A stretch of 48,338 nucleotides of DNA from Bacteroidota bacterium (GTDB lineage Bacteria > Bacteroidota > Ignavibacteria > Ignavibacteriales > Ignavibacteriaceae), in assembly GCA_021796135.1 (NCBI GenBank), contig JAJYOQ010000001.1, forward strand, positions 1 through 48,338, in the 5' to 3' direction. Numbering within the stretch: the stretch's first letter is position 1; every line of letters begins with the position of its first letter. A program made the translations under genes and the position numbers. The notes under the pieces are model-generated. The model had not been told where the DNA came from and made no database searches. It worked only from the letters and a program-made list of their open reading frames with translations. This document shows positions 1 through 48,338 of this stretch, one piece after another.

Positions 1-547
1 GCAAAACCACTACTACTTCAATGGTCGGCGTCAGTTTTAGGAAAGTTCTATCGAACTCGTCAGCTTCTACAACAATAAATTCTCCCTGTCCTAAGCGTGC
101 ATTTGTTCCTCCAAGTCCGCTTAATTTACCTCCGACTATAATCGTTGGATCAATTCCTCCTTCGGTTAAAGTCAAACCGACCATTGAAGTAGTAGTGGTT
201 TTGCCGTGAGTGCCGGCTATTCCAATACCATATTTCATCCTCATGCATTCAGCCAGCATTTCTGATCGTTTTATTATCGGAATTTTTCTTTCGATAGCTG
301 CATGCACTTCGGGGTTATCAATCGATACAGCTGAAGAATATACAAGAACATCAGCATCCTTTAGGTTTTCCGGTGAATGCCCTTCGTAAATTTTAATTCC
401 TAGTTTGCTGAGATGAGTTGTAATATCAGAAGAATTTTTATCGCTGCCGGATATTTCAAATCCCTGATTCAAAAGAATTTCAGCGATACCGCTCATACCT
501 ATTCCGCCAATGCCTACAAAATGAACTTTTTTAATATTCTTGAACAT
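1..547 (-). CDS. murC: UDP-N-acetylmuramate--L-alanine ligase MurC (N-terminal part, cut by window edge)
   Basis: Adds L-alanine to UDP-MurNAc in the cytoplasm, the first step of peptide-stem synthesis. Reading the minus strand from the ATG at 547 gives an open frame of 182 codons that runs off the window. Near the start it has the nucleotide-binding glycine motif GIGGIGMSG, and further on the Mur-ligase ATP loop [11 protein letters not shown]. The AGTHGKTT variant is typical of MurC, while MurD/E/F here use GTNGKT or GSNGKT. The start abuts the stop of the preceding gene (548), so it is the last dcw gene visible. MurC proteins are usually about 450-480 residues, so more than half lies outside the window. 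No frame break is seen. Confidence 0.95.
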
Positions 548-1009
548 TTAACTCTTACCTATTTTTTCTTTAAGAGCATGGAACTCTTGAATCAATAATT
601 CTTCATTCTCGTAATCAGCAGGTCTGATAATTATAGACCGTATTCTCCCTTTTATTTTTAACCTAATAAATCTGAATACCTGATTATTAAATTTTTTTCT
701 TCTTTTTGATATTTTTATTTGAATAATATCGTTCATCATTAATATTTTTGAATCAAATCTATCGACGAAAAGAATACGATCGTCATTAATTTCCAAATAT
801 TTTTTCTTATATAAATTAAAGAGCAAAGACAAGAGTGAGATTATTACTATTATTCCGAAAAAATAAATTACAGGATCTTTAATAATTAGTGTAAACGAAC
901 CATCTACCACTTCACCGCGAATTACTATATAAATAACAAATGCCACGAAATAGATAATCGTTGACTGATAGTAGAAAGACATTTTATATTTAAATTTATG
1001 TTTATCCAT
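548..1009 (-). CDS. Two-TM membrane protein with bacterial-PH-like C-terminus, inside the dcw operon
   Basis: A 153-residue protein I do not recognise as a named family member. Two hydrophobic segments lie near residues 12-30 and 46-66, followed by a basic stretch and a C-terminal half of alternating beta-like strands (LEINDDRILFVDRF, then IIQIKISKRRKKF, then a strand rich in R/I). This arrangement, two TM helices followed by a small strand-rich domain ending in a helix, resembles bacterial PH-domain (bPH/YdbS-like) membrane proteins, but that is judged by eye. It lies between murG (start of the gap 1010-1014) and murC with almost no spacing, so it is cotranscribed with cell-wall genes. A role in division or envelope work is only inferred from position. 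Confidence 0.8.
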   Translation of the reverse strand: MDKHKFKYKMSFYYQSTIIYFVAFVIYIVIRGEVVDGSFTLIIKDPVIYFFGIIVIISLLSLLFNLYKKKYLEINDDRILFVDRFDSKILMMNDIIQIKISKRRKKFNNQVFRFIRLKIKGRIRSIIIRPADYENEELLIQEFHALKEKIGKS

Positions 1010-1014
1010 AAATA

Positions 1015-2118
1015 TTAATTATTTCTTGCAAATTTTATTGCATGCTGGGCAATCTCAGCAGTTGCATTTGGTTTACTTAGCAAAAGAGCATTTTGTCTTA
1101 AGTTATTAAGCTTAGATAAATTATTAATAGTTGAAATAACTTCTTCCGATAGTTTATTATTTATCATATTATCTTCTATCAATATTGCAGCATTCTTATC
1201 GGATAAAGACTTTGCGTTAAAAAATTGATGATTTTCTGCTACATTAGGAGATGGGACGAGAATAGAAGGTATCCCTAAAGCGAGCAGCTCTGCAATTGTA
1301 GTTGCTCCTGCTCTTGCGACCATTAAATCGCATGCAGAATAAGCTATATTCATCCTATCAATAAAAGGTAAAATAATAATGTTTCCTGAAGATAAATTTT
1401 TGTATTTTTCTAAATAATAATTTCCTGTTTGCCAAATTATCTGAATCTCGTTTTCTTCAAGGATTTTTATCGATGCTGCAACAGCTTCGTTTAAAGAACC
1501 TGCGCCTAAACTTCCCCCAAGTATCAATAATGTTTTCTTATTATTAGAAAGTTTAAACTCTTTTAATGCATCCTCCTTAGAAGATTCTTTCAAATTTTCA
1601 CGCACAGGATTACCTGTGACAAATACCTTTTGATTTCCCGGAAAATACTTCAATGAGTCTTCAAAACTTATATGAATTTCGTCTGCGTATTTTGACAACA
1701 ATTTAGTTGTAATGCCCGGGAAGCTATTCTGTTCAATTAGAATAATTTTTGCGCCGATTAAAGAGGATCCATAGATTGCCGGTCCGGCTACATATCCGCC
1801 TGTTCCAATTGCAACATCAGGTTTAAATTTTATATTAATAAATATTGATTGAATAACTGAGACAATTAATTTTAACGGAAATAATAAGTTTTCAAAAGTT
1901 AATTTTCTTGAAAAGCCTTTAATCCATATCGGGCTAAATTTAAATCCCAGCTTTGGAACAACTCTTCCTTCTATTTTAGATTTAGTCCCGACGAATAAGA
2001 TTTCAGATTCAGGCAATAGAGACATTATTTTTTCTGCCACAGCAATTGCAGGAAATAAATGACCGCCAGTGCCGCCACCGGCAAATAAAAATCGATATTT
2101 CTTTTTATATGTTTCCAT
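1015..2118 (-). CDS. murG: UDP-N-acetylglucosamine transferase MurG (lipid II synthesis)
   Basis: Transfers GlcNAc from UDP-GlcNAc to lipid I at the inner membrane face, giving lipid II. The 367 residues match the normal size of the family. The N-terminal GT-B signature GGGTGGH is at residues 14-20. IGTGGYVAGP and the EQN motif follow mid-protein, and the C-terminal donor-binding half has GGSLGAGSLNEA and RAGATTIAELLALGIPSILVP-type residues, including the expected RAGA/E region. The ATG at 2118 overlaps the ftsW stop by one base (TAATG), which argues for translational coupling and fixes the start. Confidence 0.97.
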   Translation of the reverse strand: METYKKKYRFLFAGGGTGGHLFPAIAVAEKIMSLLPESEILFVGTKSKIEGRVVPKLGFKFSPIWIKGFSRKLTFENLLFPLKLIVSVIQSIFINIKFKPDVAIGTGGYVAGPAIYGSSLIGAKIILIEQNSFPGITTKLLSKYADEIHISFEDSLKYFPGNQKVFVTGNPVRENLKESSKEDALKEFKLSNNKKTLLILGGSLGAGSLNEAVAASIKILEENEIQIIWQTGNYYLEKYKNLSSGNIIILPFIDRMNIAYSACDLMVARAGATTIAELLALGIPSILVPSPNVAENHQFFNAKSLSDKNAAILIEDNMINNKLSEEVISTINNLSKLNNLRQNALLLSKPNATAEIAQHAIKFARNN

Positions 2119-3242
2119 TATGCATTAGCCACATTGGCATTATTATTTGATACAGCTAATTCCTTTGCTCCGGTATATGCAATATTCACGAGGATACCTA
2201 CAGAAACACAAAGGAAAATTAATGAAGTACCGCCATAGCTTATAAAAGGAAGAGGCAGTCCGGTCGTCGGTACTAGACCGGTAGAAACAGCAATATTTAC
2301 AAATGCATAGACAACAATTGAAAATGTAATCCCGAAAGCAAGCAGCTGCCCAAATTTATCTTTAGCTTTTTTAGCTACCAATATTCCCGCTGCAAACAAT
2401 ACTAGGTAACAAATCAAGGCTAGTACCGATCCGATAAATCCTAGCTCTTCTCCTAGAATTGCAAAAATAAAGTCGCCATATGCTTCAGGTAAAAACAAAT
2501 TACTCTGCAAGCTATGCCCTAAGCCCACACCGAATATTCCTCCGCTTCCGAGTCCTAATAATGCCTGATGAACCTGAATATTTGCATATCCTCCGTGTTT
2601 AGAAGCGTTAAGATATGATAATATTCGAATCCTTGAATGAGGTATTATCATTGCAATAACTACAGCACCGATTATTGAAACAATTGAAGTATAGACTAAA
2701 TGATTTAATCTCACGCCTCCCACATAGAGCATGCTAAAAGAAATAAAAACAAGCAGAATTCCATTGCTGACATTCGGCTGAATCAGAATTAAACCTGAAA
2801 TTATTAATATCCAAATCAATAGGAATCCGAAACCTTCTTTGTAATTTTTTAAAACATCCTGCTTACTTTCAAGAAGGTAAGCGAGGTGAATTATTAAAAT
2901 CAGTTTTGCAATATCTGCTGGTTGAAAGCTGAGGATACCTAAATGAATCCATCTGCCGGCGCCTTTAATTTCAGGCGCTATAAATAATGTCAGCAGCAAT
3001 ACAAATGAAATAATAAATATTGCTGATTTGCTGAATTTCTTGTAAATATTGTAAGGAACTGCACTAAAGAAAACCAGGCATAATATTCCGAGAATAACTC
3101 TTGTCACATGAGAATTAAACAAATGGAATAAGCTGTCAAATCTGAACTCGCTATAAGTGCTGCTAGCGCTCATTACTATAATTAAGCCGAGCAGCATCAG
3201 AATAAATACGTCAAAAAATATTATTAGTGCTAGTTTTTTCAT
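2118..3242 (-). CDS. ftsW: SEDS-family peptidoglycan glycosyltransferase FtsW
   Basis: Polytopic membrane glycosyltransferase that polymerises lipid II at the septum together with a class B PBP. The 374 residues hold about ten hydrophobic segments. SEDS signatures seen include LSFQPADIAKL near residue 105, GLGSGGIFGVGLG in the middle, EELGFIGS, and the C-terminal PFISYGGTSLI. It lies between murD and murG, as expected for ftsW rather than the elongasome paralogue rodA, and a class B PBP is encoded upstream in the same operon. The start at 3242 abuts the murD stop with no gap. RodA cannot be excluded from motifs alone, but context is strong. Confidence 0.94.
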   Translation of the reverse strand: MKKLALIIFFDVFILMLLGLIIVMSASSTYSEFRFDSLFHLFNSHVTRVILGILCLVFFSAVPYNIYKKFSKSAIFIISFVLLLTLFIAPEIKGAGRWIHLGILSFQPADIAKLILIIHLAYLLESKQDVLKNYKEGFGFLLIWILIISGLILIQPNVSNGILLVFISFSMLYVGGVRLNHLVYTSIVSIIGAVVIAMIIPHSRIRILSYLNASKHGGYANIQVHQALLGLGSGGIFGVGLGHSLQSNLFLPEAYGDFIFAILGEELGFIGSVLALICYLVLFAAGILVAKKAKDKFGQLLAFGITFSIVVYAFVNIAVSTGLVPTTGLPLPFISYGGTSLIFLCVSVGILVNIAYTGAKELAVSNNNANVANA

Positions 3243-4589
3243 TTATAAATTATTTACAATTTCTTTAAATACTTTTCCGCGGTGTTCATAACTATTGAAC
3301 ATATCGAAACTTGCACACGCCGGCGACAAAAGGACAATTTCATTCTGGCGTGCTTCTTTATTAGCTTCAGATACTGCTTCCTCTAAAGATTTAACTATTT
3401 CTACTTTAACAATACCATGAAAAAAGTTAAATATTTTTTCAGCAGACGCACCTAAAGCATAAATTTTTTTAACTTTATTTATAACTAAATCTTTTATTTG
3501 ATTATAATCATTTCCTTTGTCAAGTCCGCCAAGGATTAGGAATATTGGTTCCTCATAACTGCGCAAGGCATACCAGACAGAATCAATATTAGTAGCTTTA
3601 GAATCATTGATATATTTCACTCCTTCAAGTTCGCGTACCAATTCCATTCTATGTTCAACCCCGGCAAAGGAACTTAAAGCTTCAATAATTTTATCATTGT
3701 TCCCTCCTAATATTTTAGCGCTTATAATTGCAGCCATTGAATTAGCATAATTATGCTCCCCGTTTAATTTAATATCGGTTAAAGAACATGAGAATAGAAG
3801 TTTTGAATTAAGATAGTATTTTATTTTTTCTCCTTCTAAATAAGCTCCGTTAGATTGTTTATCATGCAGAGAAAAGAATAAAGTTTTTCCTCTAGGTCTT
3901 CCGAGTGAATTAATAAGCGTTTCACTGTCCTTATTAATAATTAAATAATCATCAATGCTTTGATTCATAAAGATTCTTAGCTTTGCATCAATATAATTCT
4001 TATAAATATTATCATAGCGATTAAGATGATCCGGAGTGATGTTCAGGATCATCGCAATATAAGGTTTGAAATTATCTATAAAATCTAGTTGAAAACTTGA
4101 AACCTCCAGCACCACAATTTCATCGGGCTTAACATCAAGCGCAATTTCTGAAAAAGCATTTCCAATATTACCGGCAACATAAGTATTAAAACCGCACGAC
4201 TTTAGAATATATCCGGTTAAACTTGTTGTTGTTGTTTTGCCGTTAGTACCTGTTATTGCAATAATTTTTCCTTTACAGAAGCTTGCTGCTAATTCGATTT
4301 CACTTATAATTTTAATTTTTTTATCGGTAGCGTTCTGAATTATAAATGAATTTGAAGGTACACCGGGACTAACGACAAATAAATCACAGTCAAAGACTCT
4401 TTCAGAATGTTCACCGATTTCAAAATCTATGTGATTACTTTTTAGAGCCTCAATAGATTCAGATAATTTTTCTTTTTTTCCTGAATCACTGACAAACGGT
4501 ATACCGCCAAGGTTCTTAATCAACTTAGCAGCTCCGATACCGCTTTTGACGGCTCCAATAATCGATATTTTTTTATTTTTAATTTCCAT
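3243..4589 (-). CDS. murD: UDP-N-acetylmuramoylalanine--D-glutamate ligase MurD
   Basis: Adds D-glutamate to UDP-MurNAc-L-Ala in the cytoplasm. The 448-residue length is typical. The N-terminal Rossmann-like domain begins ISIIGAVKSGIGAAK. The ATP loop GTNGKTTTT lies at residues 114-122. Mid-domain landmarks are EVSSFQLD and ILNITPDHLNRY, with HRMELV and NDSKATN following in the later part; NDSKATN and the SPACASFDMF near the C-terminus are MurD hallmarks. Its start overlaps the mraY stop by one base (4589), so it is part of the tightly packed dcw transcript. Confidence 0.97.
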   Translation of the reverse strand: MEIKNKKISIIGAVKSGIGAAKLIKNLGGIPFVSDSGKKEKLSESIEALKSNHIDFEIGEHSERVFDCDLFVVSPGVPSNSFIIQNATDKKIKIISEIELAASFCKGKIIAITGTNGKTTTTSLTGYILKSCGFNTYVAGNIGNAFSEIALDVKPDEIVVLEVSSFQLDFIDNFKPYIAMILNITPDHLNRYDNIYKNYIDAKLRIFMNQSIDDYLIINKDSETLINSLGRPRGKTLFFSLHDKQSNGAYLEGEKIKYYLNSKLLFSCSLTDIKLNGEHNYANSMAAIISAKILGGNNDKIIEALSSFAGVEHRMELVRELEGVKYINDSKATNIDSVWYALRSYEEPIFLILGGLDKGNDYNQIKDLVINKVKKIYALGASAEKIFNFFHGIVKVEIVKSLEEAVSEANKEARQNEIVLLSPACASFDMFNSYEHRGKVFKEIVNNL

Positions 4590-5698
4590 TATCTAATCTT
4601 AAATGAAGCAACACTTATGATAGCTAAAATTATCGCAATAATATAAAACCTTATAACGATCTTTGGCTCCGGCCATCCTAACATTTCAAAATGATGGTGA
4701 AGAGGAGCCATTTTAAAAATTCTTTTACCCTGACCGTATTTTTTCTTAGTATACTTAAAATAAACTCGCTGAAGAATAACTGATATTGTTTCCATAAAAA
4801 ATATTCCGCCTAGTATTGGAATCAATAACTCTTTTTTTATTAAAACTGCAAGAATGCCGAAAGCACCTCCGAGTGCGAGGGAACCCGTATCGCCCATAAA
4901 TACCTGGGCAGGGTATGAATTAAACCACAGGAAACCGAGAGACGCACCAATCAAAGCTGCTATATAAACAGTTAATTCTCCCGATCCAGGTAAATAAATT
5001 ATATCAAGATAATTAGAATAAATAGCATTCCCGGAAACATAGCTCATAAAAACGAGTGCAAGCATTACTATTATAGTCACACCGATTGCCAAGCCATCAA
5101 GACCGTCAGTTAGATTTACTGCATTTGAAGTAGCCGTAATAATAAAAATGACAACAGGTATATACATAAAGGAAAAATTAAGATTAACATTCTTCAAAAA
5201 TGGTACTGTTGTCAAAGAATGTATCCCGGAAAATTGAGGGGAAAAATAAATAACGGCTCCGACTATAAGACCAATTAAAACCTGGCCTAAAAGTTTATAG
5301 CGAGCAATTAAACCGTTTGGCAACTTTTTTATAACTTTTAAATAATCATCAAGAAATCCGACCGCACTTAACCAAATCGTCCCGACAAGAATTAAAATAA
5401 TATAAATACTTTTAATATCAGCCCAGAGCAAAACAGGAAGAATAACAGATATTATAATAATAATTCCGCCCATAGTAGGAGTACCGGCTTTTGACCAATG
5501 AAATTTCGGTCCGTCAGCTTTTTTAGCCTCTCCGATTTGATGTTTTTGCAATATTTTTATGATTTTTGGACCTAAGTATATAGACAGCAAAAGACCGGTT
5601 ATGGCTGCAACAGCCATCCTAAAAGTCAGGAACCTGAATACTTTGAACCCGGGAGGGCTAAAAACTTTATTTATATATTCAAATAAATAGTATAACAT
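4589..5698 (-). CDS. mraY: Phospho-N-acetylmuramoyl-pentapeptide transferase MraY
   Basis: Integral membrane enzyme that attaches phospho-MurNAc-pentapeptide to undecaprenyl phosphate, making lipid I. The 369 residues have about ten TM segments. Catalytic landmarks are all visible: DDYLK, the Asp-rich loop NAVNLTDGLDGLA, FMGDTGSLALGG, and the MraY-specific MAPLHHHFEMLGW near the C-terminus. TMGGIIII early in the protein is also characteristic. Start and stop overlap murF and murD by one base each. No unusual substitution is evident. Confidence 0.97.
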   Translation of the reverse strand: MLYYLFEYINKVFSPPGFKVFRFLTFRMAVAAITGLLLSIYLGPKIIKILQKHQIGEAKKADGPKFHWSKAGTPTMGGIIIIISVILPVLLWADIKSIYIILILVGTIWLSAVGFLDDYLKVIKKLPNGLIARYKLLGQVLIGLIVGAVIYFSPQFSGIHSLTTVPFLKNVNLNFSFMYIPVVIFIITATSNAVNLTDGLDGLAIGVTIIVMLALVFMSYVSGNAIYSNYLDIIYLPGSGELTVYIAALIGASLGFLWFNSYPAQVFMGDTGSLALGGAFGILAVLIKKELLIPILGGIFFMETISVILQRVYFKYTKKKYGQGKRIFKMAPLHHHFEMLGWPEPKIVIRFYIIAIILAIISVASFKIR

Positions 5699-7092
5699 TA
5701 ATCATTCGCTTTTTTTTCAATAATTTGTTCAAATTCTTCCATTCTCATCCCTCTAGATCCTTTTACAAGCACAACAGATCCCGCAAAATCAAAATGTGAT
5801 AAAAAGGATTTTAAGGACTCTCTATTTCGGAAATGTTTACTCTCAATTTTTTGACTTTTCAACACTTTATTCAGGTTATTCATTAATGAGCCAATAGTGT
5901 AAACAGAACTAATTTTATTTTTAAAAATTTCTTTTGCTAATTCTTCATGAAGTCTTACAGAGTCTTTTCCAAGCTCAAACATATCGCCAAGGACCAAGAT
6001 CTTTTTCTTATATAAATTGATTGATCTAACCAAATTAAATGCGCTTTTCATTGACTCAGGATTAGCATTGTAAGTATCATCCACGACAATAAAATTTTTA
6101 TTTTTAATAACATTTAGTCTTTTGTCAACAGGAGTAATTTGTTTTAATCCAGAGGTTATCTGATTTTTCTTTAACCCCAAATTCAATCCGATTGAAAGCG
6201 CTGCAATAAAATTCTTCGCGCTATTCATTCCGTAAAGGGGCAATTCAAAGTGCATCGACTTGTTCTTAAATTTTACCGTTAACTGAGGATGTCCTTCTAG
6301 ACTTACACTAGTAATCTTACCGCTGACATCAGCATTATATTTTTTAAGAGAATAAGTAATTTTCTTTTTATATTTTTTACTATACTCGGTTAAATATTTG
6401 TCGTCAATATTAACTGATATCGTTCCACCTGCTTTTATAGTTTCATTAAAAAGCGCTGCTTTTTCAGTCAAAACTCCGCGTTTATTTTTTAAAAATTCAA
6501 GATGAGATTCTCCGATATTCGTTATAACAGCATAATCAGGCTGTGCGATAGATGCTGTATATTGAATTTCACCAAAATGATTTGTTCCCAACTCGATAAT
6601 TACAATTTCATGTTTTTCGTTTGATGAAAGAATTGTAAGAGGAACTCCTATATGGTTATTATTATTTTTAAATGTCTTATTGACGGAATATTTTTGGGTT
6701 AACAAAGCTGCCAACATTTCTTTCGTTGAAGTTTTTCCGTTGCTTCCCGAAATTCCAATTACAATAGCATTTAATTTTTTTCTCCAAATCTTAGCCAGGT
6801 CTCCAAGTGCTTCGGAAGTATTCGAAACAGTTACTAAAGGAATCTTGACATCGCGGAATTTCTTATAATTATTTTTATTAATAATAACAATCGAAGCACC
6901 TTTTTCAATTGCCTGACGAATGAATGAATGTCCGTCAAATTTATCTCCTTTAATAGCTATAAAGAGAGAATTTTTTAAAGTACTTCTCGAATCAATAGAA
7001 ACTTTAGATACGGGTTTAAATTTATCCGCATTATATATTTCAGCAGAAGGCAAATTAAAGAAATCAGTCAATGTTAAATTTATCTTTTTCAT
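5698..7092 (-). CDS. murF: UDP-MurNAc-tripeptide--D-alanyl-D-alanine ligase MurF
   Basis: Adds D-Ala-D-Ala to the stem peptide in the cytoplasm, completing the UDP-MurNAc-pentapeptide. The 464 residues have the MurF N-terminal substrate domain (SIDSRS, FIAIKGDKFDGHSFI), the ATP loop GSNGKTSTKEM, NNNNHIGVPLT, ELGTNHFGEI, ITNIGESHLE, and the late DDTYNANPESM motif that distinguishes MurF. It overlaps murE by 4 bases and mraY by one. The order murE-murF-mraY is the ancestral dcw order. Confidence 0.97.
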   Translation of the reverse strand: MKKINLTLTDFFNLPSAEIYNADKFKPVSKVSIDSRSTLKNSLFIAIKGDKFDGHSFIRQAIEKGASIVIINKNNYKKFRDVKIPLVTVSNTSEALGDLAKIWRKKLNAIVIGISGSNGKTSTKEMLAALLTQKYSVNKTFKNNNNHIGVPLTILSSNEKHEIVIIELGTNHFGEIQYTASIAQPDYAVITNIGESHLEFLKNKRGVLTEKAALFNETIKAGGTISVNIDDKYLTEYSKKYKKKITYSLKKYNADVSGKITSVSLEGHPQLTVKFKNKSMHFELPLYGMNSAKNFIAALSIGLNLGLKKNQITSGLKQITPVDKRLNVIKNKNFIVVDDTYNANPESMKSAFNLVRSINLYKKKILVLGDMFELGKDSVRLHEELAKEIFKNKISSVYTIGSLMNNLNKVLKSQKIESKHFRNRESLKSFLSHFDFAGSVVLVKGSRGMRMEEFEQIIEKKAND

Positions 7093-8558
7093 AGCCCTAA
7101 ATATTTTTCCGCTGTCTCTTTATCTGAAAAATGATGTTTAACTCCATTAATCTCCTGATAATTTTCATGTCCTTTACCGGCAATTAATATCACAGCATCG
7201 TCTTCTGAAGATTGTATCGCTGTTTTAATTGCTTCTTCACGATTTTCAATAACTTCATAATTGTTTTTATTGATACCTTTCTTAATATCTTCTATTATAG
7301 AAAACGGATCTTCCGATCTTGGATTATCTGAAGTTATAAAAGCTTTTTTACTAAGATCAGTTGCAATCTTTCCCATTACCGGTCTTTTGGTTTTATCACG
7401 GTTACCCCCGCAGCCAAAAATAGTATAGATTGAATTTTTATTTTTTGTAATTTCCTTAGCTGCAATTAATGCTTTCTCTAAACTGTCGGCAGTATGAGAA
7501 TAATCTATGATTACCTTTTTTAATCCTTTACCGATCACTTCAAATCTGCCCGGGACTTGCTTTGTTCTCTTAATACCTTGAATTATAGAATCGCTGTCAA
7601 TGCCTAATAATACAGCTGCAGCAAAAGCTGAGCATGCATTGTATGCGTTAAATTCACCTACAAGTAAAGTATTCAGTTCAAAATTTTGTCCCTTATAAGA
7701 AATTGAAAATGAAGTTCCACTTAAATCGTAAGAAATATTTCCTAGAATAAAATCCGACCCGGACACTGTCCCGTAAGAATAAAGTTTTGCTTTTGAATCC
7801 TTAATCAATGCATAGCTATTTTTATCATCAGCATTATAAATTCCAACCGAAGCTGAAGACAAATTATCAAAAAGAATTTTCTTAGCTTCAAGATATTTTT
7901 CAAATGATTTATGGAAATCAAGGTGGTCGGAAGTAATATTTGAAAAAACGGCTGTATTAAAATTCAATGAATGAACTCTTTCTAAGACCAGCGAGTGAGA
8001 CGAAACCTCCATAACAGCATAATTGCAGCCATCATTAATCATATTCCAGAATAATTCATTTAAATCATTTGATTCCGGCGTAGTTAGAGACGACTTTACC
8101 TCAACATTACCGATTAAATTAGTAATTGTCCCAATTAGACCGACCTTATTTCCTGCAGTTTCCAATATATTTTTTATAAAATAAGTAGTAGTTGTTTTAC
8201 CATTAGTACCAGTAACACCGATTAGTTTTATTTTCTTAGTTGGTTCTTTGTAAAAAGAATTAGAAATCTCTGCCAAAGCAATACGGCTGTTCTTTACCAA
8301 TATCTTTGCAATTTTTCCATGCGTAAAAATCTCATCAGGGACAGAATTATTTTCTTCTAAAATGACTGCAATAGCACCTTTGTTAATTGCATCTAAAATA
8401 AATTTATGCCCATCTAAATTAAATCCCTTAATAGCCGCAAAAACAGAATTTTTAGATACTTTCCTCGAATCATAGAAAATTCCGGAAACATCTTTTCGCT
8501 GCACTTCTCCAGTAACTTGAATAACATTTATACTGTTTAATAATTCAGTTAATTCCAT
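7089..8558 (-). CDS. murE: UDP-MurNAc-L-Ala-D-Glu--2,6-diaminopimelate ligase MurE
   Basis: Adds the third stem amino acid in the cytoplasm. The 489 residues show the N-terminal domain (DSRKVSKNSVFAAIKG), ATP loop GTNGKTTTT, LTTPESNDL, EVSSHSL, NITSDHLDFH, and DYSHTADSLEKAL. The substrate-selecting motif reads DNPRSEDP; the Arg in DNPR is the meso-diaminopimelate signature, whereas lysine-adding enzymes differ there. This predicts DAP-type peptidoglycan, as expected for a diderm. The ATG at 8558 overlaps the PBP stop by one base, and its 3' end overlaps murF by four. Confidence 0.97.
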   Translation of the reverse strand: MELTELLNSINVIQVTGEVQRKDVSGIFYDSRKVSKNSVFAAIKGFNLDGHKFILDAINKGAIAVILEENNSVPDEIFTHGKIAKILVKNSRIALAEISNSFYKEPTKKIKLIGVTGTNGKTTTTYFIKNILETAGNKVGLIGTITNLIGNVEVKSSLTTPESNDLNELFWNMINDGCNYAVMEVSSHSLVLERVHSLNFNTAVFSNITSDHLDFHKSFEKYLEAKKILFDNLSSASVGIYNADDKNSYALIKDSKAKLYSYGTVSGSDFILGNISYDLSGTSFSISYKGQNFELNTLLVGEFNAYNACSAFAAAVLLGIDSDSIIQGIKRTKQVPGRFEVIGKGLKKVIIDYSHTADSLEKALIAAKEITKNKNSIYTIFGCGGNRDKTKRPVMGKIATDLSKKAFITSDNPRSEDPFSIIEDIKKGINKNNYEVIENREEAIKTAIQSSEDDAVILIAGKGHENYQEINGVKHHFSDKETAEKYLGL

Positions 8559-10558
8559 TAATATACCGTAGCTCCGATCAGATTTTGTTCCTTACAATCA
8601 AGCTGGCAATATTGACCTTTATGAATATTAGATCCCGGTAAAATGCTTTGGTCCACGACTACGCCGGACCCGTTAACCTTATACTTTAATCCGAGTTTTG
8701 ATAATGTTACAATAGCATCCCTTAAGGAATACTGTTTTAAATCCGGCATTGATCCAGGTTTGATAACAGCCGGAGCGGCTTGCTGGTTATTGATATTATT
8801 AAATATGTACTTACTGCTGTCATTGGATTTTGAATTAGATGCATAAGTAGCGTTATAACTTTTTCTCTCCGGAAGAGCAGGCGAAGAATTTTCAAAATTA
8901 TTTGGATTCAAATTAATTATTCTACTTGCGATATTCTTGAATATTGGTGCTGCGACAAGCCCGCCATATCTGCCGTCTTTAGGAGAGTTAACCAGAATCA
9001 GGCAAACTATTTTGGGATTATTAGCAGGGAAAAAACCTACAAATGAAGAATTATAATCTTCTTTTGAATAATGACCGTCAATAAGTTTTTGCGAGGTGCC
9101 GGTTTTACCTCCAATAACTACATTATTCAGTTGTGCGTTTGTCCCTGTACCTTCTTTAACAACATCAACCAAAAGATTACGAATTCGAGATGATGTTTCA
9201 TCTGAAATTACTTTCCTAACTTTAATAGGTGAAGATTCAGAAATGATCTTACCATCATGATTTAATTCTCTTAATACTAATTCCGGCTGATAAAGGGTTC
9301 CGCCATTAACAAGTGCACAATATGCGGTAATTAATTGAATCGGAGTCACAGAAATACCATACCCAAAAGATAAAAATGCTTTAGAAACCGGAGTCCAAAC
9401 ATTAGGTTTGCGAAGCAATCCTTTAACTTCTCCCGGCAAATCAATTGAGGTATAGGTTCCGAATCCAAAAGAACGGACATATTTATATAATGTATTATCA
9501 TCAATATTTACTATAAGTTTTGACATTCCTATGTTGCTGGATTCTTCAATAACCTGCTGAGCAGTAATCCAGCCAAGCTTATGAGCATCTGTGATATTCA
9601 CATTTTCAAATTTATAAACTCCATTTTCAGCATAAACTTTTTGATTCTCATTGACAAGATTCTGGTCCAGCAAAGCTGCCATGGAAATTGATTTAAATGT
9701 TGAGCCCGGTTCATAAGTATCAGTAACGGCACGATCCCGTCGCGCTGTATCACTATATGCCCAATATTCATTTGGGTCATACCCTCCGGAGTTTGCTAAA
9801 GCCAATATTTCTCCGGTATTTGGGTCCATAATAATGCCCACACCTGAACGACCTTCATATTTTTTTACACCGGCATTTAACTCATCCTCTAAAATCTGCT
9901 GATAAGTTTTATCAATTGTTAGAACAAGATTTATTCCCGGAATCGCAGGCTTTGTCTCTTGATCAGCGACTGTAATCATATCGCCAATAGCATCACGGAA
10001 TACAACCATGCTGCCATCTTGACCGGCTAAAACAGCATCGTATGTTTTTCCTATTCCATCAACTCCGTGATAATTATCATCAACATATCCAAGGACATAA
10101 GAAGCTAAATTCTTATAATAATAAACTCTGGTAGGATCTTCCGAATCAAATAATCCATTCGTCTTATAATTTTTTAGCAAATCTGCTTTTTCAGCCGGAG
10201 CTTTCTTTTCAAGGCAAATGGTCTTATTAGATGACTTAATTAAATTATAGTAATGCTCATAACTCTCCCCGAATACAGTTGAGAATTTCTGAGCTATTTT
10301 CTTTTTATTCTGTTCAGAGACCATTCTTGTGTCAAGATAAAATGAGACATCGTTCCTGTTATATGCTAAAAGTACGTTATTTCTGTCGTAGATTAATCCG
10401 CGTTCGGCATGTACAGTTTCAATAACTGTCTGCTGCCTTTTAGCATAGTACTTTAGTTCTTCGCTTCGGATAATTTGAATATCAAATAACTTAACTACTA
10501 ATAACCCGAAGAAAATAAAAATAAAAATAATTACCCAAAATGCTCGTTTATTATTCAT
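8558..10558 (-). CDS. ftsI: Class B penicillin-binding protein (division transpeptidase, FtsI/SpoVD-like) with C-terminal PASTA domain
   Basis: Septal transpeptidase that cross-links peptidoglycan, anchored by one N-terminal TM (residues ~6-24) with its catalytic domain outside. The 666 residues comprise the pedestal/dimerisation domain (~40-210), the transpeptidase domain (~230-540) and a tail. Active-site motifs are all present: STFK with nucleophile Ser286, SSN, and KTGTS. After a low-complexity Ser/Asn linker the last ~60 residues form a PASTA-like unit (MPDLKQYSLRDAIVTLSKL, then GLKYKVNGSG). It overlaps the ftsL-like gene by 8 bases and should partner FtsW. The PASTA tail makes it SpoVD/PBP2x-like in architecture, although the organism appears diderm. 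Confidence 0.94.
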   Translation of the reverse strand: MNNKRAFWVIIFIFIFFGLLVVKLFDIQIIRSEELKYYAKRQQTVIETVHAERGLIYDRNNVLLAYNRNDVSFYLDTRMVSEQNKKKIAQKFSTVFGESYEHYYNLIKSSNKTICLEKKAPAEKADLLKNYKTNGLFDSEDPTRVYYYKNLASYVLGYVDDNYHGVDGIGKTYDAVLAGQDGSMVVFRDAIGDMITVADQETKPAIPGINLVLTIDKTYQQILEDELNAGVKKYEGRSGVGIIMDPNTGEILALANSGGYDPNEYWAYSDTARRDRAVTDTYEPGSTFKSISMAALLDQNLVNENQKVYAENGVYKFENVNITDAHKLGWITAQQVIEESSNIGMSKLIVNIDDNTLYKYVRSFGFGTYTSIDLPGEVKGLLRKPNVWTPVSKAFLSFGYGISVTPIQLITAYCALVNGGTLYQPELVLRELNHDGKIISESSPIKVRKVISDETSSRIRNLLVDVVKEGTGTNAQLNNVVIGGKTGTSQKLIDGHYSKEDYNSSFVGFFPANNPKIVCLILVNSPKDGRYGGLVAAPIFKNIASRIINLNPNNFENSSPALPERKSYNATYASNSKSNDSSKYIFNNINNQQAAPAVIKPGSMPDLKQYSLRDAIVTLSKLGLKYKVNGSGVVVDQSILPGSNIHKGQYCQLDCKEQNLIGATVY

Positions 10559-10880
10559 ATCTCTTTTGAATTTGAGCGGTTATTTTTTCTATCTCTGACT
10601 TACTTACGTTTATAGTTATTGCCGGATCTGTTCTTTTTAACATTCCTAATTCATTTTGCGCTATTTCAACAATTCTTTCTTCAGAAGAAAGCGACTGGTC
10701 TTCAGCTAAGAGATTAGTCCTTTGATTTTTAATGTCACTTAAATTATTTGATGTCTCATACCTTTCCCTTACTAGTTTTTCGCATTCTAATTTGAATCCT
10801 ATATATGCGAGAATAAGTAATGCGACCATCACGAAGACAGATAGATTAAAAAGGATAATCGGCTTAGAACTTGATTTCAT
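10551..10880 (-). CDS. FtsL-like small bitopic division protein
   Basis: A 109-residue protein with a short cytoplasmic N-terminus, one TM (about residues 10-28) and a coiled-coil-like periplasmic part rich in Glu, Lys and Asn, followed by ERIVEIAQNELGMLKRTDP. This last segment resembles the region in FtsL/DivIC proteins just after the coiled coil. Primary sequence conservation in FtsL is poor, so the call rests on size, topology and position between rsmH and the division PBP, where ftsL normally sits. It overlaps rsmH by 4 bases and the PBP gene by 8. Confidence 0.85.
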   Translation of the reverse strand: MKSSSKPIILFNLSVFVMVALLILAYIGFKLECEKLVRERYETSNNLSDIKNQRTNLLAEDQSLSSEERIVEIAQNELGMLKRTDPAITINVSKSEIEKITAQIQKRYE

Positions 10881-11803
10881 ATTCTTTCAGCTGCTCTTAG
10901 TTTAGCACTTCTTGATCTAAAATTAAGTTTAATTTCTGCATCTGACGGAGTAATCGGTTTCTTTGTCAAAATCTTTAATCTCGGAACCTTTCCGCACTTA
11001 CAAACCGGAAAGTCCTTAGGACAAATACAATCAATTGTTTCATATTTAAAAATATCTTTCACAATTCTATCTTCAAGAGAATGATAAGAAAGAATTACAA
11101 TTCTGCCGCCGACAGCTAATAGATCAATTGATTTATTTAAGAACGTCTTTAATACTTCAAGTTCATCATTTACATATATTCTTAAGGCTTGAAATATTCT
11201 TGATAAAGTTTTAAGTCGAAATTTGTAGGGAGTTACAGATGATATAATTTCACTTAAATCAAAAGTACTTGTTATTCTTTTTTCTTTTCTTCTTTCGCAA
11301 ATCTTTTTAGCTATTAGCTTTGAATTCCTTTCTTCTCCGAATTCAAAAAATATTCTTACCAAATCTTCCTCTGAAAAAGAATTAACTACATCTTGTGCGC
11401 TAATAGCTTTTTTTTTGTCCATTCTCAAATCAAGTTTTGCATCAGACCTATAAGTAAAACCGGAACCTGGATTGTCCAGCTGAAAAGACGAAACTCCAAG
11501 ATCTGCGAAAATTCCTTCAAAGGACGAAACCGATTCTATTTTAGCTATAATGTCTATTTGTGAAAAATTGAAATTATAAACTTTAAATCTTTTATCGTCA
11601 GAAAATTTCTGCTTGGAAAAATTAAAAGCATCAATATCAATATCAGTTGCTACTAAAAGCGAATCCGGACTTATTCTTTTTAATATCTCAAATGAGTGAC
11701 CACCGAAACCAAGCGTACCATCAAAATAAGCACCTGAATTACCGGAAATTAAAAAATCCAAACTCTCAGTAAGTAATACAGGCGTATGATGGTCATTCGT
11801 CAT
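10877..11803 (-). CDS. rsmH: 16S rRNA (cytosine-1402-N4)-methyltransferase RsmH (MraW)
   Basis: Methylates C1402 in the decoding centre of 16S rRNA using SAM. The 308 residues are normal for the family. Signatures are HTPVLLTESLDFL at residues 6-18, DGTLGFGGHS, ILADLGVSSFQLD-like text (here FADLGVSSFQLDNPGSGF), RMDKK, ALRIYVNDEL and SYHSLEDRIVK, with a Cys cluster (CICPKDFPVCKCGK) and the RSRSAKLR tail. It overlaps mraZ by 4 bases and the ftsL-like gene by 4, matching the standard mraZ-rsmH-ftsL start of dcw clusters. Confidence 0.97.
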   Translation of the reverse strand: MTNDHHTPVLLTESLDFLISGNSGAYFDGTLGFGGHSFEILKRISPDSLLVATDIDIDAFNFSKQKFSDDKRFKVYNFNFSQIDIIAKIESVSSFEGIFADLGVSSFQLDNPGSGFTYRSDAKLDLRMDKKKAISAQDVVNSFSEEDLVRIFFEFGEERNSKLIAKKICERRKEKRITSTFDLSEIISSVTPYKFRLKTLSRIFQALRIYVNDELEVLKTFLNKSIDLLAVGGRIVILSYHSLEDRIVKDIFKYETIDCICPKDFPVCKCGKVPRLKILTKKPITPSDAEIKLNFRSRSAKLRAAERI

Positions 11804-12237
11804 TTCGCCATTACTTCTGCTGCAATTTGTTCAAATGTTTCTGGAGTTTTTTCAAGGTACTTAGCATAAAGTTCTGGATTCCAAAATTCTATTTTATCTA
11901 ATACACCAAGGATCAAAACTTCCTTTCCTATTTGAGCAAAGTCTAGAAGATGTTGCGGAATTAAAACTCTTGATTGAGAATCAAGCGTATCTTCTGAGGC
12001 GTTTTGTAAAAGTATTCTAATAAACTTTGAATCCTTGGGTAGAAATGAATTTAATCCTTTTAATTTTGACTCTAATTTTTGCCATTCGTCATATGGATAA
12101 ACAACAATACATTTTTCAGCGCCATTCGTCATGATTACTGTATCGTTTGCTTCATTAGAAAAATACTTCCTTAATTTTGAAGGAATACTTACTCTTCCTT
12201 TTGAATCCACTGAATATGTATACTGACCTTTAAACAA
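11800..12237 (-). CDS. mraZ: Transcriptional regulator MraZ (dcw operon repressor)
   Basis: First gene of the dcw operon. The 145 residues hold two SpoVT/AbrB-type DNA-binding halves: the first around YSVDSKGRVSIPSKLR (residues ~9-24) and the second around TLDSQSRVLIPQHLLDFA (~83-100). Each has the D-x-(K/Q)-x-R-(V)-x-(I)-P pattern of the family. MraZ forms a ring-shaped oligomer that binds tandem TGGGN-type repeats in its own promoter, and such repeats are visible just upstream (12264-12338), predicting autoregulation. Its stop overlaps rsmH by four bases. Confidence 0.96.
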   Translation of the reverse strand: MFKGQYTYSVDSKGRVSIPSKLRKYFSNEANDTVIMTNGAEKCIVVYPYDEWQKLESKLKGLNSFLPKDSKFIRILLQNASEDTLDSQSRVLIPQHLLDFAQIGKEVLILGVLDKIEFWNPELYAKYLEKTPETFEQIAAEVMAK

Positions 12238-12263
12238 AAACTTACCTCAAATTTTAATGACTT

Positions 12264-12338
12264 TACCACTTTTCCCCACTACTCCCCAAAATAAGGGAAT
12301 TTTTTCTCTAAAGTCAAGAAAATTCTTCATTTTCCCCA
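12264..12338 (-). promoter_or_regulatory. Putative MraZ operator: TGG(G/T) repeats at 10-bp spacing
   Basis: Minus-strand pentamers TGGGG (12288-12284), TGGGG (12278-12274) and TGGTA (12268-12264) are spaced exactly 10 bases apart. Another TGGGG lies at 12338-12334, 50 bases upstream, also in phase. Known MraZ operators are runs of TGGGN separated by 5 bases, so the three-repeat block matches in motif, spacing and position immediately before mraZ. Binding is inferred. Confidence 0.7.
12288..12317 (-). promoter_or_regulatory. Candidate promoter for the dcw operon
   Basis: On the minus strand TTGACT (12317-12312) is followed after 18 bases by TATTTT (12293-12288), a plausible -35/-10 pair about 50 bases from the mraZ ATG. 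The -10 region also reads close to the Bacteroidota TAnnTTTG element (TATTTTGG). The -10 box runs directly into the first TGGGG repeat, so a bound MraZ would block the polymerase. Prediction by eye only. Confidence 0.55.
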
Positions 12339-12697
12339 CTTTTTTTTTAAGGTGTGTCGGAGGTTCTTGATATGAATATACTGACTAAATTATACTCCTT
12401 CTTTGCCAGGGCAATATGAGTAGTATATTTTTGCGTTAACAAAGTTAGATATCGATTTATTATTGACCGATCGAGATTGTGCTCTAGACAACACAGCAAT
12501 TTTTTGTCCGGAATTCATTAATAAAAATCACTAAAAATATATTTATTACATTGTATTTTCTATATCTAGGATACTAACCATAAATTAAATTCATTTTTTG
12601 CGTTCCATAAAATAATTATTAGTAAATATTTTATGCTCATATCAAGAACTAGTGAGTCCATTAGTTATTTTATAATAAATTATTTAAAGGTTTAAGT
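12339..12697. other. Divergent intergenic region between mraZ and a cytochrome gene; no gene seen
   Basis: AT-rich spacer separating the dcw operon promoter from the plus-strand cytochrome gene. I see no open frame with a recognisable product, no RNA fold and no repeat. An AAAGG at 12686-12690 is a fair ribosome site for the ATG at 12698. No confident promoter for the plus-strand gene could be picked. Confidence 0.5.
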
Positions 12698-13273
12698 ATG
12701 AAAAAAAATATACTGCTTTTTATCCTGTGCACTTTTTGCATTATTTTTTTGCTGACTGAATTAGATTGCTCATCTAAAATGACTAAAGATGAACAGGTTG
12801 CAAGGGGAAAATATCTTGTGAATATTGGCGGATGTAATGATTGCCACTCACCTAAAATAATGACGGCAATGGGACCTATACCGGATACGACTCGCTTATT
12901 ATCGGGTCAATCTTCGAATTTACAATTACCTCCTATTGATACCAGCATTACTTCTAAAGGTCAATGGGTAATGGCAACCGGAAGTTTGAATGCATGGGTT
13001 GGGCCTTGGGGAATTTCATTCGCTGCAAATTTAACACCTGACTCTTCAACTGGATTGGGATTATGGACAACTGACATTTTTATAAAAACTATGAGAACCG
13101 GCAAGCATATGGGAAAAGGAAATAATCTTTTACCTCCAATGCCATGGCAGGCAATTGGCGGACTAACTGACGAGGATTTGAGCTGTATTTTTGCATATCT
13201 TCAATCACTTCCTCCAGTTAATAATAAGGTGCCTGCACCGATTCCCCCGAAATTGATTACTAAAAAATTATAA
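12698..13273 (+). CDS. Exported monohaem cytochrome c
   Basis: A 191-residue protein with an N-terminal hydrophobic signal (residues ~4-20) ending in a Cys (LTELDCSS). This could be an atypical lipobox, but Asp before the Cys is unusual. The haem motif CNDCH follows GKYLVNIGG. The PPMPW segment offers the distal Met ligand, and LTDEDLSCIFAYLQSLPP is the usual C-terminal helix of class I cytochromes c. One haem only. It is a single-gene unit flanked by a divergent operon and a terminator, so its partner is unknown; an electron-carrier role outside the inner membrane is inferred. Confidence 0.85.
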   Translation: MKKNILLFILCTFCIIFLLTELDCSSKMTKDEQVARGKYLVNIGGCNDCHSPKIMTAMGPIPDTTRLLSGQSSNLQLPPIDTSITSKGQWVMATGSLNAWVGPWGISFAANLTPDSSTGLGLWTTDIFIKTMRTGKHMGKGNNLLPPMPWQAIGGLTDEDLSCIFAYLQSLPPVNNKVPAPIPPKLITKKL

Positions 13274-13285
13274 AGAAATAAAATT

Positions 13286-13310
13286 AAAAGGGAGCTTCGA
13301 CTCCCTTTTT
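13286..13310. terminator. Bidirectional intrinsic terminator
   Basis: AAAAGGGAG (13286-13294), loop CTTCGA, CTCCCTTTT (13301-13309) forms a perfect 9-bp stem with T-rich DNA to the right and A-rich DNA to the left. It sits between the convergent cytochrome gene (stop 13273) and the histidine kinase gene (stop 13345), and can end both transcripts. Confidence 0.85.
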
Positions 13311-13344
13311 AATAACGAAAATCTTTTCAATTAAGCTAAAACAA

Positions 13345-16300
13345 TTACAAGTATTTTTTTAATAGATCAATTATATCCTGACGCAAAAATGGTTTTGAAA
13401 TATAATCGGTTAAACCGTCAGATAGCATTTTTTCTTTATCCCCTTTCATTGCAAACGCCGTTACAGCTATAATTGGGATTGTTTCATATCCTTTAATTTT
13501 TCTAATTGCTTTTGCTGCCTCAATTCCGTTCATTCCTCTGCCCAGTCCGATATCCATTAAAATTGCTTCATAAGCCGATTCAATAACTTTTTGAACAGCT
13601 GATTCACCATCCTCAGCAACTTCAATCACATAAAAATTTCTCAACGATATTTTTATGAAATCCCTGCTGAATTTATCATTATCTACAAAAAGAATTTTTT
13701 GTTTATACTGTCCTTTTGACTTTTCTTTTTTAACTTCGTATGCATTGTCTTCCTGTAAAATTTTTTCCGCAGCTGTGTCAGATATAGAAGGAAAACTAAT
13801 TTTAAAAGTTGATCCTATACCAAGCTTACTAAATACTTCAATCTTCCCTTTTAAAAGTTCAATAGTTTTTTTTGTAATAGTAAGACCGAGTCCCGTACCT
13901 TCGTATTGTCTTCCCAAACCTTCACTAACCTGTCTGTATTCATCGAAAATTATCTTTATATCTTCCTCAGAAATACCGATGCCTGTATCAATTACTTTTA
14001 TGACCGCCCAGGGTTTATTTTCAACGAATTCTTCACTTACTTCAACAATAACTTCGCCTTCATTAGTAAATTTCAAAGCATTATTAATAAGATTATCCAA
14101 AACTTGAGTAAATAATTTCCCGTCCAGCGAAGCCCTGACATTGGGGTTAGTAATTTTTTCTTTAAGATTGATATTCTTTTTAACTGCTAAACTTTGATTA
14201 ACTTTTATTTGTTCATGCGCAATGTCTTCTATTTTAATATCAGCCATATTAAGTTCAAGCTTATTTGATTCGATTCGAGATAAATCAAGAAGTTGGTTAA
14301 GTGTTTGATGAAGTCTGTTTCCGCTTTGAGTAATTTTAGAAGCCATTTCTTTTTGTTCTAAATTATCAAGTTCTGAATTTAATATTTCAGCAAATCCAAG
14401 AATGCCCACCAATGGAGTCCTTAGTTCATGACTCATATTTGCAAGAAAACTGGATTTTAATTTGTTCAATTCTTCTGCTTTTACTTTTGCGGCTAAAAGT
14501 TCATTTAAATTTTTCTTTTTTTCTGTTATATCTGTAGCTATGCCTTGAGAACCGATGACTTTTCCGTCTTTATAATAAGGGACTGAACGAATTTCTGCAA
14601 TTATTTTACTTCCGTTTTTCCTGATAATCTCGTATTCAGCAGGATCATCTAAGCTTTTTCCTTTAAGAATTTCTTTAAATCTATCACTATGAAGAGAACG
14701 GTATTTCTCAGGTACTACATCCCACAAAGACATGCTTAACAATTCTTGCTCGGAATAACCGAGTGAATTAATAACAGCATCATTTACCGATATAAATTTG
14801 CCGTTAAAATCTATAATAAAAATTCCATCAGGGTTATGCTGAACTAAAGATCGATATTTCTGTTCGCTTTCTTTAAGTGCTTTTTGCGCTTGAATTATTT
14901 CTTCAATATTCCTTGTGATAGATAAAATATGGGGGACTTTATCTAAACTAAAAATAATTGCAGACATAAGTCCGGAAATAATAGTCCCGTCTTTTCGATT
15001 AAATTTAGCTTCAAGATTATTGATTACACCATTCTCATTCAATCCTTTAACAAGCTTCCCTCTATCCTCAGTATTTGCCCATATATTAAGTTCTATCGAA
15101 GTTTTACCGATCACTTCCTCCCTGGAGTAACCCATAATTTTACAGAAGCCATCATTAATATCAACATAGAGTCCATCATTAAGACGATTAATGTTTATTG
15201 CATCCGGACTTGTTTTGAACGCTTTTCTAAACAATTCCTCGCTCTTAATAAGCTCCTCTTCAATCAATTTTCTTTCTGTAATATCTCTAACAACAACAAG
15301 CAGCCTCATTTTACCGTTTATTTCTGCTTTACGCATGTTAACTTCAACCCAGAACAATTTGCCGAATTTATCTTTTGCTTTCCAGGGGAAAATTTGAGGT
15401 TTATCTTTAGCAGCAGATTTAATCCTGGTTAAAGCATCTAGTTGCGTAAATTGAGATTCATTTGAACTTAAATCTCCTACATTTAAAGAACGCAGCTCAT
15501 TTAGATCGTATCCATACATCTCAATTACTTTTTTATTTGCATCAATTATTTCTCCCGTTTCCAAATCGTGGATAAATATTGCGTCATTTAATGAATCAAA
15601 AATTGTCCTAAAGCGTTCTTCACTTTCTTTCACGGCAAATTCAGCTTTAATGCGCTCTTCTTCATTTTCAAGAGACTCAATTGCAAAGGAAATATCGCCT
15701 GCCAATTCATCGAGTAATTTTATTTCATCATCATCAAAAAAATTTAACTCTTCGGAATAAAAATTTATTATTCCTATAATATTATTTCGGACTTTGATGG
15801 GAAAGGAGCCTGAAGACTTATAGTTATTTATTAAAGCATTTTGCTTCCATAACACCATTTTTGGATCATTTTGAATGTCATTGCTAATTCTATGATTTCC
15901 GGTCTTTAGACATTGACCAGTCGGACCAATTAAAGTATCTTGATTATTTAAATTAATATTAAGGTTTTCTAAATAATTATTGATGTAGCCATAGCTGGAA
16001 ACAATTTCAAGATTATTTTCTGCTTTATTTATAAGCCCGAGCCAAACCATTCTAAATCCTCCGTCATCGACTGCAATACGGCTTACTTCAACAAATAGTT
16101 TTGATTTGTCTTTAACTCTTACAATTAATTGATTTATATTACTAAGAACCGAATAAACTCTATTGAGTCTAGTTATTTTTAATTCAGATTCCTTTCTTTC
16201 AGAAATATCCCTGACGAAAGTTTGATAATAGTTTTGACCATCAATTTCGATAGCTTGAGAGCTCAATTCGACTGGAAAAGTAGTGCCGTCTTTACGCTTA

Positions 16301-16575
16301 TGAATGCCTTCAAAAATATATCCTTTATTATTTGATATTTTCTCCCTGTATTCTTTTAAATTCATGCCGGAAAGATCAACTCTAATATCACTGACATTTA
16401 ATTTCAGTATTTCCTCTTCAGTATAGCCATACTTCAAGATTACGCTTCGATTAACAAATTTTATATTTCCTGTTTCATCTGAAACAAAGATCATATCATT
16501 TGCAAATTGCAATAAACTTTCATAGTTATCTTGCAATGCTTTTTTACTGTTCCCAAAATGTAAATTTGAAAGCAT
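13345..16575 (-). CDS. Soluble multi-PAS/GAF hybrid histidine kinase with C-terminal receiver
   Basis: Sensor kinase of 1076 residues. Order by eye: PAS (~12-130, ending TFVRDISERK), GAF (~135-305), three further PAS domains (~318-440, ~440-565, ~567-690, ending VVVRDITERK, SITRNIEE and GIATDITEKK), HisKA with NMSHELRTP (phospho-acceptor His716), HATPase with NLINNALKF, DTGIGIS and GTGLGL, then a receiver domain with phospho-acceptor Asp1008 (ILMDIGLGRGMNG) and ISKPF near the end. No TM or signal peptide is seen, so it should sense a cytoplasmic cue. It is monocistronic, with no adjacent response regulator with an output domain. The ligand cannot be inferred. Confidence 0.93.
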   Translation of the reverse strand: MLSNLHFGNSKKALQDNYESLLQFANDMIFVSDETGNIKFVNRSVILKYGYTEEEILKLNVSDIRVDLSGMNLKEYREKISNNKGYIFEGIHKRKDGTTFPVELSSQAIEIDGQNYYQTFVRDISERKESELKITRLNRVYSVLSNINQLIVRVKDKSKLFVEVSRIAVDDGGFRMVWLGLINKAENNLEIVSSYGYINNYLENLNINLNNQDTLIGPTGQCLKTGNHRISNDIQNDPKMVLWKQNALINNYKSSGSFPIKVRNNIIGIINFYSEELNFFDDDEIKLLDELAGDISFAIESLENEEERIKAEFAVKESEERFRTIFDSLNDAIFIHDLETGEIIDANKKVIEMYGYDLNELRSLNVGDLSSNESQFTQLDALTRIKSAAKDKPQIFPWKAKDKFGKLFWVEVNMRKAEINGKMRLLVVVRDITERKLIEEELIKSEELFRKAFKTSPDAININRLNDGLYVDINDGFCKIMGYSREEVIGKTSIELNIWANTEDRGKLVKGLNENGVINNLEAKFNRKDGTIISGLMSAIIFSLDKVPHILSITRNIEEIIQAQKALKESEQKYRSLVQHNPDGIFIIDFNGKFISVNDAVINSLGYSEQELLSMSLWDVVPEKYRSLHSDRFKEILKGKSLDDPAEYEIIRKNGSKIIAEIRSVPYYKDGKVIGSQGIATDITEKKKNLNELLAAKVKAEELNKLKSSFLANMSHELRTPLVGILGFAEILNSELDNLEQKEMASKITQSGNRLHQTLNQLLDLSRIESNKLELNMADIKIEDIAHEQIKVNQSLAVKKNINLKEKITNPNVRASLDGKLFTQVLDNLINNALKFTNEGEVIVEVSEEFVENKPWAVIKVIDTGIGISEEDIKIIFDEYRQVSEGLGRQYEGTGLGLTITKKTIELLKGKIEVFSKLGIGSTFKISFPSISDTAAEKILQEDNAYEVKKEKSKGQYKQKILFVDNDKFSRDFIKISLRNFYVIEVAEDGESAVQKVIESAYEAILMDIGLGRGMNGIEAAKAIRKIKGYETIPIIAVTAFAMKGDKEKMLSDGLTDYISKPFLRQDIIDLLKKYL

Positions 16576-16677
16576 AATTTTTTTCCGCCTTATAAATAAC
16601 TTTTCTAATATAAATATATTTTTTAATTAGAATAACTAAACTTATCAAAATTTATTTCTTAATTTTCATAATCCGGC

Positions 16678-18438
16678 TTATTCAAATTTAAGTATGCCAA
16701 AATACTCGGGTTGATACGGTAAATAATATTGCATTGGCGACCAAAAACTTTGCTGCACTTTTGATTGAAGCCGGTGGCGAATAACATTAAATCCCCAGAA
16801 ATTACCTTTTATTGGCTTAGTAATATGTAATTCAGAAAAAGGAATTTTAAATTTTGCACTCCAATTATTTTTTCCTATAAAAGTTTTAACTTCAAACTTA
16901 AAGGAAAAGAGCCCATCCGGACCGCTGCATAAAATCTTTCCTTTTGGATTTACCATCAGCCTATAAAAATTGCTTTGATTGTGGTTTGTATCAAAAAAAA
17001 GCTCGAAGTCATCATCTGCAAATACTAGAGGAATATCACCATAAGCTATCGAAGAAAGACTGTCTGTGTTTTTTTCATCCCCGACTACTTTTACATATAA
17101 GTTTTTATTATCATATAATATTTTAACATTAGTTTCTTCATCAGCCGGTTTTCCGGAATAGTCGTTGTAAAGTTTATCGATACCTTTGACGCTATCCCAT
17201 ATTTTTTCGTCTGTAATATTGTTAATATTAATTTTTTCTTTTGTATATCCTGCAATTGTTAAAGGAGGATTAAACAAACTGAAATAGTAAACACTATTTG
17301 TTTCGCTGCCCGAAAAAGTTTTGTAAGGAGCTGATATTTTTAATTTTGGTAAATCATCTCTTGTATAATTACCCTTAGGTCCTGATATTGAAAATTTAAT
17401 ATTTTTAGTTTGTCCTGCTCCCACTGAAATATTTTCTCCGCATGGATTAAACTTCCAGCGAAAATCTTTAGTTTCCCAGCTAAGGGTGTAACTTCTTCGA
17501 ATATTGCTTCTATTATGTACTGGAACTTCAGCGATCATTTTAATTGGATGCTTTGAAGGGTCATCAATAAGAATCGTCCCATTACGGTTAAAAAATGCAG
17601 GTGATCTTTTAAATTCTCCTTTGCTGACAAAATCCGGAGGATATATTTTCCCATCACTTATAAATGCATAATCAACTTTGTCACTGTCAACAGTAGCATA
17701 TAAAAAGCCATGACCGTACCCTGCTAATAAATTTGTAAAATCCATGTTACCTGAAGAATTTATACAGAAATATGGTATGCCGTTTTCGACTCTATAATCG
17801 TATATATGGTAATGACCTGAGAATATTCCTTTAAAATTATATTGTTCTAAAATTTTTTGCAGCGGTTTCCAATCATATTTAGGATTCATATATAAAGGTG
17901 AATGGAAAGAAATAAAAATGTTTTTTATATTCTTAGATTTTTCAAGATCGCGCAATAACCATTGATATTCTTCCTTCGGAATAGTATCAAATTGTTGATC
18001 CAAAAAGGAATTAATTATTATAAAATGAGAATTTTTATAATCAAAAGAATAGTAAAGTTTATCCTTCCCCCAGGCTTCGGTATAAGCCGGTTGAATTTCT
18101 TTTGTTGTTACGTCATGGTTTCCCGGGGTTGGATAAAAAGGCATAGTAAGAGGAGAGATTTGTTTCTTAAACATTACCCATTGTTTTCTGGCTGTGTTTA
18201 TATCGTAGGTATAGCCGTGAATCATGTCCCCCACATGAATTACAAAATCAGGGTGAAGCAATTCGGTTTCTCTAACAATTTCCTCAAAAACGGCAGGGTT
18301 TTCAAATTGGCTGTCGCCTAAGACCACAAAGCTGAACTTTTGAGCATTTGTTGTATATATTATAGAAGATAATATATAAACTAAGAATAAATAAAAGATT
18401 TTACTTCTAAAGTAATTCTGATACAATAATAACCTCAA
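16678..18438 (-). CDS. Secreted metallophosphoesterase with C-terminal CBM9-like domain
   Basis: Calcineurin-like phosphoesterase of 586 residues with an N-terminal signal segment (residues ~14-32, ending TTNA). Metal-binding blocks are visible in order: VVLGDSQF, HVGDMIHG, PTPGNHDV, SFHSPLY and FSGHYHIYDY, spanning about residues 35-215. A central beta-rich linker domain follows (~285-390). The last ~180 residues contain ITDEKIWDSV, KILYDNKNLYVKVVGDE and DDDFELFFDTNHNQSN, which resemble family 9 carbohydrate-binding-like domains. The substrate is unknown. It is transcribed alone, divergent from the giant beta-helix gene. No T9SS sorting tail is seen, so a periplasmic location is likely. Confidence 0.87.
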   Translation of the reverse strand: MRLLLYQNYFRSKIFYLFLVYILSSIIYTTNAQKFSFVVLGDSQFENPAVFEEIVRETELLHPDFVIHVGDMIHGYTYDINTARKQWVMFKKQISPLTMPFYPTPGNHDVTTKEIQPAYTEAWGKDKLYYSFDYKNSHFIIINSFLDQQFDTIPKEEYQWLLRDLEKSKNIKNIFISFHSPLYMNPKYDWKPLQKILEQYNFKGIFSGHYHIYDYRVENGIPYFCINSSGNMDFTNLLAGYGHGFLYATVDSDKVDYAFISDGKIYPPDFVSKGEFKRSPAFFNRNGTILIDDPSKHPIKMIAEVPVHNRSNIRRSYTLSWETKDFRWKFNPCGENISVGAGQTKNIKFSISGPKGNYTRDDLPKLKISAPYKTFSGSETNSVYYFSLFNPPLTIAGYTKEKININNITDEKIWDSVKGIDKLYNDYSGKPADEETNVKILYDNKNLYVKVVGDEKNTDSLSSIAYGDIPLVFADDDFELFFDTNHNQSNFYRLMVNPKGKILCSGPDGLFSFKFEVKTFIGKNNWSAKFKIPFSELHITKPIKGNFWGFNVIRHRLQSKVQQSFWSPMQYYLPYQPEYFGILKFE

Positions 18439-18598
18439 GCTAAATTAATGGATTATTTTAATAAATATACCAATATTATTTTTCGTTTTAAAGAAAACCA
18501 GGAAAGCATCTATTAACAATTTCCGTTAATATTGGGTATAGAGCACATAGATAATACTTATATCTTTTAAAATTTAATACTTATTCATTATTTAAAAA

Positions 18599-18621
18599 CT
18601 ATTCGAATGGTTAGTTGACAT
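18599..18621 (+). promoter_or_regulatory. 23-bp motif shared with the response-regulator upstream region
   Basis: This stretch (core GGTTAGTTGA) matches 19 of 23 bases with 29947-29969, just upstream of the NarL-type regulator gene. The shared core is TTAGTTGA, preceded in both by CTATyCrAATGr. It is a candidate binding site of that regulator; the match could be chance in AT-rich DNA. Confidence 0.4.
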
Positions 18622-18640
18622 ATTAATCGAGTTAAATTAT

Positions 18641-18658
18641 TTTAAGTTTAAACTTAAA
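18641..18658. promoter_or_regulatory. 18-bp perfect palindrome
   Basis: TTTAAGTTTAAACTTAAA reads the same on both strands, 168 bases upstream of the giant gene's ATG and about 200 bases from the divergent phosphoesterase start. Its symmetry suits an operator for a dimeric regulator. It is made largely of A and T, which raises the chance of coincidence. Confidence 0.4.
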
Positions 18659-18826
18659 TGCTAATATGACTTTGTTAATATTTAAAATTTTTCATTTCCC
18701 TCTTGTAATTTGAAATACAATTCTGCAATTGGTTTAAGATGAATATTAACATCTATTATTATATATAATTCTTTTAAACGGATTAAAAGAAATTAAAATA
18801 ATTTATAACTTCTTAAGGAGAATCAA

Positions 18827-21800
18827 ATGCGTAAACTCTTTACCATTTTTTTGTTAGGAATTGCTTTATACTCCATTTCTGCTAAAACAAATCTTTCAGG
18901 TAATATTTCCGCCGATTCAACTCTAACTTTATCCGGCAGCCCTTATATTGTGACAAGTAATGTGACAATTAACAATGCTGTAACACTGACGGTAGATTCG
19001 GCAGTAGTAATTCTTTTCACTAATAACACTAACCTTTATGTTTCCGGAACAATGCAGGCAAGATATGCAACATTCACTTCCGCTGCAGATACTATCGGAG
19101 GAATTGCTCACAACGGTGATTGGGGAAATATTCAAGTGGGTAACTATTACAATATAGGCTCGGTTATCATGGATACTTGTAACGTAAAATATGCCGGTAA
19201 TTCTAACAGCACTTCTCTCTATTTATCTAACGGAAGTCTAACATTATATTCAGTTTTCATTTCTAACTCTAGCCACGACGGGATTGGTGCCGGTGCCGGA
19301 GTAATATCTCTAAATAACGTAAATATATCTAATTGCACCGGAAACGGTATTACTTTTGGTCAGGGAGTTAGTGTATCTATGGCAAATTCAAGCATCCTTT
19401 CTTGTACTTGGCCAATTGTTTACAACGGTACAGCTTCTCTCGTTTTTAACGGCATAAATACATTTTCCGGCAATAAATATAATGGCATCTTAATGAATTT
19501 TTCCAACACTTCAACTTCATTAGTACTTGATACAATAAATATTCCTTACGTTTTCGGAGATTTTTACGTTAATTCAGGAACTACGCTTACAATTTCCTCA
19601 TCTGATGTACTCAAATTTAACGGCGGTCATTTGTATATCAATGGATCATTCAATGCTGTCGCTGCTCTTGGACAGAAAATTTATTTTACCTCTTATAAGA
19701 ATGATAATCTATTTGGGGATACTAATGGCGATGGATCAAATACCGGCCCGGCTACAAACGATTGGGGCGGCATAGTTTTTAATGATATAAGTATTGACAG
19801 TGCCTGCATTATGAAAAGATGCGATATTAGTTTTTCAGGATCAGGAAATATCGGTGGTGTAACAATGATTAATGCAAGCCCGACTGTCGACAGCTGCAAT
19901 ATTTCAAATAGTTACTACGGCGCTATGGTACAAGGGTTATCTAACCCAATATTTGTCAGTGATACTGTAGGATCAAGCCAGATGGTTCCATTCGCATTGT
20001 CATTCGAAGCAAATCCCGTTTTCAGCAACAATACTTTTTCTTTCTCCGATAATCAATATGATGCGATAGGTTTACTTGGAGGAACATTGCTTGGAAATGC
20101 GATTCTCCCTATTAGGTCAGTTACTTCAGTGCCTAACGTGACTTATTTAATGCTTAATTCTGTAACTATACCCTCCGGAATGTCACTGACAATTAATAAA
20201 GGAATTGTTATCAAAGCCTTCAACTATTACCAGAGATTTATTGTTCAGGGCAAGTTAGTAGCTGCAGGTTCAGCAGACAGTGCAATTGTATTTACTTCTG
20301 CGAAAGATGATAATTTTGGACACCCTGGCGATACTAACAAAGATGGGACTCAAACCGTTCCGGCAATAGGAGATTGGGGCGGAATTACTTTTGAAACAGG
20401 AAGCGATTCAAATTCAGTGCTCGATCATTGTATTATCCAATATGGTGATCTGCCGACTAGTTATTATTATAATGGTATTAACCTATACGGCGGTGAAATA
20501 ACAACAATTAATGCTAGCCCGACTATCAGTAATTGTTCAATAAAAGATATGGTTTACGGTATTTATGCATTTTCGAGTTCCCATCCGCTAATATTAAATG
20601 ATTCTCTTATTAATTCAACATCAACTCCAATTGCTATGTCAGTCGCTTCAAATCCGACATTTACGAATGATATCTTTGTAAATAATCAAATAATCGCATT
20701 AGGAATAATTGGAGAATATGTCCCGTTAAACGGAGAAATAAAAGTAAGAAATGTTGCGGGCTATAATAATATAACTTATGTGTTGTTAAGCGATCTTACC
20801 ATAAATTCCGGTGCAGATGTTACTGTCGACCCCGGGGTTGTAATAAAATCCGGAGGTCCTGGTATATATGTAAACGGCGGATTTAAAGCCAAAGGAACTA
20901 AGGCAGCAGGTAATGTTGTTTTTACATCTCTAAAAGATGATAATTTTGGAAACCCTTTTGATACCAATCACGACGGGAATTCAACTTCACCGGCTGCAGG
21001 AGATTGGAGCACTATAAGGTTTCTTCCAACAAGTGATGATGTATTTTCCCTCATTGATAGCTGTCTAATTAAATTTGGAGGTAATGGCGGCTGGGGTGGC
21101 GTTACATACTCAGGTGCGGGAAGTACCATCTCGAACTCAACAATTTCTGATTCATATAATTATGGAATAAGATGCGAAGGTTCTTCTAATCCTAATGTTG
21201 TAAATGTTGTTCTCCAAAACGGAAGGCTTGATCCCATTGCAATGTCTTTAACTTCTAATCCGACATTTACAAATATCACATTTACTGCTAACGGCAGCAA
21301 AGGCGTAAGAATAATTGAAGGTGTGCTTTCGTCGAATGCTTCATTAAATCAAAGAAGTATTGCCGGGATTCCAAATATAGCTTACATAATAGATCAATTA
21401 ACTATTTCGCCAAACGCTGTTTTAACGATTGAGCCCGGTGTTGTAATAAAATTTGCTAATTACTATGATGATATTAATGTACAGGGAGCAATGGTTGCAG
21501 ACGGAACAGCTACTCAAAAGGTTGTTTTCACTTCGCTTAAAGATGACTCAAACGGCGGAGATACAAATAATGACGGGAATAACTCAGCTCCGTCAAAAGG
21601 AGATTGGGACGCAATAGTCTTTAATCCGACAAATCTCGACTCTCTCAATTTGCTTAAAAATTGTATTTTCCGTTATGGCGGAAGTGACGCATATGGCAAT
21701 ATTTGGGGTGCAATCAGAGTTTATAATACAACTGTAAAAGTAGATAGCTGCACTGTTGAATTATCGAGTTCTTCCGCATTTGGAATTTCAGGTAGCGCAA

Positions 21801-24163
21801 ATCCCGTAATTACGAATTGCATGCTAGACAATATTAGCCAAACACCGGTTACAATGAGCATGTTTGCAAATCCTTCCTTTAGTAATAACACTGTGGTTAA
21901 TGTCGGAATTATGGCATTAGGAATTATTCCTGAAAATTACTCTGTAAATGATACTATACCTATCAGAAATTTTGGCGGTTATAATAACATTACATACTAT
22001 CTTTTGGGTACATGTACAATTAATTCGGGCACTACTATTATTATTCCTGCCGGATTGGTATTTAAAGGTGGAAATTTTGTGGTTAACGGCGCAATTGCTG
22101 TCCAAGGAACCCCGACTCAAAAAGTAGTATTTACAGATTTAAGAGATGATAGTTATGGTCACCCAAACGATACAAATCAAGATGGGACATCAACAACCCC
22201 AACTATTCAAGGCGGCAGCCGATTTAGTTTTGCCGATGTAAGCATCGACAGCTTATCCATTATTAACAATGCTTTAATTAGATACATGGATGCGGGAATT
22301 TATTTAACACAGGCATCTCCAAGAATTACTAATACAAAATTTGAGTATGATAATTGGGGTATATATTTAACCGGAGTTTCTAACCCTTCAATTGACAGCT
22401 GTTGGTTTAATAACCTTACCTATACACCGTTAAGATTATCTTTAGTCTCTTATCCTAGTTCAACAGTTGCAGATTCAATATCAGGCACAACATATAAAGC
22501 AATCGGAGTGCTTGATTATGAGACTCTAGTTCAAGATGTTACACTAACAAAAAAGTCTTTTGCCGGAATCAATAACATCCCTTATTTGTTTGCTCATTAT
22601 ACCGTAGCAAATAATTCAATCTTAACCCTCAGTCCCGGCCTAATTTTAAAATTCTTTCCCGGGTGCGGTTTAGATATAAACAAAGGTTTAATGGCTATTG
22701 GAGGATCTACTCCTGACAGTACAATAGTTCTTACAGATCTAAGAGATGATTATTACGGCGGAGATTCTAATTCCGACAGCAATGCTTCTAATCCTTATAG
22801 TTATTATCCGGGATGGAACGGTGTTACATTTGAAGGACAATCTCTTCCTACGGATTGTAATTTAAGTTATTGTGTTATAAGATATGCAGGCATTGGGAAT
22901 TCTGGTTCAGCAATTACAACAAACAATGCAAGTCCGACTATAACTCATACAGTATTAACGAATAATTACAATGGGCTTACCGCAAATGGCACTTCAAACC
23001 CTGTAATAAATTTCAGCGATATTTATCAAGATCAAAATCTTGGTGTTAACAATGTCAATCAATCATTTGTAATAAATGCAACAAATAACTGGTGGGGAGA
23101 TAATTCAGGTCCTAAAAATGCAACATTAAACCCGACCGGAGCCGGACAGGCGGTTTCCAATGGTGTTAATATTAATCCTTGGTTGGGCAGCGGCGCTTCA
23201 AATCCGATAATGGGCGATGTTAGCTTGAATGGATTAGTCCAAGCTTATGACGCTTCACTTATACTTAAATATGTGGTTAACCCTCATGGCGCCGATTCTT
23301 TAAATGCAATACAGCAGAAGGTTGCAGATGTTTCCGGTAACGGCACTATTACTGCTTATGACGCATCCTTAATTCTCCAGTATTCTGTCGGTTTAATTAC
23401 TTTTTTCCCGGCAGAATTGAGTCCTTCAAATGCTCAGCCCAATAATATTAAAACAAATCAATATTTAGCCCTTCAGAAAGTCAGTGGTGTTAAATTGGAA
23501 GTGTCCGGAGGGACTGCCAATTACGGTGATAAACTTTCAGTTCCTATAAAATTAACCAATGCTAGCGGAATTGTTTCGCTTCAGATAAATTTGAAATATT
23601 CCCCTTCGATGATGTCCTTTGATAATGCTTCACTCGGTAAAGAATATTCCGGATACAATCTGAATTTTTATGCGGATCAAAAGACTGGCAATCTTGACAT
23701 CGCATTTGCCGGGACAAAGCCTATGATCAGCGATGGGACTGTTCTATATCTTACTTTTGATATTTCAAAAGATTTGAAAGGAATAGTGAATACAAATCTT
23801 GATGTAACAAAATTTGTAGGCAATGAAACAGATTTTTCTAGTTCGGTAAGTTCAGCTTCAATTAAACTATTCGGCAAGCCGACAGCTTACCAACTCTACC
23901 AAAATTATCCGAATCCATTTAATCCTTCTACTATAATTGATTTTGAAGTTCCAAACGATAATTCTCCGGTGAGCTTGATAATTTATAATATTCAAGGGCA
24001 AGAGGTAAAAACTTTAATTAACTCTAACCGGAATGCGGGCAGATATTCTATTACGTGGGATGGCACCGATAACCATGGTGAGAAAGTAAGCTCGGGAATT
24101 TACTTCTGCCGCCTAATATCTAATAAATTCGTCGGCATTAAGAAAATGATTCTACTTAAGTAA
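18827..24163 (+). CDS. Giant secreted parallel-beta-helix repeat protein with dockerin-like, cohesin-like and T9SS sorting domains
   Basis: A 1778-residue surface or secreted protein. A Sec signal (residues 1-19, ending SISA) leads into parallel beta-helix sequence (S/N/T/G/I-rich turns such as ASPTISNCSI). Six ~200-residue repeats are marked by an acidic calcium-loop-like motif near residues 298, 501, 711, 911, 1115 and 1312: DTNGDG, DTNKDG, DTNHDG, DTNNDG, DTNQDG and the degenerate DSNSDS, each preceded by F-T-S/D-L-K/R-D-D and mostly followed by GDWxxIxF. A dockerin-like pair follows (~1462-1530: GDVSLNGLVQAYDASLIL and ADVSGNGTITAYDASLIL), then a cohesin-like beta-sandwich (~1553-1680), then a T9SS type-A sorting domain (~1690-1778, YQNYPNPFNPSTI, ending MILLK). 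Exact ligand or enzyme activity is not apparent. Confidence 0.92.
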   Translation: MRKLFTIFLLGIALYSISAKTNLSGNISADSTLTLSGSPYIVTSNVTINNAVTLTVDSAVVILFTNNTNLYVSGTMQARYATFTSAADTIGGIAHNGDWGNIQVGNYYNIGSVIMDTCNVKYAGNSNSTSLYLSNGSLTLYSVFISNSSHDGIGAGAGVISLNNVNISNCTGNGITFGQGVSVSMANSSILSCTWPIVYNGTASLVFNGINTFSGNKYNGILMNFSNTSTSLVLDTINIPYVFGDFYVNSGTTLTISSSDVLKFNGGHLYINGSFNAVAALGQKIYFTSYKNDNLFGDTNGDGSNTGPATNDWGGIVFNDISIDSACIMKRCDISFSGSGNIGGVTMINASPTVDSCNISNSYYGAMVQGLSNPIFVSDTVGSSQMVPFALSFEANPVFSNNTFSFSDNQYDAIGLLGGTLLGNAILPIRSVTSVPNVTYLMLNSVTIPSGMSLTINKGIVIKAFNYYQRFIVQGKLVAAGSADSAIVFTSAKDDNFGHPGDTNKDGTQTVPAIGDWGGITFETGSDSNSVLDHCIIQYGDLPTSYYYNGINLYGGEITTINASPTISNCSIKDMVYGIYAFSSSHPLILNDSLINSTSTPIAMSVASNPTFTNDIFVNNQIIALGIIGEYVPLNGEIKVRNVAGYNNITYVLLSDLTINSGADVTVDPGVVIKSGGPGIYVNGGFKAKGTKAAGNVVFTSLKDDNFGNPFDTNHDGNSTSPAAGDWSTIRFLPTSDDVFSLIDSCLIKFGGNGGWGGVTYSGAGSTISNSTISDSYNYGIRCEGSSNPNVVNVVLQNGRLDPIAMSLTSNPTFTNITFTANGSKGVRIIEGVLSSNASLNQRSIAGIPNIAYIIDQLTISPNAVLTIEPGVVIKFANYYDDINVQGAMVADGTATQKVVFTSLKDDSNGGDTNNDGNNSAPSKGDWDAIVFNPTNLDSLNLLKNCIFRYGGSDAYGNIWGAIRVYNTTVKVDSCTVELSSSSAFGISGSANPVITNCMLDNISQTPVTMSMFANPSFSNNTVVNVGIMALGIIPENYSVNDTIPIRNFGGYNNITYYLLGTCTINSGTTIIIPAGLVFKGGNFVVNGAIAVQGTPTQKVVFTDLRDDSYGHPNDTNQDGTSTTPTIQGGSRFSFADVSIDSLSIINNALIRYMDAGIYLTQASPRITNTKFEYDNWGIYLTGVSNPSIDSCWFNNLTYTPLRLSLVSYPSSTVADSISGTTYKAIGVLDYETLVQDVTLTKKSFAGINNIPYLFAHYTVANNSILTLSPGLILKFFPGCGLDINKGLMAIGGSTPDSTIVLTDLRDDYYGGDSNSDSNASNPYSYYPGWNGVTFEGQSLPTDCNLSYCVIRYAGIGNSGSAITTNNASPTITHTVLTNNYNGLTANGTSNPVINFSDIYQDQNLGVNNVNQSFVINATNNWWGDNSGPKNATLNPTGAGQAVSNGVNINPWLGSGASNPIMGDVSLNGLVQAYDASLILKYVVNPHGADSLNAIQQKVADVSGNGTITAYDASLILQYSVGLITFFPAELSPSNAQPNNIKTNQYLALQKVSGVKLEVSGGTANYGDKLSVPIKLTNASGIVSLQINLKYSPSMMSFDNASLGKEYSGYNLNFYADQKTGNLDIAFAGTKPMISDGTVLYLTFDISKDLKGIVNTNLDVTKFVGNETDFSSSVSSASIKLFGKPTAYQLYQNYPNPFNPSTIIDFEVPNDNSPVSLIIYNIQGQEVKTLINSNRNAGRYSITWDGTDNHGEKVSSGIYFCRLISNKFVGIKKMILLK

Positions 24164-24179
24164 TCTAAATAGAATTTAA

Positions 24180-24204
24180 TGGCGGTTTATTTTCTAAACC
24201 GCCA
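24180..24204 (+). other. Intercistronic stem-loop
   Basis: TGGCGGTTTA (24180-24189), loop TTTTC, TAAACCGCCA (24195-24204) makes a perfect 10-bp hairpin in the 63-base gap between the two sorting-domain genes. No T-run follows, so it looks less like a full terminator than a partial one or a transcript-stabilising hairpin that sets the ratio of the two proteins. Confidence 0.65.
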
Positions 24205-24226
24205 ATATTAAAACGATGGAAAGAAA

Positions 24227-26794
24227 ATGATTAGGAAAATAAAAATATTATTCGCTTTGTCACTTGTGTATTGCACTACATTAGTCGCAGCCCAAGTCGG
24301 CATGTCTATTCACGACTCGACATTTGTGCAGGGCACTGTTAATATTCCCGTTTATGTCGATAGCTCATTAACGGGATTAAATGTAACATCATTTAAATTG
24401 CAATTTACTTTTAGTCAATATTCTTTTGCCATTGATTCAGTAATTACAGGAGGCACAATTAGTCAGAGTTGGGGAAATGTTATTTACAATAAGAATTATC
24501 CCGGGCGATTAGATATAGCAGCCGGTGGCTCAACCCCGCTTAGCGGATCAGGTATTTTACTTTACATTAAAGTAGCAGCTTTAAACGGAGGTGGCTGGTT
24601 TTCCTTTACAGATACTCTGAATAATTATTTTAATGAAGGTTCCCCCAAAATGATATTAAATAATGGATATTTTAACATTTCTGCGCTTCCTTCAATTTCA
24701 ATTTATCCCTCATCAGGATTACTTACCGTTGGTGAAACCTTACAATTTCAGCCATCCGGAGGAAAATTACCTTACTCCTGGTCGGTAACAAATCCAACAG
24801 TAGCAAAAATAGATTCAAATGGATTGTTAACTGCTATAGGTATGGGCTTTACTAAAATCGTTGCAAAAGATTCCAGCGGTCTCATAGATACTATTTCGGG
24901 CAATGTTGAAGTTAGACCATTCAAACTAAGTATAGGAGACACATCTTTTTACCAGGGGCAAGCGGTCGAAATACCTATTTATACTTCAAATTTAAATGGA
25001 CTTAATGTTTCATCCGGTCAGTTTACTTTGTCATTTAACGGCGGAATTCTTTCTCCCATCAATATTATTACTTCCGGAACACTAACGCAAAACTTTGCAG
25101 CCCCATCGTTTAGTTATACTCCAGCCAACGGACAAATGAATTTTTCATTTGCCGGACATTCAAGTTTATCCGGAAGCGGAATTTTATTTTATATAAATTT
25201 TCAAATTACGAAAGTTAACGGCGGAGGAACCGGTCTTTCACTATCTAATATTTTATTTAATCAAAATCTTCCCGGGAATTCTTTACAGGGATATTTTAAT
25301 GTAATCAGCTTATCTACATTGTATATTTCACCTAATACTGCATCTCTTATTAGCGGAGATACTCTCAGATTTTCTGCATCAGGCGGAACTCCGCCTTATA
25401 GATATTTTGTAAGTGATTCTTCATTAGCATCAATAGATTCAACCGGATTGCTTCGAGCAATTAAGGGCGGTATTGTAACGGTCTCCGCAAAGGATGTTTT
25501 TGGCGGCTCAGGAATTTCCGGTAATATTAATTTATATGATACTAAATTATCAATTCCGGATACATCAATAAGCATTGGTTCAACATTTGATATTCCGGTC
25601 TCTGTAGGCAGCATGTCAAATACCTTTAATGTTTCTTCTTTGCAAACTACTCTAATCTTTGATTCTTCTGTTGTTAAGTTTGATCAAATTGTTACCACTG
25701 GAACACTAACAAACGGCTGGTCATATCAAATTAATAATGAAGGGAATAAAATAATATTGGCATCTGCAGGTTCTGCCAGCTTTAACAACGCCGGCGTTGT
25801 ATTCAAAATTCAGTTTACCATATCGGCAAACACTCAGATTAATAGATCAACATCGATTAGTCTGCAGCAATTTTTATTTAACGAAGGATTACCTATTACT
25901 GAAATAAAAAATGGAAGCATTATAGTTTCAAGCGGAATAATTCCTTCTGCGCCTTCTAATTTAAACGCAACAGCTAATGGATCCGGCATTATCAATTTAA
26001 TCTGGGTTGATAATTCTAATAATGAAATCGGCTTCAAAATAGAACGAAGTCTGGATACTTTAAGCGGATATTCTCTAATCCAGACTCTCTCCGCAAATTC
26101 AACTTCATATTCAGATACAGGATTAATTGATGGAACAAAATATTTTTATCGCATTTACTCATATAACGCTTCAGGCAATTCAGGATATTCAAATATAGCG
26201 TCATCAATTACTGCATTAATTGCTCCTACGAACCTAACGGTAACAGATTCATCCAAACCGACATTATCTTGGACAAATAATTCAACAAGCGCACAAGGAT
26301 TAATAATTGAAAGAAAAACAGCTAGCGGGAATTATGCTGTTATCGATACAGTAAATTCCACCATTTCTATGTTTGTTGACTCTTCCGTTACCGTTGGTTT
26401 AGACTATTTTTATCGGGTTAAGGCGTTCAATAATCTCGTTCAGTCATCTTATTCTAATGAAGTTTCAATTATGATAACAAAAATATTTAGTGGGTTAAAT
26501 AATATTATAGTTAAATTCGATTTGCTTCAAAATTATCCTAATCCATTTAATCCCTCCACGATAATTAAATATGATATACCAAAAACATCATTTGTAAGTA
26601 TAAAGATTTTTAATCTTCTTGGTAAAGAAGTTGCCACGATTGTGAATGAAGAAAAACTTCCGGGTGAATATTCTATTACATTCAATGCCGATAATATTTC
26701 GGGAAGTGGGAGAAATCTTTCAAGCGGTGTTTATTTTTATGAGATATCTGCAGGAAGTTTTTTTGAAACTAAAAAATTTGTTTTACTTAAATGA
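24227..26794 (+). CDS. Secreted scaffold-like protein: three cohesin-like domains, BIG2-like and FN3 domains, T9SS sorting tail
   Basis: An 855-residue exported protein with a Sec signal (1-22, ending LVAA). Modules by eye: cohesin-like 1 (~24-150), BIG2-like (~153-229, LTVGETLQF and AKIDSNGLLTAIG), cohesin-like 2 (~233-360), BIG2-like (~362-436), cohesin-like 3 (~438-568), FN3 (~572-665), FN3 (~667-750), T9SS type-A sorting domain (~762-855, QNYPNPFNPSTI, ending KKFVLLK). Each cohesin-like unit has the 'GLNV(T/S)S' or 'FNVSS' strand, 'SGSGIL(L/F)YI' or equivalent, and a late FNEG.P/FNQNLP-type motif. It lies 63 bases after a protein carrying a dockerin-like module, suggesting a docking partner. 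No catalytic domain is seen. Confidence 0.9.
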   Translation: MIRKIKILFALSLVYCTTLVAAQVGMSIHDSTFVQGTVNIPVYVDSSLTGLNVTSFKLQFTFSQYSFAIDSVITGGTISQSWGNVIYNKNYPGRLDIAAGGSTPLSGSGILLYIKVAALNGGGWFSFTDTLNNYFNEGSPKMILNNGYFNISALPSISIYPSSGLLTVGETLQFQPSGGKLPYSWSVTNPTVAKIDSNGLLTAIGMGFTKIVAKDSSGLIDTISGNVEVRPFKLSIGDTSFYQGQAVEIPIYTSNLNGLNVSSGQFTLSFNGGILSPINIITSGTLTQNFAAPSFSYTPANGQMNFSFAGHSSLSGSGILFYINFQITKVNGGGTGLSLSNILFNQNLPGNSLQGYFNVISLSTLYISPNTASLISGDTLRFSASGGTPPYRYFVSDSSLASIDSTGLLRAIKGGIVTVSAKDVFGGSGISGNINLYDTKLSIPDTSISIGSTFDIPVSVGSMSNTFNVSSLQTTLIFDSSVVKFDQIVTTGTLTNGWSYQINNEGNKIILASAGSASFNNAGVVFKIQFTISANTQINRSTSISLQQFLFNEGLPITEIKNGSIIVSSGIIPSAPSNLNATANGSGIINLIWVDNSNNEIGFKIERSLDTLSGYSLIQTLSANSTSYSDTGLIDGTKYFYRIYSYNASGNSGYSNIASSITALIAPTNLTVTDSSKPTLSWTNNSTSAQGLIIERKTASGNYAVIDTVNSTISMFVDSSVTVGLDYFYRVKAFNNLVQSSYSNEVSIMITKIFSGLNNIIVKFDLLQNYPNPFNPSTIIKYDIPKTSFVSIKIFNLLGKEVATIVNEEKLPGEYSITFNADNISGSGRNLSSGVYFYEISAGSFFETKKFVLLK

Positions 26795-26886
26795 AGTTTT
26801 TCATAATCTGAAAGGACTCTTTTCGAAGGCGAAATTGTAAATTGGAAGACTCCTGAATAAAAGGATATTATCTATGTAATATTTCC

Positions 26887-26914
26887 TATGACAAAGCTAC
26901 TTTTATTTGTCATA
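26887..26914. other. Inverted repeat followed by T-tract
   Basis: TATGACAAA (26887-26895), 10-base loop, TTTGTCATA (26906-26914), then TTTTTT. It is a 9-bp perfect stem between the scaffold-like gene (stop 26794) and the sensor kinase (ATG 26949). It could be a weak terminator of the surface-protein genes or an operator for the kinase gene; sequence alone does not decide. Confidence 0.5.
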
Positions 26915-26948
26915 TTTTTTATGCAAATTTTAGTAACAGTTATAAGAA

Positions 26949-29945
26949 ATGAAATTGCGGATTACACTTTTTATACTAACAGTTATTCTCTATTGCGGTA
27001 TTACTCAAAGCCAGATTTTGCCGTTTATTAACTATTCGTTAAAAGATGGCCTGGTTTCAGATAATATTCAGGCAATTTGCCAGGACTCAAAGGGATATAT
27101 ATGGATTGGGACTGGTGAAGGTATCAGCGCTTTTGACAGCAGGCAATTTCATAATTACTATTCAGACGATGGTCTTTCTTCAAACAGCATTACATCAATT
27201 GCCTCTGATAATAAAATTTTGGGTTCAATTTGGGTTGGTACTACTTCGGGTGTAGACAGATTTACAAATGGGAAATTTATTCGTTATGGTCAAAACCTGC
27301 CTTCTACCATGAAAAATATTAACTCCGTTTTTGTAGATAGAAATGATAATGTGTTTTGCGGAATCGACAGCGGATTTTACATAATTCAGAATGATAAAAT
27401 AAAATTAATAAATAATTATAAAATTGGTTCAGTTTATTCGTTTGCGCAATGTTCCGGTAATGAAATATTTGTAGCATCCGATATGGGACTTTTTTCTTAT
27501 AATTTAGCAGCAAATACATTAAAAAACATCGCCCTTCCAAATTTAAAAAACAGTAAAATCTTTTTGACCCTTGCTGATAAAGATAAAATATTATTTGCTG
27601 TATCTTCAAGCGGAATATTATACAGAATTTATAAAAGTGAAATTCGATATTTTAATGTTAAGTTTATACCAACTTCAATTGTTGAAGATGAATTTAATAA
27701 TCTATGGATAGGAGGAACTCATGGATTATATAAACTTAATAAAAATTTTTCCCCTTCAAGTTTACTTACAAAGTATACGGTCGATAATGGTCTAGCCCAA
27801 AATAATATCTCTTCACTTTATGTTGACAGGGAAAATATTTTATGGATTGGAACTTTGGTAAACGGTATATCGAAATTAACTTATCCGGAACTAGTTAAAT
27901 TTAAAGTTTCAAAACAGTATCATACTGCAAGCTGGGCTTATTCTGCTTGTGATGCAAATTCTCATTTCTGGATCTCTTTTACCGGATATGCTCTGGAAAT
28001 TTGGGCGGATAAGAATAAGGTATGGCATAAATATGTTCATAAGCTCGAGAATTACGATTCCAATCAATTGGCTTCTTTTTTTTGTTCTAATGGCATGAGA
28101 CTATTCGTTACGAATCCCTCCGGGATGATTTACGTATATGATATTATCCAAAATAATCCCCTTTCAAATATCCCTTCACAAATTAAATTGAAGGAAAAAA
28201 TTGATCTATCAAGCAGATTTAAGTTTTATGGGATTTATAAAACTTTAGTGGATGCTGATGGGAATCTATGGTGCAGTGCATTAAATCTTGGCGTAATTGT
28301 TATGGATAATACTAAACAAAGAAGAGTCATAAAAATTTATAAAAAGTCGGACGGACTTCCAGATAACTCAGTAAGAGAAATTTATCAGGATCATCAAGGT
28401 AATATGTGGTTTGGCGGCTATGATGGCGGTCTTTCCGTTTTTTCTATCGGGAAAATATCTGCCGACATTAAAAAAGAAAAAACAAACTCTAAAAATTATG
28501 TTAAACATTTTACCGTTAAAAATGGATTGCCTGATAATGGTGTCAGAGCAATAATTGAATATAATTTAAATGAAATTGTTATTGGGACAAGATATGGCGG
28601 AGTAGCTATATATGATAATGGTCATTTTAGAATATTGACAAAATCCAGCGGATTATATAGCAACGCTATTTGGAGTATTTTAAAATCCGCTAATGGCAAT
28701 ATCTGGTTAGGGACACAATCGGGAGTACAGGAATTAAATAAGGATTATCTTCCTACTTATAAATTATTTGAAGTACTTCCAAAGGTGCCTTATTATTCAA
28801 TTAGTTCTGCTCCCAATGGAGATCTTTGTTTCGCAAATCAGTCCGAAATTTTTATTTACAGAGAATTAAGAATACCCAATTACAATAAGAACCTGCCAAT
28901 ATATATAAATAATGTCCTTATTGACGGACAAAAAATTAAAGTTAATAAAAATTTAACTTTAAGAGATGATCAAAATACTATTACATTTGAATATATAGGA
29001 ATAATTAATCGGCACCAAAGAGACTTGAGTTATAAATATCGTCTAATAGGTCTTGATAAAAACTGGAATACTGTTACAACTAAAAATTCTCTTACCTATG
29101 CGGCTTTAAGACCCGGGGAATATACATTCCAGGTACTTGCAATGAGTGGTAATTATCTAAAGAGCAATTATCCTGCAGAAATTAGTTTTTATATTCTGTC
29201 CCCCTTTTATTTCCAATTATGGTTTATTTTATTAGCGGTGATTTTGGCAATTACGATAATTTACTTTATATCAAGAATTGGAGTCAGACAGCAGCTTGAA
29301 ATTGAAAAATTGAGAAATAAAATTGCATCTGACTTGCATGATGATATTGGATTAGGCTTAACAAAGATTGCAATATTATCTGAAAATGCACTTAATGACG
29401 GATTGAAAACTTATCATTCAAAGAATGAAAATTCTACTGAAATAGAGAACTTTTCCAGGAATAAATCTCTGGAGCGTGTCGGAAAGATTTCCAGATCACT
29501 TATAGATTCTATGGTTGATGTAATTTGGTCAATTGATCCGAAATTTGATACTGTACAAGATTTTATTTCCCATTTTAAAACATATGCTTATGAAGTCTGT
29601 GAAGCAAAGAATATTAAACTTAGCATTGCAACTAAAGGGATAGAAAATGTTAAAGTCAATTCTCAATGTAAAAGAAGTCTTCAATTAATTACCAAAGAAT
29701 CTTTAAATAATGCACTTAAATATTCTCAGTGTACAACTTTCAAAGTGTCATTGTCTATCGTAAATAAAAATTTAACTTTGATTCTGGAAGATAATGGTAT
29801 CGGATTCGATACAAGAGAATCAACCACAGGCAGAGGTTTGTCTGATATTTCTAAACAAGTTCGGGATTTAAAAGGAAGCTTCAAAATCACTTCATCAAAA
29901 GATGAAGGTACTAAATTAATTATCAATTTTTTGGTACAAAAATAA
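26949..29945 (+). CDS. Two-component sensor kinase with periplasmic beta-propeller and Y_Y_Y domain (HisKA_3 type)
   Basis: A 998-residue sensor. A signal segment (~1-21) leads into a large periplasmic region of two-component propeller repeats (~28-680), recognisable by recurring IWIGT/LWIGT/MWFGG/IWLGT strands and DGL..N.I or NGLPDN.VR segments. A Y_Y_Y domain (~690-755, ITFEYIGI, YKYRLIGLDKNWN, LRPGEYTFQVLA), one TM (~760-780), HisKA_3 with DLHDDIGLGLTKI (phospho-acceptor His797) and a HATPase (NNALKYSQ, DNGIGFD, GRGLSDI) follow. Such sensors in Bacteroidota typically read glycans or surface cues. Unlike hybrid versions it has no receiver or AraC output; instead the next gene is a matching NarL-type regulator. 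It follows the surface-protein genes on the same strand. Confidence 0.94.
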   Translation: MKLRITLFILTVILYCGITQSQILPFINYSLKDGLVSDNIQAICQDSKGYIWIGTGEGISAFDSRQFHNYYSDDGLSSNSITSIASDNKILGSIWVGTTSGVDRFTNGKFIRYGQNLPSTMKNINSVFVDRNDNVFCGIDSGFYIIQNDKIKLINNYKIGSVYSFAQCSGNEIFVASDMGLFSYNLAANTLKNIALPNLKNSKIFLTLADKDKILFAVSSSGILYRIYKSEIRYFNVKFIPTSIVEDEFNNLWIGGTHGLYKLNKNFSPSSLLTKYTVDNGLAQNNISSLYVDRENILWIGTLVNGISKLTYPELVKFKVSKQYHTASWAYSACDANSHFWISFTGYALEIWADKNKVWHKYVHKLENYDSNQLASFFCSNGMRLFVTNPSGMIYVYDIIQNNPLSNIPSQIKLKEKIDLSSRFKFYGIYKTLVDADGNLWCSALNLGVIVMDNTKQRRVIKIYKKSDGLPDNSVREIYQDHQGNMWFGGYDGGLSVFSIGKISADIKKEKTNSKNYVKHFTVKNGLPDNGVRAIIEYNLNEIVIGTRYGGVAIYDNGHFRILTKSSGLYSNAIWSILKSANGNIWLGTQSGVQELNKDYLPTYKLFEVLPKVPYYSISSAPNGDLCFANQSEIFIYRELRIPNYNKNLPIYINNVLIDGQKIKVNKNLTLRDDQNTITFEYIGIINRHQRDLSYKYRLIGLDKNWNTVTTKNSLTYAALRPGEYTFQVLAMSGNYLKSNYPAEISFYILSPFYFQLWFILLAVILAITIIYFISRIGVRQQLEIEKLRNKIASDLHDDIGLGLTKIAILSENALNDGLKTYHSKNENSTEIENFSRNKSLERVGKISRSLIDSMVDVIWSIDPKFDTVQDFISHFKTYAYEVCEAKNIKLSIATKGIENVKVNSQCKRSLQLITKESLNNALKYSQCTTFKVSLSIVNKNLTLILEDNGIGFDTRESTTGRGLSDISKQVRDLKGSFKITSSKDEGTKLIINFLVQK

Positions 29946-29946
29946 A

Positions 29947-29969
29947 CTATCCAAATGATTAGTTGAAAT
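29947..29969 (+). promoter_or_regulatory. Second copy of the 23-bp motif, upstream of the response regulator
   Basis: Starts right after the kinase stop codon and ends about 45 bases before the regulator's ATG. It differs at 4 of 23 positions from 18599-18621 (core GATTAGTTGA). Its placement before the regulator gene would suit autoregulation by the encoded regulator. Evidence is only the sequence match. Confidence 0.35.
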
Positions 29970-30014
29970 TAAAATTTTCCAGTGCTATTCTTGAGAAGAT
30001 TAATTATAAAAAAT

Positions 30015-30659
30015 ATGGAAGATAAATCAATAATACGAGTCGCAATTCTCGATGACGATAATGAATTCCAGGAAATCCTGTGTGACGTACTAAATAAATC
30101 AGAAGGTTTCAAATGTGTGGCTACTTACCACAATTGCAGGGAAGCATTAGAACAAATAGAAGAAGATCTCCCCGATATTCTATTGCTTGATATTGAAATG
30201 CCTGAAAAGTCCGGTATTGAAAGTTTGAGGGAAATTAAATCAGCATTTCCTGCAATTGTAATAATGATGCTGACTGTCTATTGCGATAGTGAAAAAATTT
30301 TCCAGTCTCTTCAAGGAGGAGCAGTAGGTTATTTGCTAAAAAAGACTCCAATAATTAAACTGCTTCAAGCTATTCGGGAAGCCCTTGAAGGGGGAGCTCC
30401 ATTCTCCGGAGAAGTTGCACGAAAAGTCCTACAATATTTTCAGATGCCCGAAAATCAATTAAATTCAACTTTTTTGTCCGATAGAGAAAAGCAAGTTTTA
30501 AATGAGCTGATTGAAGGACATGGCACAAAGGCAATTGCAGATAAACTTTTTGTCTCAATGCATACGGTTCGGTTTCATCTTCATAATATTTATAAAAAAC
30601 TTCACGTAAATTCCCGCGCTGAAGCAATTGCAAAAGCCCTAAAAAACAAGTTCGCATAA
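30015..30659 (+). CDS. NarL/FixJ-family response regulator
   Basis: DNA-binding partner of the preceding HisKA_3 kinase. The receiver domain (~7-122) has DDD acid pocket residues at 13-15, phospho-acceptor Asp59 (LLLDIEMPEKSG), the MLT switch residue and YLLKK near 107-110. The LuxR-type HTH (~150-213) shows LSDREKQVLNELIEGHGTKAIA-like text and VSMHTVRFHLHNIYKKL. I chose the ATG at 30015, giving 214 residues beginning MEDKSIIRVAIL, because the receiver strand starts right there. An upstream GTG at 29982 would add 11 residues not expected in the family. Expected targets are nearby surface-protein genes. Confidence 0.93.
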   Translation: MEDKSIIRVAILDDDNEFQEILCDVLNKSEGFKCVATYHNCREALEQIEEDLPDILLLDIEMPEKSGIESLREIKSAFPAIVIMMLTVYCDSEKIFQSLQGGAVGYLLKKTPIIKLLQAIREALEGGAPFSGEVARKVLQYFQMPENQLNSTFLSDREKQVLNELIEGHGTKAIADKLFVSMHTVRFHLHNIYKKLHVNSRAEAIAKALKNKFA

Positions 30660-30804
30660 TTCGGTTATAGTTAATTTAACATTTTTCATTTATTTATATG
30701 ACTATTAGTTAAAAGCTAATGTGATATAAGAAATAATCCATTAAGCCGCATCAATGCATTCTTAGAAGCAGTTCAAATTTTCTAATATCTATACAAATAT
30801 TATT

Positions 30805-31104
30805 TTATAAATGAATGAAATCCAATTTTCTTTTTTTTATTAGCAATTCTTCTTTTGATTCAACATTATTGGGGTCTATAATTATACAATCAGCAGGACA
30901 GACATCGACACACTGGGGTTTGTCATGAAATCCCACACACTCAGTGCATTTATCGGGGACAATAAAGAAATAATCGTCGCAAAGAGGTTCGTAAGATTTC
31001 TTATCTAATGACCATGAAGTTCCGCCTTCATATATTGCAGTATTTGGACAAACGGGTTCACACGCCATGCAATTAATGCATTTATTGGTTATTAAAAGAG
31101 CCAT
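30805..31104 (-). CDS. 2[4Fe-4S] ferredoxin (YfhL/Alvin type)
   Basis: Small cytoplasmic electron carrier of 99 residues. The first cluster motif is CINCMACEPVCP (CxxCxxCxxxCP). The second is CTECVGFHDKPQCVDVCP, with eight residues between the second and third Cys; this insertion is typical of the YfhL/Alvin-type ferredoxins, which have low potentials. A charged C-terminal tail (SKEELLIKKRKLDFI) also fits. It stands alone on the minus strand, facing the regulator gene tail to tail, so its redox partner is not evident. Confidence 0.93.
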   Translation of the reverse strand: MALLITNKCINCMACEPVCPNTAIYEGGTSWSLDKKSYEPLCDDYFFIVPDKCTECVGFHDKPQCVDVCPADCIIIDPNNVESKEELLIKKRKLDFIHL

Positions 31105-31175
31105 TGTATTTATTTATTCTTGTAAATATAATTTTTCCTTTTCTCTTTCCTCAGTGAACTTAAGCAAAACAAAAT

Positions 31176-31526
31176 TTATTTATGTTTTCGAATAATTTCT
31201 GCAAGTGCTGCGGCATTATTAAGTTTTAACTCTTTTGAAGAATAGAGAAATGTTAAAGTTTTTTTATCTTTTTCCAATTTTTTTATTTGCTCAAGAATTT
31301 CTTTTTTCTCTTTGAGTTCTTCGTTATACATTTCTTTAAATAAATTCCATTTTTTAGGATCATGAGAGTAAAATTTTCGCAGCTCATTGCTGGGCGCAAT
31401 TTCTTTTAACCATAAATCAATTTTGGCTTTTTCTTTTTTTAAGCCTCTTGCCCAAAGTCTGTCTACTAGAATTCTGAATCCGTCCCCGGCTGATGATTCC
31501 TCATATACACGTTTTATCTTAATCAA
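31176..31526 (-). CDS. DUF488 family protein
   Basis: A 116-residue soluble protein of the DUF488/YeaO family. Recognisable blocks are [24 protein letters not shown] (start of the conserved core), [22 protein letters not shown], and [22 protein letters not shown]. The biochemical role of the family is not settled. It is probably transcribed alone; 71 bases separate it from the ferredoxin gene downstream on the same strand. Length is normal for the family and no defect is seen. Confidence 0.9.
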
Positions 31527-31749
31527 AGTTCATTCCTAAAATTCTTCTTTAACGATTTTATTATTAAGAATTTTTACCCAATAATCTTACCGATAATTGA
31601 AATGGAATAATAATAGATGCAATTCTAACAAAATACAGTATTGGATGTCACAATTCTACATTGGATAAATTAGATATTATTGTATTTAGAATCGACTAAA
31701 CTTTACAATGCAGAATATAATAAAACTGCCTATAATTTGAGAAGTATTT

Positions 31750-33654
31750 ATGAAAAAAAGAGAAAGAATGCAACATCTTAAGAACACAGGCTTACCTGTA
31801 GCGCCATCTATGGAACCGGCTTTGCAGACAATTCAGCTGCCCGAAGATAAAAAATATTATAATTATCGTTCAATTAAAATTTCCCTTATTGCGATTCTTC
31901 TAGGAGTTGCAGGCGGATTTATTGCTCAAATTTTAACAAAGTTAATCGGCTTAATAACTAACCTCTGTTTCTATGGCGTTTTTTCTTTTTCTTTTAATTC
32001 ACCCGCACAAAATCAACTAGGGTTATGGGTAATATTAGTCCCAATTGCGGGCGCATTTCTTGTCGGATTTATAGCAAAGTATGGATCTGCCGGTATTAGA
32101 GGACATGGAATACCTGAAGCAATGGAACAGGTGCTATTAAATGAAAGCAGAATACAGCCGCGTTTAACTTTTTTAAAACCTATCTCAGCTGCAATTTCAA
32201 TAGGTACCGGAGGACCTTTTGGAGCAGAAGGACCAATAATCGCTACCGGAGGAGCTTTGGGCTCTTTAATTGGACAGTTACTAAAGACAAGCGCAGATGA
32301 GAGAAAAATTCTTTTAGCTGCCGGCGCAGCTGCCGGAATGGCTGCAACTTTTGGAAGCCCTATTTCAGCGGTTTTATTAGCCGTTGAACTTTTGTTATTC
32401 GAATTTAACTCCCAATCTCTAATACCTGTTACTCTTGCAAGCGTCGCTGCAACGGCTGTAAGAATTTTCTTTATGGGGACGGCTCCAATTTTTGCCTTGA
32501 AGGATGTAGCTCAGCCGGGTTCTGTAGCTTTAATTATTTATTTATTGATGGGATTGATTATCGGAGTTTGCTCGGTTTATGTTACAAAAGCTGTTTACTT
32601 AGTCGAAGATACCTTCGATAAATTACCGATACATTGGATGTGGTGGCCTGCCATAGGTGCTGTAGCAGTAGGTGTAATTGGTTATTTTGCACCGCATACT
32701 TTGGGTGTCGGATATGATAATATAGATAATATCTTGAATGGATCCGTTCTCGGAAAAACTTTAATTATTTTATTTATTCTAAAATTTGTTTCCTGGGCTA
32801 TTTCACTCGGAAGCGGAACATCCGGCGGAACACTAGCACCATTATTTACAATCGGCGGAGGGCTTGGAGCTACTTTAGGAGCAGCCATTATAAGTATTTT
32901 TCCAAATTCCGGTGTAGACATAAGGATTGCTGCACTTGTAGGTATGGCTGCAATGTTTGCGGGATCAGCTCGTGCTTTGTTAGCATCAATAATATTTGCT
33001 TTTGAAACAACAATGCAGCCGCACGGATTATTACCGCTTTTGGCTGGCTGCAGCAGCGCATATTTAGTCTCCAGCCTGATGATGCGTAATACAATAATGA
33101 CAGAAAAAATTTCGAGAAGAGGCGTCAGTGTCCCTAGCGGATATGCGGCAGATTTCCTTATACAAATTCTTGTAAAAGATTGCGCTTCTAAAACTGTAGT
33201 ATCTATTAAAGCTGAAGATGAGGTTTCAGAAGTTCGTAAATGGCTTGCTTCAGGAAAAGAAGGATCCTTACATCATTGTTATCCGGTTATCAATGATCAT
33301 GCTAAATTACTCGGTGTTATTAAACGCCGTGAAATAGAAAATCCGGAAGTATCAGGCAATAAAAAAGTAAATGAAATTATTAAAGGTCCTTTAGTAGCAA
33401 TATATGAAGATAATACTATGCGGGAAGCAGCAGATATGATGGCAAGGTACAAAGTTACCCTTATTCCAATTATAGATCACGGAGATCATCAAAAGTTAAT
33501 AGGTGTAATTTCTCATGATGATATATTGAATGCAAGAAGATTACATAATGAAAAAGAAAATTTATATAAAAGATATATTAGTTTAAGCAGGAGGAAAAAG
33601 AAGAAGACATTCAATCGCCCAAGACAATTTAGCATTGAATTATTACTTGTTTGA
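31750..33654 (+). CDS. CLC-family anion channel/transporter with C-terminal CBS pair
   Basis: Moves chloride or another anion across the inner membrane, possibly in exchange for protons. The 634 residues comprise a ~400-residue CLC core with many TM helices and two CBS domains (~475-600). Family motifs are modified: the first selectivity loop is GHGIPE, with His where Ser is usual in GSGIP; the second is GAEGP (gating Glu retained, GxEGP); and GTSGGTLAPLF is present. A ~30-residue polar N-terminal extension precedes the first TM. The last residues after the second CBS are basic (SRRKKKKTFNRPRQ). Anion selectivity cannot be read from sequence by eye. Confidence 0.93.
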   Translation: MKKRERMQHLKNTGLPVAPSMEPALQTIQLPEDKKYYNYRSIKISLIAILLGVAGGFIAQILTKLIGLITNLCFYGVFSFSFNSPAQNQLGLWVILVPIAGAFLVGFIAKYGSAGIRGHGIPEAMEQVLLNESRIQPRLTFLKPISAAISIGTGGPFGAEGPIIATGGALGSLIGQLLKTSADERKILLAAGAAAGMAATFGSPISAVLLAVELLLFEFNSQSLIPVTLASVAATAVRIFFMGTAPIFALKDVAQPGSVALIIYLLMGLIIGVCSVYVTKAVYLVEDTFDKLPIHWMWWPAIGAVAVGVIGYFAPHTLGVGYDNIDNILNGSVLGKTLIILFILKFVSWAISLGSGTSGGTLAPLFTIGGGLGATLGAAIISIFPNSGVDIRIAALVGMAAMFAGSARALLASIIFAFETTMQPHGLLPLLAGCSSAYLVSSLMMRNTIMTEKISRRGVSVPSGYAADFLIQILVKDCASKTVVSIKAEDEVSEVRKWLASGKEGSLHHCYPVINDHAKLLGVIKRREIENPEVSGNKKVNEIIKGPLVAIYEDNTMREAADMMARYKVTLIPIIDHGDHQKLIGVISHDDILNARRLHNEKENLYKRYISLSRRKKKKTFNRPRQFSIELLLV

Positions 33655-33672
33655 CTAAATTATTTTACATTA

Positions 33673-33741
33673 TTTTTAAGCGTTGTAAAATATAATTTGT
33701 TGAAAAAGAAAATAAATTCTTTTTAAGGGTTGTTTAATATA
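33673..33741 (+). repeat. Pair of 22-bp imperfect direct repeats before the Crp/Fnr gene
   Basis: 33673-33694 and 33720-33741 match at 19 of 22 bases (TTTTTAAGsGTTGTwwAATATA). The second copy covers the ribosome-binding region and ends on the A of the ATG. It could be a binding site for autoregulation or a chance AT-rich similarity. Confidence 0.4.
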
Positions 33742-34433
33742 TGTCAATAAAATCAAATGAATTAGAAGATATCCTAAGCAAGATTCCATTATTTTCAGAA
33801 TTGTATCCGGAGCAAATTAAAAGAGTTTCATCAATATCTAAAGCAGCAGCATGGAATAAAAATGAAGTTTTATTTAATGACGGAGATATTTACAAAGGTT
33901 TTTATATTTTATTAAAGGGGACAGTAAAAGTATTTAAGTACAATATTCACGGGAAAGAGTCAGTATTACATATTGTAAAGCCATTAGCAGCATTTGCCGA
34001 TGTTCCCTTGTTCGAAGGAGGAAATTACCCTGCAACAGCACAAACCTTAGACAAATGTACTATTCTTTTTATACCTAAAGACAGCTTTTTATCAATGATA
34101 AAGGAAGATCCGGAAATAAGTTTAAAAATGATAAGCGGATTTGCAAAGCGATTAAAGGAGATGTCTAATAAATTTGAAGATTTTACTTCGAAAGAGGTTG
34201 TTAATAGACTTGCAGAATTTCTTTTAAAAGAAATAAAAAACAGCGATATGGATAAATTAGCTAAACCAATTATTAAGTTAAGCATTCCTAAAAAAACAAT
34301 AGCCGCATATCTGGGAACTATTACAGAAACTCTTTCAAGAACATTAAAGAAACTTCAAGATGAACAAATCATTTTAGTTAAAGGAAAAACAATAATAATA
34401 AACGATTATTCCCGCCTTAAGAAACTCACCTGA
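33741..34433 (+). CDS. Crp/Fnr family transcriptional regulator
   Basis: A 230-residue regulator. The cyclic-nucleotide-type beta-barrel spans about residues 10-125 (NDGDIYKGFYILLKGTVKVF, VKPLAAFADVPLFEGG), followed by a dimerisation helix and a winged helix (~150-225) with KKTIAAYLGTITETLSRTLKKL as the DNA-reading helix. The Glu-x-x-Ser-Arg arrangement in it (ETLSR) is the Crp/Fnr recognition pattern. The Cys set of an oxygen-sensing Fnr cluster is absent, which fits DNR/NnrR/HcpR-like members that sense nitrogen oxides or haem. It lies just before the DUF2249-to-HAO genes and an Fnr-like palindrome, which it probably controls. Confidence 0.92.
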   Translation: MSIKSNELEDILSKIPLFSELYPEQIKRVSSISKAAAWNKNEVLFNDGDIYKGFYILLKGTVKVFKYNIHGKESVLHIVKPLAAFADVPLFEGGNYPATAQTLDKCTILFIPKDSFLSMIKEDPEISLKMISGFAKRLKEMSNKFEDFTSKEVVNRLAEFLLKEIKNSDMDKLAKPIIKLSIPKKTIAAYLGTITETLSRTLKKLQDEQIILVKGKTIIINDYSRLKKLT

Positions 34434-34449
34434 TAAAAAACCTATATAA

Positions 34450-34463
34450 CTGACTTAAGTCAA
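34450..34463. promoter_or_regulatory. Fnr/DNR-like operator palindrome
   Basis: CTGACTTAAGTCAA contains the perfect 12-bp palindrome TGACTTAAGTCA (34451-34462). The minus-strand half reads TTGAC-N4-GTCA, close to the Fnr-family TTGAT-N4-ATCAA box. It lies between the Crp/Fnr gene and the DUF2249 gene, about 50 bases from the latter's ATG, the right place to control the downstream cluster. Confidence 0.6.
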
Positions 34464-34514
34464 AGGAATGTGCAGTTTATTTAAATAGATTTGAGACAAA
34501 AAAAGGAACATTAA

Positions 34515-34754
34515 ATGAAATCTCCATCTATTATTGAATTAGACATTCGCCCCATTCTTCCAAAAGACAAACATCCTAAAATTTTTGCAACATTTGATTC
34601 GCTTCAAAAAGGTGAAGTGCTGAAATTGATAAATGACCACGATCCGGTGCCTCTATATTATCAAATGCAGGCAACAAGACAAGAACAGTTTGAATGGACA
34701 TTAACCGAAAACGGACCGGAAGTTTGGATTGTGAATATTACAAAAATCGCTTAA
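34515..34754 (+). CDS. DUF2249 domain protein
   Basis: A 79-residue soluble protein matching DUF2249: ELDIRPILPKDKHPKIFATFDSL, LINDHDPVPLYYQMQA and the C-terminal FEWTLTENGPEVWIVNI. Members have a TusA-like fold and are often found beside Crp/Fnr regulators, DUF1858 proteins and nitrogen-oxide enzymes; their function is not established. Here it follows the Fnr-like palindrome and precedes a decayed DUF1858-like reading frame and the HAO cluster. Confidence 0.88.
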   Translation: MKSPSIIELDIRPILPKDKHPKIFATFDSLQKGEVLKLINDHDPVPLYYQMQATRQEQFEWTLTENGPEVWIVNITKIA

Positions 34755-34776
34755 TCATATTTTTGAAAGAAAATTA

Positions 34777-34912
34777 ATGATTACCAAAGCAATGAAGATA
34801 TCTAAAATGCTGAATGATTATCCGGAGACTAAAGTTATTCTTAGATTTTGGTCGTCTACGTTGAATCGATTATTTAATGTCTAAAGATGCAAGAAGTGAA
34901 TTAGGTATGTAA
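34777..34912 (+). pseudogene. Probable remnant of a DUF1858-like gene
   Basis: An ATG at 34777 opens a 35-codon frame whose first part (MITKAMKISKMLNDYPET) closely resembles the start of DUF1858 proteins. It then loses resemblance and stops at 34882-34884. A short frame in another phase continues to 34912 (MSKDARSELGM). The family is normally about 65-75 residues, so a frameshift or internal loss seems likely. DUF1858 genes commonly accompany DUF2249 genes, supporting the identity. An intact short peptide remains possible. Confidence 0.45.
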
Positions 34913-34926
34913 ATTAGGAGGAAAAA

Positions 34927-35382
34927 ATGTTTACTACTGTCAGATATTTTATTAAAACAAGTATCATATTCTTAATTACCGGAATCCTTACAGGACTTTA
35001 TATGTCCATTAATATGCATCTGCATTTCGGCGGTTACTCCCCTGAAATAGTTTCTGCCCATACTCATATAATTCTGGTTGGTTCCGTTATGATGATGATT
35101 ATGGGTGTCGCCTTATGGTTTTTCCCGCGACCGGAAAAAGAAGACAAAAAATATAATCCCGGCATGATTCTATTTACCTACTGGATAATGACCGTATCTA
35201 CTGCATTAAGATTTGCTAGCGAATTAGTTAATTCATTTATTGAAATAAGAACTATTGAAGTATTTATAACAATTTTTTCCTTTTTCCAGGTCCTGGCAAT
35301 AATACTTTTCTTTTATAGTATTTGGGGAAGAATAAGATCCGTCGGCAGCCATATTAGAGAATCAAAGGGAGAAAGATTTTAA
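34927..35382 (+). CDS. Short four-TM haem-copper-oxidase subunit I-like protein
   Basis: A 151-residue membrane protein with four hydrophobic segments (~8-28, 44-66, 80-100, 110-132). The segment HLHFGGYSPEIVSAHTHIIL followed by VGSVMMMIMGVALWFFPRP resembles the first helices of subunit I of NO reductase and cbb3-type oxidases (CcoN/NorB), including possible haem-ligating His residues. The protein is far too short for a complete subunit I (usually about 450 residues), so it cannot hold the full haem-copper site. A good ribosome site (AGGAGG) lies before the ATG. With the HAO-like cytochrome downstream it may form a nitrogen-oxide redox complex; this is inferred. Confidence 0.75.
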   Translation: MFTTVRYFIKTSIIFLITGILTGLYMSINMHLHFGGYSPEIVSAHTHIILVGSVMMMIMGVALWFFPRPEKEDKKYNPGMILFTYWIMTVSTALRFASELVNSFIEIRTIEVFITIFSFFQVLAIILFFYSIWGRIRSVGSHIRESKGERF

Positions 35383-35437
35383 ATAAATTTTGTTAATTTA
35401 AAATTATTCATAAGTAATAAAATATAAAGGAGAATTT

Positions 35438-36712
35438 ATGTTTAAACAAATACCAAAAACTTTAACAATAGGGATATCGGTAGTTGTAATTTTTTTATTC
35501 ATAATTTATTTTTTGACAAAACTTCCTACCGGAGGAGAAACCAATTCAACTCAGCAAATATCCTTTAGCGGAGCCGATAAATGCGCTGCCTGCCATAAAA
35601 GAGTAACTCCCGATATTGTAAATCAATTTGCAATTAGCACAATGGCAAAAGCAGGTGTCAGATGTACAGATTGTCACGTAGTTGATCGCTCTAATCCGAT
35701 GGGAAAGGAACATGAAGGATTTTTTATAACAGTTTCTCCCACTCCAAAACAATGCGCAAAATGTCACCCAGCCGAAACAACACAGTTTGAACACAGCAGA
35801 CACGGCGGTCCGGCATGGGTCGCATTGAGCGGCTTCTCGGACTTTACACCCGAACAAAAAAAAGTTGTTGAACAAATTCCTGAAGTCAATCGCGGTCCAA
35901 ACGGAATTATTACTGCAACCAGGAATTCACTCTTTGACATTGAAGGTACTTCGGTTACTCCTGCAGCCTGCCTTTCATGTCATTCAATAGGCAAACCAAA
36001 TGCTGATGGCAGCATAGGTAATTGTAATAAATGCCATCTTCGTCATGAATTTTCTATTTCACAAGTGCGCAAACCCGAAATTTGCGGACAATGCCATATT
36101 GGTCCCGATCATCCTCAAACGGAAATCTATCATGAATCTGCACACGGAGTGATGTACCTGACAGAAGGCTCTAAATGGAACTGGAATCAAAAGCCGGGCA
36201 GATTAACAACTACTGATATGCCCGCACCTACCTGCGCTACCTGTCATATGAGCGGGTTTGGTAATCAAGGAACTACACACGATGTGGGTCAAAGATTATC
36301 CAAATTTTTATTTGCTGCTGTAACCACAGATAGACCAAATTCATTTGAAGGTCGTGAAGCTATGAAGTCTATTTGCGCTAATTGTCATTCATCTAAGTTC
36401 ATTGACGAACAATATGCTAAGGCTGATAGCGTAACCGCATTTGTAAATTCTAAGGTTCAGGAAGCTAATCAAATAATGCAGGGATTGGTAAAAGACGGAA
36501 TAATTTCCGATAAACCCTTTGCAAATACTATTAGTTTTGATGCATTTGATCTATGGCATTTTTACGGCAGAACTGCCAAGTTCGGTGCATATATGCAGGG
36601 ACCTGATTACGTTCAATGGCATGGCATTTATCCTCTGCTTAAACAACTAACAAAAGTAAAAGAAGAAGCTGCGGCATTAAGAGCCGAACATAAACGTGGA
36701 GGAAGGTTATGA
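35438..36712 (+). CDS. Octahaem cytochrome c, hydroxylamine oxidoreductase (HAO)-like
   Basis: A 424-residue multihaem protein held by an uncleaved N-terminal TM anchor (~10-27), with the body outside the inner membrane. Eight CxxCH motifs start at residues 49, 76, 106, 178, 196, 216, 266 and 313. HAO-family landmarks are present: HESAHGVMYLTEGSKWNW, MPAPTCATCHMSGFG, TTHDVGQRLS, and GPDYVQWHGIYPLLK. In nitrifiers the family oxidises hydroxylamine; in non-nitrifiers it is thought to work reductively on nitrite, NO or hydroxylamine, typically lacking the Tyr cross-link to the P460 haem. Whether Tyr391 or another residue fills that role needs alignment. A strong ribosome site (AAAGGAG) precedes the ATG, and the stop overlaps the next gene. 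Confidence 0.9.
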   Translation: MFKQIPKTLTIGISVVVIFLFIIYFLTKLPTGGETNSTQQISFSGADKCAACHKRVTPDIVNQFAISTMAKAGVRCTDCHVVDRSNPMGKEHEGFFITVSPTPKQCAKCHPAETTQFEHSRHGGPAWVALSGFSDFTPEQKKVVEQIPEVNRGPNGIITATRNSLFDIEGTSVTPAACLSCHSIGKPNADGSIGNCNKCHLRHEFSISQVRKPEICGQCHIGPDHPQTEIYHESAHGVMYLTEGSKWNWNQKPGRLTTTDMPAPTCATCHMSGFGNQGTTHDVGQRLSKFLFAAVTTDRPNSFEGREAMKSICANCHSSKFIDEQYAKADSVTAFVNSKVQEANQIMQGLVKDGIISDKPFANTISFDAFDLWHFYGRTAKFGAYMQGPDYVQWHGIYPLLKQLTKVKEEAAALRAEHKRGGRL

Positions 36713-37590
36713 CAAACGTAAATATATTACACTTAGCAAATGTAAAACTCCCCTTCGAGAAAAACCGGCTGCTTATGTTCTTTGTAGGAATAAATATAAT
36801 GTTCACGGGAATTGATGTCGCTCTTGCACACTCGATAAATCAATTTATTCCGGTTTACGAATGGATACCGATATTATTTTTCCCCTTTGGTACTCTATCC
36901 TGTTTATTAATTGCATTTCAATCAAAACCGAAACCTTGGCTGATGATTATCCATATCTTGTTAATGGTGACGGGAATAATTGTCGGCATAACCGGTACTG
37001 CCTTTCATGCAAATGCCGTACTAAATCCGCAGGGATATTTAACTTGGGCTTGGGTTGTTTTCGGCTCGCCTATTCTTGCTCCTCTGGCTTTTGCCGGTAT
37101 TTCTCTATTAGGTCTTTATGCAATTACCGAAGAAGTCCATGATATGCCCGGAACTCTGATTGTGCCTGGAATCGGAACATTTAAATCACCTATTTCCAGA
37201 GATAGACATTTCCTTTGGCTGGTCGGTTTGGGTTTTGCTGCTAGTGCAATTACATCAATAATTGATCATGCTCAATATGGGTATTCATTTTATAAAATGA
37301 TACCAATAATATATGGATTATTTTCCAGCTCAGTAGTTATATATTTATCGATAACGAAAGTATGGTCAAGAGGCGACGAAGTCGTTTATTTCTGGACTAT
37401 GATTGCTGCTGTAGCAGTCGGTATAATGGGATTCGGATTCCATCTTTCCGCCGATCTTGCCGGAACAGGTTCAATTAGTCTGGAAAGAATTCTTGCCTTT
37501 GCTCCGATATTCGCACCAATGCTTTACAGCGACCTAGGCATTCTTGGTCTGCTTGTAGTCGCTAAACCGGAGAGTAAGGGTACAAAGTAA
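36709..37590 (+). CDS. Eight-TM membrane protein, coupled to the HAO-like cytochrome
   Basis: A 293-residue polytopic protein I do not recognise as a named family. Hydrophobic segments are near residues 22-42, 48-68, 76-96, 108-135, 168-186, 196-213, 222-245 and 258-281. No CxxCH is present, but membrane-embedded or edge His residues occur (AHSIN, IIHILLM, FHANAV, IIDHAQYGYSF, FGFHLSADLAG), which could bind haem b or take part in quinol chemistry. Its ATG overlaps the HAO-like stop by four bases (ATGA), so the two are translationally coupled. The likely job is the membrane anchor or quinol-linked electron donor for the octahaem protein; this is inferred from position. Confidence 0.8.
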   Translation: MTNVNILHLANVKLPFEKNRLLMFFVGINIMFTGIDVALAHSINQFIPVYEWIPILFFPFGTLSCLLIAFQSKPKPWLMIIHILLMVTGIIVGITGTAFHANAVLNPQGYLTWAWVVFGSPILAPLAFAGISLLGLYAITEEVHDMPGTLIVPGIGTFKSPISRDRHFLWLVGLGFAASAITSIIDHAQYGYSFYKMIPIIYGLFSSSVVIYLSITKVWSRGDEVVYFWTMIAAVAVGIMGFGFHLSADLAGTGSISLERILAFAPIFAPMLYSDLGILGLLVVAKPESKGTK

Positions 37591-37650
37591 TAACTTAGAT
37601 GACAATCAGTTATAAAAGTCTTTCAATTCTAAGAATTAATTTTGTGTCAT

Positions 37651-37684
37651 TATGTAGTGACAGAGGGCTCATGGTCACTACATA
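37651..37684. repeat. 11-bp perfect inverted repeat after the HAO cluster
   Basis: TATGTAGTGAC (37651-37661) pairs perfectly with GTCACTACATA (37674-37684) across a 12-base loop. It lies 60 bases after the membrane-protein stop and 60 bases before the dehydrogenase ATG. No clean T-run follows, so a terminator is uncertain; an operator or a small repeat element is also possible. Confidence 0.6.
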
Positions 37685-37743
37685 GCATTTTGCAATCCTA
37701 ATTCTTTTATTTATTTTCCAATTTTTGAAAGGCTTTATTTAAA

Positions 37744-38481
37744 ATGGAAAATGGATTTTATCTAATTACAGGCGCATCCAGAGGTATCGGAGAAGCATTA
37801 GCTCAAAAGATTTTGGAAAATGGGAATACCGTCCTTGGAGTTTCCAGAAATCGGTCTGATAAATTAAAATCTGCAAATTATTCTCACCTGTCATTTAATC
37901 TGACCGAAACTGCCAGGATAAGTCAAATCATTGATAAAGTTGATGAAATAGTTGACAATAAGAAATTTGATTTTATCTGCCTTGTAAATAATGCTTCTGC
38001 CGTTGAACCCATAGGTTCCATTGAAAGATGTTCCCCAACTGATATTGAAACTCACCTCACTATCGGTCTCATAGCTCCGATGCTCCTTACTTCAATGTTT
38101 ATACGGAGATTTTCCGGCGAAAAAATTCGAAAAAAAATAGGATTTATCTCATCTAGAGCCGCCTTTAATGCCATGCCCGATCAAAGCAGCTACTGTAGTT
38201 CCAAATCCGGACTCAATATGTTCGCTCAATGCATCGGACTCGAACAAAAGAATAAGAATGATGAGTTTGAGATAATTTCCATCGGTCCCGGAATGGTGGA
38301 TACTTTCATGCAGCAGACAGCACGTTCAAAGACAACCGAAGAATACGCTATTGTAGATATTTTTAAACAGGCATTTATTGAAGGCAAGCTGCAAGATCCG
38401 CAAAAGGTTGCCGAAAAGATTTATACAATACTCAAAAATAAATATGAACAGGGAAAATATGTGAATGTCAGTGAGATATAA
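37744..38481 (+). CDS. Short-chain dehydrogenase/reductase (sepiapterin/benzil reductase-like)
   Basis: NAD(P)-dependent oxidoreductase of 245 residues. The cofactor loop is TGASRGIGEAL (residues ~8-18), followed by VNNASAVEP, the catalytic Ser region GFISSRAAFNAMPDQ and the YCSSKSG Tyr-x-x-x-Lys pair. The C-terminal GMVDTFMQQTAR resembles the sepiapterin reductase/YueD ((S)-benzoin-forming benzil reductase) branch. The substrate is not deducible. It appears to be a single-gene unit. Confidence 0.9.
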   Translation: MENGFYLITGASRGIGEALAQKILENGNTVLGVSRNRSDKLKSANYSHLSFNLTETARISQIIDKVDEIVDNKKFDFICLVNNASAVEPIGSIERCSPTDIETHLTIGLIAPMLLTSMFIRRFSGEKIRKKIGFISSRAAFNAMPDQSSYCSSKSGLNMFAQCIGLEQKNKNDEFEIISIGPGMVDTFMQQTARSKTTEEYAIVDIFKQAFIEGKLQDPQKVAEKIYTILKNKYEQGKYVNVSEI

Positions 38482-38595
38482 TTTTCAGAAACAATTTTAT
38501 AAACATACCAGATAAACTGAGAAAGTACGTTATTATCATCAAATTGAATTTTTGAATTGCTTTTTAAGGGGAAAATTCAGTCTTCTCTTAAACCG

Positions 38596-38668
38596 AGCCA
38601 TCTGTCGGACTTGAACCGACGACCTGCTCATTACGAATGAGCTGCTCTACCAGCTGAGCTAAGATGGC
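38596..38668 (-). tRNA. tRNA-Thr (anticodon CGU)
   Basis: The minus strand folds as a full cloverleaf: acceptor GCCATCT/AGATGGC, D-arm GCTC-AGCTGGTA-GAGC, anticodon arm GCTCA-TTCGTAA-TGAGC with anticodon CGT, and T-arm GTCGG-TTCAAGT-CCGAC. It is 73 nt, with a T discriminator; CCA is not encoded. It reads ACG codons for threonine. It lies downstream of the mini-protein gene on the same strand. Confidence 0.95.
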
Positions 38669-38706
38669 TTTCTTAGAAAAAGATTAGAAGGTTTTTAACT
38701 ATTTTA

Positions 38707-38802
38707 TTATCTTAACTTTTTCTTATGACGATTCTTTCGTAATCGTTTTTTCCTCTTGTGAGTGGACATTTTATGCCGCTTACGTTTCTTTCCGCAAGGC
38801 AT
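38707..38802 (-). CDS. 31-residue AURKAIP1/COX24-domain (mS38-like) basic protein
   Basis: A tiny gene missed by length filters. It begins MPCGKKRKRHKMSTHKRKK and consists almost wholly of Lys, Arg and His. This is the bacterial AURKAIP1/COX24 pattern (the former DUF1713), whose mitochondrial relatives include the small-subunit ribosomal protein mS38. A role on the ribosome is therefore likely but inferred. An excellent ribosome site AAGGAGG (38815-38809) sits six bases before the ATG, inside the 3' end of the upstream gene, and the ATG overlaps that gene's stop (TGATG), implying translational coupling. Confidence 0.88.
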   Translation of the reverse strand: MPCGKKRKRHKMSTHKRKKRLRKNRHKKKLR

Positions 38803-39767
38803 CAGTTACCTCCTTGATTTGTACTATGTGATTGTAATAATTCTTCCGCTTTCTTGCCGTACTCAGATCCCGGATCCAGTTCTGCTGCCTTCTGAAGCCA
38901 TTTCTTTGACTCGGCTAGATCGCCTTTAGCTAAGTTTACTATTCCTAAATCAAGAAACCCGATTTGATGTTTTGGGTCTATCTTGATCGCTCTCTCCATC
39001 TCTTTTATCGCTGTATCAAAATCTTTTAAATTGTAATAACATATTCCCATGTCTATTCTTGCATCGGGATCATTCGGTACCAGCGCTAAATATTGTTTGT
39101 AACTCTCTATCGCCTGATCATACATGTTTGCATCATTTCGTGCATGAGCTAAATCCAATATTGCAGATGTGTCTGAAGGATTGTCTTTAACTACCTGCTG
39201 AAGATCATTAATTTTCTGAATGCTGGCTAAATCTACTACTGAATTTGGATTCTGACTGGCAGTAATATTCTGATTTGCTTTTGGCGTGGGAGTTATAATA
39301 AAGTCTAATGCTCCGCTAAAGATTAATATTATTAAAGATATTCCGACTCCCACGGAAATAATTGCGATTATCTTCGCTCTGTTTAATCTTTTTAAATCCT
39401 GACTTTGTGTTTGCTGCCTTACATTGGATGAACTTGTCTTTGCTGCTTTTTTGAAATTTTGCTCTGATGCTTTTACCGCCTTTTTAACCGGAACTTTATT
39501 ATCTTTTTTTACTGCACTTTCAGAAGGCGGATTTGCATTATTTAACTTAGCTCCGCAGCCTGCACATATTGAATTACTCGGGTTATTCTCTTCACCGCAA
39601 TATTCACAAATTAATACCGGTCCGCTTTCAGAATTATCGGATTTATCATCAATTATTTTCGATTCTTCTGATAATTTATCTAGCTTCTTAATCTCAAAAC
39701 CACATTCCGGGCAAAACTTAAATTCTTGCTGTAATTTAATTCCGCAATTTGGGCAAAATTTATGCAT
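38802..39767 (-). CDS. Zinc-ribbon and TPR membrane protein
   Basis: A 321-residue protein. Two N-terminal zinc ribbons (Cys5, Cys8, Cys19, Cys22; then CEYCGEENNPSNSICAGCG near ~53-71) precede a basic linker, one TM helix (~132-152, AKIIAIISVGVGISLIILIF), and about three tetratricopeptide repeats (~180-310; SYKQYLALVPNDPDARIDMG, MERAIKIDPKHQIGFLDLG, WLQKAAELDPGSEYG). The topology suggests cytoplasmic ribbons and periplasmic TPRs that bind a partner protein. It follows HU by two bases and overlaps the mini-protein gene, forming one transcript. No specific function can be named. Confidence 0.88.
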   Translation of the reverse strand: MHKFCPNCGIKLQQEFKFCPECGFEIKKLDKLSEESKIIDDKSDNSESGPVLICEYCGEENNPSNSICAGCGAKLNNANPPSESAVKKDNKVPVKKAVKASEQNFKKAAKTSSSNVRQQTQSQDLKRLNRAKIIAIISVGVGISLIILIFSGALDFIITPTPKANQNITASQNPNSVVDLASIQKINDLQQVVKDNPSDTSAILDLAHARNDANMYDQAIESYKQYLALVPNDPDARIDMGICYYNLKDFDTAIKEMERAIKIDPKHQIGFLDLGIVNLAKGDLAESKKWLQKAAELDPGSEYGKKAEELLQSHSTNQGGN

Positions 39768-39769
39768 CC

Positions 39770-40063
39770 TTACTTTTTCTCTTTCATCCCCTGGTCAACT
39801 ATTTCCTTGAAGTCCTTTGAGAACTTAAATGCCGGAACATAATGCTCCGGTACAAAAACTGACGCTCCGCTTTTAGGATTGCGTGCCTGACGAGCATTTT
39901 TCTTCTTTACTCGATAGCTACCAAATCCTCTTATTTCTATTCCTTTACCTTCTTTAAGAGAGTCAATTACTGTTTTAAGAAAACCTTCGATAATTGCTTC
40001 AGTCTCTAATTTAGTTAAACCCGTTCCCGAAGCTACTTTATCAACAATATCTGCTTTAGTCAT
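39770..40063 (-). CDS. HU/IHF-family nucleoid DNA-binding protein
   Basis: A 97-residue histone-like protein. The N-terminal helix MTKADIVDKVASGTGLTK, central GKGIEIRGFGSYRVKKKNARQARNPKSG (the beta-arm signature begins at GFGSF/Y and the DNA-intercalating arm has ARNPKSG) and C-terminal PAFKFSKDFKEIV are all standard. It bends and compacts DNA as a dimer. First gene of the HU - zinc-ribbon/TPR - mini-protein transcript, with a credible promoter at 40106-40134. HU and IHF-beta-like forms cannot be separated by eye. Confidence 0.95.
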   Translation of the reverse strand: MTKADIVDKVASGTGLTKLETEAIIEGFLKTVIDSLKEGKGIEIRGFGSYRVKKKNARQARNPKSGASVFVPEHYVPAFKFSKDFKEIVDQGMKEKK

Positions 40064-40105
40064 TACATTATTCCAATCAAATTAAATTTTTTCTTTAAGA
40101 CGTTA

Positions 40106-40134
40106 AATTTATCAAAGTTAAGAGGGAAAATCAA
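40106..40134 (-). promoter_or_regulatory. Candidate promoter of the HU operon
   Basis: On the minus strand TTGATT (40134-40129), a 17-base spacer, then TAAATT (40111-40106), about 43 bases before the HU ATG at 40063. Spacing is ideal for a housekeeping sigma factor. Judged by eye. Confidence 0.5.
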
Positions 40135-40370
40135 ATAAAATATGGCTCAAAATAAGGATTTCTGATATCTCTATTTAAGAAGAAAAAACTATTAATTTGT
40201 TATAAACAGTGATTGTTAAATCGTAATACCTAAAAAATAATCAATTTTATGTCACAATATGAAAATTTTTCTCATATAGATAACCGTTTCCCATAAAATG
40301 CTTCCATATTAGGCTTATTACTGGTGGTATAATAGTTGATCCTTTTTATAGTAAATCTTAAGGAAAAACA
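40135..40370 (+). promoter_or_regulatory. Divergent spacer with an extended -10 element for the downstream small membrane protein
   Basis: No gene seen in this AT-rich spacer. TGGTATAAT (40325-40333) is a textbook extended -10 element, 38 bases before the ATG at 40371, without a convincing -35 box, as allowed for extended -10 promoters. AAGGAA before the ATG (40361-40366) is a fair ribosome site. Confidence 0.45.
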
Positions 40371-40760
40371 ATGAATTTACTCGATATTATCTTTTTCTCA
40401 CTGAAATTATTCGGCGCAGTCGCCTTTATAATTGTCGGTATTTCCTTTGCCGTTTATAAATTAAAATCGGCTTCAAGATTAAACAAAAAAGAAACCCTGG
40501 CTCCGGTTATTGAAAATGTACCGGAAATAATTATCCCCGAAATAGAAAACTATGCCCCTCCGGTGCGCCCTATTCAAAAACGCTTCGTTATTTTGAATGA
40601 AATAAATGGCGTGAATCCTGTCGGAGATAATTTGCATGATTCAATTGCTGAAGAATATCCGGCTAAAAATATTAATTCTTTAAATCAGGATAAACCCCTG
40701 AATATCTTTAGCCGTTATTCTAATAATAGTTTTGAACCTATGCACAAAATTAAATTATAA
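40371..40760 (+). CDS. Hypothetical single-TM protein
   Basis: A 129-residue protein not recognised. One N-terminal TM (~8-28, LKLFGAVAFIIVGISFAVYKL) is followed by a polar, probably unstructured region with prolines (ENYAPPVRPIQKRF) and no Cys. Codon use looks like its neighbours and a good -10 element lies upstream, so it seems a real gene. It lies tail to tail with the S9 peptidase gene; nothing nearby suggests a function. Confidence 0.7.
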   Translation: MNLLDIIFFSLKLFGAVAFIIVGISFAVYKLKSASRLNKKETLAPVIENVPEIIIPEIENYAPPVRPIQKRFVILNEINGVNPVGDNLHDSIAEEYPAKNINSLNQDKPLNIFSRYSNNSFEPMHKIKL

Positions 40761-40783
40761 TTGTTCTATTCCGTTTTGCGATA

Positions 40784-42859
40784 TTACTTTTTGAAACTTA
40801 AATTCCTCACTAATTGCTTTACATCGTAAGGCGCCGGCTCTCCGCCTAGATATTTATGAAACCAATCCAGGTGAGCATCATAATAAAGCGGCATTGATTT
40901 AATATTCGAAGGCCAATGACCGTCATTCTTAAAAATTATTAGTCTTGAAGGTATACCTAAAGTTTGTAATGTCGTAAAATATTCAATGCTTTGGGTGTAT
41001 GGAACTCGAAAATCTTTTTGCCCGGTTAAGATCAATGTCGGTGTTGAAAAATTCTTTGCATATGCAGACGGAGAAAACTTTTCATAATCTTTTGAATTCC
41101 AGGGCTGCCCTTTTAAATCATGATTTACAAACCATAACTCTTCCGTACTTCCCCACATAGAAGTCAAATCGTAAACTCCCATCATAGAAGCTATGCATTT
41201 GAATCGCTTTGTTTTTGCCTGAAACCAGTCCATCATGTAACCGCCGTATGACCAGCCCATAGCTCCCATCCTATGCTTATCAACATAAGGAAGTTTTTCT
41301 AGTGCATCTGTAACTTTCATTAAATCCTCAAATGGCTTTCCTCCCCAATCTCCGGAGATTTCTGCGGTATATGCCTGACCATAACCGGTAGATCCGTGCG
41401 GATTTGGAAATGCTACTACATATCCGGCTCCGGGATAAACTTGCCAGTCTCCTCTGAATGAATCCATCCATTGACTTTGCGGTCCTCCGTGTGCATTCAA
41501 AATTAATGGATATTTTTTATTGGGATCAAAGTTATGCGGCTTAACTATAAATACTTCAACTTTATGCCCCCCGACTCCGTCAACCCACATCTTTTCGGCA
41601 GGTCTTACGTCAACTTCTTCTAATAATTTTTTATTTAAATCGGTTACTTCTTCAGTGCTATTGTTTGATAAGTTGATTTTATAAATCTCACGGGGTTTTG
41701 CTACTGAACTTGCACCGTAAAATATAGATTTTGCATCTTTAGAGATTTCAAATCCAAATATTGACTTGTCTCCGGTAATATTTGTGATTTTATTATCGGA
41801 TAAATCAATTCTGTATATCGGCTCGTACCCTTCATGTTCTCCCATAAAATATATTGACTTTGAATCCGGACTCCACCTAAAATCATCTATCCAATTATCA
41901 AATTTAGAAGTAATTATTCTGGACTCCTTTGTCTGACGGTTATATATCGCAAGCCTAAATAAATCTGATTCGTAATTAGGAATTAATTGAGTTCTATAAG
42001 CTATATATTTTCCGTCGGGTGAGTACTCCGGCCATCCATCCCATGCTTTATTTTTTTCTGTAATATTAACTGCTGAACCTCCGGTGACCGGAACAATCCA
42101 TGAGTCCGCATTCGTCGAAGCTTCCGGATGCTTGTCATGATTAGATACAAAACATAATTCTTTGCTGTCAGGTGAAAAATTATATCCAATTCCTCCTCCT
42201 AACATAAATGTAGGAGAAACAAATTTCCCCGGAGTAACGTCTGTATAAGATTTTGTCTCTATATTATAAATAAATACATGTGTGTATTTGCCTGCAGAAT
42301 ATTCCGTCCAATGCCGGAACAATAAATGATCGGCTAGATATGCTTGTACCGGTCCGTGTTCGGATGCTGAATCAATTTCCTTATTGCATGCATCATTGGA
42401 ACCGCATTCCGGATAAACATCTGTAGAAAATGCTATGAGTTTTCCGTCCGGAGATAAAACCGGCGCATCTACTCCCGTCGATAAATCTGTTAACTGAGTT
42501 ATCTTGTTTTCTGAAAATGAATAATTAAAAATTTGAGGAGTCCCTTCTTTTATCGCTACAAAATCAATATTTCCGCTATTTGTCCATATTGGACTATAAT
42601 TCGTTTTACCGGTGTCAGGCAAAGCTTTTAACCCAGTTCCGTCTTCATTCATTACGTAAATATTCGTTACTGATTCTCCTTTTTCTAAATTATTATCGGT
42701 TACCGTAAAGGCTACCATTTTCCCGTCGTCTGAAATAACCGGCGTTCCTACTGAACGTACTTTATATAAATCAGCAATCGTAAAAGCTTTCTTTTGTGCA
42801 AATGTCACGGATAAAAAAAGTAACGCAACCGCTAATGCTTTGATACTAAAGATTTTCAT
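40784..42859 (-). CDS. Exported S9-family prolyl oligopeptidase-type peptidase
   Basis: A 691-residue serine peptidase with a Sec signal (1-21, ending TFA). An N-terminal beta-propeller with TolB/PD40-like strands (VISDDGKMVAF, APVLSPDGKLIAFS, WPEYSPDGKYIAY, FRWSPDSKSIYF) precedes an alpha/beta hydrolase domain (~440-690). The catalytic Ser537 sits in GWSYGGYMMDW, the Asp in LTGQKDFRVPY and the His in NDGHWP. It fits the dipeptidyl-peptidase/acylaminoacyl-peptidase branch of S9, cutting oligopeptides in the periplasm. Single-gene unit. Confidence 0.94.
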   Translation of the reverse strand: MKIFSIKALAVALLFLSVTFAQKKAFTIADLYKVRSVGTPVISDDGKMVAFTVTDNNLEKGESVTNIYVMNEDGTGLKALPDTGKTNYSPIWTNSGNIDFVAIKEGTPQIFNYSFSENKITQLTDLSTGVDAPVLSPDGKLIAFSTDVYPECGSNDACNKEIDSASEHGPVQAYLADHLLFRHWTEYSAGKYTHVFIYNIETKSYTDVTPGKFVSPTFMLGGGIGYNFSPDSKELCFVSNHDKHPEASTNADSWIVPVTGGSAVNITEKNKAWDGWPEYSPDGKYIAYRTQLIPNYESDLFRLAIYNRQTKESRIITSKFDNWIDDFRWSPDSKSIYFMGEHEGYEPIYRIDLSDNKITNITGDKSIFGFEISKDAKSIFYGASSVAKPREIYKINLSNNSTEEVTDLNKKLLEEVDVRPAEKMWVDGVGGHKVEVFIVKPHNFDPNKKYPLILNAHGGPQSQWMDSFRGDWQVYPGAGYVVAFPNPHGSTGYGQAYTAEISGDWGGKPFEDLMKVTDALEKLPYVDKHRMGAMGWSYGGYMMDWFQAKTKRFKCIASMMGVYDLTSMWGSTEELWFVNHDLKGQPWNSKDYEKFSPSAYAKNFSTPTLILTGQKDFRVPYTQSIEYFTTLQTLGIPSRLIIFKNDGHWPSNIKSMPLYYDAHLDWFHKYLGGEPAPYDVKQLVRNLSFKK

Positions 42860-42894
42860 AATATAACTCGTCTTTTTAGTTAATAATTTTGCTC

Positions 42895-43911
42895 TTAAAT
42901 TTTTGGCAGTCTTTCAAGGTATGAACTGTTTGATAGTATTGCAAAGGATTCTGTCTTTCTTAATTCATCAAGATTTAAACAGTTCATATAACTCATTGAA
43001 CTTTTTAATCCATCCGATATGTTATCTATTACGCTCTTAACCGCTCCTTTATAAGCTACCATCGTTTCTTCACCTTCAATAAATTCATTCCGCATCTTTA
43101 CTCCGAATGAAGCGGAACCGCGATATTTTTTCCATAACTGTCCGTTATACTTTATTATCTCGCCCGGAGTTTCACGGGTTCCCGAAAGCATCCTGCCGAG
43201 CATTACACAATCTGCTCCGAGCGCAATTGCTTTTGCTACATCTCCCGGACTTTTTATCCCTCCGTCTGCAATGACTTTTATTTTTAATTTTTTTTCTTCC
43301 CGCGATGTTAATACACCCAGCAATGATGAAACTTGCCCTATCCCTATTCCCGTTTGTATTGATGTCGTGCATACACTGCCGCTTCCGATTCCTACCCTTA
43401 CAGCATCGGCTCCCGCACTTTCAAGTAATTGAAGTGTAGATCCGTGCGCAATATTTCCAACTATTACTTGTACATCAATATTTTTCTTGATTTCTTCGGT
43501 CTTATGCAATACTTCATTATTATTGGCATTTGCAGTATCAATACATATTATTTTTTGATGCTCGCTTAACGCCTTTATAATATCTAAAGGAGTATTCAAA
43601 GCTACGGAAACAGATTTTACTAGCGATTCGCTATTTTTATCTTTTAGTATTTCTTCCAGTGAACTGTCAAATCGATTTAAAATTCCTAAACAACCTAACT
43701 TTGTTAATTCTTTAGCCATCTCAAGTCCGGTTACTGTGTCCATGGGACTGGAAATTACCGGCAGTGATAAATCTAAGTTAAGAAATTTATAATTCGTTGA
43801 AGCTTCTGTGCGGGATTTAATGCGGGATATTTCTGTGGGTACTAAACTAATATCGTCATATGTTAATGATTGGTGATAATTGTTCAATTCTTTTTTTGAA
43901 TATATTTTCAT
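42895..43911 (-). CDS. IMP dehydrogenase/GMP reductase family protein without CBS domains
   Basis: A 338-residue TIM-barrel enzyme of purine nucleotide interconversion. Landmarks are LTYDDISLVPTEIS (N-terminus), PVISSPMDTVTG, the phosphate loop with catalytic Cys181 (VGIGSGSVCTTS, with Ser-Ile where most members have Arg), VIADGGIKSPGDVAKAIALGADCVMLG, and a flap ending YRGSASFGV. There are no CBS domains between the halves. Size and the missing CBS pair favour GMP reductase (GMP to IMP plus ammonia) or a GuaB1-like enzyme over a normal IMPDH, but the direction is not settled. It lies 35 bases upstream of the S9 peptidase gene on the same strand. Confidence 0.88.
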   Translation of the reverse strand: MKIYSKKELNNYHQSLTYDDISLVPTEISRIKSRTEASTNYKFLNLDLSLPVISSPMDTVTGLEMAKELTKLGCLGILNRFDSSLEEILKDKNSESLVKSVSVALNTPLDIIKALSEHQKIICIDTANANNNEVLHKTEEIKKNIDVQVIVGNIAHGSTLQLLESAGADAVRVGIGSGSVCTTSIQTGIGIGQVSSLLGVLTSREEKKLKIKVIADGGIKSPGDVAKAIALGADCVMLGRMLSGTRETPGEIIKYNGQLWKKYRGSASFGVKMRNEFIEGEETMVAYKGAVKSVIDNISDGLKSSMSYMNCLNLDELRKTESFAILSNSSYLERLPKI

Positions 43912-43954
43912 TATGTATGATTTCCTTTTTGTATGTGTTTTTGAAAACTAAAAA

Positions 43955-45808
43955 TTATATGAGCGCCTCAATTTCATTTATGATTTGATCCATCTTATCT
44001 GTGGTCGCTTTAATCGGCTCCGGAGAATTCATGTCTACCCCGGCTTTCTTTAAAATATTTATGGGATAGTCTGAACTTCCCGAACTTAAAAAATTCATAT
44101 ATTTATCTAATGCTTCTTTTCCGCCTGTCTGTATTTTCTTTGCTAGAATTTCAGATGCCGCAAATCCTGTAGCATATTGGTAAACATAAAAATTGTAATA
44201 AAAATGAGGAATTCGCGACCATGTGTAACTTTCCTCTTCGTCAACTATCATATCTTTTCCCCAGTATTTCTGATAAACATCGCCGTACATTTTAGATAAT
44301 GATTCGGATGTCAATGCTTCGCCTCTTTCCGTTTTTTCATAACTTATCATCTCAAATTCCGCAAACATTGTCTGCCGGTAAAATGTAGCTGTAATATTGT
44401 TTAAATATTTTTCAAGAAGACTTAGCTTTTCTTCCTTGGAAGAAGCATTTTTAATTAAATAGTCCAGTAATAAAGATTCATTAAATGTTGATGCAACTTC
44501 CGCTAAAAAAATTGAATAGTTTGCATACGGATACGGCTGTGTGTTCCCGGTATAATACGAATGCATGTTATGTCCCATTTCATGGGCAAGCGTAAATACA
44601 TCATTTAGCAGTCCCGACCAATTCAGCAATACATAGGGATGCATTCCGAATGTAGTCCCTGAAGAATATGCACCGCTTCTTTTTGCCTGTGTTTCATATA
44701 CGTCAATCCAGCGGCTGTTAAATGCGGTCTCAATATCCGATATATATTTTGATCCCAATATTTTTAATGCGCTAATTACTATTGACTTCCCTTCTTCAAA
44801 AGAATATTTTTTATCTTTTACTGTATTGAATAGCGTAACATAAACATCATAGGGATGGATATTATCTAATTTCAATAATTTCTTTTTCAATGAAGCCCAT
44901 CGGTGAAGAGGTTTTAAATTATTGTTTGCGGATTCAATCAGATTATCATAAACCGACAGCGGAATATTGTTCTTGTTTAGCGATGCCTCTCTGGCTGATT
45001 TATAATTTCTAGCTTTTGCATTAAATATATTAGCTTTTAAATTTCCGTTGAACAATACTGAAAACGTATTAGAAAAATTTTTAAATGTTGTCAGATAACC
45101 TTTATAACTCCTCTGCCTGAAATCTCTGTCTGCAGAATATATTGCCGCTGTAAATCTTCCGTGGGAAAGTTCTATTTCGTTTTTATTGCTGTCTAAAATT
45201 GTGGGAAATTTTAATTCGGCATTTGTCATCATCGAATAAGTATTGTATGGAGTCAGTGATAATTCTCCCGCTAACGCAAGCAGCTCTTCTTTGTCTTTAC
45301 TTAAAGTGTGTACTTTTGATCTGATAACATCATCTATTAAATGTTTGTATATCTTAAGCTCTTCAATCTCATTTAACATATTGAATAACTTTTCTTCGGG
45401 TATCGATAATATTTCCGGCTTTATAAATGAACTCGCTGTCGATACTTTCATAAATAAATTATTCACTCTGTCTTCCATTGCCTGGTAAACCGGATTCTTT
45501 AGATCAGAGTCTTTTGATAAAAAAGCATAAAGATGAAGTCTTTCTAACTTTATTCCTATGCTGTCATCAAACTTTAAACATTCATATAATTGGCTCGAAG
45601 ATGAAGCAAGTCTGCCTTCAAATTTTTTATAATCATTTAGATTACTTTCAATGAATTTATAATCTTCCTCCCACTTCGAATTATCGGAGTATATCTGGGT
45701 TAGATCCCATTTATATTTTTCTTCTATTTCATTGCGGATTGGAAGTGCAGATGTGCCGGTATTTGTATAAAGTTTATTTTCAATTAAACTGTTCGTTTTT
45801 ATTGTCAC
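43955..45808 (-). CDS. pepF: Oligoendopeptidase F (M3B zinc metallopeptidase)
   Basis: Cytoplasmic zinc endopeptidase that degrades short peptides. The 617 residues show the PepF N-terminal segment (EIEEKYKWDLTQIYSDNSKWEED), the helical central domain and the catalytic motif HEMGHNMHSYY (zinc ligands His409 and His413, catalytic Glu410), followed by FLAEVASTFNESLL, which gives the third zinc ligand Glu. The C-terminal YQYATGFAAS and SSDYPINILKKAGVDM are typical of PepF. Forty-three bases separate it from the GMP-reductase-like gene, so it may be cotranscribed. Confidence 0.95.
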   Translation of the reverse strand: MTIKTNSLIENKLYTNTGTSALPIRNEIEEKYKWDLTQIYSDNSKWEEDYKFIESNLNDYKKFEGRLASSSSQLYECLKFDDSIGIKLERLHLYAFLSKDSDLKNPVYQAMEDRVNNLFMKVSTASSFIKPEILSIPEEKLFNMLNEIEELKIYKHLIDDVIRSKVHTLSKDKEELLALAGELSLTPYNTYSMMTNAELKFPTILDSNKNEIELSHGRFTAAIYSADRDFRQRSYKGYLTTFKNFSNTFSVLFNGNLKANIFNAKARNYKSAREASLNKNNIPLSVYDNLIESANNNLKPLHRWASLKKKLLKLDNIHPYDVYVTLFNTVKDKKYSFEEGKSIVISALKILGSKYISDIETAFNSRWIDVYETQAKRSGAYSSGTTFGMHPYVLLNWSGLLNDVFTLAHEMGHNMHSYYTGNTQPYPYANYSIFLAEVASTFNESLLLDYLIKNASSKEEKLSLLEKYLNNITATFYRQTMFAEFEMISYEKTERGEALTSESLSKMYGDVYQKYWGKDMIVDEEESYTWSRIPHFYYNFYVYQYATGFAASEILAKKIQTGGKEALDKYMNFLSSGSSDYPINILKKAGVDMNSPEPIKATTDKMDQIINEIEALI

Positions 45809-45887
45809 TTATTCCTCTTCATTAAAAATGATTCCTCAAATCTACATAATAATTTATTAAATTATTATGAGCAGAGAATCATTTTTT

Positions 45888-47057
45888 TTACCCTGCTCTT
45901 AATGCAGTAACTATATTCATTCTCGCAGCCCTTACTGACGGTAAAAAACCTCCCAAAAATCCCATGGCTAATGCAAACAATATAGAAATAACAATTATTG
46001 CCGGCGATAAAGCAAAGGAAAAAGCTAGTTCTGAAAATGAAGCAAAGTTCATTGTCGATATCGAAAAGAATTGCAAAAATGATGCGATCGCTACACCGAT
46101 TACTCCGCCGATAAATGATATAGATAAGGATTCAATTAAAAATGCCGCAAGAATACTCCTCCTGTTGAATCCTAATGACCTCAATGTGCCTATTTCAACA
46201 GTCCTGTTTGCAACGGCTGAATACATCGTAATCGTTGCCCCGATTGTTGCCCCGAAACTAAATATTATCGTTATAAAAATTCCCAGTACACTTATAAAAG
46301 TTACCATCATTTCTGATTGAGCCGCAAAATAATCTTTTTCAATCTTCGGCTCGTATTGATTTAATCGTAAATCTTTGTTGAATGCACTTTTAAAATCATC
46401 AAAATTATTCGGGTTGTCTAACTTCAATGTGACTGTCGAAACAGTACTTCCGCGATTAAATGCACTCGAAAGCTGTAGAGCATCTCCCCATAATTCCGAA
46501 TCAAATCCGCTTCCGTCTGATGTGAAAACACCTACTATCTTCCAGGAATCTCCCGCAAACTTTATATAACTTCCAAGCTTTGCTCCGGGATAATTTTTTT
46601 CTATCGCACTTCCGACTATCAATTCACGCAATCCCCACTGAAACATTCTGCCTTCAATAATTTTTACCTGCGGTCGAAGCTGACTTATTTCCGGTGAAAC
46701 TCCTCGTACTGTTATATTTCCTACTCCGCCTCCGTCTTTTGTGAGATTGATTATTACTACCGGTTCGTTCGATATTATCTGGCTGCCGTCGCTCGCTTTT
46801 TTAATATGCGGTAATGTCCTGATTACATCTTGTATGTCAGGTCCAATAATACTGGAAATCTCAGTGGTGGCAGCTTTTCTTAGTATTATAACATTATCAT
46901 TTGAACCGGTAGCGACTAATGTTTTCCTTATTCCGTATGCCATCATTAACACTGCCGTAAAAACAAATGCAACAAGCGCTATTCCCGATATTGTTATTGA
47001 TGTCGTTAGCTTTCTTGTCTTAAAGTTTCGAAAAATATATTTAAATGGAATCTTCAT
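45888..47057 (-). CDS. ABC transporter permease, MacB/FtsX type
   Basis: A 389-residue inner-membrane permease. One N-terminal TM (~20-42, TSITISGIALVAFVF) is followed by a large MacB-like periplasmic domain (~50-255) and three C-terminal TMs (~255-385) in an FtsX fold, with VEIGTLRSLGFNRRSILAAFL as the coupling helix facing the ATPase and a final FLPSVRAARMNIVTALRAG. It forms an operon with a second permease and an ATPase (48277-48338). The complex probably exports or extracts lipoproteins or peptides; substrate unknown. Confidence 0.92.
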   Translation of the reverse strand: MKIPFKYIFRNFKTRKLTTSITISGIALVAFVFTAVLMMAYGIRKTLVATGSNDNVIILRKAATTEISSIIGPDIQDVIRTLPHIKKASDGSQIISNEPVVIINLTKDGGGVGNITVRGVSPEISQLRPQVKIIEGRMFQWGLRELIVGSAIEKNYPGAKLGSYIKFAGDSWKIVGVFTSDGSGFDSELWGDALQLSSAFNRGSTVSTVTLKLDNPNNFDDFKSAFNKDLRLNQYEPKIEKDYFAAQSEMMVTFISVLGIFITIIFSFGATIGATITMYSAVANRTVEIGTLRSLGFNRRSILAAFLIESLSISFIGGVIGVAIASFLQFFSISTMNFASFSELAFSFALSPAIIVISILFALAMGFLGGFLPSVRAARMNIVTALRAG

Positions 47058-47119
47058 TTACTAAAACCTTCATATAAAAATTATCAAATTTTTGAATTCT
47101 TCATTTCCGGTATAAAAAA

Positions 47120-48280
47120 TTATCCTACGAATCTTATTCCGTCTACTATTTTTAAGGTTAATACTTTATGAATCGGGAAAATAGCGGCAACAACGCCTAT
47201 TATTAGGGATGCACTGCAGGCAAATATTATCGTTACCGGTTCAATTTCAAAAATCGGGAACATTCCTTTAGGAATAAATACCCCAAAACCATTTACTACG
47301 GGGAATGTCAGTAATAATCCTAATACTCCTCCTACTATGGATACTAACAGCGATTCTCCTAATATTATTATAGATAAATGCCTGCCGCTGAAACCTAGTG
47401 TTTTGAGTACTGCATATTCACGAGTCCTCTCTCTGGCTGCCATTATCATTGTATTCCCTAGTACAAGCATGATTATACCTATAATAACAAAAGAGATAAA
47501 ATTCATGGATGTGATTATGGCGCTCGATGATTGCAGAAATCCCTGCTGGAATGCCGCTTCTGTTTCTGTCTTTGTTTCGTTAGGTGAATTTTTAAATAAG
47601 TTATCAATCTGATTAGATATGCTTGCTGATTGCGCCGGATCATTTATTAAAACTACATACCATCCTATTTCATTCGCTCTCGCAGGCATCTCTTGTATCA
47701 TTCTTTCATTTAAATACGACCAGTGAAACAACATCTGCATCGCATCTGTCGATTTTAATTTCGGCTTATAAATTCCCGCAACTATAAAATCCCAATTCCC
47801 GGGATATATATCTCCGCTTAATGTCATTATATCTCCGACTTTCAGATGATATTTCTTCGCAACTTCATCTCCTATTACACAAGTATTTCTCTCTTTCTTG
47901 AATGTATCTAATTGATCTTTCGGAAGAATAAATTCATTGTAAACATCAAAGTATGTATCTGCGTCTATTGCCAGCCGCGCAAAGAAATTAGTTTTATCTA
48001 TGTAAGTCCCGCCGAACCAATTCGCATAAGTGACTTCTTTTACTCCGGGAATTTGTGTTATTTTTTCCCGGTATGATAACGGTAAAGGGAATATAAATGA
48101 TACGGACTGCCGGACTATCAGTCTGTTTGCCGATGATGCGTTAACTCCTGAATACCATGCCGTAACCACTGTGCGTAACGTACCAAATGCAATGACAGCT
48201 ACCGATATTCCCAATATTGTCAGAAATGTTCTAAGCTTATGCCGTAATGTATTTTTGAATATCAATTTTAATATTTTCAT
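47120..48280 (-). CDS. ABC transporter permease, MacB/FtsX type
   Basis: A 386-residue paralogue of the next permease: N-terminal TM (~17-38, TFLTILGISVAVIAFG), periplasmic domain, then three TMs including REYAVLKTLGFSGRHLSIII as the coupling segment and a final FPIHKVLTLKIVDGIRF. The two permeases probably form a heterodimer with the ATPase upstream. The ATG at 48280 overlaps the ATPase stop by four bases (ATGA), fixing the start and indicating coupling. Confidence 0.92.
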   Translation of the reverse strand: MKILKLIFKNTLRHKLRTFLTILGISVAVIAFGTLRTVVTAWYSGVNASSANRLIVRQSVSFIFPLPLSYREKITQIPGVKEVTYANWFGGTYIDKTNFFARLAIDADTYFDVYNEFILPKDQLDTFKKERNTCVIGDEVAKKYHLKVGDIMTLSGDIYPGNWDFIVAGIYKPKLKSTDAMQMLFHWSYLNERMIQEMPARANEIGWYVVLINDPAQSASISNQIDNLFKNSPNETKTETEAAFQQGFLQSSSAIITSMNFISFVIIGIIMLVLGNTMIMAARERTREYAVLKTLGFSGRHLSIIILGESLLVSIVGGVLGLLLTFPVVNGFGVFIPKGMFPIFEIEPVTIIFACSASLIIGVVAAIFPIHKVLTLKIVDGIRFVG

Positions 48281-48338
48281 ACTGTCTCCTGTATCAAGTC
48301 TCCCTTTTCAAGATGCCTGATAATATGTGCCTTAGATG
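48277..48338 (-). CDS. ABC transporter ATP-binding protein (C-terminal end only, cut by window edge)
   Basis: The last 19 complete codons of a reading frame entering from outside the window: SKAHIIRHLEKGDLIQETV, then TGA. The 'A-x-x-I-I-R-h-x-x-G-x-h' pattern matches the end of MacB/LolD-type ATPases, after the H-loop. It overlaps the first permease by four bases, so the order ATPase-permease-permease is clear. Too short for more than context-supported identification. Confidence 0.75.
   Translation of the reverse strand, partial: SKAHIIRHLEKGDLIQETV

What the first reader, a model, noticed from the sequence alone, without database searches (positions are those of the whole stretch)
18827..26794. 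Dockerin/cohesin-type surface assembly with T9SS sorting, outside any cellulase cluster
Seen: the first protein carries a dockerin-like pair (two D-V-S-x-N-G...YDASLIL segments near 1462-1530) and its own cohesin-like domain. The next gene, 63 bases away, encodes three cohesin-like domains separated by BIG2-like domains, then FN3 domains. Both end in T9SS sorting domains. Known: cohesin-dockerin pairs build cellulosomes in Firmicutes, while their roles elsewhere are poorly understood. Inference: the triple-cohesin protein is a surface scaffold that docks the giant beta-helix protein, which could also self-associate through its own cohesin. No glycoside hydrolase is adjacent, so this would be a non-cellulosomal assembly.
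Basis: partly seen in the sequence, partly recalled or inferred. Interest (0 to 1): 0.72.

Follow-up and report, generated by a model that had tools for sequence, protein, structure and literature searches.

The report
Paired dockerin rod and cohesin scaffold
Two neighbouring genes encode a giant rod-shaped surface protein carrying a molecular plug (dockerin) and a second surface protein carrying three socket domains (cohesins); the two genes keep turning up side by side in related bacteria, which points to a private two-part surface assembly with no visible link to cellulose digestion.

Summary
In detail: beta-helix, dockerin, cohesin, T9SS tail in the 1778-aa protein; three cohesins spaced by BIG2, two FN3 and a T9SS tail in the 855-aa protein 63 bp downstream. 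Solved dockerins and cohesins are matched by profile and by AlphaFold model. New here: giant and triple-cohesin scaffold occur in the same genomes (12 of 198; 14 of 149). In the 24 loci of these samples they lie together, giant first: directly in 23, with one small cohesin gene between in 1. Three cohesins were detected in each scaffold. Twenty-one giant-bearing genomes have 1-6 dockerins; in 4 the giant's is the only one found. A dedicated non-cellulosomal plug-and-socket pair is thus well supported by genetics; binding is untested. Docking to the giant's own cohesin stays open: that cohesin is weakly conserved, but dockerin-cohesin-T9SS recurs as a tail on unrelated proteins. A new variant of noncellulosomal cohesin-dockerin systems; moderate interest.

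The parts
18827..24163 (+). giant protein, 1778 aa: signal peptide (by eye), beta-helix, dockerin, cohesin, T9SS tail
18914..23146 (+). right-handed beta-helix, residues about 30-1440, with six D(T/S)NxD(G/S) loops about 200 residues apart (298, 502, 712, 912, 1115, 1313)
   Evidence: Pfam Beta_helix; motif positions
23204..23416 (+). dockerin, residues 1460-1530; two loops D-V-S-L-N-G-L-V-Q-A-Y-D and D-V-S-G-N-G-T-I-T-A-Y-D
   Evidence: Pfam, profile to solved dockerins 1.3e-15, AlphaFold ten-residue means 89-97 over most of it
23474..23851 (+). the giant's own cohesin, residues 1550-1675
23879..24160 (+). T9SS type A C-terminal domain of the giant, residues 1685-1778
24227..26794 (+). scaffold protein, 855 aa
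   Evidence: AlphaFold pLDDT 88.3, pTM 0.42
24296..24682 (+). scaffold cohesin 1, residues 24-152
   Evidence: profile 4.4e-6 to 1g1k
24683..24907 (+). BIG2-like spacer 1
24908..25306 (+). scaffold cohesin 2, residues 228-360
25307..25528 (+). BIG2-like spacer 2
25532..25936 (+). scaffold cohesin 3, residues 436-570
25946..26476 (+). two FN3 domains (stalk; the part behind the cohesins varies in length between relatives)
26507..26791 (+). T9SS type A C-terminal domain of the scaffold
   Evidence: TIGR04183
26949..30659 (+). neighbouring two-component system: Reg_prop/Y_Y_Y sensor kinase (26949-29945) and LuxR-type regulator (29982-30659); link to the pair is only suggestive
   Evidence: Pfam; a similar pair lies directly upstream of the giant in 6 of 24 relatives

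Best explanation
A dedicated two-protein surface assembly. Both genes are probably one transcription unit; both products are exported by Sec and then T9SS and attached at their C-termini (inferred from the tails). The scaffold's N-terminal head of three cohesins spaced by BIG2 domains, held out on a stalk of variable length, captures the calcium-binding dockerin of up to three giants, making a cluster of about 1400-residue beta-helix rods on the outer surface. The giant's own cohesin would then be a stalk domain, or a weaker or temporary partner that covers the dockerin until the scaffold takes over. Shown: domains, gene linkage, co-occurrence, the three-cohesin layout, few other dockerins. 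Inferred: export, binding, number bound, role as a surface structure.
For: The same 12 of 198 genomes and the same 14 of 149 genomes hold both genes. In the 24 loci of these samples the scaffold follows the giant on the same strand, 23 directly and 1 with one extra cohesin gene between; gap 24-63 bp in the 15 loci measured, window included. Also adjacent in G312, a genome reached through another locus, and in L003. Three cohesins were detected in each of the 25 scaffolds compared; third and own cohesins each form one clade of 25 (support 0.80, 0.79), second 22 of 25, first 18 of 25, so the layout is old and kept. The dockerin is the most conserved of four segments of the giant (66% mean pairwise identity in 30 giants; beta-helix 58%, T9SS tail 55%, own cohesin 30%), with D-S-N-D of loop 1 in 30 of 30. 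Scaffold cohesins are better kept than the own one (46, 44 and 39% in 30 scaffolds). Only 1-6 dockerins by Pfam per giant-bearing genome, the giant's alone in 4 of 21. Dockerin and scaffold cohesin 2 match best the two partners of one solved pair, 4uyp/4uyq.
Against: No binding test of any kind; no complex could be predicted. A mirror-tree test did not single out the scaffold cohesins: partial correlations with the dockerin were 0.46, 0.38, 0.52 (C1-C3) against 0.45 (own cohesin), 0.40 (T9SS tail) and 0.31 (BIG2). Dockerin-cohesin-T9SS recurs as a tail in proteins with no beta-helix, which fits a dockerin working with the cohesin beside it. Geometry is awkward: the dockerin sits near the giant's anchored end, the cohesins at the scaffold's free end. 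Loop 2 of the dockerin lacks N or D at position 5 in 11 of 30 giants. Genomes are of unstated completeness and the Pfam count is limited by its threshold, so dockerin counts are lower bounds.
Confidence: 0.53

Rival explanations
1. The dockerin binds the cohesin beside it, within one molecule or between giants, giving a closed tail or chains; the scaffold cohesins serve another client or only as Ig-like spacers.
For: Doc-Coh-T9SS stand in tandem in all 25 giants compared and as a tail of proteins without a helix: G269, G236, G241, G001:C43 and several proteins of other genomes. In G304, 11 places match the giant's profile in this region; 10 were looked at as whole ORFs and 9 have a dockerin before the cohesin-like domain and tail, 1 has none. 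The AlphaFold model of the tail has pTM 0.81 over three domains, against 0.42 for the scaffold; I could not see coordinates or which faces touch. Dockerin-own cohesin tree correlation is about that with the scaffold cohesins.
Against: Own cohesin has 30% mean identity across 30 giants against 66% for the dockerin, and 39-46% for the scaffold cohesins in 30 scaffolds. It does not explain why giant and triple-cohesin scaffold come together in every sampled genome that has either.
Confidence: 0.27
2. Scaffold as general socket: its three cohesins receive several dockerin proteins of the cell, the giant being one of them, as in a small cellulosome-like complex.
For: Other dockerin-bearing T9SS proteins exist in many of these genomes: Big_1 proteins (G001, G009, G096), a subtilase (G171), a 2409-aa FN3 protein (G001), a CBM20-bearing protein (G130). 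Published precedent: Ca. Stygibacter of Cloacimonadota, enzymes with dockerins and a cohesin scaffold with a T9SS-type tail (PMC8542988, passages).
Against: In 4 of 21 genomes the giant's dockerin is the only one found. In G171, G043, G103, G051 and G130 another dockerin protein has its own neighbouring cohesin protein.
Confidence: 0.15
3. The modules are Ig-like and EF-hand-like building blocks without docking; adjacency reflects common regulation of surface proteins.
For: A cohesin-like fold in adhesion proteins is reported for TMEM132 (listing and start of abstract only). No experiment on these proteins was found.
Against: Well conserved dockerin, position-by-position retention of three cohesins and complete co-occurrence in the samples.
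Confidence: 0.05

Closest known systems
Cohesin-dockerin cellulosome-like complex of Ca. Stygibacter (Cloacimonadota), PMC8542988 (passages read)
   Same: Cohesin scaffold with a T9SS-type C-terminal domain in an FCB-group bacterium; dockerins on exported proteins; inferred from sequence only
   Different: There the dockerins named sit on GH18, GH57, peptidases and a halomucin-like protein, and the scaffold (3755 aa) carries CBMs; here the linked client is a beta-helix giant with no enzyme domain found and a T9SS tail of its own, and few dockerins exist per genome
Noncellulosomal cohesin/dockerin proteins of archaea: Archaeoglobus fulgidus (2xdh) and ANME (PMC9012536, passages read)
   Same: Cohesin and dockerin in one protein with a cohesin neighbour (A. 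fulgidus arrangement recalled, no call); own cohesin profile hits 2xdh at 1.6e-8; cellular role unclear
   Different: No beta-helix giant is described in the passages seen; absence of T9SS there is recalled. The paper cites the older view that archaea lack scaffoldins and reports ANME proteins with a dockerin and up to 5 cohesins
Type I dockerin-cohesin pair ScaB-ScaC of Acetivibrio cellulolyticus (4uyp, 4uyq)
   Same: Best solved match of the dockerin (1.3e-15) and of scaffold cohesin 2 (2.7e-8)
   Different: Cellulosomal and Gram-positive (recalled); here outer-membrane T9SS tails and no cellulase context

Membership tests
Type I dockerin (PF00404) | Pfam score above curated cut-off; match to solved dockerins | tested here: met
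   33.0 bits against 22.9; profile A8 hits the ScaB dockerin at 1.3e-15; the 20 sequences at E<=0.01 are named as dockerins, scaffoldins, serine proteases or polysaccharide-degrading enzymes
Type I dockerin (PF00404) | two duplicated 12-residue loops with oxygen ligands at 1, 3, 5, 12 | tested here: met
   Window has D-S-N-D in both loops; loop 1 the same in 30 of 30 giants; loop 2 position 5 is N in 15, D in 4, other in 11 of 30. Position numbering recalled
Type I dockerin (PF00404) | calcium-dependent binding to a cohesin | not testable with these tools
   no complex prediction or assay available
Cohesin (PF00963) | cohesin sequence profile and beta-sandwich fold | tested here: met
T9SS type A cargo | Sec signal peptide and TIGR04183 C-terminal domain | tested here: met
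   TIGR04183 above cut-off in both; signal peptides judged by eye; helix 2-17 in the scaffold model
T9SS type A cargo | T9SS machinery in the same genome; surface attachment | not tested
   window genome not held; machinery was not searched in relatives
Cellulosome | dockerins on glycoside hydrolases, CBM-bearing scaffoldin, many dockerins | tested here: not met
   1-6 dockerins per giant-bearing genome, no enzyme domain in the giant and no CBM in the window scaffold by Pfam, no glycoside hydrolase among 16 window proteins scanned; counts are from relatives, not from the window's own genome
Noncellulosomal cohesin-dockerin system | cohesin and dockerin modules outside a cellulase context | tested here: met
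   binding not testable

The most novel reading that the evidence does not exclude
An ancient, single-client surface machine of FCB-group bacteria: a three-socket scaffold that gathers three copies of one giant beta-helix rod into trimeric clusters, possibly lattice or cell-to-cell links, in which cohesin-dockerin docking builds an outer surface structure rather than holding enzymes.
Probability: 0.28. Interest if true: 0.75.

Novelty: new variant of a known kind. Interest (0 to 1): 0.52.

Why it matters
Roles of cohesin-dockerin pairs outside cellulosomes are largely unknown. Here a partner can be named from genetics: one giant, one scaffold, together in every sampled genome that has either, and in a few genomes the only dockerin found. 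That makes a short binding experiment decisive, and a positive result would show docking used to build a surface structure on T9SS cells. It could also give a new plug-and-socket pair for protein engineering. Searches of the held paper library for dockerin with Ignavibacteria, T9SS, beta-helix, Balneola, Kryptonia, Melioribacter, Calditrichota and Gemmatimonadota terms listed no paper that I recognised as describing this pair; only listings, starts of abstracts and passages of three papers were seen, and most subscription papers are missing from the library.

Tried and rejected
Chance similarity: rejected, scores above curated cut-offs and confirmed by structure. Cellulosome: rejected for relatives (few dockerins, no enzyme on the giant). 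Mirror-tree test for the partner: no discrimination between scaffold cohesins, own cohesin and controls; inconclusive. Foldseek with the whole scaffold model: the 50 rows shown are mostly multi-Ig or FN3 proteins, uninformative; the VIA second look does show cohesins. Two-component neighbour as a conserved part: a similar kinase-regulator pair lies directly upstream of the giant in 6 of 24 loci, all of one type (that of G002, whose record L002 is named Balneola; the other five are unnamed), and as a complete pair in none of the other 18 (flanks of several are cut by contig ends), while in the window it is downstream; left as suggestive. Promoter and terminator scans: 83 promoter-like sites against 58.6 expected and 10 terminator-like against 7.6; no + strand terminator-like site between the two genes; weak evidence. 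The genome-contig scan used a T9SS motif as one of its two patterns, so most of its 80 loci share only the tail. Rows dropped before counts: matches from about residue 1455 on without a helix (G001:C43, G269, G236:C2, G241:C55), a contig-start fragment that cannot be classed (G199:C142) and other contig-end pieces (G096:C73, G216:C21, G292:C28) were not counted as giants. In G001:C23, G051, G130, G103, G280, G267 and G252:C46 the giant profile aligned only from about residue 1346-1378 on; they were counted because diverged helix repeats are found in the same ORF. Scaffolds were picked by eye as matches covering the cohesin part among 96 genomes with any match (most are FN3/T9SS-only) from a list that ends near E 3e-35; the 18 near-full-length matches in 14 genomes were counted and 19 further genomes had partial cohesin matches only. 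Candidates scored per genome were at most 4, 2, 9, 3.

Full report
What is there. Two + strand ORFs, 18827-24163 (1778 aa) and 24227-26794 (855 aa), lie 63 bp apart. Pfam gives the first a right-handed beta-helix, a type I dockerin (33.0 bits, cut-off 22.9), a cohesin (45.5 bits, cut-off 24.1) and a C-terminal sorting-type domain; the second has cohesins (76.3 bits in all, two stretches passing alone), Big_2 and fn3 with two stretches each, and a sorting domain. NCBIfam places both tails above the cut-off of TIGR04183, T9SS type A sorting. Family profiles resolve the second protein as COH-BIG2-COH-BIG2-COH followed by the FN3 stalk and tail.

The dockerin. Both loops read D-x-S-x-N-G...A-Y-D-A-S-L-I-L. 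In 30 aligned giants, positions 1, 3, 5, 10 and 12 of loop 1 are D, S, N, A, D in 30 of 30 and position 11 is Y (18) or F (12); in loop 2, positions 1, 3 and 12 are D, S, D in 29, 29 and 30, but position 5 is N in only 15. Near-identical loops would fit the two-way ('dual') binding known for type I dockerins; that the residues at 10-11 decide recognition is recalled knowledge. In some relatives loop 2 has A-M or A-L instead, so the symmetry is not universal.

Relatives. Protein searches scored about 8000 candidates each and found 211 proteins like the scaffold and 2053 like the giant's last 499 residues, the best 120 of each listed; named sources include Ignavibacteria, Kryptonia, Calditrichaeota, Cloacimonetes, Marinimicrobia and Bacteroidota. 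Identity of 29 aligned giants to the window's is 49-80%, high for a surface protein in my judgement. Mean pairwise identity among the 30 is 66% for the dockerin, 58% for the helix, 55% for the tail and 30% for the own cohesin; among 30 scaffolds the three cohesins stand at 46, 44 and 39%.

Linkage. In 198 genomes drawn from the phylum of G001 (the genome of L001, an Ignavibacteriae MAG), triple-cohesin scaffolds occur in 12 and giants in the same 12. In 149 genomes of the class of G119, near-full-length triple-cohesin matches occur in 14 (18 loci; 19 further genomes have partial cohesin matches only); giants with a helix occur in the same 14; a fifteenth genome of that tally (G269) has a dockerin-cohesin-T9SS protein without helix. 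The 24 distinct loci (14 and 18, 8 shared) all have the scaffold after the giant on the same strand; in 23 directly, in G267 with one 332-aa single-cohesin gene between. The gap is 24-63 bp in the 15 loci measured, window included. The pair is also adjacent in L003 and in G312, reached through another locus, where the giant carries an in-frame stop. If the two genes were independent, identical sets of 14 in 149 would have chance 6e-20; relatedness of genomes makes this an overstatement.

A kept layout. In the 25 scaffolds compared (window and 24) three cohesins were detected each time, while the length of complete ones runs from 666 to 2401 aa. In a tree of the 100 cohesins, all 25 third cohesins and all 25 own cohesins each form one clade (support 0.80 and 0.79); 22 of 25 second and 18 of 25 first cohesins do (0.97 each). 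The number and order of sockets is old and kept; the stalk behind them is free to vary.

Other dockerins. By PF00404, 21 giant-bearing genomes hold 1-6 dockerins each; in G119, G002, G166 and G216 the giant's is the only one. Elsewhere others sit on Big_1 proteins, a subtilase, a large FN3 protein and a CBM20 protein. Several dockerin proteins without a helix again have a cohesin protein as next neighbour (L197, L204, L207, L208, L209, L265). Gene pairs of this kind thus seem to be a recurrent design in these bacteria.

The giant's own cohesin. It is the least conserved domain measured and a separate lineage. But dockerin-cohesin-T9SS is also the tail of proteins without a helix (G001:C43, G269, G236:C2, G241:C55) and of others from different genomes (loci fetched by similarity to this region, so biased). 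In G304, 9 of 10 proteins looked at have a dockerin before the cohesin-like domain and tail, 1 has none, and an eleventh match was not seen as an ORF. With the tail model's pTM of 0.81, packing or docking of dockerin and own cohesin remains a serious rival. A mirror-tree test could not choose between partners.

How it most likely works. One transcript, two T9SS cargo proteins; the scaffold's head captures up to three giants through calcium-loaded dockerins, perhaps by taking them from the cohesin next door. Shown: anatomy, linkage, conservation. Inferred: export, binding, number bound, role. One oddity: T9SS attaches C-termini (recalled), so the dockerin is close to the membrane and the scaffold's cohesins are far from it; either the stalk bends back, or one partner is released, or binding is between cells.

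Against what is known. The closest published case I found is Ca. Stygibacter (PMC8542988, passages), where dockerins carry mainly enzymes. ANME archaea (PMC9012536, passages) have noncellulosomal sets of unclear role. Melioribacter roseus was reported without dockerins on its cellulases (PMC3534657, passages). Peer et al. 2009, the survey of noncellulosomal modules, was not held. The finding is a new variant: a dedicated giant-scaffold pair with no enzyme domain found on either protein of the window.

Noticed in passing
G304 (genome of L007, record CP070758.1, MAG Gemmatimonadota bacterium bin29): One 5.04-Mb chromosome with at least 148 Dockerin_1 matches (150 of 525 candidates scored) and 81 cohesin matches. 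Of nine dockerin proteins scanned, eight carry another family (GH99, GH57, peptidase M1, FG-GAP twice, Omp28, beta-helix, LanC-like), and eight end in the dockerin with no T9SS tail matched. A very large cohesin-dockerin set; paper searches for dockerin with Gemmatimonadota/Gemmatimonadetes showed no title on it (listings only).
   Followed up: partly
L204:11227-16595, L207:77-5265, L208:16908-19899, L209:872-6078: A second pair near the giant-scaffold locus in four genomes: a Coh-Doc-T9SS protein (1253-1386 aa where complete; starch-binding CBM20 in L209) followed by a 346-472 aa cohesin-T9SS protein.
   Followed up: partly
L197:256-6455: A subtilase with dockerin and T9SS tail followed by a cohesin/HYDIN-Ig/T9SS protein, 4.5 kb before a giant-scaffold pair.
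   Followed up: partly
L265:2215-7853 (G269): A 1367-aa Doc-Coh-T9SS protein without helix followed by a 481-aa protein with two cohesins and a T9SS tail: another plug-socket gene pair.
   Followed up: no
window 26949-30659; L202, L203, L205, L206, L208, L209: Y_Y_Y sensor kinase (with Reg_prop repeats in the window, L202, L203 and L206; none listed for L208 and L209 at the cut used; L205 seen by similarity only) with LuxR-type regulator, downstream of the pair in the window and directly upstream of the giant in six relatives. May regulate the pair or be coincidence.
   Followed up: partly
window 18914-23146: Six D(T/S)NxD(G/S) loops at about 200-residue spacing in the beta-helix, possible calcium sites; D298, N300, D302, G303, D502, N504, D912, N914 and others are invariant in 30 giants.
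   Followed up: no
L226:8393-9391 (G267): A 332-aa single-cohesin gene inserted between giant and scaffold, with no T9SS tail matched.
   Followed up: no
L248 (G312): Giant interrupted by one in-frame stop, scaffold with three cohesins intact; sequencing error or decaying gene.
   Followed up: no
window 34927-35382 and 35438-36712: A 151-aa COX1-like ORF just under the Pfam cut-off next to a multihaem cytochrome gene.
   Followed up: no
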